From Bryobacterales bacterium (lineage in GTDB: Bacteria > Acidobacteriota > Terriglobia > Bryobacterales > Bryobacteraceae), in contig PNAJ01000059.1 of NCBI GenBank assembly GCA_003170295.1, positions 89,186 through 153,185 of the forward strand: 64,000 nucleotides of DNA, read 5' to 3'. This document shows, one piece after another, positions 1-64,000 of the stretch. How positions within the stretch are numbered: the first letter of the stretch is position 1; each line of letters begins with the position of its first letter. The translations under genes and the position numbers were made by a program. The notes under the pieces were generated by a model. It searched no databases. It was not told where the DNA came from and saw nothing but the letters and a program-made list of their open reading frames with translations.

Positions 1-27
1 CGCCCATCTGGGGCATCACGACGTCAA

Positions 28-672
28 TCATAAGGTCTCCATTCGCCGGTCAAACACGCGTCCAAAATTCTCTATGAGTGCCGCGACCACTTCCCCGCGC
101 TGAGCCTGGCAACCGAGGCTTCGCATCGAGGTCACTGGTCGAGTTAAACCGCACGGTACGATGTACCGGAAATAATTCAAATCCGTATTCACATTAAGCG
201 CGAACCCGTGCGAAGTCACCCAGCGGCTGATGTGGACCCCAATCGCCGCGATTTTCCCCTCGCCGGTCCAAACCCCAGTGGCACCAGCCTCGCGCCCCGC
301 CGCAATACCAAACCCAGCCAGCGTGTCGATGATCGCCTGCTCGATGGCTCGAACATAAGCGTGCACATCGCGCTTCCATTCTCGCAAATCGAGAATCGGA
401 TAACCCACAATCTGCCCCGGCCCATGATAAGTAACATCGCCGCCGCGATCGGTCTCATAAAACGAGATTCCCGACCGAGCCAGCAGCTCCGGCGGCGCAA
501 GAAGATTCTCCGCATGCCCATTGCGCCCCATCGTGACCACATGAGGATGCTCGACAATCAGTAACTGATCGGAAATCGCTCCGCTCTTCCTCAACTCAAC
601 ATACCGCCCCTGCCGCTCCAAAGCCTCCACCCACCGCATCAGCCCCAAATCGCGAGCCTCGCATCCCACCAC
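28..672 (-). CDS. lipB: Octanoyltransferase LipB; start refined to a GTG near 672 because the track ORF runs back through a repeat into lpdA
   Basis: Motifs RGGDVTYHGPGQIVGYPILDL, GKIAAIGVHISRWVTSHGFALNVN, IVPCGL typical of LipB. Confidence 0.93.
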   Translation of the reverse strand: MVGCEARDLGLMRWVEALERQGRYVELRKSGAISDQLLIVEHPHVVTMGRNGHAENLLAPPELLARSGISFYETDRGGDVTYHGPGQIVGYPILDLREWKRDVHAYVRAIEQAIIDTLAGFGIAAGREAGATGVWTGEGKIAAIGVHISRWVTSHGFALNVNTDLNYFRYIVPCGLTRPVTSMRSLGCQAQRGEVVAALIENFGRVFDRRMETL

Positions 673-692
673 TTGTGAGCTATCTGCTTGTT

Positions 693-739
693 GGTGGGGC
701 GGACCCCCTGGTCCGCGCCGGACCCCCCGGTCCGGCTCT
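693..739. repeat. Palindromic GC-rich intergenic repeat, family A (two hairpins back to back)
   Basis: GCGGACC-CCCT-GGTCCGC and CCGGACC-CCCC-GGTCCGG; recurs near 12.1, 23.4, 27.4 and 48.6 kb. Confidence 0.8.
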
Positions 740-757
740 TCGAGCGCATTCACCAAA

Positions 758-2155
758 CTAGGCATTAATCGCCTGACCATACACCGCGTTAAACGCCTCG
801 CCCACCGCCTCGTAAATCGTCGGATGCGCGTGAATAGTATTGATGACGGTGTCAACCGTCGCCTCGGCCTCCATCGCCAGCACCCCTTCGCCGATCAGCT
901 CGAACGCTTCCGGCCCAATAATGTGGACCCCCAGCACCTCGCCATATTTCTCATCCGCGACGATCTTCACAAACCCGTCATGCGATCCCAGAATGGTCGC
1001 CTTGCTGTTCGCCGCGAACGGAAACTTGCCGATCTTCACCGAATGCCCCGCCGCCCGAGCCTGCGCCTCCGTCATCCCAACGCTTCCGATTCCCGGCTCC
1101 GTGTACGTACAACCCGGAATCCGAAGTTTGTTAACCGGCGTCACCGGCTTCCCCGCGATATGCGCCATCGCGACCATTCCCTCTGCCGTCGCCACGTGCG
1201 CCAATTGCGGAGTCCCCGCCACAATATCGCCAATCGCGTAAACCCCGGGTTCGCCGGTCCTCTGCATCGAGTCGACCTTCACAAACCCTCGATCCAGTTC
1301 GACTTTGGTGCCCTGCAGTCCCACGTCTTCGGTAAGAGGCCGCCGGCCCACCGCGACGAGAAGCGCTTCCGTCTCTACCGTTTCGCGTTTGCCATCCGGG
1401 AGCGCCACTTCAAATCGCACGCCGTTGTCCGTGACCTGGATATTCTCAGCCTTAGCGCCGGTCTCCACGCGAATCCCCTGTTTCTTAAACAAGCGTGCCA
1501 GTTCTTTCGAGACTTCCTCGTCTTCCACCGGCACAATGCGCGGCAGCATCTCGAAAACCTGCACCTTGGTTCCAAACCGGTGGAAGCACGATGCAAATTC
1601 GACGCCCACCGCGCCCGCGCCCAGAATCGCCAGCGATTTCGGGATCTCCCGCAAATCCAGAATCTCGATATTCGTCAAAATCCGTTTCGCATCCGGCTGC
1701 AACCCAGGGAGCATCCGCGCCGCCGATCCCGTCGCAAGAACAACATTTTTCGTCTCGTAAATCTGCTTAGTCCCGTCGTTCGCCGTGACCTCGACCTTTC
1801 CAGGCCCCGCCAGGCGCGCCCATCCCTTGATCCAGTCGACTTTGTTTTTCTTGAACAGGAATTCGATGCCCTTGGAGTGCTTGCTGACGATCTTATTCTT
1901 GCGATCGCTCACCAGCGGATAATCGAGCCGCGGATTCTCGCAATGAATCCCCTCTTCCTCGGAGTGCAAGAACCGGTCCCAAACATCGGCCGTGTGCAGC
2001 AGCGATTTGGTCGGAATGCACCCGACCAGCAGGCACGTTCCGCCCAATCGAGGGTCTTTTTCAACAACGGCTACTTTCAGCCCATACTGTCCGGCGCGAA
2101 TCGCAGCCGAATACCCACCGGGACCGCTCCCGATGACAATCACATCGTAGGTCAT
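758..2155 (-). CDS. lpdA: Dihydrolipoyl dehydrogenase
   Basis: VIGSGPGGYSAAIRAGQYGLKVAVVEKD..GGTCLLVGCIPTKSLL, C-terminal HAHPTIYEAVGEA. Confidence 0.95.
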   Translation of the reverse strand: MTYDVIVIGSGPGGYSAAIRAGQYGLKVAVVEKDPRLGGTCLLVGCIPTKSLLHTADVWDRFLHSEEEGIHCENPRLDYPLVSDRKNKIVSKHSKGIEFLFKKNKVDWIKGWARLAGPGKVEVTANDGTKQIYETKNVVLATGSAARMLPGLQPDAKRILTNIEILDLREIPKSLAILGAGAVGVEFASCFHRFGTKVQVFEMLPRIVPVEDEEVSKELARLFKKQGIRVETGAKAENIQVTDNGVRFEVALPDGKRETVETEALLVAVGRRPLTEDVGLQGTKVELDRGFVKVDSMQRTGEPGVYAIGDIVAGTPQLAHVATAEGMVAMAHIAGKPVTPVNKLRIPGCTYTEPGIGSVGMTEAQARAAGHSVKIGKFPFAANSKATILGSHDGFVKIVADEKYGEVLGVHIIGPEAFELIGEGVLAMEAEATVDTVINTIHAHPTIYEAVGEAFNAVYGQAINA

Positions 2156-2197
2156 CTCTTTTTTTCAGTGTAGCATTGGGAATCGAATCACCCGAAA

Positions 2198-2530
2198 ATG
2201 AAGCTGCCCAATGGCGATAGAGCAATAGTCGAGGTCGAAAAGCTGCGCGATTACTGGCTGAGCCCGCAGCATCCGCGCGGTCGCCACAAAGCTCGCGTAT
2301 TCGCATCACGTTTGGGCATCACCGCCCAGCACGTTGACATTTTGCAGGATGCTTTGGTTCGAGCCGCGCGCCAGCAATCCGCGTCGCTCGGATTCGCGGA
2401 CGAATACGGTCACCGGTACGTGATAGACTTCGACATGAATGGCCCCTCCGGGAGGGCCACCGTTCGCAGTAGCTGGATCGTCCGTAGTGGCGAAAGTATC
2501 GCCCGCCTGACCAGTTGTTACGTTCTTTAA
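2198..2530 (+). CDS. DUF6883-like small protein
   Basis: MKLPNGDRAIVEVEKLRDYWLSPQHPRGRHKARVF pattern; 4 nt upstream of the next ORF. Confidence 0.7.
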   Translation: MKLPNGDRAIVEVEKLRDYWLSPQHPRGRHKARVFASRLGITAQHVDILQDALVRAARQQSASLGFADEYGHRYVIDFDMNGPSGRATVRSSWIVRSGESIARLTSCYVL

Positions 2531-2534
2531 CCAT

Positions 2535-2756
2535 ATGGAATCGATCGCTCCACTTTCGGTGGTCGCGCTGCTTGAGGATTGGCCGCAGCACAGCTTGATA
2601 CGAGGGCAAGTCGGCACCGTCGTTGAGAAACTCGCCCCCGGCGTATACGAGGTTGAATTCTCCGATGATAACGGACGAACCTACGCCAGCCTCGGCGTCC
2701 CGGCGGCGCAACTCCTCGTTCTGCGCCACGATACCGTAGAAACATTTCGGAACTAA
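2535..2756 (+). CDS. DUF4926-like small protein
   Basis: LSVVALLEDWPQHSLIRGQVGTVVEKLAPGVYEVEFSDDNGRTYA pattern; tightly coupled to the upstream ORF. Confidence 0.7.
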   Translation: MESIAPLSVVALLEDWPQHSLIRGQVGTVVEKLAPGVYEVEFSDDNGRTYASLGVPAAQLLVLRHDTVETFRN

Positions 2757-2787
2757 CCCTCTCTCTCCGCGCAAGTCGTTATAGAAA

Positions 2788-3312
2788 GTGCAACAAACCG
2801 ATCATGAACTGCTGGTGCTGATGCTCTCCGGCGACGAGGAAGCGTTTACGACTCTTTATCGCCGCCGTCAGGGTCCAGTCTTCCGCTTCGCCCTCCAAAT
2901 GACCGGCAACGTTGTGATTGCCGAAGATGTTACGCAGGAAGTTTTTATGGCTTTGCTGTCGAAAACCGCGAAATACGATGTCGCGCGCGGGACGCTGGCG
3001 TCATTTTTATACGGAATTGCCCGCAATCTGGTCCTGCGGCGGCTTGAGAAAACGTTGGAAATTGAAGATTATGCAGGACCTGACGATATTCTCGACGACC
3101 TGACCCGGCGTGAGACCATCGAGCACGTGCGGCTCGCCGTGCTCAGCCTGCCGCCGGTCTATCGGGAAGCGGTTGTGCTTTGCGATCTTCAAGATACGAG
3201 TTATGAGGACGCCGCTACCGTCCTCGATTGTCCGATCGGCACCGTGCGGTCGAGGTTGAATCGGGGAAGGTCGATGCTGGCAAGCAAGTTGGCCGTAAGG
3301 AGTTCAGTATGA
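2788..3312 (+). CDS. RNA polymerase sigma factor, ECF sigma-70 family (GTG start)
   Basis: Region 2 AEDVTQEVFMALLSK and region 4 LPPVYREAVVLCDLQDTSYEDAATVLDCPIGTVRSRLNRGR. Confidence 0.93.
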   Translation: MQQTDHELLVLMLSGDEEAFTTLYRRRQGPVFRFALQMTGNVVIAEDVTQEVFMALLSKTAKYDVARGTLASFLYGIARNLVLRRLEKTLEIEDYAGPDDILDDLTRRETIEHVRLAVLSLPPVYREAVVLCDLQDTSYEDAATVLDCPIGTVRSRLNRGRSMLASKLAVRSSV

Positions 3313-3803
3313 ACGAGTTGCTAAGAGCCTTGGCCGACCATGACCGCGATCGGGAAGCTCCGGCAGCGGTGGAAATGCGGTTAAGGGCAGCGTTTAGAAA
3401 GAAATACCAGCGCCGGGCGTGGCCATATGTGACGGCTTTCGCGCTCGCCACCGCGGCTGCGATCATGCTTTCTGTGAACATCAAGCCGAAGCCGCAAACC
3501 ATGGAAATTGCAGTAGTTCCGCCGCCTGTAGTGACGGTTCCAGTCGCAAACCCGGCTCCGCGAAAGGTGGTCCATCGAAAGCCGCGGCCCGTGGAAGTAG
3601 TGACCGAGTTTTATCCGCTGATGGACGTCCCGCCGCCGTTTGAACGGGGTGAGCTTTTGCGCGTGAGCCTGCCCGCCGCGGCGATGCGGAACGTCGGGCT
3701 GCCGGTGAGCGAGGATCGCCTGACGGAAATGGTGCAAGCGGACGTTTTGGTAGGGGAAGAAGGGCTCGCCAGAGCCATCCGATTCGTGAGATTCGAACGT
3801 TAA
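3309..3803 (+). CDS. Putative membrane protein / anti-sigma-factor-like
   Basis: ATG overlaps the sigma factor stop; single TM segment VTAFALATAAAIMLSV. Confidence 0.6.
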   Translation: MNELLRALADHDRDREAPAAVEMRLRAAFRKKYQRRAWPYVTAFALATAAAIMLSVNIKPKPQTMEIAVVPPPVVTVPVANPAPRKVVHRKPRPVEVVTEFYPLMDVPPPFERGELLRVSLPAAAMRNVGLPVSEDRLTEMVQADVLVGEEGLARAIRFVRFER

Positions 3804-3824
3804 TTGACCTTAAAGGAGCTTAAA

Positions 3825-4697
3825 ATGACAAAAATCGCACTCTACGGAGCCTTAATTGGCGCTATTTCGCTGTCCGCGCAGGATCCTGCCACGCTGGAGA
3901 AAAAGCTCGCCGACGAGCTCAAGGCGCAAGCTGGCAACTTAGGATTCGTCAACATGATCAACGGCAGGACTGTGAAAGCGTCGCCGTATTCGGCGCAAGC
4001 GGTAAACGAAACCGTCCAGACTTTGGCCGACGGGAATCGCATCACGCGCACCAACTCATCGATGCTCTATCGAGACAGCGAAGGACGCGAACGGCGCGAG
4101 GAAGCGAATGGCAAGATGGTCCTGATTTCGGATCCGGTGGACAGGGTTCAGTATACCCTCGAACCGCAAAGCAAAGTGGCGCGTAAGACGCAGAGGATCG
4201 CAGTCGGCGGAGGCGTTGGCGTCGGCCGCGGGTCGGCATCCAGGCCAGTAACCGAGGGCACGATGATGACGACAATAGAGCGCACGATTACGGTCAACGG
4301 AGTCTCAGTCGGGACTGGGGGCGGAGACGTTAGTACCGTCACGTACCGCACGGGCAGCCCGGAATCGCAGAACTCGAAAGTGGAGCACCTGGGCACGCAG
4401 ATCATGGAAGGCGTTTCGGCCGAGGGCACCCGCACCACGACTACGATTGAGGCGGGACAGATTGGGAATGAGCAGCCGATCAGCATCGTTTCCGAACGCT
4501 GGTTCTCCGTGGATCTGCAAGTCGCGGTGATGACCAAGCACAGCGATCCGCGCAACGGCACCACCACGTATAAGCTGACGAATATAAATCGCAGCGAGCC
4601 GGCGCGCACCCTGTTCGAAGTTCCCTCGGACTACACGCTGCGGGGTGTCGGGGGCGAATTCAGGATACTGAAGGACAACCCGGAAGAGCAACAATAA
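3825..4697 (+). CDS. Hypothetical secreted protein
   Basis: Signal-peptide-like N-terminus MTKIALYGALIGAISLSAQ; in series with the sigma factor genes. Confidence 0.7.
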   Translation: MTKIALYGALIGAISLSAQDPATLEKKLADELKAQAGNLGFVNMINGRTVKASPYSAQAVNETVQTLADGNRITRTNSSMLYRDSEGRERREEANGKMVLISDPVDRVQYTLEPQSKVARKTQRIAVGGGVGVGRGSASRPVTEGTMMTTIERTITVNGVSVGTGGGDVSTVTYRTGSPESQNSKVEHLGTQIMEGVSAEGTRTTTTIEAGQIGNEQPISIVSERWFSVDLQVAVMTKHSDPRNGTTTYKLTNINRSEPARTLFEVPSDYTLRGVGGEFRILKDNPEEQQ

Positions 4698-4738
4698 AAA
4701 AGACCGTTTCGGGCGCACCTATGCCACGATGATAATAG

Positions 4739-6109
4739 ATGCGCCCGATTTTGCTGTTTCTCGCTTCCGCCACGTCCGTTTTCTCCCAATCGCAAGCCAC
4801 TGTCTCGCTGAGCGAGCTCAGCTCTTCGCTCGAAACTCTGGCCCAGCGTGTCCGTCCGTCCGTTGTCCAAATCTTCTCGACCGGCTACGCCTCCGCCGAA
4901 GAAGGCGAGAGCACCAATGCGGCCAGCCTGCTCTCCAAGCAGCGCAGCACCGGTTCCGGCGTGATTCTTTCCGAGGACGGACTCATCCTCACGAACAACC
5001 ACGTGGTGCATAACGCGCTGAAGATTGAGGTCAAGCTGCATAACGCGAACCGCGGCGGCCGCATGCCCGATTCCATCGTCCTCGCGAAGCTGGTCGGAGT
5101 CGACCGCGAGGCGGATCTGGCCGTGATCAAAATCGACCGCACCGGCCTCGCGACGCTCGCTCTCGGCGATTCGAGCAAACTGCGGCAAGGCCAACTGGTG
5201 ATGGCGTTCGGCAATCCCCTGGGACTCGAAGGCTCGGTGACCATGGGCGTGATCAGTTCCACCGCGCGCCAGTTGAAGCTCGACGATCCGATGACCTATG
5301 TGCAGACCGACGCGCCGATCAATCCCGGTAATAGCGGCGGACCCCTGGTCGATGCGGAGGGCCGCGTGGTGGGAATCAACACCTTCATCTTTACGCAATC
5401 GGGTGGCAGCGAGGGGATCGGCTTCGCGGTGCCCAGCAACATGGCCCGCGGCAGTTATGAGCAGATCGTTAAGGACGGCCATGTGCATCGGGGACAGATC
5501 GGAATCGTGGCGCAAACCATCACTCCTGCGCTGGCCAAAGGCCTGGCGCTCCCGCAAGACTGGGGAGTGATCGCCGCCGACGTCACCCCCGACGGTCCGG
5601 CGGATAAGGCGGGACTCAAGCCGGGCGACATCATTGTCACACTGGCCGGCAAGGAAATGGAAGATGCGCGGCAGTTGGAAAATCTGGTGTATCAGCAGTC
5701 GCTTTCCGCCATCGTCGATGTGACGGTGAGCCGCGACGGCAAGCCGCTCCGCTTCAGCATTCCGGTGATTGAGCGCGACGACGATCCGCAGCGCTTCGCC
5801 GACATGGTGAATCCCGAGAAAAATCTGATCCGCAGGCTGGGCATTCTGGCGATCGAGATCACCGATAAACTGTCTGAAATGCTGCCAGAATTGCGCCACG
5901 ACTACGGCATCGTAGTGGCGGCGCGCGCAGCCGACGCTCCCGGCGCCGTGCTCCAACCGGGGGACGTGATTTACGAGATTAACAAAACTCCGACGGTCTC
6001 GATTGCGGCTCTGCGCGCGGTTCTCGATAGCATAAAGCCTGGCGAGACGGCCGTGCTGCACGTGCAGAGGGGCGCCAAGCTCCGGTATATTGCGATTGAT
6101 CTGGAGTGA
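4739..6109 (+). CDS. HtrA/DegP-like trypsin-family serine protease with PDZ domains
   Basis: Catalytic LTNNHVVHNA, DREADLAVIKID, PINPGNSGGPLVDAEGRVVGIN; PDZ segment GPADKAGLKPGDIIVTL. Confidence 0.93.
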   Translation: MRPILLFLASATSVFSQSQATVSLSELSSSLETLAQRVRPSVVQIFSTGYASAEEGESTNAASLLSKQRSTGSGVILSEDGLILTNNHVVHNALKIEVKLHNANRGGRMPDSIVLAKLVGVDREADLAVIKIDRTGLATLALGDSSKLRQGQLVMAFGNPLGLEGSVTMGVISSTARQLKLDDPMTYVQTDAPINPGNSGGPLVDAEGRVVGINTFIFTQSGGSEGIGFAVPSNMARGSYEQIVKDGHVHRGQIGIVAQTITPALAKGLALPQDWGVIAADVTPDGPADKAGLKPGDIIVTLAGKEMEDARQLENLVYQQSLSAIVDVTVSRDGKPLRFSIPVIERDDDPQRFADMVNPEKNLIRRLGILAIEITDKLSEMLPELRHDYGIVVAARAADAPGAVLQPGDVIYEINKTPTVSIAALRAVLDSIKPGETAVLHVQRGAKLRYIAIDLE

Positions 6110-6179
6110 GGAAGGAAGACAGGAGTCAGAAGACGTGTATTATCAAATTGTCCGGACTTCGCCGATGGAATGACGTGAG

Positions 6180-6461
6180 ATGTCGACCAACTTCAACAAC
6201 CCGAAGGCCATTTCAGAAGCGGGAAAGAAAATTTACGAGCGCTTGTACCAGGCTGAGTATGAGAAGTCGCACCTTGGAAAGTTCGTTGCCATCAATATTC
6301 TCGACGAGTCCGCAACCCTTGGCGATACTGCTAGCGAAGCTCTTAATTCGGCCAGAGCGAGATATCCCAAGGGGCTATTTCACTTAATCCGCGTTGGACA
6401 TAGCGGCGCTTTTGAGGTTGGCTTAGCCCATCGGCATGTCCACGCAGATCGGATACGTTGA
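6180..6461 (+). CDS. Small hypothetical protein paired with a retropepsin-like protein
   Basis: Overlaps the start of the next ORF by 26 nt. Confidence 0.6.
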   Translation: MSTNFNNPKAISEAGKKIYERLYQAEYEKSHLGKFVAINILDESATLGDTASEALNSARARYPKGLFHLIRVGHSGAFEVGLAHRHVHADRIR

Positions 6462-6918
6462 CGAGAACGGACATCCAAGAGTCACGATTCACATACGGGG
6501 GACTCACCCTCAGGAGTTTGTCGAGGTTGACGCCATGATAGATACCGGGTTCGCAGGTTTTCTGATGCTTCCCATCGCGCAAGCGCTGCCACTCGGGCTC
6601 GCCCTATATGGCACAGGGGATTACAGCCTGGCGGATGGTTCTTCGATCAGTTGTTTTTTGGCGGAAGGCACCATTGAGATTCGCCCGCCGTCGCAGGTTC
6701 CGAATGCAAATATCGACGCACCACTTTCCTTCGATACGCCACCCGCTCTGCAACCAGAAAGTGTCACAGGCGTCGTGGTTCTCGGCGGAGACGGTGCCCT
6801 CGTAGGAATGGAGTTCATCAGAGGCTTGAAAAAGTGGCTCTTGGTCGGTTCGGTCGTCCTACTGCTTGACGAAGTTAGCATTCCAGTTCCAGTGGCTCCT
6901 CCCAGAACGTCAAAGTAA
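6436..6918 (+). CDS. Retropepsin-like (clan AA) aspartic protease
   Basis: VDAMIDTGFAGFLMLP active-site motif. Confidence 0.7.
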   Translation: MSTQIGYVDENGHPRVTIHIRGTHPQEFVEVDAMIDTGFAGFLMLPIAQALPLGLALYGTGDYSLADGSSISCFLAEGTIEIRPPSQVPNANIDAPLSFDTPPALQPESVTGVVVLGGDGALVGMEFIRGLKKWLLVGSVVLLLDEVSIPVPVAPPRTSK

Positions 6919-6949
6919 CCGATCGATGGCCGCGTGCGTTTGGGCTTAT

Positions 6950-8275
6950 ATGAGACTTGTTGCCGGGCTGATCATTGTAACGGCGTTGTTAGCTCAGCAG
7001 AAGAAACGCGCTGAGCCCGCGCCCGCTGTGTTTCCGCTCGAAGCGCTGCGCGTCGAGGGGAACCAGAAGCTGACGGTGGAGAAAATCCTCGCCGTGGCCG
7101 CGTTGAAGACCGGCGAGCCCGTGATCCGCACCGATTTCGATCAGGCTCGCAGGCGTCTGATGGCGACCGGCGCGTTCCAGAGCGTGGCGTATGAGTTTAA
7201 ACCCAGCGCCGACCAAAAGGGCGTCGACGGCGTGCTGCGCGTGATCGAGGTCGATTACTGGTTTCCCTACCGCTTCGAGGATCTGCCCGCCTCCGACGAC
7301 GCTCTCCGCGCGATGTTGCGTAAACAGGAGCCGATCCTCGACGATCGCATTCCCGCGACCAAGGAAGTGATCGCGCGATACACCGCCGCGATTGCGGAAT
7401 TTTTAGGCGGCAAAGTGGAAGTCACCGGCAAGGTGATGTCGGATGTGCCGGATCAGCCGGCCATTGTATTCCGCCCGCCGGGCGCGCGGCCGAACATCGC
7501 CGAAGTGCATTTTTTAGGCAACGACGTGCTGCCGACGACGACGCTGGTGAACTCGCTCGCTCCCGTCGCCGTGGGCGTGCCGTATAGCGACGCGACCATG
7601 CATGAGCTGCTCGACGCGAGCACTCGTTCGCTCTATGAAGCGCGCGGCCGAGTCGGCGTCACGTTCCCGAAAATCGTAGTGGAACGCGCCGCGAAGATCG
7701 ACGGCGTGTCGGTCACCATCACCGTGAAGGAGGGCGAATCGTACAACCTGGGCGTGGTGAAAGTCACGGGCGTTCCTCCGGACGAAGCGGACGGAATCAA
7801 AAATATCGGCAAATGGCGCGCGGGCGACATCGCGAATCTGGAAGAGGTCCGCTCCGGCGCGACGAGAATCGCGGACCGGCTGAAGAACAACGGCTACCTG
7901 CACGTCACCGCGCGCACCGATCGCACGATTCATGAGAACGATCACACCGTCGACGCGCTGATTACGGTGAACGCGGGTCCGCAATATCACTTCGGCAAGC
8001 TGACCATCGAGGGGCTCGATATGCTGACGGAGCCGCAGATCCGCAGGGTCTGGATCATGAATACGGGCAGTCCGTTCCATCCCGACTATCCCGACCAGTT
8101 TCTAAAAAACCTTCGCGACGAAGGAGTCTTCGACAATCTTGGTGAGACGCGCGCGGAGAAAATCGTGAATGAGAAGACCAAGATCGTGGACGTGAAGCTG
8201 TACTTCGGGGCGGCGAAGCCGAAGGAGAAAACGGGCGTCACGTCGCCGGGAGGCCGCGGCGCATGGCCGCGGTAA
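6950..8275 (+). CDS. POTRA-domain (BamA/Omp85-like N-terminal) secreted protein without an obvious beta-barrel
   Basis: Repeated POTRA-like segments: LRVEGNQKLTVEKILAVAALKTGEPV, IAEVHFLGNDVLPTTTLVNSLAPVAVGVPY, LTIEGLDMLTEPQIRRVWIMNTGSPF. Confidence 0.8.
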   Translation: MRLVAGLIIVTALLAQQKKRAEPAPAVFPLEALRVEGNQKLTVEKILAVAALKTGEPVIRTDFDQARRRLMATGAFQSVAYEFKPSADQKGVDGVLRVIEVDYWFPYRFEDLPASDDALRAMLRKQEPILDDRIPATKEVIARYTAAIAEFLGGKVEVTGKVMSDVPDQPAIVFRPPGARPNIAEVHFLGNDVLPTTTLVNSLAPVAVGVPYSDATMHELLDASTRSLYEARGRVGVTFPKIVVERAAKIDGVSVTITVKEGESYNLGVVKVTGVPPDEADGIKNIGKWRAGDIANLEEVRSGATRIADRLKNNGYLHVTARTDRTIHENDHTVDALITVNAGPQYHFGKLTIEGLDMLTEPQIRRVWIMNTGSPFHPDYPDQFLKNLRDEGVFDNLGETRAEKIVNEKTKIVDVKLYFGAAKPKEKTGVTSPGGRGAWPR

Positions 8276-8734
8276 TCAGACCACCAGGACCTTGGTCGCC
8301 CAAGCCATCGCTTCGGCTGTGATCTGAGGATTGGTGAACTCGGCATGCTTGCCGGCGAAGTCCGCCTCCACCACCCCACGGGCGGTCGCGCACGCTTTTC
8401 AGACAAAAATCGGGATCTTGTGTTCGATCACTTTCGCGATCGCCTGGCTGAGCGGCGGCCATCCCACCGGAGTTATATTCGCCGCGACCACCGTGCGCAT
8501 CAGCACCGTGGCGTCTCCGGCCAGCTCGATCCGCACCTCGTGACCGGCCTCTTGCAATGCCGCTGCCCAGGCGAACGGGAAATTGGCGCGGGTGGGGTTC
8601 TCGGAGCCGCAGAGTCCGATGAGCAGAAATCGTTGCTTCGATTCATCGGCAGCGGCGGCAACGGGCGAAGCGACCGCGGCTGAGGTCAACATCGCCGTGC
8701 ACAAATGCTGCGACACCTCGCGTCGGGTAGGCAT
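8276..8734 (-). CDS. Candidate selenoprotein, DsrE family, with in-frame TGA at 8399-8401 read as Sec
   Basis: Frame continues after TGA: ..AKVIEHKIPIFV-U-KACATARGVVEADFAGKHAEFTNPQITAEAMAWATKVLVV*; U-x-x-C motif; stop abuts the convergent POTRA gene stop. Confidence 0.65.
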
Positions 8735-8768
8735 GATTTATAGTAACTGGAAGACTCCGATGCCGTCG

Positions 8769-8993
8769 TCACAGCACGCCGTGCTCAAGCCTCCCGAGCA
8801 CAGCGACTACCGCCTGACGGCCTTCACGGGTTCCGAGCAGCGACACGGGCGTTGCGTAGTCGAGAGCGCGCACAGGCGTGCCCATCCACCGCATGGCGGC
8901 GGTCTTGTCTCCGATCACCTTGACGGCTTCATGAAGGAATTCTGCAATGATCGAAGCTTCGCCTTCGGAACCGTCTGTTGTCCTGTTCTTCAA
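8769..8993 (-). CDS. MbcA/ParS/Xre (DUF2384)-like antitoxin, apparently orphan
   Basis: RWMGTPVRALDYATPVSLLGTREGRQAVVAVLGRLEHGVL. Confidence 0.75.
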   Translation of the reverse strand: MKNRTTDGSEGEASIIAEFLHEAVKVIGDKTAAMRWMGTPVRALDYATPVSLLGTREGRQAVVAVLGRLEHGVL

Positions 8994-9058
8994 CGTTCGC
9001 GACTTATCGGGTTTCTTGCCACTAACTTCTGATGATACGTCTTGCCCGGTCCTGCAAT

Positions 9059-9083
9059 GGAACCGCGACCATCGGGAGCGGTC
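9059..9083 (+). repeat. Repeat family B-like copy
   Basis: GGAACCGCGACCATCGGGAGCGGTC, related to the RAYT-flanking repeat. Confidence 0.55.
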
Positions 9084-9100
9084 AGACCCAGGGGCGTCGT

Positions 9101-9343
9101 TCAGCCCTTGCAGTCGACCTGATGCCGCGCCGCGGGCGCAAGCGCGCGCACGAATCCGCTCTCGATGTTCGCCAATCTGCGGCTCTCATGGCGGATGCGC
9201 TGCTTGATCACGCGGATCGCGCGCTTGGCTGCTTCGCCCGCCGCAATCGACGCTTTCACGGCATCGCACAGCTCGAACGTCGGTCGAATCGAGTCGAGCG
9301 CGGCGATGGCTTCCGCACGCATTTCGCCCGCGGCTTTGAGCAC
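9101..9343 (-). CDS. Small helical protein downstream of fliD (possible flagellar accessory)
   Basis: Alpha-helical, adjacent to and co-directional with fliD; start uncertain. Confidence 0.45.
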   Translation of the reverse strand: MLKAAGEMRAEAIAALDSIRPTFELCDAVKASIAAGEAAKRAIRVIKQRIRHESRRLANIESGFVRALAPAARHQVDCKG

Positions 9344-9399
9344 ATCCAGATCCTGCGCTTCGGCGGCGGCAATCGTGATCCGTGTAGTTTGTTCGATGG

Positions 9400-10767
9400 T
9401 CAGGCCACGTTTCCTGTCGATTTCCCGTACATCACTAAGTAGAGGCCTTGCAGACTTCCGTTCAACGTCGCTTGCTGCGATTCGTAGGCTGACTCCAATG
9501 CGTCGGCCGCCTCGATTTGTTTGGCGAGACCCTTCTGCATGTTTTGGATGTTCGTCGTGGTCTTGAGGATCTCGGCTTGAAGGTGGGTATCGGTCGTGGT
9601 GTCGCCGGACACCTCGATCTGGATCTGCCCGTCAATCGGACTGCTGAACTGATCGAATGTCTTCGAAAACGCTCCCAGACCGGTGGTGGTGGATCCCGCG
9701 AACTTCAATGCATCGGTCAGTTGCGTGGAACTCATGCCATTGATCTTCGTTTGATCGAACGTGGCAGCTCCATTGGAGGAATTAAATGTGACGCCCAGAT
9801 CGGCCAGACTGTGAATGCTTCCGCTGGCGCTCTGATACGAGGTCATCTGGTGCATCGCCGCACGAAGCTGACTGATCACCGGGTCGCCGAGCAGCGCGCC
9901 GCCGCCGGGTCCGACCTGCGCCTGCACCGCCGCTTCCAGTGAGTTGTAATTCGTGATCAGATCCTGCAAACTGCTCGTGAGTTGCGAGGGATCGCTCGCC
10001 AGCGTCATCTTGACCGCCGTACTGGTGGGCGCGATAATATTGAACGTCAATCCCGAAATCACGTTGTTGACCGTGTTGCTAGCCTGGCTGATAGGGATGC
10101 CATTCAATTTGAACACCGCGTTGGTGCCCGGATTGGTGGCCGTCAGGATGTTCGTGTTCGCACCGGTAGGATCGTCGTTCAACTGCAGCGCTGCGAGTCC
10201 GGTCGCATTCGCCTGGAGCGAAAGGTAATTCGTCCCCGTGCCGGTAGTTAGAATCGAGGCCGTCACGCCCACGCCCATGCCGTTGATCTGATTCATCACG
10301 CCGGAGAGCGTGTTCGTGGTGAGAGTGAACGTGTTGTGGACGCCTCCAATCACCAGATCCATCTTGCCGGTCGTCGATACCGGCGTCGCAGAGGGGTCCG
10401 CATAGCTGATCAGCGATGTTTCCGAGGCGGCGGCTGCCGCTGACGTTACGGAGTTGATCGTATAAGTCGCAGCCGTTGTCGCGCCGGAGTTGGTCACGGT
10501 CACTGCCGCGGTATTGGAACTGGTGGCGCTCAACGCCTGGCCCGCCGCAAGCGTGCCCAGACTGGTCAAACTGGTGGTCAGCGCGGCTACCGTGCTTTCG
10601 AGAGAACCCAGCGTCGCCTTGTGCCCCAGAACAAACGTATCCTGGGTCTGGAGCTGGGATAGAGGAACCTCGGATGTCTGTACCGCTTTATTAAGGATGT
10701 TCTGAAAGTCGGTGGCATACTGCCCCGTTAAGTTCATTACGATCGGTGTAATGGTAGAACTGCTCAC
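9400..10767 (-). CDS. fliD: Flagellar filament capping protein FliD
   Basis: NKAVQTSEVPLSQLQTQ, hook-associated protein 2 organisation, C-terminal coiled coil. Confidence 0.85.
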   Translation of the reverse strand: MSSSTITPIVMNLTGQYATDFQNILNKAVQTSEVPLSQLQTQDTFVLGHKATLGSLESTVAALTTSLTSLGTLAAGQALSATSSNTAAVTVTNSGATTAATYTINSVTSAAAAASETSLISYADPSATPVSTTGKMDLVIGGVHNTFTLTTNTLSGVMNQINGMGVGVTASILTTGTGTNYLSLQANATGLAALQLNDDPTGANTNILTATNPGTNAVFKLNGIPISQASNTVNNVISGLTFNIIAPTSTAVKMTLASDPSQLTSSLQDLITNYNSLEAAVQAQVGPGGGALLGDPVISQLRAAMHQMTSYQSASGSIHSLADLGVTFNSSNGAATFDQTKINGMSSTQLTDALKFAGSTTTGLGAFSKTFDQFSSPIDGQIQIEVSGDTTTDTHLQAEILKTTTNIQNMQKGLAKQIEAADALESAYESQQATLNGSLQGLYLVMYGKSTGNVA

Positions 10768-12094
10768 AAGGGACTCATCGGCTCAACCGGAGGAAAGTGT
10801 GAGCAGGAATTTGCCGACCCGATGGTACCTGGGGGCGATCTGGCTGGCGTTCCTCGTCCACGGGGCCTTTTATTGCCATCTCATTCCGTTGTGGGAAGGC
10901 TTCGACGAGTGGGGGCATTACGCCTTCGTCGAATATCTGCGCCTCCACGGCACGCTGCCCTTGCCGTCCGATGATGTGACGGAAGAGATTCACGATTCGG
11001 TCGAATCCGAGCCCATCCGGCATGAAGAGGTAGAACCTCTAAAAGTGTTCGAAGCCCAGCAGCCTCCGCTCTATTATTGGATACTTTCGGTGCCGAACCG
11101 GATCTTCATTCACACACCCATCTCGATTCGGGTCCATCGGTTGCGGCTGTTCAGCGTACTCATCGCGTCGCTGGTGATTCCACTCGCGTATCTTGCTGCC
11201 CTTGAGCTGTTTTATAGCCGCGCGATCGCATTGAGTGTCTGCGCGCTGATCGTCTCCATGCCGGCGCTGATGATTGATATCTCGAGAATCGGCAATGAAA
11301 GCCTCTCGATTGCGATAGCATCCTGGATCATCCTGCTTCTGCTCCGGCAATCCCAGTCCGTCACTGGCCGTCTTGTGGGGCCGCCAATTCTGGCGGCAGC
11401 CGCCTTTTCAGGCGGCTCCGCTCTCGGTCTCGCGCTGGGCCTCGGACTCTTAACGAAGGCATATTTCCTCGCGTTCATCCCGGTGCTGCTTCTGCGCCGC
11501 CGCATTTATTCGCTGCTCGTTGCTATCGCCATCGGCGGCTGGTGGTATTGGCGAAATTTTCGTTTGACCGGTACGCTGACTGGCGAAGTGACGGACGTCG
11601 CGGTGTCGAAGCTCGGGTTCGCGGCAAAGCTTGCGGCTATCGGAAAGGTACATTGGCTGCGGGTGCTCGATTCCGCGGTCTGGACGCATATCTGGACCGG
11701 CGCATGGAGCTTCCTCACCGTCCGGAGCTGGATGTATCGCGTGTTTGAGGTGGTTTTTCTAATCGTTGCAATTATGGTCGTTTTAGCGCTCGCCAGGCGT
11801 CCTATTGGACGATTTAAGGGCAAATTAGCGCTGTTATGTTCGCTAGAAGCGCTGTTTGCCCTGGGAATCTCCTATCAGTCGGTGTTGATTTTTCTTGCGA
11901 AGAACATCATGTTCGCCCCCGGCTGGTATTTCTACGCGCTGGTCGTCGCGGAGGCGCTTTTATTGGCCTCGGGAATGCTTCTATTGGTTGGCCGGAAGCG
12001 AGTCCTGCTGGCGATGGGATTCCTCATCGCGTTATTCGTGGCGCTCGACGTCTATACCGCGATTTTTGTTCTCGCGCGTTTTTACAAACGCTAG
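10752..12094 (+). CDS. Polytopic membrane glycosyltransferase-like protein (family 39/DUF2142-like)
   Basis: Multiple TM helices; periplasmic FDEWGHYAFVEYLR..EAQQPPLYYWILSVPNRIF motif. Confidence 0.65.
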
Positions 12095-12100
12095 TGTGGC

Positions 12101-12175
12101 GCGGACCCCCCGGTCCGGCTCTGCGAAACTCAGGCCGACGAGGGCGTCGGCCGCGGACCAGGGGGTCCGCCCCAC
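12101..12175. repeat. Family A palindromic repeat array between convergent genes
   Basis: GCGGACCCCCCGGTCCGGCTCT ... GGCCGACGAGGGCGTCGGCC ... GCGGACCAGGGGGTCCGCCCCAC. Confidence 0.8.
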
Positions 12176-12188
12176 ATAAGCTCAGAGA

Positions 12189-13190
12189 CTAGACTTTCCG
12201 CAGCTTCGTGACGCGTCCGACTTCCACCCACTCCACCACGAAAATATTGCCCGCGTGATCGAAACTTGCGCCGTGCGGAGCCACAAATTTCCCCGGCTTG
12301 AAGGCATCCCGAGCCATCACGCGAGTCTTGCGCCACTCGCTCGCCGAATCGTCGCCCAGATGTTCTATCACATTGTTATCGCGGTCGATGAGCGTCACGC
12401 GCGCGCCTAAATCGGGGATCACGAACACGCCGTTACGCTCGCTGAAGTGACACGGCAAATTCGTCCCGCCGACAAACTTCACGTGTTTTCCATCGAGTGT
12501 GAAATATTGCAGCCGCGCATTGCCGCGATCCGCCACCAACAGCAGCGGTTCCGGACCGCGCAAATCCATCGTGATTCCGTGCGGACAATCGAGTTTCCCC
12601 GCTTCCTTCCCTTTTCCGCCGAACGTGCGAATATATTCGCCTTTGCTCGAGTACTGATTGATGAAGCTCGACCCATAACCGTCGCCCACATAAATATCGC
12701 CATTCGGCGCGATCGCGAGATTGGTCGGGCTGTATTTCAGTTGCGCCGTGCTGTACGAGGTAGACTCCTTCGGATACCCCAGCGTGAACACTTCCTCGCC
12801 CGCGAGCGTTGTTTTCACGACAATCCCGCGCTTGGTGTCGCACAAATAGAGGAATTCGTGGCGGCCTTCTTTATGGATGTGCAGGCCGTGCGCGCCGCCC
12901 TCAAACTGCGCCCCCCAGCTCTTCACGAATTTTCCCTTGGAGTCGAAAACCACCATGGTGTCGTGCTTTTCACTGGTTTTATTCACCGTGTGATGGACGT
13001 AGATGTGCCCGTGCGAATCCTCGCATACGCCGTGCGTGTTGCCGTATTTCAGGCCGGCGGGCAGCGCGCCCCAATCGGAAATCATCTCGTATTGAAATTC
13101 ACCCGATCCGACAATCGGATTTTTCGACCCGCTCTTGGACGATGCAATGACAGCGGGCGCAAGCGCCACGAATGTTCGACGGGACATCAT
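12189..13190 (-). CDS. NHL-repeat / 6-bladed beta-propeller protein
   Basis: Repeated propeller motifs DGYGSSFINQYSSKGEYIRTFGGKGKEAGKLDCPHGITMD, GASFDHAGNIFVVEW. Confidence 0.8.
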   Translation of the reverse strand: MMSRRTFVALAPAVIASSKSGSKNPIVGSGEFQYEMISDWGALPAGLKYGNTHGVCEDSHGHIYVHHTVNKTSEKHDTMVVFDSKGKFVKSWGAQFEGGAHGLHIHKEGRHEFLYLCDTKRGIVVKTTLAGEEVFTLGYPKESTSYSTAQLKYSPTNLAIAPNGDIYVGDGYGSSFINQYSSKGEYIRTFGGKGKEAGKLDCPHGITMDLRGPEPLLLVADRGNARLQYFTLDGKHVKFVGGTNLPCHFSERNGVFVIPDLGARVTLIDRDNNVIEHLGDDSASEWRKTRVMARDAFKPGKFVAPHGASFDHAGNIFVVEWVEVGRVTKLRKV

Positions 13191-14593
13191 TTCGGTGGTT
13201 CCTCATCTTTCTTTACTAAGACCGCGGTCAGTTCCGGATCGGAGGCCTCCAGCACTTTTTTCGGGATGTAGCAATAGCCATTGTCGCCCCAATCGGTGCC
13301 CCAGGAATTTTTCACGATATAGAAATTGCCAGTGTAGCCGACCATCAGCATGGCGTGGCGTCCGTGCTGGCCGCTGGGCGCCTCCGCGGCATTGAACATG
13401 CCGTCGCGGCCGATGTCGGAAAACGCCTCCCCGGTGTTGATCGAAATATGCACCGGACAGCCCGCGCTCAGGACCTTGCGCGCGTCTTCGAGCGAAATAG
13501 GCAGAGGCGTCGCGGGCAGCACGTGCTTCCCCGCATCGGCCGAGAGCACTCGTTCCGAGGTCACCGGCACTTCGCTCGAATCCGGCCACAATTCCTGCCG
13601 GCAGGTACCCTGCTCCGTCAGCAAACGCCCTGGATCCGGACCTCCAGTAGTGCCGTCGCCGCCTTTGTACGCGTATTGATAATCTTTCGCGTCGCCCTGC
13701 ATGCGCTGAAATTCGAGCATCGTGAAACTCGGCGACAGCCGCGGCGAGCTGCCCGTCTTCATACTCGTCACCAGTTCGGTCGCATGCGTCCACGCGAATG
13801 CCGAGCACCGCGACGTCTGCCCCTGATCCCCGATCGGGGTCGCGAATTTGCGCAGGTCGACCGCGTCTTTCGGCTCGACCGCGGCGAACGCCGGCGGCAA
13901 GGGCTGCGGCGGAGCAATATCGCCTTTCTGCGGCACACTTACGTCGACATTGCTGAAATCGACCCCGGTATAACGAGCCATCAGAAGCGACAACGCCGCC
14001 GCCTCGATGAATCCAAATGCGTGCAGACGGCCGTCCTGCTGATAGAGATTGATGGTGTCCGCGCTGCCCGGCACCACCTGATTCAAGCCGCGCATGAAAC
14101 CCGGATCCGCGAACTCCTGATACCCTTGCGCGGCTAGTTTCGTCGCTTGCGTGTCGCCGAAATACTCGTGATTGCCGAACAGATTCTTGGCGGATTCGTC
14201 GTAGTCCGACTCCGTCCAATTGCCGTCGTCTTCCTGAAAATCATCGGCCGTGGCATTGGGAAAATCTTCAGCCGGGGGCGCGGTGTCGTCGTCGAGTTCG
14301 ACTAAATCATCGGGATCGGAAAAGGATTCGTTGACGTCGTCGTAGTATTCGTCGTCGTTATTATCGTTGTCGCCATCGCCTCCGGCCGCGGCGTCTTCCG
14401 GTTGATCGTCGGCGTCCGGTTGATCATCGTCCTGTTGATCGTCGTCTTGTTGATCGTCGGAGTCCTGATCGTCGTCGTCCTGATCGCCACCGCCGTCGCC
14501 GTCGCCGCCGTCACCACCGCCGTCGCCGTCATCGTCTTCCAGCCAATACCGCCGATTTTCGTCGCGAGGATCGTCGTAGGTCATCAGAGACAT
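13187..14593 (-). CDS. Papain-like (C1 family) cysteine peptidase with a long Asp-rich N-terminal region
   Basis: GDQGQTSRCSAFAW, GRHAMLMVGYTGNFYIVKNSWGTDWGDNGYCYIP; acidic run DDDGDGGGDGGDGDGGGDQDDDDQDSDDQQDDDQQDDDQPDADD. Confidence 0.85.
   Translation of the reverse strand: MSLMTYDDPRDENRRYWLEDDDGDGGGDGGDGDGGGDQDDDDQDSDDQQDDDQQDDDQPDADDQPEDAAAGGDGDNDNNDDEYYDDVNESFSDPDDLVELDDDTAPPAEDFPNATADDFQEDDGNWTESDYDESAKNLFGNHEYFGDTQATKLAAQGYQEFADPGFMRGLNQVVPGSADTINLYQQDGRLHAFGFIEAAALSLLMARYTGVDFSNVDVSVPQKGDIAPPQPLPPAFAAVEPKDAVDLRKFATPIGDQGQTSRCSAFAWTHATELVTSMKTGSSPRLSPSFTMLEFQRMQGDAKDYQYAYKGGDGTTGGPDPGRLLTEQGTCRQELWPDSSEVPVTSERVLSADAGKHVLPATPLPISLEDARKVLSAGCPVHISINTGEAFSDIGRDGMFNAAEAPSGQHGRHAMLMVGYTGNFYIVKNSWGTDWGDNGYCYIPKKVLEASDPELTAVLVKKDEEPPK
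14400..14540. repeat. In-gene minisatellite encoding the Asp/Gln-rich tract
   Basis: Reiterated TGATCGTCGTC.TGTTGATCGTCGTCTTGTTGATCGTCGG units. Confidence 0.75.
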
Positions 14594-14596
14594 CGT

Positions 14597-14624
14597 ACAC
14601 CGCTCCCTGCGGTCACGGCTCGGA
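14597..14624 (-). repeat. Repeat family B (REP), 3' flank of the RAYT gene
   Basis: ACACCGCTCCCTGCGGTCACGGCTCGGA, inverted relative to 15131-15159. Confidence 0.85.
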
Positions 14625-15107
14625 AGAATCGTAAATGGCCATTGGCTCTCCCTGCTTGTCAACCACGTACCCAAGAGCCGCTAAAACATCCTCCCGCTTC
14701 CACAACCAGCGAGTGCTGCCATGCCGAGCCCACCGCTTTCGATCTGACCCATCGAACGCCAGCTCATTCAAGCGCCGGCTCGCGAACGACTTGAGGTCGT
14801 TCATCACTCTCTCTGGCCGAACCTCCGCGTCGATCAGCAGGTGAACATGATTCGTACGCACATGCGCCGCCAACAAACTCCAACCGCGATTCGAACACCG
14901 GTCGATCACCGACGCCAACACCGCCTGCCTGCGGCCTTCATCCATCGAATAGGGTGGCTGGTCCATCTGATGCCGCGCCCACTCTACCCATTTTGTATCG
15001 CCCTCGACCAAGCGGCTTCCCGGAATATTGTGATTCCGATCCACGGAGCCCGGCGAATCACCATGCAGATGACATCCGTAGCAAGCGAACGTGATCAGAT
15101 AAGTCAT
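14613..15107 (-). CDS. REP-associated tyrosine transposase (Y1/IS200-like, RAYT)
   Basis: LITFACYGCHLHGD..VRTNHVHLLIDAEVRPERVMNDLKSFASRRL (HUH-type HVHLL motif); flanked by inverted palindromic repeats; no conventional IS ends seen. Confidence 0.85.
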   Translation of the reverse strand: MTYLITFACYGCHLHGDSPGSVDRNHNIPGSRLVEGDTKWVEWARHQMDQPPYSMDEGRRQAVLASVIDRCSNRGWSLLAAHVRTNHVHLLIDAEVRPERVMNDLKSFASRRLNELAFDGSDRKRWARHGSTRWLWKREDVLAALGYVVDKQGEPMAIYDSSEP

Positions 15108-15130
15108 CGAGATCGCGACTAAGCCGATTC

Positions 15131-15159
15131 TACCGAGCCGTGACCACAGGGAGCGGTGT
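15131..15159 (+). repeat. Repeat family B (REP), 5' flank of the RAYT gene
   Basis: TACCGAGCCGTGACCACAGGGAGCGGTGT. Confidence 0.85.
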
Positions 15160-15208
15160 CAGGCTTTCGCGCTAATACCCGAGCCCTTCTCGCCGATTAG
15201 AAACCATC

Positions 15209-15541
15209 ATGTCCACTGGAAAAGGCATCCGCCGCCAGAAGCGAATCGCCTACGTCGGTCCCATCCGGATTTCGTGGGAGGACCAGGGCCAACCGCGCTT
15301 CGCGCTCGCCAAGTGTTTGGATATCTCCGAAGCCGGCGTGCGCATTGAAGCGCCACAACCCGTGCGGATCGGCTCCACCATCCAACTGGCCGCGGAGCGC
15401 ATCAAGCTCGCCGGCTCCGCGACCGTGAAAAACGTGGTCCGCAATGGCAGTAAATATTTGCTGGGCGTCCAATTAAATCGGGCGATGCTCGGCCAAGCGA
15501 TTACCGAAATCGAAAGCCGCCCCTTAGTCTCCGTCCCATAG
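15209..15541 (+). CDS. PilZ domain protein
   Basis: RRQKRIAYVGPIRISW..CLDISEAGVRIEAPQPVRIGSTIQL. Confidence 0.8.
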   Translation: MSTGKGIRRQKRIAYVGPIRISWEDQGQPRFALAKCLDISEAGVRIEAPQPVRIGSTIQLAAERIKLAGSATVKNVVRNGSKYLLGVQLNRAMLGQAITEIESRPLVSVP

Positions 15542-15651
15542 AAAACTTGAATCGCATCCATTAAAAAGTTTGACGCACGCGTGCAAAAAATTTGACGCGC
15601 GCGAGCCGAGACTCTCCTATACTGGTTTGTTTACACTTTTGGAGCGTCGCT

Positions 15652-17022
15652 TTGGCGAAAATCAATCTCTCGATTCCATTTTTGTTGCTGACCGCGCTGG
15701 CTTCGGCGCAGCCTGCCGACCTCGAAAAACGATTATCCGATCTCGATAAGGCCGCGAAAGCCGCGCAGAGTGCCGGCGACAACGCCTGGATGCTGGTCAG
15801 CGCCGCGCTGGTGCTGATGATGACAGGCCCCGGCCTCGCTTTGTTTTACGCAGGTCTCGTCCGTCGCAAAAACGTGATCGCCACAATGATGCAGAGCTTC
15901 GTGCTGATGGCGCTGGTCACCGTGATCTGGGCGCTGATCGGCTATAGTTTCGCGTTCGGGGAGGGCCCCACTCCGTTTCTGGGCGGATTCAACTACGCGT
16001 TCCTGCACAACGTCGGCGCGGCGCCTAACGCCGATTATGCGGGTACCATTCCGCAGCAGACGTTCATGATCTATCAATTGATGTTCGCCATAATCACGCC
16101 CGCGCTGATCTCCGGAGCTTTCGCGGAGCGCATGAAATTCTCGGCGCTGCTGCTGTTCATGACGCTATGGATGTTCATCGTCTATTTCCCGATGGCGCAC
16201 ATGGTCTGGGGCAAAGGCGGATTCCTGAATGCGACGCTGGGCGGGAAAATTCCGTGCTTCGATTTCGCGGGCGGCACCGTGGTGCACATCACCTCCGGCG
16301 TTTCGGCGCTGGTCTGCGCGCTGTACCTGGGCAAGCGCAAAGGATATCCGAATGAGCCGATGCGCCCGCACAGCATGGTTCTCGCGACCGTCGGCGCGTG
16401 CCTGCTGTGGGTGGGATGGTTCGGCTTCAACGCCGGATCGGCGCTGGCCGCATCGTCGCTTGCCACCAGCGCATTCGTCGCGACGCATTTCGCGGCAGCG
16501 GCGGCGGCCCTTTCCTGGATGGTCGCTGAATGGATGCACACCGGCAAGCCCAGTGTGCTGGGCGCAATTTCAGGATCGGTCGCGGGATTGGTCGCCATCA
16601 CTCCCGCGTCGGGATTCGTGAAGCCGATGCCGGCGCTGATCATCGGCGCGGCGGCGGGCGTGGTTTGTTTCCTGATGGCGACGGCGGTGAAGAAGAAATT
16701 CGGATACGACGATTCGCTCGACGCGTTCGGCGTCCACGGCGCTGGCGGTACGCTGGGCGCGCTGCTCACCGGCGTGTTCGCGACCAAGGAAATTAACGAC
16801 GCGCTATCGGGCAAAGCGCTCGGTTGGGCGGATGGAAACGCGGCGCAGATCCTCAATCAGTTAATAGGATGCGCCATCGCGGCCGGCCTGGCGATTGTGG
16901 GCACGTTTCTCATTTTGAAGATTTGCGACGCGTTGATAGGCGTGCGCGCGTCCGAGGATCAGGAAATTGAAGGGCTCGATCTAAGCATGCACGGCGAGGA
17001 AGGATATAATTTCGAGGCGTAG
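15652..17022 (+). CDS. amtB: Ammonium transporter (Amt family)
   Basis: MMTGPGLALFYAGLVRRKNVIATMMQ, GGTVVHITSGVSALV, DDSLDAFGVHGAGGTLGALLTGVFA. Confidence 0.95.
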   Translation: MAKINLSIPFLLLTALASAQPADLEKRLSDLDKAAKAAQSAGDNAWMLVSAALVLMMTGPGLALFYAGLVRRKNVIATMMQSFVLMALVTVIWALIGYSFAFGEGPTPFLGGFNYAFLHNVGAAPNADYAGTIPQQTFMIYQLMFAIITPALISGAFAERMKFSALLLFMTLWMFIVYFPMAHMVWGKGGFLNATLGGKIPCFDFAGGTVVHITSGVSALVCALYLGKRKGYPNEPMRPHSMVLATVGACLLWVGWFGFNAGSALAASSLATSAFVATHFAAAAAALSWMVAEWMHTGKPSVLGAISGSVAGLVAITPASGFVKPMPALIIGAAAGVVCFLMATAVKKKFGYDDSLDAFGVHGAGGTLGALLTGVFATKEINDALSGKALGWADGNAAQILNQLIGCAIAAGLAIVGTFLILKICDALIGVRASEDQEIEGLDLSMHGEEGYNFEA

Positions 17023-17081
17023 TATCAGTTCCACATGTCAGGTATGGTTTTTTCACCGGGAAGGAGTCGCTTGCGACTGAT

Positions 17082-17724
<643 letters not shown>

Positions 17725-17765
17725 AGGCCGCGAGGAGGATTTAGTGGCCCAAAACGCGAAGATGC

Positions 17766-17875
17766 GCGAAAACATGGGGACTGACCACTCTGTCCCAAGG
17801 CGGCCGCGGTCGTTCGCGAAAACGGACTTCTGTTCGGCGCCGGGTGGACAGAGCGGTCTGTCCCCATGTTTTCGC
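17766..17875. repeat. Long inverted repeat between glnB and glnD
   Basis: 17766-17797 GCGAAAACATGGGGACTGACCACTCTGTCCCA versus 17845-17875 TGGACAGAGCGGTCTGTCCCCATGTTTTCGC. Confidence 0.9.
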
Positions 17876-17907
17876 CCCGTCCACAAAGTTCGTACGGCCA
17901 AAAAATT

Positions 17908-20223
17908 GTGACCGATAACTCAGTTGACGCAACTCTCTCCGCGCGCTCCGCAGCCGTGGAGGAACGCGTCCGCCAAGCTTACTCCGCCAGCCTGGAGCCC
18001 AAATTTCCCTCCGGTCTCACCCTCGTTGCCGTAGGCGGATTCGGCCGCCGCGAGTTGTATCCCCACTCCGACGTCGACCTTCTTATCTTGATTGACTCTG
18101 AACCCTCCGTAATAAAAGAGACTCTGTCGATTTTCCTGCAACGCCTTTGGGATTCAGGCTTGCGCCCCAGCCATTCCGTCCACACCGTCGCCGAGTGCAC
18201 CACCGAGCACGAACAGAACGCGGAGCTGACCATCAGCCTTCTCGACCGCCGCCGCCTGGCGGGCGACGCTCAACTGTTCGATGCTCTCGACCAGAAATTT
18301 CGTGCATTCATTGAGAAGCGTGGCGAGGCCGTGGCCCGCCAGCTCGCCGCTCTTGCGCATGCCAGGCGGGCGAAATATCAGAACACCATCTATCATCTCG
18401 AACCCAATGTGAAAGATACGCCGGGAGGCCTGCGCGACCTGCAGACTGTGCGCTGGCTAGCCGTGTTGCATCCGCGCGATATTCCGCGCGGCCTCGACCA
18501 CGCGTTCGATTTTCTGAGCGGCGTGCGCATCAGCCTGCATCAGGCGGCCGGGCGCGATCAAAATGTCCTCAGCTTCGATGAGCAGGAGTCGTTAAGCGAA
18601 AACCCCGCCGCGCTGATGCGCGATTACTATCGCCACGCGAGACTTGTGGATCGCGCCGCGCGCTACGCCATCGAACGCGCGTCGGAGCAGCCGGGCAGCC
18701 TGCTGGGACGCTTTCACGATTGGCGTTCGCGACTGTCGACCACCGAGTTCAGTGTGGTGAGGGATCAGGTCCTCCTGCGATCGAGCAATATTTTGCCGGC
18801 CGATTTGAGCCTGTTCGCGTTTACGGCGCGGCACCAGTTGCGGCTTGCGCCCGATACCGTGGAACGTTTGCACGGCTTTGTGCCGAAGGCAGGCTGGGAC
18901 GATTGGAAAAAGCTTCTCTCGCTGCCTCATGCCTCGTTCGGATTGCGTGCCATGCAGGAGTGCGGCGCGCTGCCCGCGGTGCTGCCTGAGTGGCGCTACA
19001 TCGAGTTTTTAGTGGTGCGCGATTTTTATCATCGCTACACCGTGGATGAACACACGCTGGTGGCCATCGACTCTTTGGAATTGGTGAAGGACGGCCGTTT
19101 TGCGGGACTCTTCGAGGAAATCCAGGAAAAAGCGCTGGCGCGCTTCGCGCTTCTGATCCACGACATCGGCAAAGGGTCCGGGCATGAGCACGTTACCGAA
19201 TCGCTGCGTATCGCGCGGGTGCTGCTGGAGCGATTGGGTGCGGCTGGCCCGGATCGCGCCACCGTTGAGTTTCTCGTGGAAAAACATCTGGTGCTGTCGG
19301 GCGTGATGGCGTCGCGCGACCTCTCCGACTCCTCTACAGCTCGATTGTTATCGGCCCAGGTAGAAACCATCGAGCGGCTGAAGCTGCTCACCATGCTGAC
19401 GTATGCCGATATCAGCGCGGTGAATCCGCAAGCCATGACGCCGTGGCGTTTGGAGCAGCTCTGGCGCGCCTATTTGCTGGCGTATGAGGAGCTGACGCGC
19501 GAATTGGGAACCGAGCGTATCCACGACGCACCGGGCATGGAGCCGGAGCGCGCGCAATTTTTAGAGGGCTTGCCGACCCGGTATCTGCGCACCCATAACG
19601 CGGCGGAGATCGACGAACATTTCGCACTCGCGCGGCAGCTTCAATCCAGGCCGCTTGCGATTGAGATCGTGCCGGAGCGCGGCGCTTATCGCTTGACCCT
19701 GCTCACGCGCGATCGTCCCGCGTTGTTTGCGCCGGTGGCCGGAGCGATCTCCAGCTTCGGGCTGAATATTCTGAAGGCCGAGGCGTTTTCGAACGCGGCC
19801 GGAGTGGCCGTCGATACGTTCACGTTTTCCGATCCGCACCGTGCGCTCGAATTGAATCCTCCGGAAGTCGACCGCTTGCGCGGCATCGTGCGCAAGGTGG
19901 TCGAAGGAAAACAGGACGCCACGAAATTGTTGCGCGGAAGGCCGAAGCCTCTGCTGTCATCGCGCGCCCGCTTGAAACCGCGCGTCGCGTTCAATAATGA
20001 AGCGTCGGAAACCGCGACGCTGATCGAGATTGTCGCCGAGGATCGTCCCGGATTGCTGTACGATCTGGCGCGCGCGATCACCGAGGAGGGCTGTAATATC
20101 GAGGTCGTGCTGATCGATACGGAAGCACATAAGGCGCTCGACGTTTTCTACGTCAGCAAAATCGCGGGCGCGATCGAGGGCCGGCTGAAAAAAGCTCTGA
20201 TCGCCGCGTGCATCGGATCATGA
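17908..20223 (+). CDS. glnD: [Protein-PII] uridylyltransferase GlnD (GTG start proposed)
   Basis: AVGGFGRRELYPHSDVDLLIL nucleotidyltransferase; HD motif LLIHDIGKGSGHEH; two C-terminal ACT-like segments. Confidence 0.94.
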   Translation: MTDNSVDATLSARSAAVEERVRQAYSASLEPKFPSGLTLVAVGGFGRRELYPHSDVDLLILIDSEPSVIKETLSIFLQRLWDSGLRPSHSVHTVAECTTEHEQNAELTISLLDRRRLAGDAQLFDALDQKFRAFIEKRGEAVARQLAALAHARRAKYQNTIYHLEPNVKDTPGGLRDLQTVRWLAVLHPRDIPRGLDHAFDFLSGVRISLHQAAGRDQNVLSFDEQESLSENPAALMRDYYRHARLVDRAARYAIERASEQPGSLLGRFHDWRSRLSTTEFSVVRDQVLLRSSNILPADLSLFAFTARHQLRLAPDTVERLHGFVPKAGWDDWKKLLSLPHASFGLRAMQECGALPAVLPEWRYIEFLVVRDFYHRYTVDEHTLVAIDSLELVKDGRFAGLFEEIQEKALARFALLIHDIGKGSGHEHVTESLRIARVLLERLGAAGPDRATVEFLVEKHLVLSGVMASRDLSDSSTARLLSAQVETIERLKLLTMLTYADISAVNPQAMTPWRLEQLWRAYLLAYEELTRELGTERIHDAPGMEPERAQFLEGLPTRYLRTHNAAEIDEHFALARQLQSRPLAIEIVPERGAYRLTLLTRDRPALFAPVAGAISSFGLNILKAEAFSNAAGVAVDTFTFSDPHRALELNPPEVDRLRGIVRKVVEGKQDATKLLRGRPKPLLSSRARLKPRVAFNNEASETATLIEIVAEDRPGLLYDLARAITEEGCNIEVVLIDTEAHKALDVFYVSKIAGAIEGRLKKALIAACIGS

Positions 20224-20233
20224 GCTGGACGGC

Positions 20234-20833
20234 ATGACTTGGACAACCTGGTGGATTTTCGTTTGTACGGAAACGGTTTTGTGCCTGACGCCGGGTCCGG
20301 CGGTGTTGTTCGTGTTATCGAGCGCGCTCAAAGCCGGGGCGCGAAAAAGTATCGCGTCGAACCTGGGAATTCTGGCGGCGAACACGGTCTACTTCGGTTT
20401 ATCGGCGACCGGGATCGGCGCGGTGCTGCTGTCCTCGAAATTATTCTTCGCGGTGAAGTGGGTCGGTGCTGCGTATCTGGTGGTGCTCGGATTACGGCTC
20501 TTATTTAGCCATAATGACGTCGTTAAGGCTCCCGAAAACACCTTAAATGACCATAAATCGCACCATCTGTTTTTCGACGGTTTTATGCTCCAGATGTCGA
20601 ATCCAAAGGCAATTGTGTTCTTTTCGGCCCTGTTGCCGCAGTTCATCGATCCGCACGCCGCGATCGTTCCGCAAATCGTGATTTTGGGCGCAACTTCGGT
20701 GGTCATCGAATTCTCGATTTTGCTCGGCTATGGCATCGCGGGCTCGGCGCTCACGCCACGCTATGCTAGGTGGACGAACCGCGTCGCCGGGGGATTGCTG
20801 ATCGGCGCAGGCGCGGGTCTCGCCACCCGTTAA
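20234..20833 (+). CDS. LysE family translocator
   Basis: TPGPAVLFVLSSALKAGARKSIASNLGI, FMLQMSNPKAIVFFSALLPQFI. Confidence 0.85.
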   Translation: MTWTTWWIFVCTETVLCLTPGPAVLFVLSSALKAGARKSIASNLGILAANTVYFGLSATGIGAVLLSSKLFFAVKWVGAAYLVVLGLRLLFSHNDVVKAPENTLNDHKSHHLFFDGFMLQMSNPKAIVFFSALLPQFIDPHAAIVPQIVILGATSVVIEFSILLGYGIAGSALTPRYARWTNRVAGGLLIGAGAGLATR

Positions 20834-22347
20834 TGGATCTGTTCAAATTACTGAAAAAACATTGGGGTTATTCGCAATTTCGCCCCAAGCAGCAAGAGAT
20901 TGTAGAGAGCATCCTTGCGGGCCGGGACGTGGCGGCGATCATGCCGACGGGCGGCGGAAAATCGTTGTGCTATCAGCTCCCCGCCGCGGCCATGGACAAG
21001 GTATGTGTTGTGGTGAGCCCGTTAATCGCGCTGATGCAGGATCAGGCCGCGCAACTGTTGCAAGCGGGCATTCCGGCGGCAGTTCTCAATAGTTCCATCG
21101 ATTACGGGGATCAGCGCGACATCATGCGGCAGGCGGAGCGAGGCGAATTGCGGCTGCTTTATTTATCGCCGGAGAGGTTGGTTCGCGACGATGCTTTGGA
21201 GTGGCTGAAACGCGTGCCTGTGGGCTTTTTTGCCATCGATGAAGCACATTGTATTTCCGAGTGGGGCCACGAATTTCGGCCGGAATATCGCAAATTGCGG
21301 GCATTGCGCGACTGGTTTCCCGATATTCCGATCGCTGCGTTTACGGCAAGCGCGACGCGTCCGGTGCGGCACGATATTGTGGCGCAACTGGGGCTGCGCG
21401 ATCCGGCGAAAATCGCGATGAGTTTTCATCGGCCGAATTTGCGCTACATCGTCCACGAATGCGCCGCCCGCGAACAAGACGGGCGCGTCGAAGCGGCGCT
21501 CGAATGGTACACCGAAGGCAACGTGATCGTATACGCGCCGACGGTCAAAGGCGTCGAGGCTACCGCGGTTGCGCTCGAACGGCAGGGGCTTCCGGTAGTC
21601 GCTTATCACGGGCAGATGGATAATAATTCGCGCCGGAAAAATCAGGAAGCCTGGATGACGGGTGAAAAACGAGTGCTGGTGGGCACGCTGGCATTCGGGC
21701 TCGGGATCAATAAACCCGATGTGAGGGCGGTGATTCATCTGGCATTGCCGAAATCGCTGGAACAGTATTACCAGGAGGCGGGACGCGCGGGTCGCGATGG
21801 GCTGGCGGCCGATTGCATTCTTCTGTGGCAGAAACGGGATGCGGGACTGCTGGTGCATTTCATTCAACAGTTGCAGGATGAGGCGGAGAAGAGCAGAGCG
21901 TGGCAGCGGTATCGCGTGATGCGGAGGTTCGTCGAAGGGACCGAATGCAGGCACCGGCAGATCTGTTTATATTTCGGCGAGACGCCGAAGTGGGAGCGGT
22001 GCGATGCGTGCGACATCTGCGGGGCGAAGCCGGAGTGGTTGGAGGAGACTCCGGAGCCTGCGGTGGCGTCTCCATTGGCGGCGGCTGAGTCTCGGAAAGT
22101 TTATAAGAAGAGGATGGTTGAGGCGCTGCCGGGCGACTCGGAATTGCGGGAGAAGTTGCGGACCTGGCGGAGGGAACTGGCGAAGGAGTTGTCGGTCCCG
22201 GCTTATGTGATTTTGCACGATTCGACGATCGATGCATTGTGCCGGCAGGTTCCGTCGACGATTGCGGAGTTGATGGACGTGCAGGGGATCGGGGAGAAGA
22301 AGGCGGAACGGTTTGGTACAGCGATTCTCCGGCTGACTAAAGGCTAG
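20833..22347 (+). CDS. recQ: ATP-dependent DNA helicase RecQ
   Basis: FRPKQQEIVESILAGRDVAAIMPTGGGKSLCYQLPA, DEAHCISEWGHEFRPEY; overlaps lysE by TAATG. Confidence 0.93.
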   Translation: MDLFKLLKKHWGYSQFRPKQQEIVESILAGRDVAAIMPTGGGKSLCYQLPAAAMDKVCVVVSPLIALMQDQAAQLLQAGIPAAVLNSSIDYGDQRDIMRQAERGELRLLYLSPERLVRDDALEWLKRVPVGFFAIDEAHCISEWGHEFRPEYRKLRALRDWFPDIPIAAFTASATRPVRHDIVAQLGLRDPAKIAMSFHRPNLRYIVHECAAREQDGRVEAALEWYTEGNVIVYAPTVKGVEATAVALERQGLPVVAYHGQMDNNSRRKNQEAWMTGEKRVLVGTLAFGLGINKPDVRAVIHLALPKSLEQYYQEAGRAGRDGLAADCILLWQKRDAGLLVHFIQQLQDEAEKSRAWQRYRVMRRFVEGTECRHRQICLYFGETPKWERCDACDICGAKPEWLEETPEPAVASPLAAAESRKVYKKRMVEALPGDSELREKLRTWRRELAKELSVPAYVILHDSTIDALCRQVPSTIAELMDVQGIGEKKAERFGTAILRLTKG

Positions 22348-22405
22348 GGATTCAAGAACTTAGCGGTTTCAGTCGGGAAAGAGGCGTCGGCGCGCGGGTT
22401 ACGAT

Positions 22406-23254
22406 GTGCGCGTGAATGCGGCTATTTTGTTTTTGACGATGTTGATGCAAACGAGCACGGAGACTTGGGTGAACGCGCCTCGTCCACTGCAGGTGAGCAA
22501 TCTGAATCACTTCGTGGATGCGGCGAATGCGGTGATGTACAAAAGCGGCGCGGCGCAGTTGATTCGCGAGACGATCGGGATTGAGCCGGGCGACCTTACC
22601 TTCGTGATCCATGCGGTGCGGTGGAGCGATGGCGGCGAAATCGTCAAGCAGAACTGGTATGTATTTCATTCCGGGCAGTGGAGCGATGCGCAGTTTGCGA
22701 CGATGAAGCGGATTTACGGTCGCAAGCAGATCTGGTTTCTGTACCTGCAATTCAACGCTCATTCCTCGGTCAATACGACGTATGTGATCGAGACGAAGAA
22801 GAAAACCGCGGCGTATTTCGATCATTTACAGCAAACGGCGGGGCTGTTCGGAGTGAACATGCCGATGGCGGGTGAGGCGCGAAACATCTGGAACGCCAAG
22901 CTGGTGGACATTCCGTACGTGCCGTCGGATGTGGTGATTGGCGGCGTGACGTTCGACGACGAGGGGCTCTCGTGGATCGATTTTAGCGCGGCGGTTCCTG
23001 TCTCGAAAACGCCGGGGATGTTCGCGGTGGTGGATTTGTATTTTCGTCCGACGGATATCAAGGGGCTGGGGTTTAGCTCGTGGCCCCATGCGGTAGAGGG
23101 GGTGAGGGTGGGGAATCGGCCGTTGAAGAATATTTTGCTGGGGGTGGGGTGGGGTCCGATGTATGGAGGTGTCGTGGTGGGCGGTGGGACGTACACGTAT
23201 TCGTTCGGGGTGAATATTTCGGCTAGTGCGGCGGTTAGTGCGGTGAAGAAGTGA
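22406..23254 (+). CDS. Hypothetical protein
   Basis: Long ORF in a coding gap, consistent codon usage. Confidence 0.6.
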   Translation: MRVNAAILFLTMLMQTSTETWVNAPRPLQVSNLNHFVDAANAVMYKSGAAQLIRETIGIEPGDLTFVIHAVRWSDGGEIVKQNWYVFHSGQWSDAQFATMKRIYGRKQIWFLYLQFNAHSSVNTTYVIETKKKTAAYFDHLQQTAGLFGVNMPMAGEARNIWNAKLVDIPYVPSDVVIGGVTFDDEGLSWIDFSAAVPVSKTPGMFAVVDLYFRPTDIKGLGFSSWPHAVEGVRVGNRPLKNILLGVGWGPMYGGVVVGGGTYTYSFGVNISASAAVSAVKK

Positions 23255-23273
23255 ACGCCCGCTGAGAGCCGGC

Positions 23274-23296
23274 GGCAGGGCATGGCCCTGCCCCAC
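23274..23296. repeat. Repeat family C hairpin
   Basis: GGCAGGGC-ATG-GCCCTGCCCCAC; second copy at 56259-56281. Confidence 0.8.
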
Positions 23297-23326
23297 ATCA
23301 AGAGGACTTTACCGAGCAGGCGGGTT

Positions 23327-23345
23327 GGTAATCTGCAGCGGGCTG
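23327..23345 (-). repeat. Repeat family D copy (degenerate)
   Basis: Reverse complement GCAGATTACCAACCCGC. Confidence 0.5.
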
Positions 23346-23377
23346 CCACCGCAGAGACGTGCGCGATAAAACCAAGA

Positions 23378-23441
23378 CCGGACGGGCCGACCAGGGGGTC
23401 AGCCGCGGACCGGGGGGTCCGCCCCACCCGGAGGGGGAAAT
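23378..23441 (+). repeat. Repeat family A copy
   Basis: GCGGACCGGGGGGTCCGCCCCACCCGGAGGGGGAAAT, nearly identical to 48.6 kb copy. Confidence 0.85.
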
Positions 23442-23454
23442 GCCTGCACCATTG

Positions 23455-26438
23455 TTACTGGACTGCTATGGTTGCGGTGGTTGGCGAGGGGATTCCTCCT
23501 ACGGTTAGGAGAATCGGCAGGGCTGCGCCGGGTGCTACGTTTTGTGGAACGATGGCGTTGATTTGAACTACTCCTTCTGCTTCGCCTGGGGCGTTGCCCG
23601 CGTAGAGAACTTGTGCATTCGCTCCGCCGATGGAGACGTTGATGGGGAGCGCTAGCGAAGATGCAGTCTGCGCCACAACTCCCGTGGATGAGAGTGGGGA
23701 CGTTTGTCCTCCGCCGGTTGCGTAAATCTGGATCGCGGTGCCGCGCGCGGCTGGATTGGAGGCGCTGTTGATCGAGCCATCCTGATTCACGATGGCGCCG
23801 GGTCCTACTCCAGAGCCGCTGAGGGTGAATATCGACGGCGCGGATGGTGCGACTGGGACTGACCACGTGCCCGTTGGCATGCCGCCCGCGACCACTTGAA
23901 CGGTCGCTGCGCCGCTGCCAACTTCATACGGGACGATCGCGTTCACCTGGCTAGACGAGGCATAAATCAGGGGCACAGCGATGTTGTTGATCAGGACCTG
24001 CGTGCCTCCGAGGGTGGTCGGAACTTTTCCGGTTGCGTCGAGAGTCATCCCGGAAGGCGTCGATCCAATGCCGGTTCCATACAAGCTGATGATCTCGCCG
24101 GGCGAGATCGCGGAGGGCGCTCCCGACGCTGCCCTGACGACCGATGCCAGGATTGGCGGGAATGTGGCGGAAGCGGTTACGTTGAGCACGACCGGGACGA
24201 TGACGGAACCGGATCCCGAGGTGAAGGTCACCGTAGTGTAAATCGTGCCGGGCTGCATGGCGCTAAATCCGACCTGGACGGTTGCCGGTGTGTAGGGGGA
24301 ACTCGCTCTGCCTCCTCCGTAGAAGAGTGTGCTGGGGTTGGAGGTGACGGTGAAGGTTCGTGTGACGGTCTGTCCTGCCTGGAGGGTGAGAGCAACGCTT
24401 GCGGGGGTGACGGTTAAAGGCGCGGACGGAGCGAGGACGACGAGGGTAACTGGAATTTGCAGAGAGGCTCCGCCTGTTGAAGTTAGCGTGAGGGTTCCCA
24501 GGTAGGTTCCGGGGCTAAGACCGACTGCGCTGGCGCTGACAAGAACATTGTCGGAGACTTGAAACGAAGCCTTCAGCCAATTGCCTCCCGACTCGGTTGC
24601 CACCGAAAGGGCGGAATAGTCCTGCCGCAAGATTACAATCTGGTCGCCAGATAGGCCGTTCCAGCGGCCAGCGCAAAACTCACAGAGTACGGGTTTGCCG
24701 GCGGCACCGGAGCGCTTGACCTGATCAGAAAGTCCACCTGGACGGTGACGGAGTTCAGCGGTCCTTGAATGACGACGTAACCCGAATAATCTCCGCTGGC
24801 CAAGCCGGACGGATTCAGTGTGACCGCAATCGAGCCTGGAGCAGCGCCGGTTGTTGGCGCGGACAGCCAGCTCCCGCCGGAGGTGGTGCTCACCGAGACA
24901 GATAACTGGGCCGGGGTGCCGTTGGTCGAGACGCTGATGGCGGCGGTGACCGGCGTCACAGACCCCACGGTCGCGCCGAGGGGGGCCAATCCGCCTGCGG
25001 TGAGGTAGGCCGTCGCGCCCACCTGCATGGTCACGGGCACGACAATGTCGTGGACGAAAGTTGACAGGCTCGGCGGGACTGTACTCTTGATGGTTACGGT
25101 GCCAGTGTATGAGCCGGCACCGAGAGCTGAGACGTTGGGGCTCAGAGTCAATGAGGACGGCTCCGAGCCTTGTGCCGGAGAGACGGACAACCAGGGAACG
25201 GACGAAACGGCTGTGAAGGGAAAACCTCCCTCGAGATAAACCGTTGCGGGTGGGGGAACGGGCGCGCCGATCCTCCAGGTCCAAGCGGGGGGCACTGAGG
25301 CGCTAGGCTGGCGGATACCGAGGAAAGGTCCCGGAGGGAACATACTCATTTGGGGTGGACCGACAAAGTGGTAGTTCGACCTAAACTCGAGCATTCGCAT
25401 TGGGGCGGAGGATAGCATTCCGAGGTCGTTCACGTCCGACGGATCAAAGATGCCGGGGCTGTAAAGGTAGGTTTCGCCGGGCGGGATGACTTCCGAAGTG
25501 ACAGTAACGATTCCTCCAGGATCCGTGGAGAAAAACGTCACATTCACGGGGAAGAGGTTCTGATTCAGGAGTGCGATGGATTCCCCGTAGTCTGGAGAAT
25601 CCGGTACGTCCCAGGAGACGTTCGTATAAGTGGTGAAAGGCAGCAGCGGAAAAAGGCCCGCTGCTACGTTGGCAGGAGCCGAGGGGAGAGAGCAGAAGAA
25701 GTCCGATTGCTGCCCGGCGGTCTGCATGTGGAGGTGTTTGCCGGTGAGTTCTGTCGCGCCAGCGAGCGTTACGTTGATTTGCTGAGCGCTGACGAATTGT
25801 GTCGAGGCGAGGCTGACGCCGTCGATGGTGACGGTGGTGGTTGCGTCGAATCCGGTGCCATCGATCGAAACGACGGTTCCTGAGGGCAAGAGACCGCCTC
25901 CCGGTGTCACGCTTTGGACTGAGAGGGTCCCACCGACGGTGAATGTTCCAGGATTTACGCTGACGGTATAGACGTTGCCCTGCTGGTCGTGCCAGGGGCC
26001 TTGCGTGGGATCGACGGTGACAGAGGAGGTTCCGGCTTTCGCGGTTGCGAGCACCGGGACGTTGATCACGAGTACCGGCAGTGCAGGTAATTGTCCGAGG
26101 CTCGCCGACGAAGCCGTGAATGACGCGGTCACATGCTGGCCTTGGACCGTGGCGTAACCGAGCTGGTCTCCTGTGGCGCTGAAGGCGGCGACGTTCGCGA
26201 TGTTGCCGAAGATCGCTGGATCGAAATCGATGGAGATGCTGGCGCTTGAAACCAGAGCGGGGGCGCTGGGGGAAATTTTGAATTGCACGTATCCACCGGG
26301 AGGCGCGGTTTCGCTCGATACTTGCAGGCTCAGTGTCGGGGTGGTTGCGCCGAGGGCAAACGCAGCGGCGCAGAGCAGGCTTGCGAGTCGCGTCACTACT
26401 AGGTTTAGTTTAGCGTGGAAGCGCTCGGGCGGCGACAC
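23455..26438 (-). pseudogene. Large secreted Ig-like/BACON-type protein with TIGR03437-like C-terminal domain, split by an apparent frameshift near 24.63-24.70 kb
   Basis: Frame of 24633..26438 (signal peptide, Ig-like repeats) ends ..SVSFALAAGTAYLATRL*; homologous-looking repeats resume in the frame of 23455..25284 as LRQDYSALSVATESGGNWLKASFQVS.. Confidence 0.7.
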
Positions 26439-26459
26439 TCTCGAAAACAGGGGCTTTGG

Positions 26460-26481
26460 CCGCTTCCGGTGGTCGCGGTTC
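26460..26481 (-). repeat. Repeat family B-like copy
   Basis: CCGCTTCCGGTGGTCGCGGTTC; reverse complement matches 9059-9083 family. Confidence 0.55.
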
Positions 26482-26667
26482 TACAAAGCGTCCGGGCTCT
26501 CGCCCGGATGGACCGTGCCCAGAGGGCGCCCACAATCGGTCCGCAGATTGCCAACCTGCACCACAAACAAGTTTCACAGCGATCGGTGGGCCGAGGGCGC
26601 ATCCAAAACCCGAATGTTTCTCGGCCCAACGGCTGGGTAGCGATGGGGTGGATCCTGCAACCACACT

Positions 26668-27339
26668 TCAGGAAAGCATGGATAACTTGCTGGCTTGCTC
26701 GAAGACTTCGCGGAGCATTTTGGCGGTTAGCTTTCCTGTGGACGTGTTTTGCTGGCTCGGGTGATAGGAGGCGATGAGGACGGGCGTTAGATTGTACACT
26801 GCGCCGTGGCCGAAGGATTTGCGTTCATTGACGATCGATAAATAGGTATCGAAGGCTATTCGGCCTAATGCTACTACTACGCGCAGGCGCTTGAGGAGAG
26901 CGATTTCGCGTTCTAGATAGGGGCGGCAGTTGGTTAGCTCTTCTCGCGTTGGTTTATTATCGGGCGGAGCGCAGTGGGCGGACGCGGTGATGTAGGCGTC
27001 TTTGAGGTCGACGCCGTCGCGCGAGGCGAAGCCGGTTTCATGGAGCGCGCGATAGAGAAATTCGCCGGATTTATCGCCGGTGAACATGCGGCCGGTGCGA
27101 TTGGCTCCGTGGGCTCCGGGAGCCAGGCCGAGGATCAGCACGCGGGCTTCGGGGTCGCCAAACGACGGGACGGGTTTGCCCCAGTATTCGTGATCGAGAT
27201 AGGCGCGGCGTTTGACTTTTGCGATCTCGCGGCAGTGGTCGCGGAGGCGGGGGCAGAGGGTGCAGGCTACGATGTCGTTCTGAAGGATTGCAAGTTCGTC
27301 TCCGCTCGACTTCGGCATTCGTTCATAATGATAGATCAA
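26668..27339 (-). CDS. Type-5 (UdgB-like) uracil-DNA glycosylase
   Basis: CTLCPRLRDHCREIAK, GDPEARVLILGLAPGAHGANRTGRMFTGDKSGEFLYRALHETGFA, ASYHPSQQN. Confidence 0.88.
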   Translation of the reverse strand: MIYHYERMPKSSGDELAILQNDIVACTLCPRLRDHCREIAKVKRRAYLDHEYWGKPVPSFGDPEARVLILGLAPGAHGANRTGRMFTGDKSGEFLYRALHETGFASRDGVDLKDAYITASAHCAPPDNKPTREELTNCRPYLEREIALLKRLRVVVALGRIAFDTYLSIVNERKSFGHGAVYNLTPVLIASYHPSQQNTSTGKLTAKMLREVFEQASKLSMLS

Positions 27340-27431
27340 GATTCAGAGTTAGCCGGTGGGGCATTTTTTGCAATGGGTCGACCGGTTGATGAAGTAAGCG
27401 CTACTATCCTGAACGGAGTCGTCGCGTTGGC

Positions 27432-27459
27432 AGAGCCGGACTAGGGCGTCCGCCCCACC
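27432..27459 (+). repeat. Repeat family A, degenerate copy
   Basis: AGAGCCGGACTAGGGCGTCCGCCCCACC. Confidence 0.5.
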
Positions 27460-27464
27460 TTAAT

Positions 27465-28541
27465 TTATGTGGTGAACTTCTGACTTCGACGGCGATGGAA
27501 TTGTGCGAAGGCGAGGGCGGCGAGGCTCGCGCCGAGAAGGCCCATGGTGGCGGGTTCGGGTAAGTTGTAACCGATGGCATCGAGCACCCTGATTTCCGCC
27601 AAGTTGGTGTCGTTGGTGATGTCTAAGGTGCTGTTTAGGCAGCCTTGCATGTCCTGGACGCGCGAGCAGTTGGTCGACCAGTCGCCATAGTCGTTGTTAT
27701 TAGGAGAATTGTTATAAGGGGCGATATTGGTATTGCCGCTGTCAATCGAAAAGTACGCCAAGGTTCCATTGGCGGTAGCGAGGAATGAGCGAGTATTCGC
27801 GGCGGAATACCGGAACAGATCCACCGGTGTAGCGTTGCCGGCGCCCAAGCGGTCTACTGGTGCGCCAGCTGAAGTGCCGAGACTGGAGATGGTCCCGAGA
27901 ATTTCGTCGGTCTCATGCTCGGCGACGCTAAAAAAGTCGTAATTATTTACTGTGCCGGTTGTGCTGCCGCCGAGGCCGCGGTAAGTGTAGCCCTGAGTTA
28001 GCTGAGCATTGAGATCAACGGGGTCATTCAGGGTAATGACGCCGTCATAGCAATTTCCAACGCCGGGAGTGTTGCAGGAAGCTCCAGCGTTGGTTATGCC
28101 GTTTGTGAATCCGATGCCAAGAGCATTGGCCAGTGCGGTGGTTAGAACGATATTGCCGCCGGCCCCAGGGATCGGATCGGTGGCAGGCAAACTACCCACG
28201 GCGGTTACGTCGTTGGCGTCTCCCGGGCCTTCATGGCTGGTTAGCTGAGTTTTATAGGTCGCGTACGGTACCGAACCGACAAACTGGTTACTCCCGCCAA
28301 GCCCGCTACCGCTCCCATTAGCGGCAAACTGGATGAAGATGCTGGCGTTCGCGTTGCTAAAGGTGCTGCTATAAAGTCCCGCGATGGTGGTTTGAAGAGT
28401 GCCGCACGCGTTCACGGTGCTGTCCCCGTTAATGTTAGCGTTACACGTGTAAGTAATATTGCCGAATGCGGACAAAGTCGCGCCGAGCGCCGCGAGAGCC
28501 AAGAAGATCGTTCGTTGCGATCTGAATGCTTTCATAGTCAT
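27465..28541 (-). CDS. PEP-CTERM-sorted putative metalloprotease (NF038122-like)
   Basis: EHETDEILGTIS motif; C-terminal PEPATMGLLGASLAALAFAQFHRRR. Confidence 0.75.
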   Translation of the reverse strand: MTMKAFRSQRTIFLALAALGATLSAFGNITYTCNANINGDSTVNACGTLQTTIAGLYSSTFSNANASIFIQFAANGSGSGLGGSNQFVGSVPYATYKTQLTSHEGPGDANDVTAVGSLPATDPIPGAGGNIVLTTALANALGIGFTNGITNAGASCNTPGVGNCYDGVITLNDPVDLNAQLTQGYTYRGLGGSTTGTVNNYDFFSVAEHETDEILGTISSLGTSAGAPVDRLGAGNATPVDLFRYSAANTRSFLATANGTLAYFSIDSGNTNIAPYNNSPNNNDYGDWSTNCSRVQDMQGCLNSTLDITNDTNLAEIRVLDAIGYNLPEPATMGLLGASLAALAFAQFHRRRSQKFTT

Positions 28542-28616
28542 CCCCCGAGGACTGTCAGACTTAAAGCTTGCCTCAGTCCCCCCCGAATAGTCAAGCGGAG
28601 ATTCACCTGAGAAACG

Positions 28617-29642
28617 CTAGTTTTGGCGGCGGTGCCGGACGCTTAGTACGGCTATAACCGCGAGGCTTATGGCGAGCAGGCCCATGGTGCCGGGTTCGGG
28701 GACCAGGTTGAAGCCGACGGCGTTGAGCACCGATATTTCCGATCCACCGTCATTTGTCAGGTCCAAATTATTGCCCGAGGCAGCTTCGCCATTCTGGACC
28801 TTACCGGGGCCGCCGGCGGCCCAGTCGCCATAATCTCCGAGAGCGGGTGAATTGATGTAGCTGGCGATATTGTGTTGGCCGCCGTCGATCGAAAAGTATG
28901 CGCCGGTTCCATTGGCGGTGCTGAGAAAACTACGGGTTCCGGGAGCGGCATAGCGAAACAGGTCGGCCGGTGATGCGTCGGTGGCGCCGACGGCGGAGTT
29001 GCAGGCCTCCGCCGGTCCAGTGTTGCTGCCATTTGTGCCGATGCAGGAGATCGAGCCGAGAATCTCGTCCGTCTCATGCTCCACGATGTAGAAAAAATCA
29101 ACCCCGCTTTGCGTTGGGTCACTGGGCGAGAGGGGGTAGTAAAAATCTACGCCACTCTGGGCCATCGTAATGACGCCGTTGTAACAATTGGGATCCACGC
29201 CCAGCGTGCAGGAAGTCATTTGATCGGTTTCGATTCCGGCGTCCGATCCCGCCAGGCCAAGAGCGGATGCCAGCGCAGCGGTAACATCGATGTTTCCGTT
29301 GGTGTTTCCATACGGGATCAAGGGATCACCGCCAGTGGGCAAGCTGTTTAGAGCAGTTGGGTCGTCCGTGTGAAGAGTCAGCGCGGTGAGATAACTCGCG
29401 TACGAAACAGGAGTGACGTTGAAGCTGCTTGACGCCACCCCGGCGTTGCCGAATTGGATAAAAATGTTGGCGGTCGCATTGCTGAAAATGCCGCTATAAA
29501 CACCCGAGTCCTGCGGACCGTTCAGCATGTTGCAGAGGCTGGTTGAGATGCTCGCGTCACAGGTGTAAGTGATGCCGCCGGCAAGTGCCGGAAGAGTCGC
29601 TCCAAACGCTGCAATCGTCAAGAAGATGGAGCGTGTTGTCAC
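28617..29642 (-). CDS. PEP-CTERM-sorted putative metalloprotease, tandem paralog
   Basis: EHETDEILGSIS; C-terminal PEPGTMGLLAISLAVIAVLSVRHRR. Confidence 0.75.
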   Translation of the reverse strand: MTTRSIFLTIAAFGATLPALAGGITYTCDASISTSLCNMLNGPQDSGVYSGIFSNATANIFIQFGNAGVASSSFNVTPVSYASYLTALTLHTDDPTALNSLPTGGDPLIPYGNTNGNIDVTAALASALGLAGSDAGIETDQMTSCTLGVDPNCYNGVITMAQSGVDFYYPLSPSDPTQSGVDFFYIVEHETDEILGSISCIGTNGSNTGPAEACNSAVGATDASPADLFRYAAPGTRSFLSTANGTGAYFSIDGGQHNIASYINSPALGDYGDWAAGGPGKVQNGEAASGNNLDLTNDGGSEISVLNAVGFNLVPEPGTMGLLAISLAVIAVLSVRHRRQN

Positions 29643-29658
29643 CTTTCGCTCATTATAC

Positions 29659-30990
29659 CTAGTCGTTCACGTCGACGTTCTCCACGAAACAACTCATGAA
29701 GGCGCGGTCGAGCACGTCCTCGGTCAATGCGATCGGACGGCGCTCGAAATGGAGGATATCGACGGCGTGCGAAATCACGTCGCGCGGATGGCAGCGGCGG
29801 AATCGTTTATCGCCTTGAATATAGTGCTTCTGCACGAAGCTCGCCGCGAGGCCCGGAGGACACAGAATCTGCTTGTCCAGGCAGTAGCGCTCGAAAATCT
29901 GGATAAATTCGGGCGCTTTCGGACTGCGCAGGAACATTTTGTATTGGATTCTGCGCAGGAACGCCTCGTCGCCCAGCTGATTCGGCCGCAGGTTGGTAGA
30001 GAAGATGAGGAAGGCCTCGAAGGGCACCGTCATTTTACCGCCGGCCTGGAAGCTGAGATAGTCGGTGTGCTTTTCCATGGGCACGATCCAGCGATTGAGG
30101 ATTTCCGCGGGGGATGCCTTTTGACGGCCAAAATCGTCGATCAGGTAGATGCCGTTGTTGGCCTTGAGCTGGAACGGAGCATCGTATACCTTGGAGTGCT
30201 TGTTGTAGCTCAAGTCCAGCATATCGAGCGTGAGTTCGCCACCGGTGATGATGAACGGGCGTTTGCACCTGAACCAGCGGCCGTCGTGCGGCTTCGAGTC
30301 CGACAGCGCGGTGAGCAGCGAGGTTTCGTCCTCGATCTTGTGGTGATAAATGGGATCGTAGAGCTGGATGATGTTGCCCTGGCATTCGATGGCGTAGGGC
30401 ATGTAAATCGGCGCGGTCTCGACGCGAAACAGCGATTCGGCGAGCGCCGTTTTTCCATTGCCCGGCTGCCCGTAAATCAGAAACGACTTGTTGGAATTGA
30501 CCGCCGGACCGATCTGCGCGAGAATATCCGCCTCCACCACCAGGTGTTTGAACGCAACACGGAGAAGATCGGGGCTGAGCCAGTTCTCCTGCAGGCGCTG
30601 CCGCCGCACAATCTCCGTATATTGATAAAGCGGTACTGGCGCGGGCCCGGCATACTGATTGTTTTCAAGAAACTCGCGGGCCAGGTTGCGGCCCGACTCG
30701 GTGAGAAAGAAGACTCCCGACATATTTCCCATTCCGAGCGACTTCTTCACACCGACGTAATGTTGCCGTTTGAACGTTTCCAGGGTTTCGTCGATCACGC
30801 TGAAGGGAAATCCGATGAGGCTGCCGATGTCACGGCCCACCAGCTCGCCGCGAAAATACAGGTATTTCAGGATCAGATGTTCGATGATGGTGGCCGGAAT
30901 TCCCGTATCTTCAAGGGATTCCGGTACAGGAGGGACGACGGCGTTACTGCCGGATTCCGCCGATTCGATCAAATCGATAACTGAGCTCAC
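29659..30990 (-). CDS. AAA-family ATPase
   Basis: Walker A YGQPGNGKTALAE, Walker B-like GIYLIDDFGRQ, FSTNLRP sensor. Confidence 0.8.
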   Translation of the reverse strand: MSSVIDLIESAESGSNAVVPPVPESLEDTGIPATIIEHLILKYLYFRGELVGRDIGSLIGFPFSVIDETLETFKRQHYVGVKKSLGMGNMSGVFFLTESGRNLAREFLENNQYAGPAPVPLYQYTEIVRRQRLQENWLSPDLLRVAFKHLVVEADILAQIGPAVNSNKSFLIYGQPGNGKTALAESLFRVETAPIYMPYAIECQGNIIQLYDPIYHHKIEDETSLLTALSDSKPHDGRWFRCKRPFIITGGELTLDMLDLSYNKHSKVYDAPFQLKANNGIYLIDDFGRQKASPAEILNRWIVPMEKHTDYLSFQAGGKMTVPFEAFLIFSTNLRPNQLGDEAFLRRIQYKMFLRSPKAPEFIQIFERYCLDKQILCPPGLAASFVQKHYIQGDKRFRRCHPRDVISHAVDILHFERRPIALTEDVLDRAFMSCFVENVDVND

Positions 30991-31076
30991 GGGTTTAAAC
31001 AGCCTCCGAACAGAGAAGAAGGGCGCGCGATCCGCACTATATGACAGATATATCGGGTGAAAACTCGCCTCACTTC

Positions 31077-31742
31077 ATGCTTTTCGCAATTTTGGTACTC
31101 TTCGCCCAACTCGTACCGCATCGTGCGCCCGTCGTACCATCTGTTGTAACAACGGAAATCGAGTTTGTGACGGCGGATTTGCCTTGGGCAGTCGCCGAGA
31201 AGGGGTATGAGGCCTCGCCTTTGGAGGTACGGGTCAGCGGATCATGTCCGATTGGAGGGGTGGGGTACGCAGTGTCGGGTGCATTGCCACTGGGCATTCA
31301 GCTTTCGCGGATGGGATATTTTTCGGGGGCGCCGGTGCATACGGGCGAGTTTAAGTTCACCGTCCGCGCATCGGACGGCTGCGGGTCGGCCTCGAAGGAA
31401 TTCAAGCTGGTGGTGACGGGGGCTCCGATGCTCACGGTGAAGCCTCCGCGCATTTCATTTGAATGCAAAACCGGGGAGAATCCGCCGGAAAAGGAGATGT
31501 ATGTTGCGGGCACCTGGCCGAGATTGGCGTACCGTCTGACCGTCGCCAACGCCGGGTGGCTGGTGGCAACGCCGGAACATGGCACCACGCCGCGTCAAGG
31601 CTCGGCACTGGCTCACGATGTCGTGCATGTGCGCGTGGATACTGTCGGGCTGAAGCCGGGACACTATACCGCGTCGATTACGGTCTCATCGTGGCAGGCA
31701 TTGGAGCCGGTGCGCGTGGAAGTGGAGCTGAAAGTCAATTAA
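31077..31742 (+). CDS. Putative Ig-domain secreted protein
   Basis: VRVSGSCPIGGVGYAVSGALPLGIQLSRMGYFSGAPVHTGEFKFTVRASDGCGSASKEFKLVVTG (putative Ig motif). Confidence 0.7.
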   Translation: MLFAILVLFAQLVPHRAPVVPSVVTTEIEFVTADLPWAVAEKGYEASPLEVRVSGSCPIGGVGYAVSGALPLGIQLSRMGYFSGAPVHTGEFKFTVRASDGCGSASKEFKLVVTGAPMLTVKPPRISFECKTGENPPEKEMYVAGTWPRLAYRLTVANAGWLVATPEHGTTPRQGSALAHDVVHVRVDTVGLKPGHYTASITVSSWQALEPVRVEVELKVN

Positions 31743-32086
31743 GAAGAATGTTTCCAGGGAAGGAGGGAGTGTTTTTTCCCAGGAGTTTTGGGAGCGGGCG
31801 TTTTTGCCGCGGGAGCAGGGGGCGGGACTATCTGAGGCATCGCCATTAAGCGGATCAAATCCTCGCTGACGCCCGCCTGCTTCAATCCGACCAAGCCCTG
31901 CACAGTGGTGTCGAAATTCGTCCGCGAGTTGCGGATCAACTGGAGGATAAACATCTCGTCGAACCCCGCCTTGGCCAGAGTGACGACGCTGTCATTGGTC
32001 AGGGGTTGGTGGACCAGCGAGGCTATGGTGAACTCCTGCGCCATGGCCGGGAGGATCGTAAGAAGCAGAGCGCACAGAACACGCAT
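31739..32086 (-). CDS. Small secreted hypothetical protein
   Basis: Signal peptide MRVLCALLLTILPAMAQ; convergent with 31077..31742. Confidence 0.65.
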   Translation of the reverse strand: MRVLCALLLTILPAMAQEFTIASLVHQPLTNDSVVTLAKAGFDEMFILQLIRNSRTNFDTTVQGLVGLKQAGVSEDLIRLMAMPQIVPPPAPAAKTPAPKTPGKKHSLLPWKHSS

Positions 32087-32179
32087 ACACTGTTACTATC
32101 GGCATAGTGAGGAGAGGTGAGAGGGCGGATTAGCCCTATGCCGCGTCATGGCGACGGGATCATTTTGGCGCATCGGCAT

Positions 32180-32548
32180 CTACCAAACAAAAAGACGCTG
32201 TTTGGATGCCGTGAAAATTACCCTCTCTCCCGAACTCTTAGTTCGCAATGGCATCTCAAGCCGGCTATCGTCGCCAAAGGTGACTATGATCGTTTCATCT
32301 GTGGCGATTTTCACACTATCGACCACCTTGGCGATTAGGCCGCATAGCCGGTCTCGATACCCTGGTGTTCCGAACGTGAGAGTCGTCCCTTCGCTCGTTA
32401 CGTGTGGCCAGACAAGCGTCGTAAGTGCGCCCTTTTGGTCGAAGCCGAGGATCAGGTAATCAAGCACGAACTGGACTGAGGTGAGCCGCGCGCCTCGTAC
32501 TTCCGACAAGAGACTCTCGCCGTTTTTTCGGACCTCTTCATTTGTCAT
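32180..32548 (-). CDS. Hypothetical protein
   Basis: Start refined to MTNEEVRKNGESL; ORF in coding gap. Confidence 0.55.
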   Translation of the reverse strand: MTNEEVRKNGESLLSEVRGARLTSVQFVLDYLILGFDQKGALTTLVWPHVTSEGTTLTFGTPGYRDRLCGLIAKVVDSVKIATDETIIVTFGDDSRLEMPLRTKSSGERVIFTASKQRLFVW

Positions 32549-32559
32549 CGACAGAGCGT

Positions 32560-33000
32560 TTACTTCTTCACCGCCGGCCACTTCTCGATCTTTTTGCGGA
32601 TCGCCGCCGCGTTCTTCGCGTCGGGAGACAGTTCCAGATACTTCTCGTACGCCTCGCGCGCAACGGCGTGGTCGTTTAGCTTCTCCTCGGCTTCACCGAG
32701 CTTCAGGAACGCTTCGGCGGAACCCGGGTCCCACTTCGTCGCGCGCACATATCGCCGTGCGGCGGCATGGTAGTTTTTCTTGGTCTTGAAGTAGAAGTCG
32801 CCCGCGGTGATATTCTTCTGCGCTTCCAGCGGATTGAGCGCGAACTCCTCCAGCTTGAGCGATTCATCCTCTTCCGGGGGCTCCTGTTCGGCTGGTTTTG
32901 CGGGACGCGTTGTTTCGAGTTTCTTCTGCTGCTGAGGCGGCTGCTGCTGCGCCAACAGCGCGGCGCTCGCGAGCATCGCCGCTATAGACACGCATGACAC
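32560..33000 (-). CDS. Tetratricopeptide-repeat protein
   Basis: FYFKTKKNYHAAARRYVRATKWDPGSAEAFLKLGEAEEKLNDHAVAREAYEKYLELSPD. Confidence 0.8.
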   Translation of the reverse strand: MSCVSIAAMLASAALLAQQQPPQQQKKLETTRPAKPAEQEPPEEDESLKLEEFALNPLEAQKNITAGDFYFKTKKNYHAAARRYVRATKWDPGSAEAFLKLGEAEEKLNDHAVAREAYEKYLELSPDAKNAAAIRKKIEKWPAVKK

Positions 33001-33066
33001 AATTAAATTATAGACCCGCTACTAGAGCTTCGCGAAAAAGCCTCGGAGCTGCCGCTCCTGCCCGGA

Positions 33067-34836
33067 GTGTATCTTTACAAAGACGCCCACGGCACGGTGA
33101 TCTACGTCGGCAAGGCGAAGAATCTGCGCGCCCGCGTCCGCAGCTACTTCAATGTCGACCGCCTGGCCGAGTCGAAGACCGGGACGCTGATCCACGAAGC
33201 GCGGAACATCGATTTTATTCAGGTTGACAACGAGAAGGAAGCCCTCGCGCTTGAAAACAACCTCATCAAGCAGTGGAAGCCTCGCTACAATATCCTGCTG
33301 CGGGACGACAAGACGTATCCGTACATCAAGCTGACGGCGGAGAAATATCCGCGCGTTTACGTGACTCGGAGACTGCGTAAGGACGGCTCCTCCTACTTCG
33401 GCCCTTATTTTCCGGGGAACCTGGCGCACCGGCTGGTGCACTTCATTCATCGCCACTTCAAAGTGCCCTCCTGCCGCATCGATCTGACGCGCAAGCACTC
33501 GCATCCGTGCCTGGAATATCACATCCATCGATGCCTGGGTCCGTGTGTGGAAGGGCTCACGACAGATGAGCGTTACGCCGAGGCGGTTCGTTCCGTGCGC
33601 ATGTTTCTCGAAGGCCGGCATAAGGATCTGGCGCAGGAACTGCGGTCGCGCATTCAAGTCGCCAGCCTCGATACTCGATACGAGGAAGCGGCCGCGCTGC
33701 ATGAACTGGTGCGCACCGTGGAGGAGTTGGGCGAAAAGCAAAAGATGGCTTCGACCGATGGCGGCGATACCGACATTTTTGCTTATTACGCGGAGGTGCC
33801 TCTCATCGCGGTAAATCTGTTCCATCTTCGGAACGGGCATATTGTCGACCGTCGCGAATTTTTCTGGGAGGACCAGAGGGAATTCGATGCACCGGAATTT
33901 TTCGCGTCGTTGCTCAAGCAGGTTTATCTGGACGATCCCTATGTGCCCGCTGTGATCCATGTGCCGGCGGATTTCGAGGAGCGCGAGGTTTTAGAGGACT
34001 TTTTATCGGAAAAACGCGGCCGAAAAGTCGAGATTCACACGCCGCAGCGCGGGCAGAAGAAGGCGATGCTCGAACTTGTGGAATCGAACGCGCGCCACAG
34101 TTTCGAGCAGCGTTTCCGCGTGCTGAAGCCGACGTCGAAGGCGATTTCCGGGGCGTTGCAGGATGCGCTCGGCCTCGAAAATGCGCCGCAGCGAATCGAA
34201 TGCTTCGATATTTCGCATATTCAGGGAACCGATAAAGTCGCCAGCATGGTGGTGTGGGAAAACGGGCGGATGAAGAAGGCGGACTATCGTAAATTCATCA
34301 TCAAGACAGTGGAGGGCAACAACGATTTCGCCTCGATGCGTGAGGTGATCGGCAGAAGGTACGGGCGATTGAAAGAAGAGGGCGCCGCGCGGCCCGGGCT
34401 CGTGCTGGTCGACGGAGGACTGGGGCAATTGCATGCCGCGGCTGCCGCGCTCGAAGAGCTCGGAATCACGGATCAGCCGCTGGCGTCGATCGCCAAGCGC
34501 GAAGAGTGGATTTACGTTTACGGGCAGGAAGAAGAACCGATCGTGCTTGACAAATTTTCACCAGTGCTGCACCTGGTGCAGACGGTGCGGGACGAGGCCC
34601 ATCGCTTTGCGGTGACATTCCATCGCACGCGGCGCAATGAGAGCCGCATGCGGAGTGAGCTGGATCTGATTCCGGGGATCGGGGAGAAGACGGTGATGAA
34701 GCTGCTGCGCCATTTCGGTAGCCTGGAACGAGTGCGCGAAGCTCCAGAGGAGGAACTCGCGCGGGTCGCCGGCCGGGCCGCCGCGCGCAAACTAAAAAAT
34801 TCTAAGGCATCGGCATCGATCGAATTGGCGCCTTAG
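33067..34836 (+). CDS. uvrC: Excinuclease ABC subunit C
   Basis: GIY-YIG YLYKDAHGTVIYVGKAKNLRARVRSYF, IECFDISHIQGTDKVASMVV, LVDGGLGQLHAA, C-terminal HhH. Confidence 0.95.
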   Translation: MYLYKDAHGTVIYVGKAKNLRARVRSYFNVDRLAESKTGTLIHEARNIDFIQVDNEKEALALENNLIKQWKPRYNILLRDDKTYPYIKLTAEKYPRVYVTRRLRKDGSSYFGPYFPGNLAHRLVHFIHRHFKVPSCRIDLTRKHSHPCLEYHIHRCLGPCVEGLTTDERYAEAVRSVRMFLEGRHKDLAQELRSRIQVASLDTRYEEAAALHELVRTVEELGEKQKMASTDGGDTDIFAYYAEVPLIAVNLFHLRNGHIVDRREFFWEDQREFDAPEFFASLLKQVYLDDPYVPAVIHVPADFEEREVLEDFLSEKRGRKVEIHTPQRGQKKAMLELVESNARHSFEQRFRVLKPTSKAISGALQDALGLENAPQRIECFDISHIQGTDKVASMVVWENGRMKKADYRKFIIKTVEGNNDFASMREVIGRRYGRLKEEGAARPGLVLVDGGLGQLHAAAAALEELGITDQPLASIAKREEWIYVYGQEEEPIVLDKFSPVLHLVQTVRDEAHRFAVTFHRTRRNESRMRSELDLIPGIGEKTVMKLLRHFGSLERVREAPEEELARVAGRAAARKLKNSKASASIELAP

Positions 34837-35198
34837 AATAAGTCGCCGATATCTTTTGCAATCGAGCGAGCTTCCAGGTGGATCAAACCTGCATTCCCAC
34901 CCTGCGGGCTGATCACCGCTAACACCGCTTTTGAACCGGCCGAGTAGACGAACAGCGCGCCTTCATCGGACTGAATGGATACCTCGCCCAACGCTCCAGC
35001 GCTCATGCTTTCGCTGATGCGGCGTCCCAGACTGGATGCAGCGGCAGCCATCGCTGCCACGCGGTTCGGATCCTGCCCATTCGAAAACGAATGCGCGATT
35101 GGAAGTCCTTCATTGGACGCCAACAGGACGCCCTTCAATTCTGGAATTGCTGTGCGCAAAGCCTCGATGTGGACTTTTAGCGCGTCACCTTTTGCCAT
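34833..35198 (-). CDS. Roadblock/LC7 (MglB-like) domain protein
   Basis: IPELKGVLLASNEGLPIAHSF..RVAAMAAAASSLGRRISESMSAGALGEVSIQSDEGALFVYSAG. Confidence 0.85.
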   Translation of the reverse strand: MAKGDALKVHIEALRTAIPELKGVLLASNEGLPIAHSFSNGQDPNRVAAMAAAASSLGRRISESMSAGALGEVSIQSDEGALFVYSAGSKAVLAVISPQGGNAGLIHLEARSIAKDIGDLF

Positions 35199-35351
35199 GT
35201 TACTTCTCCTTCACGTGTCCCCGACGAAAATTTTTCTGACGCCCAGCGAAACAAATTCTCCGCGAGAGCGAACCCTGCGCAACACTATGCGCAAGCACAA
35301 GGATAATCGACCATTAGGAGAATAACTTTAACCCGCGACGGGGGAAACGTA

Positions 35352-35423
35352 CGAATTGGAAGTCAAAGTGCCCGGTAGTCCCGTAGCCCATTCTGGGGGT
35401 GGGCCTACTGTTCCAATTTGGAA
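35352..35423 (+). ncRNA. Candidate structured leader RNA or operator region upstream of 35596
   Basis: 10-bp outer stem CGAATTGGAA/TTCCAATTTG enclosing hairpin GTAGCCCA/TGGGcCTAC; overlapping dyad TTCCAATTTGGAA. Confidence 0.35.
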
Positions 35424-35595
35424 ATTCTGGCTGATGAATTCTTCGTTCCTAAAGTGCCGATGGCATAGTCTCTAAGGCCTTTGTCGTAAGAGTACCTAAG
35501 GCGACCACCTCAAATTGGCTCCATAAGTGCTTTACCGCATGGAAAGACGTAAGAGGGCCCTTTAGCATTAGGGCAGAAGGGACGATCTAAAGAAC

Positions 35596-37980
35596 ATGCG
35601 GTGTCTGTATTGCGGCAAGGAGTTGGCGCTCCTAAAACGTTGGACGGGGGGTGGAGAATTTTGTTCCGACGCTCACCGGCAAAGGTATCAGGAAGAATAT
35701 AACCAGCTTGCGCTCAATCGCCTGTTGCAAGCAAAGCCATCTGGCGAAGCGCTGCCTGGGGTGGAGACCAAAGCCGCACCGGCCGCCGAGCCAAAACCTA
35801 CCGCTCCCCCGCCTCCTGAGCGCAGTTCTTTGAAGGTATCCGAAGGGAACCGGCCAAAGCCCACTCATCGCGACATCCCCGCCCCGGTCTCGGCTCGGGT
35901 GGAGAGGCCCGATTCGATACTAAGGGAAGAACCGGAGCCGGCCGCAGCTCCCGTGGCAACTACTATCGCAGGACCCCCGGTTTTTAAAGCGCCAGCTTCG
36001 CCGGAAGAACCGGCACCGGCCCAAGCGGCTGGATTTCTCGTACAACTGCCATTCCCGATCCTGACGGATGTGGCGCGGGTATTTCGTCCGGATATGGAGT
36101 TTCTGGCGGCAGTCTCAGCGGCGCTGCCAAGTCACACCTTTGAACCTTTAAATTCGCGCCAGGATACTTATCAACTGGAAACGGCTGGACTTGTGACCTA
36201 CCAGCCATCTAACCGAGCCTCGAATTACACCGCGAACGGCTCAGGAGAACGGCGGCTGGAGGTGCGCGACTTCGTGCGTACCGCTCCCATTGTCGAAATC
36301 GACCTGAGCCCGGCTGGTGAAACGGGATTGGAGACTTCAAGCGAAGCCATGGATATTCTAATTTTTCCTCAACCGCCGCAAGGGTTGCCGGTACTTTGGC
36401 ACGAACCGCCTGTTGGATTCGCCATGGGCGCAACGGAACTTGGCGATTTAGCGCGCCTCTCCTTCACCACGACCGGTTTTGCCGAAGAAGACGAATCGAA
36501 GGAGTCGGAACGTCACACGGACCCGGCCGTGGAGCAACCGCCCGCCATCGCCGTTGCCCCGCAAATTCACGCCGAGCCGAAGCTCTTGGCTGCCGTCGAA
36601 GCGATCGCCGAAGTCGCGCCGGAGCCAGTCGTGCAAGCTGCACCGGCACCGGAGCCTGATCCCGAACCCGTTGTTCAACATGTGGCGGAGCCTGTCTTGA
36701 ACCATGTCGTCGAACCTGTGGTCGACCATTTAGCGGAGCCAGCCCAGCCCGTTCCGGACGCGGTCACGAAACCTCTTCCGCTAGTGCTGCACGTGGCCAC
36801 GCCAAGCAAGGGAAAACCGGCGCAGATTTTTTCCTCGGCGCTCAACGCCGTCGATGTGCAGGTTCCGCGATCGACCTCGCTGCCCCTGCGGCCCGTAATG
36901 ACGATCGGACCCGCACCCGCAAAAGAAATCGAGAAGCCGGTCGAGAAGAAAGTGCCGGAGCGTCCCGCGCCGCCTGCCGTTAAGGCCAACGTAAAGAACG
37001 ATGCTAAGAACGACGCAAAGATCGAGCCGAAGAAGCCGGTCGTCGCTCCTGCGCCAGTCCGCCCCGATCCTCGCCTCGTAAACGCCAAGCTTCGCCGGCC
37101 CACGCCTGAGGTTCAGCCTGCGGTAAAGGCTCCTGAGCCGGAGCCGGTGAAAGTGGCCGCGCCTGGTCTGAAGCAAGTCGCGAAAACGGAGATTCCGAAC
37201 GCTCCGAAGCCGCCCGCCAAGACGCCTGAGGTTCGCGAAGACGTGAAAACTAAGGAAGAGCCCAAGCCAGGGCCGGCCTTTTCTTATGGCTCGAGCGATC
37301 TCGGATTGCCTCACTTGAGTATGCAGCCGTCACCGGGTTTCCTGGGCCGCCTTCCGGTGGTTGCGAAAATTGGGATCGCTGTCGCCCTGTTGGCCGGAGT
37401 CGGTTCTGTGATCGCCTTCTCATCCAAGAGCGGCGGCGCCGCGGTATCGAGCGCCCCGGGTACGATAGTCGCCGGAACTACTTTGCCGGTCGGCGAGGCG
37501 GGCTGGATTACCGACTGGGGCGCCGATACAGGCGTTCGCCGGACGCGGCAGATATCGATCTTGCGATCCTCGCAAACCCTCACCGACTACCGTATCCAGA
37601 TGCAGGGCCAGATTGAGACCAAGGCCATCGGCTGGGTGTTCCGCGCAGCGGATCCGAAAAACTTCTACGTCACGAAGCTGGAGATCATCAAGCCCGGCCT
37701 CGAACCCTCGGTGGCGGTGGTGCGCTTTGCGGTCATTAACGGCGAAGAGCAGGCCCACGCGCAGCTCCCTCTTCCGATGAAGGTGCGGCGCGACACCATG
37801 TACAAAATTCGATTCGACGCCGTGGGCGGTCATTTCACCACCTATGTGCAGGATCAAAAAGTGGACGATTGGACCGACAGCCAGATCAAGAGCGGCGGCG
37901 TGGGTTTGTACAGCGAGCGCGGCGAAGTTATGACGCTCAAGGGCGGCATGAGTGTCGTGCCGCTGATCGTGCAGAAATAA
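35596..37980 (+). CDS. Zinc-ribbon-like N-terminus, long Pro/Ala/Glu-rich linker, TM segment and C-terminal LamG-like domain
   Basis: MRCLYCGKEL..FCSDAHRQRYQ; repetitive EPVVQHVAEPVLNHVVEPVVDHLAEP; TM VVAKIGIAVALLAGVGSVIAF; LamG-like C-terminus. Confidence 0.75.
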   Translation: MRCLYCGKELALLKRWTGGGEFCSDAHRQRYQEEYNQLALNRLLQAKPSGEALPGVETKAAPAAEPKPTAPPPPERSSLKVSEGNRPKPTHRDIPAPVSARVERPDSILREEPEPAAAPVATTIAGPPVFKAPASPEEPAPAQAAGFLVQLPFPILTDVARVFRPDMEFLAAVSAALPSHTFEPLNSRQDTYQLETAGLVTYQPSNRASNYTANGSGERRLEVRDFVRTAPIVEIDLSPAGETGLETSSEAMDILIFPQPPQGLPVLWHEPPVGFAMGATELGDLARLSFTTTGFAEEDESKESERHTDPAVEQPPAIAVAPQIHAEPKLLAAVEAIAEVAPEPVVQAAPAPEPDPEPVVQHVAEPVLNHVVEPVVDHLAEPAQPVPDAVTKPLPLVLHVATPSKGKPAQIFSSALNAVDVQVPRSTSLPLRPVMTIGPAPAKEIEKPVEKKVPERPAPPAVKANVKNDAKNDAKIEPKKPVVAPAPVRPDPRLVNAKLRRPTPEVQPAVKAPEPEPVKVAAPGLKQVAKTEIPNAPKPPAKTPEVREDVKTKEEPKPGPAFSYGSSDLGLPHLSMQPSPGFLGRLPVVAKIGIAVALLAGVGSVIAFSSKSGGAAVSSAPGTIVAGTTLPVGEAGWITDWGADTGVRRTRQISILRSSQTLTDYRIQMQGQIETKAIGWVFRAADPKNFYVTKLEIIKPGLEPSVAVVRFAVINGEEQAHAQLPLPMKVRRDTMYKIRFDAVGGHFTTYVQDQKVDDWTDSQIKSGGVGLYSERGEVMTLKGGMSVVPLIVQK

Positions 37981-38001
37981 TACAGGAGATTCGAGAGACC
38001 T

Positions 38002-39660
38002 ATGGCGGATACCAACGAGACAGTCTTCTTCGTCGACGACGATCTGATCGAAAGGCTGATGCGCGGCGATGCCGCACCGGCCGATCCAACCAAAAAGAAA
38101 CGTCCCGCGTCGGTCAGCGCGCTCGCTACGGCGGTGAAGCTCGCTTCCGATGGCAAGCTCGACGACGCGGTCAAAGAATTGGAGCGCGCCGCGAGCCAGG
38201 GTGAAAATCCCGTCGAAGTGCAGACCGGCCTCGGCCACCTCCGCTTCGAGCAGCAGAATTGGGACGAGGCCGCGCGCAGCTACGCCAAAGTGATCGAGCT
38301 CGACCCGAAGAATCGCACGGCGCACTACAACCTTGGCCTGGTCCTGGAGCGTCAGACGAAATTCGCGGAGGCCGCAAAAGCATTTGAAGCCGCGCTCGCG
38401 ATCGATCCGAAACGCTGGCAGGCGCACCTCGGCCTCGGCCTTTGTCAACTGCAGCTCGCCAAACCGGAGCAAGCGCTCGAAAACTTCCAGGCCAGTCTAA
38501 AAGAAAGCCCCAATCAGGACCGCGCGCTGTTTGGGAAGGCCGTCGCGCTGCACCAGCTCGGCAAGCTCGACGAAGCGGGCGATCTGTACCGCAAACTGCT
38601 GCCCGCCAACGCCAACTCAACAGAGCTTCTGATCAACATGATCGCGCTCGCGAGTGTCCGTAAAGAAGACAGCAAGGTGAAGGAGTTCGCCGACCGGCTC
38701 CTCAAGATTCGTCCCCAATCGCCTCACGCTTTGCAAGGGCTCGCCGCCGTGGCGCTCTCGCGCGCCGACTATAGCTCCGCCGTGCAACACTGTTCCCTGC
38801 TCGTAACAGCCGCCGCCGATTCCTACGAAGGATGGTTCAATCTCGGCGTCGCGTATCAAAAGACGGGACGCCTGGAACAAGCCGGCAATGCGTATCGCGA
38901 AGCCGCGCGTGTGCGTCCGGACGCCTCGGAAGCCGCGGCCAATCTCGGCGTGATCCTGCAGGAACGTGGCGATCTCGCCGGCGCCCGCAGCGCCTACACC
39001 CGCGTACTGGCCCAACAACCGGATCTCCCCGGCGCCCTTTGGAACCTCGGCCTGCTAGCCGAGCGCGAAGGGAAAGCCGAAGAAGCGGAAAGATTCTTCG
39101 AGAAGCTGGTGGCCGCGAAACCGGATTGGGAAGACGCCGCCTTCCGCCTCGGATTCTTCCAGTTACAACGCTCCGAATACGCGAGCGCAGTCGATAGCTT
39201 CGAGACTTGCCTCCGGAAGAAGAAGGACTGGGTCGATGCGTTGCTCAATCTCGGACTCGCCTGCTGGAAGTTCGAGGATCTCGACGCCGCCGCGGAAACG
39301 TTCGGCCGCGTCCTCCAGTTGCAACCGAAAAATATCGACGCCCTGCGTGCACTCACTGCCATCGCGATCGAGCGCAAGGATCACAAGAAAGCGCTGGAGC
39401 TGCAGCGCAAGCTCACCACCCTCGGCGAACGCTCCGTCGACCTCTCCTACAATCTCGGCCTGCTGCTGCAAGCCGCCGGCCAGCAAGCGGCTGCCGCGGA
39501 GTGCTATCAAGTCGCCATCGACAAGAAGCCCGATTTCACAGATGCCATGCTGAACCTTGGCCATGCCCTCAAAGCGATGGGCAAGGAAGACGAAGCGAAA
39601 ACCATGTGGAGCAAGGCTGTCACGGCCGACCCGGAGCTCGCGCGAAAGTATTTCCGCTAG
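38002..39660 (+). CDS. Tetratricopeptide-repeat protein
   Basis: Many TPR units (e.g. NWDEAARSYAKVIELDPKNRTAHYNLGLVLERQ). Confidence 0.9.
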   Translation: MADTNETVFFVDDDLIERLMRGDAAPADPTKKKRPASVSALATAVKLASDGKLDDAVKELERAASQGENPVEVQTGLGHLRFEQQNWDEAARSYAKVIELDPKNRTAHYNLGLVLERQTKFAEAAKAFEAALAIDPKRWQAHLGLGLCQLQLAKPEQALENFQASLKESPNQDRALFGKAVALHQLGKLDEAGDLYRKLLPANANSTELLINMIALASVRKEDSKVKEFADRLLKIRPQSPHALQGLAAVALSRADYSSAVQHCSLLVTAAADSYEGWFNLGVAYQKTGRLEQAGNAYREAARVRPDASEAAANLGVILQERGDLAGARSAYTRVLAQQPDLPGALWNLGLLAEREGKAEEAERFFEKLVAAKPDWEDAAFRLGFFQLQRSEYASAVDSFETCLRKKKDWVDALLNLGLACWKFEDLDAAAETFGRVLQLQPKNIDALRALTAIAIERKDHKKALELQRKLTTLGERSVDLSYNLGLLLQAAGQQAAAAECYQVAIDKKPDFTDAMLNLGHALKAMGKEDEAKTMWSKAVTADPELARKYFR

Positions 39661-39697
39661 ACCGCCGTTAATGGGATAGGTAACTCCCTAGATCTTA

Positions 39698-41032
39698 TTG
39701 CGTCTCTCACTGCCGATGGATGTGCGTGAGGGAAATTTGACGCAAGACACGCCGAACATTCTTCGGGTCACCCCCGGTTCCGTCGCCGAGGCTGTCGAAC
39801 AATTGAAAGCCTCATCCGTGGACGTGGTTGTGATTCACGATCCTCACCTCGGAAACGGTCTGGACTGGGCCATCGAGGAAATGCTCGATGCGCTCGCGCA
39901 AACCGCCCCTGGCATTCCCATCATCGTGTGCGACGAATCCGCAACCGTCGCCGACGCCGTCCGCTACATTCGTCTGGGAGCGCATGACGTCGCCTCCGCG
40001 GGCGAGAACGCAACCGCGATTATCGAAGCCGCTGTTGAGTTCCGCCGCAGCCAGCGTGCCGCCGATTCCTCCGGCGAATCGTGGCGCAAACATATCGTCG
40101 GTTCGAGCCGCGCCATCATGCGGACCATCGAAGTGATCCGCCTGGTCGGCAGCCGCCGCTCCACCGTTCTGATCACCGGTGAAACCGGAACCGGCAAGGA
40201 GATGGTGGCCCGCGCCATTCATCTGGCGAGCCCTCGCGCACAGCAGCAAATCGTCGCGGTGAACTGCAACGCCCTTCCCGAAAATCTTCTTGAAGCCGAA
40301 TTGTTCGGCCACGTCAAAGGCGCCTTCACCGGAGCCATCCAGCATCGCGTCGGCCGCTTCGAGCAAGCCCATCGCGGCACTCTGTTTTTAGACGAAGTCG
40401 GCGATCTGCCCTTAGAGATTCAAACCAAGCTGCTCCGCGTTTTGCAGGAGCGCGAATTTCAACGCGTCGGTAGTTCGGAAACCATTCGCGTCGACGTGCG
40501 CTTAATCGCCGCAACCAACGTCGATCTGGTGCAGCGCATCCGCGAAGGACGATTCCGCGAAGATCTCTACTACCGCCTTAACGTAGTCCCGATCGCCGCG
40601 CCTCCTCTGCGCGAACGCCTTGAAGACATTCCCCTCCTCGCGCATCACTTCGTCGAAAAGATCTGCAAGCAAGAAGGAATCCCCACGCGCCGTCTCTCAC
40701 CCGAGACCATCGAGCGCCTGAAAAATTGTCCCTGGCCCGGCAACGTCCGCCAGCTTGAGAATGTGGTCGAAATGGCCGTGGCGCTCAGCGGGACTCGTGA
40801 AGTGCTCTATCCTTCCGACTTCCCTCTGCCCTCGCAGTCCACCCTTCGCATCGAGCCGACCAGCGCAATTCAAACCACCGACTTCGAACAAACCGTCGGC
40901 CGCATCGAACGCCAGATCCTAGAGGATGCTCTCAAAAAAGCAGGCGGCAATAAAACCGCAGCCGCCGGAATGCTCGGGTTGAAGCGCACGACGCTGGCAG
41001 CGAAGTTGAAGAGTTTGGAAGCAGTAGCTTAG
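39698..41032 (+). CDS. Sigma-54-dependent response regulator
   Basis: GETGTGKEMVARAIH, GAFTGA, Fis-type HTH NKTAAAGMLGLKRTTLAAKLK. Confidence 0.92.
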   Translation: MRLSLPMDVREGNLTQDTPNILRVTPGSVAEAVEQLKASSVDVVVIHDPHLGNGLDWAIEEMLDALAQTAPGIPIIVCDESATVADAVRYIRLGAHDVASAGENATAIIEAAVEFRRSQRAADSSGESWRKHIVGSSRAIMRTIEVIRLVGSRRSTVLITGETGTGKEMVARAIHLASPRAQQQIVAVNCNALPENLLEAELFGHVKGAFTGAIQHRVGRFEQAHRGTLFLDEVGDLPLEIQTKLLRVLQEREFQRVGSSETIRVDVRLIAATNVDLVQRIREGRFREDLYYRLNVVPIAAPPLRERLEDIPLLAHHFVEKICKQEGIPTRRLSPETIERLKNCPWPGNVRQLENVVEMAVALSGTREVLYPSDFPLPSQSTLRIEPTSAIQTTDFEQTVGRIERQILEDALKKAGGNKTAAAGMLGLKRTTLAAKLKSLEAVA

Positions 41033-41197
41033 CTCCAGCTTTCACAATCACTTGGCTAGGCGACGGAACAGACCCTTATGCTCTTTAGAAATCTTCCGAA
41101 TTAGCTCTTCGCCTTCTCCTGGGGCATCGCGCGAAGCTGAAGCACTGGCGAAACGGCAGGTCGCGACTCCCGGTTCTCAGAGGATTCAACGATTACC

Positions 41198-41956
41198 TTG
41201 GTGTTTTTTCCCATGAGGACATCCTGCCCGTGCCCCAACCTGAAGTGGTCGGGCCTAATCTCATCTTCACATACAATGGCCAGATGCCCTCCTGTTACTC
41301 TTGAGTTCAGCGGCGGCGGCGCTGTCCTCACCGGCAGTTTTTTGTGCGCCTCCGAGCCCGAGCAACTTGAAAGCGGAAAGCGGGGATGGTTCGTCGCCTC
41401 AACGCATATCGACTGGCGAAGCAACTGGTGTCTAAAGGTCCATTGCTCCATCACAGAGCCAAAGCCGGACTATAGGCACCCGCGACCCCGAGACGGAACG
41501 TGCGAATTCGACTTCGACCCGAGCTATTGCGGCCGCCTCGTCGTCGCCGACCGATTGATCAGTGTCAGCTTCAGAGTGCCAGACTGTTTCGATCCGCCAA
41601 GAAAGAAATCCTTCAGCCAGGGACAGCCGATTCTGTTGGGCGAAAAAATGTTCCATTGCCAAATGAGGCTCGAACTACGCGCCCCACGGGACGGAACCTA
41701 TTTGCGCCGCAGGGCGGCGACCTCTGACCGCGTCGGTGGAATAGAGTTCATGTACCCGGGCGCGGGCGGCGACGTCAGGATGGCTTACGCTCCCGATTCC
41801 GCCACTGGCCGTGGAAGGAAAGAGCGAATACAGGCATTCCTTGACGCCCGACGCGCGGAGTACCGTGGTTCGGATTTTGGAAGGTTTTACAAGATACTAG
41901 AGGAGGCAAAACACTTCGTCGACAGCCATCCCAGCCTCGACGACGAGAACACATGA
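41198..41956 (+). CDS. Hypothetical protein (start uncertain)
   Basis: Long ORF in otherwise empty region; no family recognised. Confidence 0.4.
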   Translation: MVFFPMRTSCPCPNLKWSGLISSSHTMARCPPVTLEFSGGGAVLTGSFLCASEPEQLESGKRGWFVASTHIDWRSNWCLKVHCSITEPKPDYRHPRPRDGTCEFDFDPSYCGRLVVADRLISVSFRVPDCFDPPRKKSFSQGQPILLGEKMFHCQMRLELRAPRDGTYLRRRAATSDRVGGIEFMYPGAGGDVRMAYAPDSATGRGRKERIQAFLDARRAEYRGSDFGRFYKILEEAKHFVDSHPSLDDENT

Positions 41957-42007
41957 TGTTTGGCTTCTCAAGGACGCCTTCCGCTGCTGCGGTCGTTTGG
42001 GTCGCGC

Positions 42008-42598
42008 TCAGAGATGATGAAGGTTCTCGCGAATGATCGCGGCGAGCCTCGAAGTATCTCCCTTAAAGGAGTCAATCGAGGCTTCGAGCATCTCGGCTTG
42101 TTTTACATTCTTCCAAGCGATGTAATATCCAGTCGCACGCGCCAAGTGGCTGACGAATTCCCGTTGCGCCCTCCCGTTTCCCTCCCGGAAAGGATGCAGC
42201 GCATTCAGCTCACCCAGATAGTGCCCGGCGCGTTCACTGAATGCGGCGGGGCCGAGCCCGGCAAGGTATTTTTCCTCCGCAAGCTTCTGGAAGATCGGCA
42301 CAGCCGCGCTACCAATGTGCGCGTGATGCGCGAATAGAAACCCGCCCTTGCTGATGTCGATGGTTCGCAACTGCCCGGCCCAATCGTACACGTCGCCAAA
42401 CAAGTATCGGTGAATGGCTTGCAGATGCGCGAGGTCGAACCGGCCCTTGAGAGGCGCCAGCGAAAGTTCTCTGGAGCGGGCTGCAACCAAATCGGCTTCG
42501 CTTGCTTCGAGCGTTGCCGTGTCGGTAATGCCGAAGCGATTTTTCAGGACACCGGATGCCGGGTCAAGATAGTGGTCATGGCCGGAATATCGGGACAT
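42008..42598 (-). CDS. Fic family protein (adenylyltransferase toxin)
   Basis: LHPFREGNGRAQREF matches the HxFx(D/E)GNGRxxR motif. Confidence 0.92.
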   Translation of the reverse strand: MSRYSGHDHYLDPASGVLKNRFGITDTATLEASEADLVAARSRELSLAPLKGRFDLAHLQAIHRYLFGDVYDWAGQLRTIDISKGGFLFAHHAHIGSAAVPIFQKLAEEKYLAGLGPAAFSERAGHYLGELNALHPFREGNGRAQREFVSHLARATGYYIAWKNVKQAEMLEASIDSFKGDTSRLAAIIRENLHHL

Positions 42599-42779
42599 GC
42601 TTGAACCGGGCGTAAATGTTGCGAATCACGTCTTCTGAGCGGATTTCTCCGCGCGCGGCGCGCTGCATGTCTTCAATGGTAGCTTTCGATACCTTCAGGC
42701 CTTCAAGCTCCTGTTGTGCGATCGCGTTGTCCACGGCCCGCATATTTCGCGCAACCTCCTGCTCGGTAAGGGTAGTCAC
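42576..42779 (-). CDS. VbhA-family antitoxin
   Basis: NAIAQQELEGLKVSKATIEDMQRAARGEIRSEDVIRNIYARF aligns by eye with VbhA; overlaps fic start. Confidence 0.85.
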   Translation of the reverse strand: MTTLTEQEVARNMRAVDNAIAQQELEGLKVSKATIEDMQRAARGEIRSEDVIRNIYARFKHVPIFRP

Positions 42780-42797
42780 TACACCTCAATTATACTT

Positions 42798-44348
42798 CTA
42801 CTCCAGAATCATCCTCGCCGCCTTCTCCGCGATCATGAACGTTGGCGCGTTCGTGTTCCCTCGCACGATCTTCGGCATCACCGACGCATCCGCCACTCTA
42901 AGCCCTGGGACCCCGTACACTTGAAGCTTCGCATCGACCACGCTCGAAGCATCTTGCCCCATCTTGCAGGTTCCCACTGGATGATACAGAGTCTCCGCAT
43001 GAGCCCGAATGTACGACGCGGCGTCCTCTTTCTCGAAGACCTCCTGCCCTCGATAAGCATCGAACGCCTTCGACTCCAGCAACTTCCAAACGAGCTTCAG
43101 CCCCTCCGATAGGGGAGCAAGATCCTCTTCATTTGATAGGTAGGAAGGGTCGATCGCTGGAGCTTCGCGCGGATCGGCCGAGCGCAAGTAAATCCGCCCG
43201 ACACTCCTCGGCATCAACAACACCGCGCCCAAACTGAATCCGTGCCCCGGCGGATTCTTCAGCCCATGCTCGACAAAATGGACCGGCGCGAAGTGCAGTT
43301 GCAGATCGCACTCGGCGAGCTCAGCGCACGACTTCCAAAACGCCCCCGCCTCCGCGACATTCGACGTCAGCGGACCCGTCTTTCTCAAAATGTACTTCAG
43401 CACATTCGGAATGCTCTCCGCGTTGCTGAGCGAAACCGGCTTGGTGCACCGATACGACTGCCCGATGTTCAGATGATCCTGCAGATTGCCGCCGACCCCT
43501 TCCAGATCCGCGACCACTGGAATCCCCAGCGCCTCCAGTTCTCTCTGTGGGCCGATCCCCGACAGCAGCAGCAGTTGGGGCGATCCGATCGCACCCGCGC
43601 ACAGAATCACCTCTCGCGCCGCTCGCACCTGTTGCAGGTCGGGCGACTTTTTCATGAAAAACTCGACGCCCGACGCGCGTCCCTCTTCGATCAGCAACCG
43701 CGCCACGTGCACCTGCGTCCACACCGTGAGATTGCCGCGCCGCAGAGCCGGTTTCAGATACGCGTCCGCCGCGCTCATCCGCGCGCCATGTTTTTGCGTG
43801 ACCTGATAGAGGCCTGCTCCCATCTGCGACGAGCCGTTGAAGTCGGGATTCTTCGCGATCCCGGCAGCTTCGCATGCTTCGAGAAACGCCTGTGTCAGCG
43901 GATTCACGCATCGTAAATCGGCGACGTTCAGCGGCCCACCCACGCCATGCTCGGCCGACGCGCCGCGCTCCTGATTCTCCGCTGCTTTGAACAGCGGCAG
44001 TAGATCGTCGAAGCCCCATCCGTCATTCCCCATCTCTCGCCACTCATCGTAATCCGCGCGCGCGCCGCGAGCGTAGATCATCGCGTTCATCGAGCTCGAT
44101 CCGCCCAGCATTTTTCCGCGCGGCCAATACAGCTTCCGCCCTTTCAGATGCTCCTGCGGTTCAGTCGAGAAATTCCAGTCGACTTCGCTTCGAAAAAGTT
44201 TGGAGAATGCAGCGGGAATGTGGATCTCGCGCTTGCGATCCGGGGGCCCGGCTTCGATCAGCAACACGCTCGTGTCGGGCCGCTCCGTTAACCGCGAAGC
44301 CAGCGCGCATCCCGCGCTGCCTGCGCCGATCACGATGTAGTCGTACAA
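42798..44348 (-). CDS. GMC family oxidoreductase
   Basis: YIVIGAGSAGCALASRLTERPDTSVLLIEAG, GKMLGGSSSMNAMIYARG, YHPVGTCKMG. Confidence 0.93.
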   Translation of the reverse strand: MYDYIVIGAGSAGCALASRLTERPDTSVLLIEAGPPDRKREIHIPAAFSKLFRSEVDWNFSTEPQEHLKGRKLYWPRGKMLGGSSSMNAMIYARGARADYDEWREMGNDGWGFDDLLPLFKAAENQERGASAEHGVGGPLNVADLRCVNPLTQAFLEACEAAGIAKNPDFNGSSQMGAGLYQVTQKHGARMSAADAYLKPALRRGNLTVWTQVHVARLLIEEGRASGVEFFMKKSPDLQQVRAAREVILCAGAIGSPQLLLLSGIGPQRELEALGIPVVADLEGVGGNLQDHLNIGQSYRCTKPVSLSNAESIPNVLKYILRKTGPLTSNVAEAGAFWKSCAELAECDLQLHFAPVHFVEHGLKNPPGHGFSLGAVLLMPRSVGRIYLRSADPREAPAIDPSYLSNEEDLAPLSEGLKLVWKLLESKAFDAYRGQEVFEKEDAASYIRAHAETLYHPVGTCKMGQDASSVVDAKLQVYGVPGLRVADASVMPKIVRGNTNAPTFMIAEKAARMILE

Positions 44349-44389
44349 CTCAATGTCCCCGTTCTACAATGTCAGCAGCCGTTACCACG

Positions 44390-45787
44390 ATGCATTATGC
44401 CATAGTTCCATTGTTCTGCCTGGTACTATCCGCCGCCGATTGGCCGCAATTTCGCGGACCAAACGGCGCGGGCGTTGCCGACGATAGCCCTTTGCCGGTG
44501 AAGTTTTCGACGAAAAAGAACGTAGCATGGAAAACCACCGTACCTCCGGGTCATTCTTCGCCCGTGCTCACCGCAACACACATCTTCCTGACCGCGGCCG
44601 AGAACGAAAAACTGCTGACTCTCTGTCTCGACCGCGCCAGCGGCAAAATAATTTGGCGGCGCGAAGCTCCGCGTCCACGTAAGGAGTCGTTTCAACCCAC
44701 CAACAGCCCCGCATCGCCATCGCCTGTAACCGACGGCCAGAACGTCTACGTCTTCTTCGGCGACTTCGGCCTCATCTCCTATTCCGCCGATGGAACGGAG
44801 CGGTGGAAACTTCCGCTCGGGCCTTTCAATAACGGGAACGGCCACGGGTCGTCGCCGATTCTCGCTGGAAAGATGGTCGTTCTGATTTGCGATCAGGATA
44901 CAGATTCCTACCTGCTGGCCGTCGATCAGGTTACCGGCAAAGTTCGCTGGAAGACGCCCCGCCCCGATTCGACGCGAGGCTACGCCACCCCCGCGCTTTA
45001 TCAACCGAAGGATGGTCCCGCCGAGCTGCTCGTTCCCGGAGCGTTTCAAGTGGTCTCTTACTCTCTTTCCACAGGCGAGCGCTTATGGTGGATTCGCGGC
45101 ATGGCTTGGCAGCTTAAATCGGTTCCCCTAATCGACGGCGACGTGATCTACGTCAGCGGCTGGGAAACCGGTGGCGATACCCAGCAGCCGCCCGACGTTC
45201 TTACCTGGCAGGAAGCGCTCGATAAGTACGACTCCAATCATGATGGACGAATTTCGCGCGCGGAAGGGCCGTTTAAAAACGAAGATTCGTTTCGCGACAC
45301 CGATCTCGATGGCAATGGCTTGGTCGACGAGCGCGAATGGAATTTCTATTGCGCCCGTAGAACCGCGCAGAACAACATCGTCGCCATTCGAGCAGGTGGA
45401 AAGGGCGACGTCACCAACACGCACGTACTTTGGCGCTTCCGCAAATCGATTCCCAACGTTCCTTCGCCGCTGCTCTATCGAGACGTCCTGTTCCTGATCA
45501 AGGAAGGCGGCATCTTCACGTCGCTCGATCCAAAAACAGGCGTGGTGTTCAAGCAGGCCAGGCTCACCGATGCGCTGGGCCAATACTGGTCTTCGCCCGT
45601 GGCAGGCGACGGAAAGATTTACGTCTCGAATCAGGAAGGCAAAGTGACGGTGCTGAAAGCCGCCGCGCACTGGGAAATTCTCGCCATCAACGACCTCGAT
45701 GACGAGATCTTCGCCACTCCCGCCATCGATCAAGGGCGCATCTATCTCCGCACGCGTGGAACGCTCTACTGTTTTGCTGGACTATGA
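44390..45787 (+). CDS. PQQ-binding-like beta-propeller protein with two inserted EF-hand-like loops
   Basis: DWPQFRGPNGAGVADDSPLPVKFSTKKNVAWKTTVPPGHSSPVL; DSNHDGRISRAE and DTDLDGNGLVDERE. Confidence 0.85.
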   Translation: MHYAIVPLFCLVLSAADWPQFRGPNGAGVADDSPLPVKFSTKKNVAWKTTVPPGHSSPVLTATHIFLTAAENEKLLTLCLDRASGKIIWRREAPRPRKESFQPTNSPASPSPVTDGQNVYVFFGDFGLISYSADGTERWKLPLGPFNNGNGHGSSPILAGKMVVLICDQDTDSYLLAVDQVTGKVRWKTPRPDSTRGYATPALYQPKDGPAELLVPGAFQVVSYSLSTGERLWWIRGMAWQLKSVPLIDGDVIYVSGWETGGDTQQPPDVLTWQEALDKYDSNHDGRISRAEGPFKNEDSFRDTDLDGNGLVDEREWNFYCARRTAQNNIVAIRAGGKGDVTNTHVLWRFRKSIPNVPSPLLYRDVLFLIKEGGIFTSLDPKTGVVFKQARLTDALGQYWSSPVAGDGKIYVSNQEGKVTVLKAAAHWEILAINDLDDEIFATPAIDQGRIYLRTRGTLYCFAGL

Positions 45788-45794
45788 TTAGGAG

Positions 45795-46793
45795 TTGGTT
45801 GATACAAAACGCGTTCTGCTGATCCTGACCTACCTCGCATCCCTCGGGTGCCTGGTCTGGACGCTCCGCGACGCTAAGCTCGGTGAACTGACCAGCGACC
45901 TCGCCACTATGAACTGGTGGTGGCTGGGCCTCGCCGTTGTCGCCGATATTTCCGTCTATTGTTGGCAGGCGCTGCGCTGGAGGCAGGTGCTGCGTCCCGT
46001 CGAACCGGTCACATTCCGTCAAGCCGTTCGAGCCATTTACGTCGGCCTGTTCGCGAATGAAGTGCTGCCGTTTCGCGCAGGCGAGATTTTGCGCTGTTAT
46101 CTGGTCTCGCGCTGGACCAAACTGCCTTTCTCCGTTGCCATTTCGAGCGCTTTGATCGAGCGCATCTTCGATGGCATCTGGCTCTGCTTATGCTTGATCC
46201 TCACCGTGCGTTTAGTTCGACTTCCGCATCACATGCGCTGGCTGGTCGATGGCGGCTACGCCTTGGGAACCTTCGTATTATCGGGTGCTTTGTTGCTTGC
46301 CCTCGCGGTGTTTTTGCGGCAGAAAACTCGAGCATTACTTTCGGGCGAGGGTTGGCAGCGCCATCTCCGTGTTTTAATTGACGATCTGAATCTCATCGGC
46401 CACTCGCGCTATCTCTACTTCGCGTTTTTGCAGAGCTTGCCGTATCTTTTGTTGCAGGTGATTCCGATTTACGCTGCGATGCAGGCCTACGGATTCGAAT
46501 TGTCGATCGGCGTTGCGTTCGCCCTAATGGTGATTCTGAGATTCGGTAGTGTGGTTCCGCAAGCGCCTGGAAACTTAGGGTTGTTTCAGCTCTTGACGCG
46601 GGAGGCGCTGGAGCGAATTTTCAACGTCGTGCCGGCCGAGGCGGCTCGATTCTCGCTGGTGCTGTGGGGAACCGTCACGATTCCGCTGCTCATTGCCGGT
46701 TTTGTTGCGCTGATGGCTACAGGCTCAAAACTGTTCGAATTGCAGCGCGCGGCGGAGGATCATGCTGGCATAATCGACCATAATCGTCCTTAA
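45795..46793 (+). CDS. Lysylphosphatidylglycerol synthase TM / flippase-like (UPF0104) protein
   Basis: FRQAVRAIYVGLFANEVLPFRAGEILRCYLVSRW, GSVVPQAPGNLGLFQ. Confidence 0.8.
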   Translation: MVDTKRVLLILTYLASLGCLVWTLRDAKLGELTSDLATMNWWWLGLAVVADISVYCWQALRWRQVLRPVEPVTFRQAVRAIYVGLFANEVLPFRAGEILRCYLVSRWTKLPFSVAISSALIERIFDGIWLCLCLILTVRLVRLPHHMRWLVDGGYALGTFVLSGALLLALAVFLRQKTRALLSGEGWQRHLRVLIDDLNLIGHSRYLYFAFLQSLPYLLLQVIPIYAAMQAYGFELSIGVAFALMVILRFGSVVPQAPGNLGLFQLLTREALERIFNVVPAEAARFSLVLWGTVTIPLLIAGFVALMATGSKLFELQRAAEDHAGIIDHNRP

Positions 46794-46800
46794 ATGTGCC

Positions 46801-47514
46801 CTAAATGTGCCCTGACGAAGCCTTAAATGACCATAATCCACCGTTATTGAGGACTTGCTGCGCTTCGGGGCTTTTTAGGAATTTCAGGAACCGCCTAGCG
46901 GCCTCGGCTTGCCCACTCGATTTCACCACCGCACCGGTTTGACGGATCGGAGAGTGCCACTCCTCCGGGAGAAGTATCCCTTTGCCAATCAATAACGTCC
47001 AGGAGGTGATCACAGCTTCGACGTTGCCGCTTTCGGCGAATTGCAATGCTTGCCGGACGTTCTCTCCGTACACGATTTTTGGTTCGACTTCTCTCCACAA
47101 TCCGCGCGATTCGAGAGCCTGGCGCGCAGCCACTCCATAAGGCGCATGCTGCGGATTTGGAATTGCTAAATGCGTCACTGTTTTTTTTGTCAGATCCGTT
47201 AGCAAGTTGACGGAACCATTGGGTGACCACAGCCCGATGCGTCCAATTGCGTAGATTGTCGCGTCGGAAACCAGGCCGGCTGCGGCTAGATCTTGGACGT
47301 ACTTCTCATTTGCGGAAAGAAATACGTCGAAGGGCGCGCCGTTTTCGATTTGCTGTTTCAGCGATCCACTGGAGGCGAGTGTGAAACGGATTTTTTCGCT
47401 GTAGGCTCGTTCTAGCTTCGGCGCTAACGGCGCGAGGTCTGATGCGGCAGCGATGAGCAGGTCTTCGGCATGAACGAGGCGGCAACAGAGCAATAGTGCG
47501 GCAACGAATCTCAT
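46801..47514 (-). CDS. modA: Molybdate ABC transporter substrate-binding protein
   Basis: LLIAAASDLAPLAPKLERAYSEKIRFTLASSGSLKQQIENGAPFDVFLSAN. Confidence 0.85.
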   Translation of the reverse strand: MRFVAALLLCCRLVHAEDLLIAAASDLAPLAPKLERAYSEKIRFTLASSGSLKQQIENGAPFDVFLSANEKYVQDLAAAGLVSDATIYAIGRIGLWSPNGSVNLLTDLTKKTVTHLAIPNPQHAPYGVAARQALESRGLWREVEPKIVYGENVRQALQFAESGNVEAVITSWTLLIGKGILLPEEWHSPIRQTGAVVKSSGQAEAARRFLKFLKSPEAQQVLNNGGLWSFKASSGHI

Positions 47515-48518
47515 CTCATTTCATCGTATACCGTCCAGGTTTTTTCGACCGCCGCTTCCCAGGTAAATTTTTTCACGTGCTCCAGACCTCGGCGGGCGAG
47601 ATCGGCGCGCAGAGCATCGTCGGCGGCTAAGTGAAGGAGCGCGTCACCGATATTCAGAGGGTCGACTAGGAGGGCGGCGTCGCCGGCGACTTCGGGCATC
47701 GCAGAGCAGTTGGAGGTAATCACCGGAACTCCGTGCGCCATCGCATCCAGGATCGGCATTCCGAAGCCTTCATCGAGCGACGGGAATGCGAAGATGCTCG
47801 CCGAGTTGTAGAGCGAGTCGAGCTGCGCGGACGAAACATAGCCGAGAACATCGATGCGAGCACGCGCGGAGCTTTCTTCTACGGCTCGTAATTCTTCCGT
47901 CGCGCCGAATCCGTCGGGAGCGCCGGCGAGCGAGAGCCGCCAAGAATCCGGGAGCTTCTCGAAGGCCTTTACTAGTCGCGCGATATTCTTGCGTCGCTGG
48001 ATGGCGCCTACTGACAGGACGACCTGTTGTCTACCGCTTCCTGTGGCCGCGGGAAAATGGACGCCGTGATGTATTACGCGGGTTCGCGAGGGTTCGACAT
48101 TGAGCAACTGGTGCACTTGCGATGCGGTGAAGCTCGATACGGCGATGATCAGATCGCTGCGCGCCGCGGCGTCACGGGCTTGCGCGGTGAAGCGGGCGCG
48201 GAATTCAGGTGAGGAGTAATCGCCGGTCATCACGAAGAGGTCGTGGAAGGTGGAGATGGTGCGGCTCGCCTTCTTGTCGATTCGTTGATTGAGGGCGTGG
48301 AAGAGATCGGCGGATGGAGCGCCCAGCAGCGCTCGGCGGGTGGCGTTTTGGGGAAGAGTGTCGTTGAACGATCGCAGGAAACGATGAGGGCGATAGCAGA
48401 ATTGGAATTTTTCCTCGGGATGGGCTTGGGCGAGTCCAAACAGCATCTCTCGCGAATACACTCCTACGCCCGATAGGTTTTTTCCCAGACTGTAAGTCGC
48501 GTCGAGAGCGATCGTCAC
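47511..48518 (-). CDS. Glycosyltransferase family 4/1
   Basis: YSLGKNLSGVGVYSREML, FPSLDEGFGMPILDAMAHGVPVITSNCSAMPEVAGDAALLVDP. Confidence 0.92.
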   Translation of the reverse strand: MTIALDATYSLGKNLSGVGVYSREMLFGLAQAHPEEKFQFCYRPHRFLRSFNDTLPQNATRRALLGAPSADLFHALNQRIDKKASRTISTFHDLFVMTGDYSSPEFRARFTAQARDAAARSDLIIAVSSFTASQVHQLLNVEPSRTRVIHHGVHFPAATGSGRQQVVLSVGAIQRRKNIARLVKAFEKLPDSWRLSLAGAPDGFGATEELRAVEESSARARIDVLGYVSSAQLDSLYNSASIFAFPSLDEGFGMPILDAMAHGVPVITSNCSAMPEVAGDAALLVDPLNIGDALLHLAADDALRADLARRGLEHVKKFTWEAAVEKTWTVYDEMR

Positions 48519-48554
48519 TCGCTGCTATTGTAGTGGGTCGAGTGGCCCACAAGA

Positions 48555-48575
48555 GCGCCGATTGCCAATCGGCGC
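48555..48575. repeat. Repeat family D, perfect 10-bp-arm palindrome
   Basis: GCGCCGATTG-C-CAATCGGCGC. Confidence 0.8.
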
Positions 48576-48603
48576 GCAGGATAGCTTGCAACACAGAGCG
48601 GAT

Positions 48604-48654
48604 CCAGGGGGACCCGCGCGGACCGGGGGGTCCGCCCCACCCGGACGGGGAAAT
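48604..48654 (+). repeat. Repeat family A copy
   Basis: CCAGGGGGACCCGCGCGGACCGGGGGGTCCGCCCCACCCGGACGGGGAAATT. Confidence 0.85.
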
Positions 48655-48692
48655 TAGTATTTCAGCTGCACTGGCATGTTGCAGAGATTAGT

Positions 48693-49568
48693 TTACGTTC
48701 GCATGGCTAGGGCGGTGGGGGCTAGATCGGCGGTGGCCTGATCGAGCAGAGCATCGAGCGTTGCCGGATGGTCCGCTGAGAAGATGGCTGCTCCGACCAA
48801 AATGCGATGTTGGAGCAAGGCGGCGTGAATACGCGCCCAGGCTACCTCCACCGATTCGACCTCGGTATCGAAGATGGAGATCCCGAAGCGCGTGGATTCG
48901 ATACGGGCGAGAATATCCGCAGGTGCGGCGAGACTGCGCAAGTGGTCCGCTGCCTCGACCAGTGCCAGATCCCGCCGCTGTTCTTCATAGGCAGTCACGA
49001 TATCGCCTAAATTCTTCGGTTCGGCGACCATCACCATTAAGCGGCGCCCTAATCTCTCGGCAAGTTTGCGGTCACGGTTTGCGCAGGCGAGAAATCCTCC
49101 GCGATTGAGCAGACCGGTGAGGGTGTCATAAGTGGAGGCGGCGCGCAAAGCGGTGAGCGTGCGATGCCGCTCGATCGCATTTCGCATGGCGTGCGCGAGC
49201 GGCCCGCAATCGACCTGCTTCTTCACTAGAAAATCCTGCGCACCATCTCGCACCAGCCGGAGCCCGAGCGATTCCTCGGTGGAGGCGACGAGCAGGATCA
49301 TCGGGACGTCCGGTGCGGCAGTTTGTGCCCGGCGGAAGGTGTCAATACCCTGGCAGCCGCGCCCCTGGCTATCCGGCAGATCGAGATCGAGCAAGACGAT
49401 ATTGACCGGTTCATTGGAAAGGATCGCCGAGGCCTCATCCCACGAGCCCGCGTGCAGGATCTCAATATTCACCCAGTTGTTCCAGTAACGGCCTTCCCCG
49501 ATCTCCATCAGGACATCTCGCAGAAAGAGAACGTCTTCCGGTTCAGATTCGATCAACAGTACGCGCAT
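48693..49568 (-). CDS. Response regulator with degenerate GGDEF domain
   Basis: Receiver MRVLLIESEPED..LLDLDLPDSQGRG; TYDTLTGLLNRGGF; GGDEF position reads ESTRF. Confidence 0.85.
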   Translation of the reverse strand: MRVLLIESEPEDVLFLRDVLMEIGEGRYWNNWVNIEILHAGSWDEASAILSNEPVNIVLLDLDLPDSQGRGCQGIDTFRRAQTAAPDVPMILLVASTEESLGLRLVRDGAQDFLVKKQVDCGPLAHAMRNAIERHRTLTALRAASTYDTLTGLLNRGGFLACANRDRKLAERLGRRLMVMVAEPKNLGDIVTAYEEQRRDLALVEAADHLRSLAAPADILARIESTRFGISIFDTEVESVEVAWARIHAALLQHRILVGAAIFSADHPATLDALLDQATADLAPTALAMRT

Positions 49569-49629
49569 AACAAGAAGGGGCCAGGCGCCAGCAAAGACAT
49601 AGTGTGACGAGGCGGACGATTTTCTCCTG

Positions 49630-50739
49630 TTATCCCGCTAGTTGATATTCCTTCAGTTTTCGGTAGAGGGTGGTGCGGCCGATGCCGAGGAGATGGGCGG
49701 CGACCGCTCGATCGCCCTTGGTGTAATCGAGCGCATTCATAATCGCGCGACGCTCCAATTCCATCAAGGGGATGATGGGGGCGTTTTGGGCTAGAGCCGG
49801 AAGGAAGGGACCCTCAGTTTGAGAAACCAGCACCGGCGTCAGTCCCGGAGTGGCTTCTCTCGCACCCTGCCAAGCAGTTGCCGAGGCGGTGAGGTACTGC
49901 GTTTTCTTCTGCAACAAATGGTTCTGGAGGTTGGAAGGAAGGTCGGCGGCATGGAGCAGCGGCCCCGAGTTGATCGCTACCATGTGCTGGATGCAGTTTT
50001 CGAGTTCCCGCACGTTCCCCGGCCAGTCGTATGAGAGCATCACTTCCAGGGCTTCCGCGGTGACCGTGTAATTTCCGCCGACGCGCGTGAGAAAGTGGGC
50101 GATGAGTTCCGGAATATCCTCTTTACGCTCCCGCAGAGGCGCAAGACGAATATTGATCACATTGAGACGAAAGAACAAATCCCGGCGGAAGGTCCCTTTC
50201 TCGACTTCCTTCGCCAGGTCGCGATTGGTAGCGGCGATGATGCGAAAATCCGAGCGCCGCGTGCTGAGCGATCCGACGGGGCGAAATTCCTTTTCCTGCA
50301 ACACCCTGAGGAGCTTTGCCTGGAGGTCGAGAGGGAGCTCGCCGATTTCATCGAAAAAAGCGGTACCGCCATTGGCAGACTCAATCAAGCCGATTTTTGT
50401 CGACGCCGCGCCCGTGAACGCACCCTTGACATGGCCGAACAGTTCGCTTTCCATGAGCGGGCCCACCATCGAAGAGCAATCGATGACCACAAACGGGCCC
50501 TGCGGGTTAATATTATGGATCATACGGGAGACTACTTCTTTTCCCGTTCCGGTCTCGCCCAGGAGCAGCGCAGGCCACCGGCAACGACCCAGTTTCTCAA
50601 TCATCCTTAATACTTGCCGCGCGCGCGGGGATTGGCCTACGAGCACATGTCTGGTTTCTTCTTGGTGCGGAAGCATTCTTGTCCCGATCCCGATATTTGT
50701 CACAAAGTCGGCGCCTTCTAAGTAGAGTGTGTTGGCCAA
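49630..50739 (-). CDS. Sigma-54-interacting transcriptional regulator (AAA+ plus Fis HTH; TTG start)
   Basis: GETGTGKEVVSRMIH, GAFTGAA, DRAVAAHLLGIGRTTLYRKLKEY. Confidence 0.9.
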   Translation of the reverse strand: MANTLYLEGADFVTNIGIGTRMLPHQEETRHVLVGQSPRARQVLRMIEKLGRCRWPALLLGETGTGKEVVSRMIHNINPQGPFVVIDCSSMVGPLMESELFGHVKGAFTGAASTKIGLIESANGGTAFFDEIGELPLDLQAKLLRVLQEKEFRPVGSLSTRRSDFRIIAATNRDLAKEVEKGTFRRDLFFRLNVINIRLAPLRERKEDIPELIAHFLTRVGGNYTVTAEALEVMLSYDWPGNVRELENCIQHMVAINSGPLLHAADLPSNLQNHLLQKKTQYLTASATAWQGAREATPGLTPVLVSQTEGPFLPALAQNAPIIPLMELERRAIMNALDYTKGDRAVAAHLLGIGRTTLYRKLKEYQLAG

Positions 50740-50776
50740 ACATAAACTCTACGGTCGTTTTGAAACTTCCTCAAGT

Positions 50777-50838
50777 CCCCCTAAGGAGATAGGGGGTAGG
50801 TCGCTTGCGGGTGTGGACTACACCCAAATGGGGGTAGT
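50777..50838. promoter_or_regulatory. Cluster of dyad elements upstream of the sigma-54 regulator
   Basis: CCCCCTA-n6-TAGGGGG (50777-50796); ACTACaCCC-AAAT-GGGgGTAGT (50817-50838). Confidence 0.5.
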
Positions 50839-50888
50839 GCGCCTTTTTATCCTTATATAAGAGGAGGAGCCAGAAGCCAGTAGCCAAA

Positions 50889-51344
50889 TCAGGGGCCGGG
50901 GTTTCTGATGACCCTTATTCGCACGCGCACGATGCCCGATCCGACCATGTCGATTTCACGCGCGGCGGCGAGCGAGAGGTCGATGATTCTTCCGGTGACG
51001 AATGGTCCACGATCGGTGATGCGCACATCGACATGTTTATTGTTGACGAGGTTGGTGACCTCGACCCAGGTATCGAACGGAAGCGTGCGATGCGCGGCGG
51101 TCAATTTCGCCATGTCGTAAATCTCTCCATTGGCCGAGCGTCGTCCGTTGTAAGGGACTCCGTACCAACTCGCGATTCCAGTTTCGGTTTCACCGACACG
51201 CGCCGGTTTGACGGGCGAGGGAACATGCGCGGAAGTTTTTCTTGCGCAGCCGGTGAGGATCGAGAGAGCGACAGCGAGCGCGAATGCGAACATCGCCGTG
51301 CTTCGCGAACCTCTGGAACCCGCATGAATAGGCGTCCAAAACAC
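50889..51344 (-). CDS. rlpA: RlpA-like double-psi beta-barrel lipoprotein
   Basis: ETGIASWYGVPYNGRRSANGEIYDMAKLTAAHRTLPFDTWVEVTNLVNNKHVDVRITDRGPF. Confidence 0.9.
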   Translation of the reverse strand: MFWTPIHAGSRGSRSTAMFAFALAVALSILTGCARKTSAHVPSPVKPARVGETETGIASWYGVPYNGRRSANGEIYDMAKLTAAHRTLPFDTWVEVTNLVNNKHVDVRITDRGPFVTGRIIDLSLAAAREIDMVGSGIVRVRIRVIRNPGP

Positions 51345-51438
51345 TAAAACAATTTTACTCGATTACGTTTTTTTGTTTTCGGAGCGTTTTCGACGAGAGA
51401 TCGGCCGCGATGGCGCGCGGCACGGGTGCATTTTTTTC

Positions 51439-51467
51439 TTGACATTAATCTGAAAGAACCTTATAAA
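51439..51467 (+). promoter_or_regulatory. Consensus sigma-70-type promoter
   Basis: TTGACA - 17 bp - TATAAA. Confidence 0.8.
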
Positions 51468-51526
51468 GGGGACACAACCGCGTTCTTTCGGGAGCGCGAA
51501 AATTTGATGTAAGGGAGAATCAATCG

Positions 51527-51592
51527 ATGATGAACGCAACCAAGAAGAAAGCACCTGCCAAGAAAAAGGCTGCTCCGAAAAAGAAGAAGTAG
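51527..51592 (+). CDS. 21-aa Lys/Ala/Pro-rich microprotein (histone H1-tail-like)
   Basis: ATG..TAG encodes MMNATKKKAPAKKKAAPKKKK; SD-like AAGGGAG at 51511-51517; bracketed by promoter and terminator. Confidence 0.75.
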   Translation: MMNATKKKAPAKKKAAPKKKK

Positions 51593-51620
51593 CTAGCGCA
51601 GGTCATTCAAGTTCGATCAC

Positions 51621-51650
51621 CGGCCCCGAGAAATCGGGGCCGTTTTTTTT
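51621..51650 (+). terminator. Rho-independent terminator of the microprotein gene
   Basis: CGGCCCCGA-GAAA-TCGGGGCCG followed by T8. Confidence 0.93.
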
Positions 51651-51661
51651 GGAAGGGTCCT

Positions 51662-52537
51662 TTATTTGAAGAGTGCTTCGACGCGCGGGCGGAGTTCCTC
51701 GTACGTCAGCCCGCCCGGGTGATACATCTTCACGATGCCGTTGCGATCGATCAGAACAAACGTCGGCACCGTGCTGGCGCCGTATTTATTGAAGTTCTCT
51801 TCGCTCACGGGCGCGGGCGCGTCGATCACGGCTCCATAGTATTGCTGGCGCACCTGTTCGATGTAGCGCAGTTCCACTTCCGCGGGCGCATCCTCACCGC
51901 CGGCAACATAGCCGTACTTCTGGGTGGGCGCGAGGAACACGAGTCCTTTGGGAGCGAACTCGGCCTTGATGCGAGCGAGGATGGGAGCTTCGTACTTACA
52001 ATCGCCGCACCAATGGGCCCAGAAGAACAACAGTACCGGCTTGCCGGCGGGGATGGCGACGCGTTCGAGCGCGGGCGCGCGTTTTCCTTCCAGGCTGAGC
52101 ACGTTGATATTTTTCTGAATGCGCGGACGGAGGGGAGTCGCGTAATAGGTTTTCAGTTGCTCGTGCAAATAGGCAATGGCTTCGGCGCGCTGGCCTCGCG
52201 TCGCGAGGACGGTGGCTTCGACTTCAATCGCGCCGCCGAGGGCGATCTGCAAATTCGCATCGTGGGCGAGCGGGTGGGTCTTCAATTGCTCGAGGGAGAG
52301 GCGGTAGGTCTCCTGCGCATATTTATCGGCCTGCACCAGATCTTTTTGGGCAAGCTCGCCGCGCGCGAGCCAACTGAGCGCCTCGATTGCTTCGGGAGTC
52401 ACGCCTCTGGAGGCGCGGTAGGCGCGAATCATTTCGGAGGCGCGGGGAATATCGTTACGGGCGATGGATTCGCGGACTTCGTTTATGAGAGGGACGGCGG
52501 AGGCCGTGGTCACCAGGAGAAAAAGCAAAAACTTCAT
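51662..52537 (-). CDS. TlpA-like thioredoxin-domain secreted protein
   Basis: PVLLFFWAHWCGDCKYEAPILARIKAEF, STVPTFVLIDRNGIV. Confidence 0.85.
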   Translation of the reverse strand: MKFLLFLLVTTASAVPLINEVRESIARNDIPRASEMIRAYRASRGVTPEAIEALSWLARGELAQKDLVQADKYAQETYRLSLEQLKTHPLAHDANLQIALGGAIEVEATVLATRGQRAEAIAYLHEQLKTYYATPLRPRIQKNINVLSLEGKRAPALERVAIPAGKPVLLFFWAHWCGDCKYEAPILARIKAEFAPKGLVFLAPTQKYGYVAGGEDAPAEVELRYIEQVRQQYYGAVIDAPAPVSEENFNKYGASTVPTFVLIDRNGIVKMYHPGGLTYEELRPRVEALFK

Positions 52538-53290
52538 CTACATTGACGATAACAAGTATCCGCCGTCGACTACCAGCGTTTGGCCGGTCAGGTACGAGGA
52601 TCGATCGCTGGCGAGGGTGAGCGCGATTTCGGCGATCTCCACCGGTTGTCCGAGATGTTGGATGGGTTGATGCCCTAGTTGTTTTTCGCGGCGGGTCTCA
52701 TCTTTCCAGAAATATTCGCTGAGGACGGTTTGGATCAGGCCGGGGGCGATCGCGTTAACACGCACGCCCTTGGGGCCCAGCTCGACGGCATAGGACTGCG
52801 TCATCATGATCAGCGCGGCTTTGGTCATGCTGTAGAGCAGGCTGTGGAATTGCGGACGCAAACCGGCGATCGACGCGATGTTGACGATCGAGCCGGAGCC
52901 GCGCTCGCACATGCCGGGCGCGACGAGTTTCATCAAGCGGAAGGTGCTCTTTAGGTTGATCTCGACCATTTTGTCGAATTGGCCTTCATCCATTTCGAGG
53001 CAGGGGCCTTGGGCGATGTTCGTGGCGGCGTTGTTGACCAGGATGTCGATTTTTCCGAACTCGCGGGTGGTGGTCACGACCAGGGCTTCGATATCGGCGG
53101 ATTTTCCTACGTGGCAGACGATGGGCTTTACGTTGTGACCGATTTCCTTCGCGACCTGGTCGAGGGTATCCTGCTTGCGGCCGCAGATGACGACTTGCGC
53201 ACCTTCGCGTACGAAGACTTCGGCGATGGAGCGGCCGATGCCGCGGGAGGCTCCAGTGACGATCGCGACTTTATTCTTGAGGATGCTCAT
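52538..53290 (-). CDS. Short-chain dehydrogenase/reductase
   Basis: VAIVTGASRGIGRSIAEVF, LVNNAAT, SIVNIASIAG..YSMTKAALIMMTQ. Confidence 0.93.
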   Translation of the reverse strand: MSILKNKVAIVTGASRGIGRSIAEVFVREGAQVVICGRKQDTLDQVAKEIGHNVKPIVCHVGKSADIEALVVTTTREFGKIDILVNNAATNIAQGPCLEMDEGQFDKMVEINLKSTFRLMKLVAPGMCERGSGSIVNIASIAGLRPQFHSLLYSMTKAALIMMTQSYAVELGPKGVRVNAIAPGLIQTVLSEYFWKDETRREKQLGHQPIQHLGQPVEIAEIALTLASDRSSYLTGQTLVVDGGYLLSSM

Positions 53291-54294
53291 ACGTTGAGGA
53301 TGTTCCTTGTGAATGTCAGGCTGGCTTCAAGGTCGGCACGTTCGCGTGCGAGGGATGCGTCGCCTCTAAGCGGCGGGAGAGGGTCGCGGGGATGTCCCCG
53401 TTCGGCGATCTTGAGGAAGCGCGCGAATTCCCAGGCGGGCTGATTGCGATACGTGTCCCAGAACTTTTCGTCGAGAAACGGAAAGACGCGCGCGTTGGTG
53501 ACGATGATTTCGAGCGTGACGGGCAGGTCCGGGCGGAGGCGGCGGAGTTTCGCGACAAACTCGGAGATGCCGACGTTACCATCGCCCATCCGTACCCACG
53601 CCACTGCCGCGCCTTCAGGGACGCGCCAGACGGCGGTATCGCGAACATGGGTCGTGAGGACGTAGGGATATAACGTTTCGAGCGTGAGATGCGGATCTTC
53701 CAGGGCCCACAGAGGATTGCCGGCGTCGAGACAGACGCCGACGTAGTCTTTGCCGGCCATCTCGACCAGCGATTTGAGTTCGCGCGCCTGCATGTCGCCG
53801 GCATGATTCTCGATCGCGATTTTGATGTTGAGGTCCATGACGCGCGAACGGATGCTCTTCAACAGGCGCGCCATGGCTTCCATGTGACGCTCTATTGGAT
53901 CGCGATCGGCGGAGGTGCCCATGAAGGTCCGCACGATTGGCGAGCCCGTCACGCGCGCTACATTGATCGCGCGGAGCATTTGCTCCTCACCGGTGCCGAG
54001 CTTCGGGTCGAACGACTTCGATGTCGGGCAGCAGGTTCTGGTGCCGATTTCGATGGCGACGCCGAGTTTATTCGCATGCTCGCGCACTTGCTGAAGATTC
54101 GCGTCATCGAGACTGCCGAGATATTGCAGTTCGGAGAAGTGCACCAGCTTCGCGCCTAGTCGTGCGCAGTAGTCGAGGGACTCAAACGGCGTCCACTTCT
54201 GGCTGCGCACGCTGAACAGGTCGACGCCCACACGGGCGTTGGTATCGGCGGCCAACATCATTGCAGGCATGGCGAGGAGTCCGCGACGTGTCAT
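53287..54294 (-). CDS. Sugar phosphate isomerase/epimerase (xylose isomerase-like TIM barrel)
   Basis: KIAIENHAGDMQARELKSLVEMAGKDYVGVCLDAGNPLWALEDP. Confidence 0.8.
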   Translation of the reverse strand: MTRRGLLAMPAMMLAADTNARVGVDLFSVRSQKWTPFESLDYCARLGAKLVHFSELQYLGSLDDANLQQVREHANKLGVAIEIGTRTCCPTSKSFDPKLGTGEEQMLRAINVARVTGSPIVRTFMGTSADRDPIERHMEAMARLLKSIRSRVMDLNIKIAIENHAGDMQARELKSLVEMAGKDYVGVCLDAGNPLWALEDPHLTLETLYPYVLTTHVRDTAVWRVPEGAAVAWVRMGDGNVGISEFVAKLRRLRPDLPVTLEIIVTNARVFPFLDEKFWDTYRNQPAWEFARFLKIAERGHPRDPLPPLRGDASLARERADLEASLTFTRNILNV

Positions 54295-55283
54295 ATGTTT
54301 CTTCCTAACAGGCAGGATGCTGCGAGACGGATGGCTTTTTCATCACCCCGCATTCGGTAATGAAAACGGCCGCCGGTCGCGATGCCGATCTGCTCCAGTT
54401 GGGCTTTGGTGGCATCGCTGAAACTGAGTATCGCATTGTGCTGCCGGGCGACTTCGGCTAGCGCGCGAATGTCAGCGTCGGGATTCACTTTGACGAACTG
54501 CACGGGTCTGCCGGTCGATTTCATGGAGTCGAGTAAGTGTGAGGCGTCATCGGTAGCGATCTCGAAATCGAAAACATGCCCGGATTTCATGGTACGGATG
54601 CGATCGTAAATCTCTTCGATCTGCTCCAGAGACCCTTCGACCGAGAATTTGGTGTAGTCCATCGACGAGGCGTCGTTCGATTGCGCGTTCCATCCATCGC
54701 GCCAGCCTGCTCGAATGGCGGACCAGAGAGCGATGTCGTAGTCTCCCAAGGTGGCGGCGAGGTTGAGGCCGGTGGATTTCAAGATCGCGCGGAAGGCGCG
54801 GAAGGCGGAGGCGAAATCGGGACCTTCGGCGATAATCGCGGACTGAGGACCCTGAGAACGCGGCAGGAACGCGCGGTCCACCTGTTCGGCGAACGTGCGC
54901 ACGCTCTCGCGATCCGAGAAATGAAACGGCACGGCGTTGATGACAATTTCGCGCCCGCCACCGGGACGCATGCGCCCGATCAGCATGGCTCCCGGAAATA
55001 ATCCGCTGGCGGGAGAGGAGGCGAGCGCAATGCGGAGCAACATTGGCGCGGAGTGAGTGTCGATGGCAATGTAGTAGGTCGAGGGATGAATGGGATCGCG
55101 GGCGAGGGATCCGGGAAACGGCGTGAACGTCTCCAGGCCCAATTGGGGAATGCGCGCCGCGAGACGACTGCGCAGGTCCGCCGTCAAAGGGTTTCCCTCC
55201 AGTTGCTGGTAGACCAGATCCGCCAACGCGGCGGCCTCGTTCGCTTTGAGCGGCAGCACCAGAGGGATCATGCTCATAGACAA
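54291..55283 (-). CDS. Conserved hypothetical protein, possibly carbohydrate-related
   Basis: Long ORF, start/stop overlap with 53287..54294. Confidence 0.6.
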   Translation of the reverse strand: MSMSMIPLVLPLKANEAAALADLVYQQLEGNPLTADLRSRLAARIPQLGLETFTPFPGSLARDPIHPSTYYIAIDTHSAPMLLRIALASSPASGLFPGAMLIGRMRPGGGREIVINAVPFHFSDRESVRTFAEQVDRAFLPRSQGPQSAIIAEGPDFASAFRAFRAILKSTGLNLAATLGDYDIALWSAIRAGWRDGWNAQSNDASSMDYTKFSVEGSLEQIEEIYDRIRTMKSGHVFDFEIATDDASHLLDSMKSTGRPVQFVKVNPDADIRALAEVARQHNAILSFSDATKAQLEQIGIATGGRFHYRMRGDEKAIRLAASCLLGRNI

Positions 55284-55287
55284 AGTG

Positions 55288-56172
55288 TCATAAAGACAGC
55301 GTCTTCAGATACTGACGGAAATCCGCGCCCAAGTCGTACCGTTTCAATGCGAATTCGACCGTCGCTTTCAGGAATCCGAGTTTGTCGCCGGCGTCGTAGC
55401 GATTGCCTTCGAAGCGATAGCCGTAAATCGGGCGGCTGCGGAGCATGTGCTTCAAGCCATCGGTCAATTGAATTTCGCCGCCGCTGCCGGGCTCGATCGC
55501 GCTGAGGGACTGAAAGACCTCCGGCGTCAGCACATAGCGGCCAATGATCGCGAGATTCGACGGCGCTTCATTCGCCTTCGGCTTCTCGACCATGTTGCGG
55601 ATGCGGTACAGGCGGTCGCGTCCACCGTTGTGCGCCACCGGCTCGGCGTCGACCACGCCGTAGTTGGAAATTTGATCCTTCGGCACTTCCATCAGGGCGA
55701 CGACAGGCGCTCCGTAGAATTCGTAAACGTCGAGCAACTGGCGCAAGCAGGGCACTTCGGCGTCGATCACATCGTCCGACAGAATCACCGAGAACGGCTC
55801 ATTGCCCACGAGTTCGCGCGCGCGCAACACGGCATGCCCCAGACCCAGCGCCTCTTTTTGACGCACATAGCAGATATCGATAAGGTCGGAAACGCTGCGG
55901 ACGGTCGCGAGCAGATCTTTCTTCCCGCGCGTTTCGAGAAGATGCTCCAGCTCGAAACTGACGTCGAAATGGTCTTCGATGGCGACCTTTCCGCGCCCCG
56001 TGACGATGATAATATTCTGGACGCCGGAGTGAATCGCTTCTTCCACGCCATATTGAATGAGCGGTTTATCGACCAGCGCGAGCATTTCCTTCGGCTGTGC
56101 TTTGGTGGCGGGCAGAAAACGCGTTCCGAGCCCCGCGGCCGGGAAAACCGCCTTGCGGACTTTTGCTGTCAT
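55288..56172 (-). CDS. galU: UTP-glucose-1-phosphate uridylyltransferase
   Basis: KAVFPAAGLGTRFLPATKAQPKEMLALVDKPLIQYGVEEAI, EPFSVILSDDVID. Confidence 0.95.
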   Translation of the reverse strand: MTAKVRKAVFPAAGLGTRFLPATKAQPKEMLALVDKPLIQYGVEEAIHSGVQNIIIVTGRGKVAIEDHFDVSFELEHLLETRGKKDLLATVRSVSDLIDICYVRQKEALGLGHAVLRARELVGNEPFSVILSDDVIDAEVPCLRQLLDVYEFYGAPVVALMEVPKDQISNYGVVDAEPVAHNGGRDRLYRIRNMVEKPKANEAPSNLAIIGRYVLTPEVFQSLSAIEPGSGGEIQLTDGLKHMLRSRPIYGYRFEGNRYDAGDKLGFLKATVEFALKRYDLGADFRQYLKTLSL

Positions 56173-56192
56173 CGCTTCAATTCTAGCGGCTT

Positions 56193-56221
56193 CCACCGCT
56201 CCCTTTGGTCACGGCTCGGTA
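56193..56221 (-). repeat. Repeat family B (REP)
   Basis: CCACCGCTCCCTTTGGTCACGGCTCGGTA. Confidence 0.85.
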
Positions 56222-56258
56222 GGAGCGTTCCGTAGAGCGTGGTGAAATGGCGGGCGAC

Positions 56259-56281
56259 GGCAGCGCATGGCGCTGCCCCAC
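56259..56281. repeat. Repeat family C hairpin
   Basis: GGCAGCGC-ATG-GCGCTGCCCCAC. Confidence 0.8.
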
Positions 56282-56301
56282 TCAGTTGCGATAATCGATC
56301 C

Positions 56302-57327
56302 ATGATGAGAATAGGGGTTGTTCTTGCTTTCGCGATTCTGTGTAGAGCGGCCGATTATCCCGATCCGGTGGAAGGCGATTTCACGATTCGCGATTTCCAT
56401 TTTCACAGCGGCGAGGCGCTGCCGGAATTGCGGCTCCACTACACGACAGTCGGTAATCCCTCATCCCCGGCCGTTCTGATCATGCACGGAACCGGAGGAA
56501 CGGGACGCGGCTTTCTCTCCGCTGGATTCGGGGGTGAGTTGTTCGGTCCGAATCAGCCGCTCGATGCGACGAAATACTTCCTTATTCTGCCGGATGGCAT
56601 CGGCCACGGAAAATCCTCCAAACCGAGCGACGGCTTGCGCGCGCATTTCCCGCACTACTGCTATGACGACATGGTGATCGCCGATTACCGGCTGCTGACG
56701 GAGCATCTCGGCATCAAGCATATGCGCCTGATCATGGGGACTTCCATGGGCGCGATGCACACCTGGGTTTTTGGCGAGATGTATCCGGATTTTATGGATG
56801 CTCTGATGCCGCTGGCCAGCGCGCCGGTGGAAATTGCGGGGCGAAATCGCATGCTACGGCGCATGATCGTCGATTCCATCCGCGACGACCCGGAATGGAA
56901 GAACGGAGACTACGAGAAACCTCCGCGCGGTATCGTCAGCGCGCAGTATGGTCTGACGATGATGACCTCGAGTCCGCTGCAGATGCTCAAGCAATCGCCG
57001 ACGCGGGCGGAGGCCGACGCCGCGTTCGAACGGCTGAAGGATCGAGCCATGGCAAGGGATGCCAACGACATGCTCTATCAGTTCGAATCGTCGACGGATT
57101 ACAATCCCGCGCCGAACCTCGAAAAGATCACAGCCCGGTTGATTGCAGTCAATTCGGCTGACGACCAGGTGAATCCGCCGGAGCTGGGAATCATGGAACG
57201 CCAGATCCAGCGCGTGAAGCGCGGGCGATACGTGCTGATCCCGACGAGCGACGAGACTCGGGGGCACGGGACGCATTCGGTGGCGAAGTTGTGGAAGCAG
57301 TATGTGGTGGAGTTGCTCGCGAATTGA
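56302..57327 (+). CDS. Alpha/beta hydrolase, homoserine O-acetyltransferase-like
   Basis: PAVLIMHGTGGTGRGFLS, RLIMGTSMGAMHTWVFGEMYPDFMDALMPLAS. Confidence 0.85.
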   Translation: MMRIGVVLAFAILCRAADYPDPVEGDFTIRDFHFHSGEALPELRLHYTTVGNPSSPAVLIMHGTGGTGRGFLSAGFGGELFGPNQPLDATKYFLILPDGIGHGKSSKPSDGLRAHFPHYCYDDMVIADYRLLTEHLGIKHMRLIMGTSMGAMHTWVFGEMYPDFMDALMPLASAPVEIAGRNRMLRRMIVDSIRDDPEWKNGDYEKPPRGIVSAQYGLTMMTSSPLQMLKQSPTRAEADAAFERLKDRAMARDANDMLYQFESSTDYNPAPNLEKITARLIAVNSADDQVNPPELGIMERQIQRVKRGRYVLIPTSDETRGHGTHSVAKLWKQYVVELLAN

Positions 57328-57330
57328 CTG

Positions 57331-58113
57331 CTATTGCTTGGCCGGCTCTGCGATTAGACCTTGTTGGTTCAAAATCACGATATCCGCGCGCCGGTTGCGG
57401 GAGCGCCCTTCCTCGGAGTCGTTGGAGGCGATCGGCGCGGTATCCGCATAGCCTGCGATCGACAAACGGGTGAGCGGAACGCCGAATTTGTTCGACAGCA
57501 ATTCGAGAATCGCGATGCTTCGGGCGGCGGACAGATCCCAGTTGCTGTGAAATCGCGCGGTGTTGATCGGAGTCGAATCGGTGTGTCCTTCGAGGCGTAC
57601 GGGGTTGTTCAATTTCGCGATGGCTGCCGCCACCTTCTCTAGATTTTCGTAAGCGTCGTGCGAGATCACGTCTTCGCCTGGTGAAAACAGAGCCGCCTGG
57701 TTGAAGCTCACGACCAATCCGCGAGCCTGCATGCTGATCTGGATGCGACCCGCGGCGATCTCCTTCTTTAATGCCTCGGACAGGATCTTGAGCGCCGGCA
57801 ACAACTCGGCGAGTTTCTGATCCTTCTTCTCCTCGAACGCTTTGGTCACGCCACCGGGCCCGCGTATCTGCACGTTGCCCTTGCCGGTATCCGTTATCGA
57901 GCCGCCCAATACGGCCGAGATCACCTGGGTTATCTTTTCGCCTTCAAACGCGCGCTTCACCGAATCGGAGACTTGTTGCGCTTTGCCCTTGTCGGCTTGC
58001 GAGGTGGCGAACATGACGACGAAAAAGGCAAACAGGAGAGTGATGAAATCGGCGTAGGAGACTAACCACCGCTCGTGATTTTCGGGTTCTACTGGTCTTT
58101 TCTTGCGGGCCAT
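57331..58113 (-). CDS. motB: Flagellar motor protein MotB
   Basis: ERWLVSYADFITLLFAFFVVMFATS; OmpA-like VRLEGHTDSTPI..RSRNRRADIVI. Confidence 0.92.
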   Translation of the reverse strand: MARKKRPVEPENHERWLVSYADFITLLFAFFVVMFATSQADKGKAQQVSDSVKRAFEGEKITQVISAVLGGSITDTGKGNVQIRGPGGVTKAFEEKKDQKLAELLPALKILSEALKKEIAAGRIQISMQARGLVVSFNQAALFSPGEDVISHDAYENLEKVAAAIAKLNNPVRLEGHTDSTPINTARFHSNWDLSAARSIAILELLSNKFGVPLTRLSIAGYADTAPIASNDSEEGRSRNRRADIVILNQQGLIAEPAKQ

Positions 58114-58130
58114 CGACGTCTCCTGTCCGT

Positions 58131-59015
58131 TTAAACCGCGGCGCGCACTGGCGCGTCGGATCCTTTGACTAAGTTCTCGGGCTTCTTTTTTTCCTTGACG
58201 GGCGCGCTGTGATCCGGCGAATACGATTCCAGCTTGGCCCGGATCAACTTCGGGTTTAGGCCCTCGACGATTCCGGCCACGCCTTCGAGAATCATCTCTT
58301 TGCGCTGCGTCTCGGCATGGGTCCGCGCCTTGATCTTGTTCGCGGCCGGCAGCAGGAACAGATTCGCGAGGCCGACGCCGTAAAGGGTTGCGACAAAGGA
58401 AACGGCAATACCATGGCCGACTTCGTCGATGTTGGCCAGATTCTTCATCACCTGGATCAGGCCCATGACAGCGCCGATGATCCCGACCGTGGGTGAATAT
58501 CCGCCCGCGAGCTCAAACACCTTCGCTTCGGCCTCCGCGTGCTGTTCTTCGAGTCCAATTTCGAGCTCCAGCATTTTGCGGATTTCCTGTAGGTCGGTCC
58601 CGTCCACGGCGAGGGTTAACGCTTTCTTGAGAAACGGGTCCTCAATCGCGAAGGCCTCCTGCTCAAGGGAAACGAGGCCGTTTTTACGCGCCTTGGTTGC
58701 GAAGCCGATTACTTGCTCGGTCATGAGGCTAAGCTCCACCTTCGAAGAGAGGAAAACGCCGCCCAGCCGCTTCAGCCCGCCGAGCAGAGTCTTTAACGGC
58801 AACGAGACCATCACCGCTCCAGCGGTTCCGCCCAGCACGATCAGCGCAGCGGTGAATTGCGCGACGTCGCCGAGTTTTCCACCTTCGAGCAGCAGTCCGC
58901 CGAGGATGCCGCCGATGGCGAGCACGATCCCGGCAATGGAGGCGATGTCCGGCTTGATCAATGCCTTCTTGGGCGTCGCGGGTTTGGTCGCTTCGGGTTT
59001 GATTGGTTCGGCCAT
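58131..59015 (-). CDS. motA: Flagellar motor protein MotA
   Basis: GGYSPTVGIIGAVMGLIQVMKNLANIDEVGHGIAVSFVATLYGVGLANLFLLP. Confidence 0.92.
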   Translation of the reverse strand: MAEPIKPEATKPATPKKALIKPDIASIAGIVLAIGGILGGLLLEGGKLGDVAQFTAALIVLGGTAGAVMVSLPLKTLLGGLKRLGGVFLSSKVELSLMTEQVIGFATKARKNGLVSLEQEAFAIEDPFLKKALTLAVDGTDLQEIRKMLELEIGLEEQHAEAEAKVFELAGGYSPTVGIIGAVMGLIQVMKNLANIDEVGHGIAVSFVATLYGVGLANLFLLPAANKIKARTHAETQRKEMILEGVAGIVEGLNPKLIRAKLESYSPDHSAPVKEKKKPENLVKGSDAPVRAAV

Positions 59016-59034
59016 AGATGCAATCGGGGGATTC

Positions 59035-59235
59035 TCAATCGTGCGACGGCAGGCGGCTCGATATCTCGCGGCGGAACTCGATCACCTTACGGATCACATC
59101 GTCTGTGGATTCGAGCACCACGAATTTCTGACCGTTGGTCAGGCTGATGACCGTGTCCGGCGTTGTTTCCACGTGTTCGATCAGGTCCGCATTCAGGACC
59201 AGCGGAATGTGGTTAATGCGCGTCAGGCGAATCAT
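59035..59235 (-). CDS. flbD: FlbD family flagellar protein
   Basis: MIRLTRINHIPLVLNADLIEHVETTPDTVISLTNGQKFVVLES. Confidence 0.9.
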   Translation of the reverse strand: MIRLTRINHIPLVLNADLIEHVETTPDTVISLTNGQKFVVLESTDDVIRKVIEFRREISSRLPSHD

Positions 59236-59310
59236 GCACTCGGTACCTGTTGTCCTTATCGGATTGCAAGACGAATGTGTGAGCGCGGCTTCCCGAGGAT
59301 GGGGATCGCG

Positions 59311-59736
59311 CTATTTCAGCATTTCGACGATTTCGCGCAATTCTTTACGAATATCTTTGAGGAAGGAGTCGGCCAGAGGCGAGGGCGCGGCAAACAGCTC
59401 CGCCTGAACCTTCTTGGAGGGCTTCATCGCTTTCGCCGTGCGCGCGGGCTCGGATTTGCCACGCGTTTCTAAAAATTTTCTCGCGCCTTCGATCGTAAAA
59501 CGCTTTTCGTACAGCAGCCGCTTGATTTCGAGCACCATTTCGACTTCCTTGCGCCGGTACAGCCTGTGACCGGTGCCAGACTTCTTGGGCCCGAGCGAAG
59601 GAAACTCCGTCTCCCAAAAGCGCAACACGTATGGCTTGATGCCCGCCAGACGCGCCACCTCGCCAATGCGGAAGTAGAGCTTGTCTGGGATTTCCTGCGG
59701 CGCAAGGGAGGCGGCAGTATTTTCAGGCACGCTCAT
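59311..59736 (-). CDS. MerR family transcriptional regulator
   Basis: [69 protein letters not shown]. Confidence 0.9.
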
Positions 59737-59754
59737 AAGAGTACCCTTATCATA

Positions 59755-60471
59755 ATGTCCCCGCTCGCAGGAATCCATCCCGTCCGGGAAGCGTTGCGAG
59801 CCGGGCGTCCTCTCGACCGAATCCTGATCGCCAAAGGGTCCACTGGACCGCGCGTGCAGGAGATCGTCGATCTGGCGCGGGAGCGCCGCGTTCCGGTGCG
59901 CTTCGAAGCTCGCGAGATGCTGGATCGGGCCGCGATGGGCGTGTCTCACCAGGGTGTGGTTGCGTTCGGATCGGCGGAACGTTTCGCAACACTGGAAGAA
60001 TCGATCGCCGTGAAAGGATTGATAGTCGTCTTAGATGGCGTTGAAGATCCGCACAATTTGGGCGCCATCGTCCGCACGGCGCACGCCGCCGGGGCGTCGG
60101 CAATTGTCATCCCCGAAAGGCGCGCCGCGGGATTAACCGAAGCGGTGGCTCGTGCCGCTGCGGGAGCGCTTGCGTATCTGCCGGTGGTGCGCGTAACGAA
60201 TGTAAACCGGTCGCTCGAAACGCTGAAGGAGAGCGGCTATTGGATCTATGGCCTGGATGAGCGCGGCGAGCATATCTACGATCAGGTGGAGTTCACCGCG
60301 CCCACGGCGATCGTGCTGGGGGGCGAAGGAAAAGGATTGCATGAGCACGTCGCGAAACACTGCGATTATCTGGTGCGTATCCCGATGCCCACCGGAGGCG
60401 TGGCGTCGCTCAATGTGAGCGTCGCGGCAGGCGTGATGCTGTTCGAGTGGCGGCGCAGAGCGCGCGGTTAA
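59755..60471 (+). CDS. rlmB: 23S rRNA (guanosine-2'-O-)-methyltransferase RlmB-like (SpoU)
   Basis: [63 protein letters not shown]. Confidence 0.92.
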
Positions 60472-60528
60472 ATCTGTTACCATTTGTCATATGCTGATTT
60501 GTTCGCGTGTTGTTGGGCTTAATCATCG

Positions 60529-61149
60529 ATGAATCCACGTGGTTTCGCACCCCGCCGGCCGAGGATTCGGGAAAACGTGAATGAGGCAATCCGCGCGCGG
60601 GAAGTACGTGCGGTGTTTCCCGATGGCTCCGTAGAAGTGATGCAGACCTCACTCGCGGTGCGCAAAGCGCAGGAGATGGGTCTCGATCTGATCCTCATTG
60701 CACCGACTGCCGAGCCGCCCGTCGCAAAGGCGATGGATTATGGCCAGTGGCAGTACGAGAACAAGAAAAAGCAGCACGAAGCCAAGCGGAAGCAGCACAT
60801 CATCCAGGTGAAGGAACTCAAGTTCCGTCCCAACACCGACGATCACGATTACGACTTCAAGAAGAATCATGCGATTCGTTTCTTGAAGGAAGGGAATCGC
60901 GTGAAAGCGGTGGTGCAGTTTCGCGGCCGCGAAATCGCGCACACGGATCTGGGCCGCAAATTACTGATCCGCTTTTCAGAGGATCTGGCGCCTTACGGCA
61001 CTGCCGAAGGGATGCCTCGTCTCGAAGGACGCAACGCCCACGTGTTGCTGAGTCCGGTGAAGGCCGCGGCCACGCCCGCCAAGGATAAAGAGGCTAAGCC
61101 GAAAGACAAGCCGAAACCGCCCGAGGCCGGAAGCGCGCCGAAGCCTTAA
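60529..61149 (+). CDS. infC: Translation initiation factor IF-3
   Basis: RENVNEAIRAREVR, IAPTAEPPVAKAMDYGQWQYENKKKQHEAKRKQ, VKELKFRPNTDDHDYDFKKNHAIRFLKEGNRVKAVVQFRGRE. Confidence 0.96.
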   Translation: MNPRGFAPRRPRIRENVNEAIRAREVRAVFPDGSVEVMQTSLAVRKAQEMGLDLILIAPTAEPPVAKAMDYGQWQYENKKKQHEAKRKQHIIQVKELKFRPNTDDHDYDFKKNHAIRFLKEGNRVKAVVQFRGREIAHTDLGRKLLIRFSEDLAPYGTAEGMPRLEGRNAHVLLSPVKAAATPAKDKEAKPKDKPKPPEAGSAPKP

Positions 61150-61152
61150 GAT

Positions 61153-61446
61153 CTATCTCCAGCGACCTTCGTGAAAATAGTAGCGGCCACCCCGGGCTTC
61201 CCAGCGCGGCGTGATCCACACAGCTCGGGGACGCGGCGGGCGCATCCACGATCCGGCAACCCAAACGTGCCGGTCGCCTCGCCAGCCCCAGTATCCGTTT
61301 ACCCAAACAAATCCCGGGCCGGGTCCGACTCCGATCACTTCGGCGCGAAGCGGCGGCGGCGGAACGCTGGCATAATATACCGCGCCTCCACAGGCGACCA
61401 TCGAAAACGCCGCAAGTACCGGCGCTAATAACCATGTTCGTTTCAT
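61153..61446 (-). CDS. YXWGXW-repeat small secreted/lipoprotein-like protein
   Basis: GFVWVNGYWGWRGDRHVWVAGSWMRPPRPRAVWITPRWEARGGRYYFHEGRW. Confidence 0.75.
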   Translation of the reverse strand: MKRTWLLAPVLAAFSMVACGGAVYYASVPPPPLRAEVIGVGPGPGFVWVNGYWGWRGDRHVWVAGSWMRPPRPRAVWITPRWEARGGRYYFHEGRWR

Positions 61447-61510
61447 GACTGCCTCCTGTTACTAGAAACGGCCGGCAGGGCGGTCGAGTTGCGCTCTTCA
61501 CCTGGTATTA

Positions 61511-62629
61511 ATGTGTAGCGGCCTTCATGATACGGTTATGGGTACGATCCCTCAAACGAATTTGAGGCCCCTGTTACGGGCAACTTCACGGGACTGGCGC
61601 GCGAATCTGCGGCGTCTTTTCAAACGAAGTCATTTTATTCTCGGCGAAGAACTTCGTGCTTTCGAAGTGGAATTCGCCGCGGCGCTCGGTGGGAAATTTT
61701 CGGTCGGCGTCGCGAACGGCACCGCGGCGATCGAGTTGTGCCTGCGCGATGCCGGCGTCACAAGCGGTGAGGTCCTCACCAGCGCGCTGACGGCTCCCTT
61801 CTCCGGAGTCGGAATTCGGGCGTCCGGCGCAACTCCGAAATTCGCCGATATCGATCCCGAGACTTTGCAGATCGATGCTCGTGACACTGCGTCGCGCATT
61901 ACATCGAAGACGCGCGCGTTGATGCCGGTGCATCTCTACGGCCAGCCGTGCGCGCTTGACCAGTTCGTGAAACTCGCTCGGAAGCACAAAATTCCGCTCA
62001 TTCAGGATGCGGCGCAGGCCCACGGTGCGCGGTTCGATGGCAAACCGCTGGCGGCATTTTCCCGCTATGTCGCCTATAGTTTTTATCCGACAAAAAATCT
62101 CGGCTGCCTGGGCGACGGCGGCGGTATCATCACGGACAATGCCGCGACACGCGATCGATTCCTCGTGTTGCGCGACGGAGGGCGGCAGGGCGATCAGATC
62201 GCTCACAGCTTTGGGGTCAATTCGCGTCTCGATGAACTACAGTGCTGTTTCCTGCGCGCGTTTCTGCCACATCTAAACGGGTGGAATGCGCATCGCGGAC
62301 GCATCGCGGCGATTTACGACGAGGAACTGCGTGAGTGTCCGGGCGTGAAGCTAGTCAAGCGGACCGAAGGGTCGGTTCATCACTTGTACGTCATTCGGGC
62401 CGAGCGCCGGAACGCGCTGCGGGAATGTCTTGCAGCGCAAGGCATCGGAACAGCAATTCACTATCCTGTCCCGCTGCACCAGCACCCGGCGTTCGCGCAA
62501 AAAGGTTCGCTGCCCCATGCCGAGCAGGCGGTGAAAGAGATCGTTTCGCTCCCTTTATGGCCTTACTTAAAGGAGAGCTCCGCTCGCCGCGTTGCTCGAC
62601 AGATTCGGCGGTTCTACGGACGCAAGTGA
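61511..62629 (+). CDS. DegT/DnrJ/EryC1/StrS aminotransferase
   Basis: VGVANGTAAIELCLRDAGV, DAAQAHGARFDGKPLAAFSRYVAYSFYPTKNLGCLGDGGGIITDN. Confidence 0.93.
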   Translation: MCSGLHDTVMGTIPQTNLRPLLRATSRDWRANLRRLFKRSHFILGEELRAFEVEFAAALGGKFSVGVANGTAAIELCLRDAGVTSGEVLTSALTAPFSGVGIRASGATPKFADIDPETLQIDARDTASRITSKTRALMPVHLYGQPCALDQFVKLARKHKIPLIQDAAQAHGARFDGKPLAAFSRYVAYSFYPTKNLGCLGDGGGIITDNAATRDRFLVLRDGGRQGDQIAHSFGVNSRLDELQCCFLRAFLPHLNGWNAHRGRIAAIYDEELRECPGVKLVKRTEGSVHHLYVIRAERRNALRECLAAQGIGTAIHYPVPLHQHPAFAQKGSLPHAEQAVKEIVSLPLWPYLKESSARRVARQIRRFYGRK

Positions 62630-63237
62630 GCCTCCACGTCGACTGGAAAAACGAAAATCTCTCCGGCTGCGTTAACGATTAGCTTTCCGGCTCCCAACGG
62701 TTTGCCGCTATTCGGATAAAAAATCGCACCGTCGGTTGATTGACCGGGCAAAAGCTTGCTTGGTACGAATGCGATGGCCGACGCCGCAGCGGCCGCCCTT
62801 AGTTTTCCGCCGCCCATTTCCGCCTGCGCGTCTTGTCGCCGCGACTCATATCCATTGGTCGAGTGCACGCGGGTGTTGCCGTACAACGCCCCTTCATACG
62901 CCGTAATCAGTTTGATGACGTCGCCCCGCCCGGCCCGCTCCATCAGCGACTCCACCACGGTGGCAGCAGGGAGAGCGGCCATCGTTTCGCCCTCAGGTTT
63001 CTCGAACTTGAAATCCTGCGGCTTAACCTGCCACGAAACGGGGGAGCCGTTGGAGATCGCCACTTGCAACACCGCGTACTCCTTGATATGCATCGGCAGA
63101 TGGGCCCACATGATCGTGACTCCGCCCCGCGTAAGCGTTCTGTACTTCAATCCGCCGGATTCAAATTCGATGATTTGCGCGTGGAGCGCCCCGGTGAACA
63201 GAACAGCCGCCAGAGCAAGTGAGAAGCGCGACCCCAT
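62614..63237 (-). CDS. Hypothetical secreted protein
   Basis: Signal peptide MGSRFSLALAAVLFTGALHA. Confidence 0.65.
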   Translation of the reverse strand: MGSRFSLALAAVLFTGALHAQIIEFESGGLKYRTLTRGGVTIMWAHLPMHIKEYAVLQVAISNGSPVSWQVKPQDFKFEKPEGETMAALPAATVVESLMERAGRGDVIKLITAYEGALYGNTRVHSTNGYESRRQDAQAEMGGGKLRAAAAASAIAFVPSKLLPGQSTDGAIFYPNSGKPLGAGKLIVNAAGEIFVFPVDVEAHLRP

Positions 63238-63257
63238 ATAGCTAATGATAGCCGTCG

Positions 63258-63313
63258 CGCTTACCAGCGCGTGTCCTCATAACATCCGTCCACGCTTACC
63301 AGCGCGTGTCCTC
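63258..63313. repeat. 35-bp-period tandem duplication spanning the stop codon of the LytTR gene
   Basis: CGCTTACCAGCGCGTGTCCTC at 63258-63278 and 63293-63313. Confidence 0.9.
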
Positions 63314-64000
63314 TCTTATTGCGCTCGCCAAACGCTTACTCACCACGGCCTCGAAATTGTTGGACATCTTCAGCAGCCAGCGTTTGCTCGATAGCGGCGA
63401 AATCTTTCGAATGTGATCCGTGTTGATGATGGTGCTGCGGTGAATCCGCCGAAAACGCGTCGGTTCGAGCTTCTCCGTAAGCAATTTCAGAGAGTGATCG
63501 CTCAAATAACGGTGCGCGGTGGTGACGATATGCACCAACTCGCCCTCGGCTTGGAAAGCGACGATCTCCGCCGGGTCCAGCAGGTACATATCGGAGCCGC
63601 GGCGGCCCACGATTTTTCGCGGCGTTTCGCTGGGGGTGGCGGAAGGCGCGGGCTTCAGTTGACGTCGCGCCTTTTCGATCGCCTTTTCCAGGCGTTCCCG
63701 GCGGACCGGCTTCAATAAATAATCGACGGCGCCGACCTCAAACGCGGCGAGCGCATGATTCTCGTACGCCGTGACGAAAATGATCAGCGGCGTACGCTCT
63801 CCGCTGAGCGCGCGAACAACCGCCAGGCCGTCGAGTTCCGGCATTTGCAAATCCAGCAGCACAACGTCGGGTCGCAGATCGAAAATTCGCGAGATTGCTT
63901 CCGCGCCGGTGGAGGCTTCACCGGCAAGTTCCAGACCGGCGATAGCATCGACATGTTCGCGGAGGATTTCGCGTGCAATCGGTTCGTCGTCGGCGATCAG
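63296..64000 (-). CDS. LytR/AlgR-type (LytTR) response regulator, 5' end outside the window
   Basis: Frame runs to the window edge: LIADDEPIAREILREHVDAIAGLELAGEASTGAEAISRIFDLRPDVVLLDLQMPELDGL; LytTR FRRIHRSTIINTDHIRKI. Confidence 0.92.
   Translation of the reverse strand: MIADDEPIAREILREHVDAIAGLELAGEASTGAEAISRIFDLRPDVVLLDLQMPELDGLAVVRALSGERTPLIIFVTAYENHALAAFEVGAVDYLLKPVRRERLEKAIEKARRQLKPAPSATPSETPRKIVGRRGSDMYLLDPAEIVAFQAEGELVHIVTTAHRYLSDHSLKLLTEKLEPTRFRRIHRSTIINTDHIRKISPLSSKRWLLKMSNNFEAVVSKRLASAIREDTRW

Follow-up and report, generated by a model that had tools for sequence, protein, structure and literature searches.

The C-terminal tail of mycobacterial HupB carries PAKKA-like repeats and is fused to an HU domain, whereas the unit described here encodes such a tail as a free peptide. 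AlgP of Pseudomonas (a histone H1-like protein) and the C-terminal tail of PhaF share with this peptide Lys/Ala/Pro low-complexity repeats that are predicted to be disordered (PMC9239181). KPAA-repeat peptides of AlgP bind to DNA in vitro, and polyphosphate granules require the AlgP repeat tail for their positioning (PMC9239181). In AlgP, a helical N-terminal domain of 124 aa is joined to a tail of 195 aa, whereas the peptide has no other domain and usually measures 11-30 aa in all. Chlamydia Hc2 and Bordetella BpH1 are, like the peptide, basic and Lys/Ala-rich with a size set by repeat number, and Hc2 binds RNA as well as DNA (PMC2848022). Hc2 spans 165-237 aa and also uses arginine, whereas most members of the present family are a tenth of that size and arginine accounts for 0.1% of their residues. 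In contrast to Hc2 and BpH1, there is no evidence of developmental control for the peptide. The first-pass annotation of this DNA had labeled the product a “micro-histone”. The compositional part of that label stands, since the product is a Lys/Ala/Pro-rich, low-complexity basic segment with frame-keeping length variation by repeat number (11-120 aa), as in the bacterial H1-like proteins AlgP, Hc1/Hc2 and BpH1. Membership does not, as a globular domain is missing and homology is not demonstrable: the 21-aa, domain-free ORF has neither the separate N-terminal domain of AlgP and Hc1 nor a size above ~120 aa, and the winged-helix globular domain of eukaryotic histone H1 finds no room in 21 aa and gave no Pfam match. 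Profile searches with the peptide, a weak test for 21-aa low-complexity sequences, matched no Pfam or NCBIfam family; phmmer against the PDB returned no match, low-complexity peptides being uninformative queries, and in Rfam nothing matched the window region or 10 relatives at E values up to 1. In the literature searched, no paper on Lys-rich small proteins or histones of Acidobacteria was found. Large smORF catalogues, such as GMSC, which predicts ORFs from 30 nt (PMC11364881), and sORFdb (PMC11796252), may list individual sequences without a function (PMC11364881). The peptide is thus best described, from its sequence features, as a minimal free-standing H1-like tail that is covered by no curated family searched (Pfam, NCBIfam, Rfam).

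The unit occupies positions 51439-51650 of the window, i.e., the whole 64-kb stretch of DNA that was analyzed, and its parts are collected in Table 1. The parts proposed in the first-pass annotation (a TTGACA-17 bp-TATAAA promoter, a 5′UTR hairpin, an SD-like AAGGGAG, a 21-aa lysine-rich ORF, and a GC-rich intrinsic terminator with T8) were all found in place. Its view that promoter and terminator are the best of the window was likewise borne out. The promoter at 51439-51467 agrees with the consensus at 11/12 positions and is the sole exact TTGACA-N17-TATAAW within the 64 kb, the runner-up having 2 mismatches, a level (2 mismatches or fewer) at which shuffled sequence yields 1.85 matches; the terminator was top-scoring in the terminator scans. 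In the predicted fold, a weak stem holds the SD-like sequence in its loop. Relatives have a single ATG (M-K-N), and the first of the two ATGs, which aligns with it, was taken as the start.

Table 1. Features of the microprotein unit and its flanking genes (window positions)
Feature	Position	Strand	Remarks
Promoter including T-rich tract	51429-51467	+	upstream tract CATTTTTTTC; kept in every aligned relative
-35 TTGACA	51439-51444	+	sequence
-10 TATAAA	51462-51467	+	17-nt spacer after -35
5′-proximal mRNA hairpin	51479-51498	+	8 bp, UUCG loop; few nt past predicted transcription start
Conserved leader block TTGATGTAAGGGAGAATCAAT	51504-51524	+	contains SD-like AAGGGAG, 51511-51517
ORF MMNATKKKAPAKKKAAPKKKK	51527-51592	+	21 aa, 11 Lys, zero acidic residues
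Intrinsic terminator CGGCCCCGAGAAATCGGGGCCG TTTTTTTT	51621-51650	+	9-bp stem 51621-51642, T8 51643-51650
RlpA-family lipoprotein gene	50889-51344	-	divergent neighbor, context only, outside unit
TlpA/ResA-like thioredoxin-fold protein gene	51662-52537	-	convergent neighbor, context only, outside unit

Regarding the coding status of the ORF, of 23 genomes of the same genus, 22 gave a match to the unit in a BLAST search with 226 bases, as did both same-family genomes sampled and a single genome from a different family of the order; such conservation of the whole unit within the genus is beyond chance. At the corresponding position, the aligned loci have an 18-27-aa ORF, together with conserved promoter, motif and terminator. 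Among 18 ORFs of equal length, variable columns numbered 4/20, 2/20 and 16/20 at codon positions 1, 2 and 3; after codon 2, each Lys codon changes only between AAA and AAG, and Ala codons change synonymously or to Pro. Length differences are whole codons, as in three loci (L018, L019, L021) in which an 18-nt insert adds 6 codons and keeps the frame. A covariance model, R1, spans the unit from the promoter to the start, first codons included; its matches are therefore not independent evidence for the ORF, and a pattern without start codon or coding base, TTTTTCTTGACN{18,24}TATANAN{38,68}GGGAGAAT (promoter plus AGGGAGAAT motif), was scanned over 85,488 species. This ORF-blind pattern gave at least 80 loci, all of which, among the matches listed, come from acidobacterial MAGs except one labeled Bordetella parapertussis. 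The latter (L182, CALQCC020000009.1) has an acidobacterial locus and is probably mislabeled. In 79 of the 80 loci among the matches listed, a Lys/Ala ORF of 11-120 aa begins at the first start codon past the motif, and the single exception is a 3-codon ORF. Pooled over the 80 loci among the matches listed, the peptides contain K 48%, A 32%, P 6%, T 5% and R 0.1%, and 0/586 control ORFs (further ORFs, 10 aa or longer, of the form GGAG-N4-12-ATG from these 80 loci listed) reach 40% Lys. Low-complexity ORFs can arise by chance, and this ORF is lost in some lineages; a chance ORF on a non-coding transcript is nevertheless a negligible prospect, refuted by the comparative data, namely the 79/80 loci listed versus 0/586 controls and the third-position bias. 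These comparisons indicate that the unit is a real gene with a reading frame under codon-level selection.

The genomes in which the distribution was surveyed are mostly MAGs. R1 recognized the unit in 171/201 genomes of the order and 104/300 genomes of the class; nearly all of these have a single match, and three genomes (G370, G400, G418) have two. More distant R1 members read MATKKKAKKKSKKK, MKKKAAKKKKK, MATKKAAKKAPAKKAAKK..., or consist of PAKKA repeats up to 97 aa. Over all the loci compared, lengths run from 11 aa (MKKKAAKKKKK) up to 120 aa, the latter made of PAKKA/PVKA repeats. In L288 (G337), L111, L112, L122 and L158, units of this kind encode expanded PAKKA/APKKA-repeat versions of 66-122 aa, and the promoter of L288 has diverged. 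R2, a broader model than R1, gave candidates in other classes of the phylum: G686 and G672 (MAAKKAAKKAPAKKAAKPAKK...), G557 (17 aa), and G458 (~150 aa of KATKRK repeats); the remaining out-of-class R2 matches are spurious. These few members are suggestive of a thin extension beyond the class, common descent being unprovable for such sequences. At model sensitivity, the unit was not found in family f3 of the same order or in parts of g17 and g11. As there are lineages without the unit, or with the unit and without the ORF, it is not universally needed.

The families of neighboring genes vary by clade, with rlpA and the TlpA gene at the window, a codirectional RsmE gene in some Acidobacteriaceae, and others elsewhere. 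The promoter and terminator stay while the neighbors change between clades, and the unit is independent of them. The earlier proposal of a free-standing gene with its own promoter and terminator thus holds for a gene that is single-copy and coding. With its 11 Lys codons and the terminator behind it, the short ORF is superficially similar to a lysine-codon leader peptide that attenuates a downstream gene. However, the next gene is convergent here (TlpA-like), the next called ORF is convergent in 99 loci and codirectional in 37 (redundant set, simple ORF caller), the neighbors differ between clades, and no competing antiterminator was evident on inspection. Because the neighbors are mostly convergent and not conserved, lysine-leader attenuation is excluded as a general role and very improbable as an account of the unit.

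The leader is structured throughout the family. A 5′-proximal stem of at least 5 bp, beginning no more than 12 nt from the predicted transcription start, is present in 115/115 distinct leaders, the folding of which against dinucleotide shuffles has a median z of -1.9. The sequence of the 5′ stem differs between clades, and the stem itself is kept. In a MAFFT alignment, 82.6% of cells pair versus 75.1% in shuffles (0/500 as high) and at most 63% in slid versions, and four of the seven 5′-stem pairs change on both sides, which together suggest conserved pairing with a moderate signal. Downstream, a perfect stem of at least 6 bp lies within 150 nt of the stop in 102/115, and in 81 of these the 12 bases that follow include 6 T or more. 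In 640 kb, 81 of 93 occurrences of GGGAGAAT sit in units, and only 1 of the other 12 precedes an ATG; the motif differs from the ordinary SD of these genomes. The longer form AGGGAGAAT (51511-51519 and relatives) is nearly unique to the unit, and its conservation exceeds the needs of an SD. CsrA was considered as a general reader of AGGGA, which is placed in a loop. The 67 CsrA matches include most family-f1 genomes, the window's own among them, and no genome of family f11 (probably Acidobacteriaceae), yet f11 keeps the motif; CsrA therefore cannot be its general reader.

The first-pass annotation had held that relatives conserving promoter and terminator and not the reading frame would point to a small RNA. 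Such relatives exist in genus g84 (family f11) and in a few species of g76, g57 and g17, but these are minority lineages, and the frame is kept in 79/80 of the ORF-blind loci listed; the peptide is therefore the main product, with a dual-function RNA as an option beside it. In g84, the Lys-rich ORF is gone in 18/18 alignable species, and the promoter, the 5′ hairpin, CAGGGAGA(A/G)T and the terminator stem are kept. In one g84 subclade, GAG replaces ATG (GAG GCG ACA ... GCG AAA AAG TAG), and the others are without a comparable ORF. The model recognized 13 of 19 g84 species, and the remaining 6, tested by synteny with rsmE, also carry the unit, so the ORF-less state is not only a matter of ascertainment. 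Most of the ORF-less g84 units (L263-L275, L293-L298) have gained a new conserved element, GCGGTGGCAAAG / GCGGTGGCAAAGGCCGC, which the aligned species show outside one subclade. The frame is lost and the unit retained also in G121, G184 and G173 (f11) and in G113, G208 and G298 (g17), other g17 species keeping the ORF. Since g84 keeps the unit without the ORF, the function may reside partly in the RNA, or in a promoter that serves rsmE, upstream of which the unit lies in this genus; the ORF-less descendants are possibly a small RNA or an rsmE leader. According to the dual-function reading, hairpins together with the AGGGAGA(A/G)U motif would let the RNA act as a regulator, the peptide being an additional product, dropped by some lineages. 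The unit kept in the 18 aligned g84 species, a g84 RNA that folds better than shuffles (z = -4.05), and the near confinement of GGGAGAAT to the unit, in a form that differs from the usual SD, argue for this. Codon-level selection on the peptide in nearly all other lineages argues against it, as does the position before rsmE in g84, for which the promoter may be kept; we regard this reading as possible though doubtful. SgrS/SgrT is a dual-function sRNA with a comparable layout, i.e., a short autonomous transcript with a tiny ORF and a terminator. VcdRP, encoding the 29-aa VcdP, is laid out similarly (PMC8672173, PMC4021124). In contrast to VcdRP and SgrS/SgrT, the unit has no known base-pairing target or seed, and codon-level selection dominates outside one genus. 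A class-wide bifunctional transcript, in which an Acidobacteriota RNA with the unit-specific AGGGAGAAU normally also serves as the mRNA of an 11-30-aa H1-tail peptide, while in a single genus the peptide has been lost and the transcript persists as a small RNA, can be put forward only tentatively.

Concerning the role of the peptide itself, charge, lysine over arginine, and Ala/Pro spacing are kept across loci, whereas length and order drift tenfold. This pattern points to a disordered polycation acting by charge density rather than to a folded protein or a sequence-specific ligand. Bracketing of an mRNA by a 5′ hairpin and a terminator stem is established as stabilizing for other genes. A constitutive-looking sigma70-type promoter would give an mRNA of ~180 nt that, bracketed in this way, is expected to be stable and abundant, and its translation, as codon-level selection suggests, would yield a polycation of 11-30 residues, longer in some genera. 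With about half lysine, Ala/Pro spacers, zero acidic residues and almost no arginine, the product appears too short and repetitive to fold and would most likely coat polyanions by charge, chromosomal DNA probably being the first target, followed by RNA/ribosomes or polyphosphate. It would be a counterpart, standing on its own, to the Lys/Ala/Pro tails of histone H1, AlgP, Hc2 and HupB. Composition alone cannot tell DNA, RNA and polyphosphate targets apart. The size, charge and strong-promoter architecture also resemble those of small basic ribosomal or ribosome-associated proteins, and the peptide could be a small basic ribosomal auxiliary component or an RNA chaperone instead of a DNA binder. 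Hc2 demonstrates that such tails also bind RNA (PMC2848022). However, tenfold length variation and free sequence drift are unlike a protein fitted to a fixed ribosomal site, and the gene is lost in several lineages, so that a ribosome- or RNA-associated peptide is judged unlikely. By analogy with a free-standing H1/AlgP/Hc2 tail, we favor, with moderate confidence, a disordered and probably abundant polycation that coats nucleic acid, the nucleoid first, or another polyanion.

Relocated copies were sought by the K/A codon pattern, as a protein search missed even the genome's own copy, and this search found Lys/Ala tails of larger proteins. A second H1-like type of ~180-341 aa, with an acidic N-terminus followed by a long Lys/Ala tail, is found at L335 from base 937 (+) (G000:C166:86800-89800) and at L330-L334, L028 and L029, both in the genome of the window and in relatives, whether or not these have the microprotein. 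These proteins could be the main H1-like proteins of these genomes, which counts against the microprotein in this role. Replacement of a lost peptide by such a protein was also considered, and it is not claimed because the window's own genome has both. L349 of genome G113 includes secreted-looking small proteins ending in TTKKKGKKK / TKKTTKKKSKKAKK.

For most genomes of a major soil lineage, the present analysis brings to light a gene that is usually single-copy and had been left unannotated. Gene callers can miss such a microprotein gene by its length, and tryptic proteomics would, given the Lys content, destroy the peptide. The product would rank among the smallest H1-tail-like polycations with a gene of their own and would provide a natural test of a bare Lys/Ala tail in the cell, and the lineages with the transcript but without the ORF would allow the functions of the mRNA and of the RNA to be separated.
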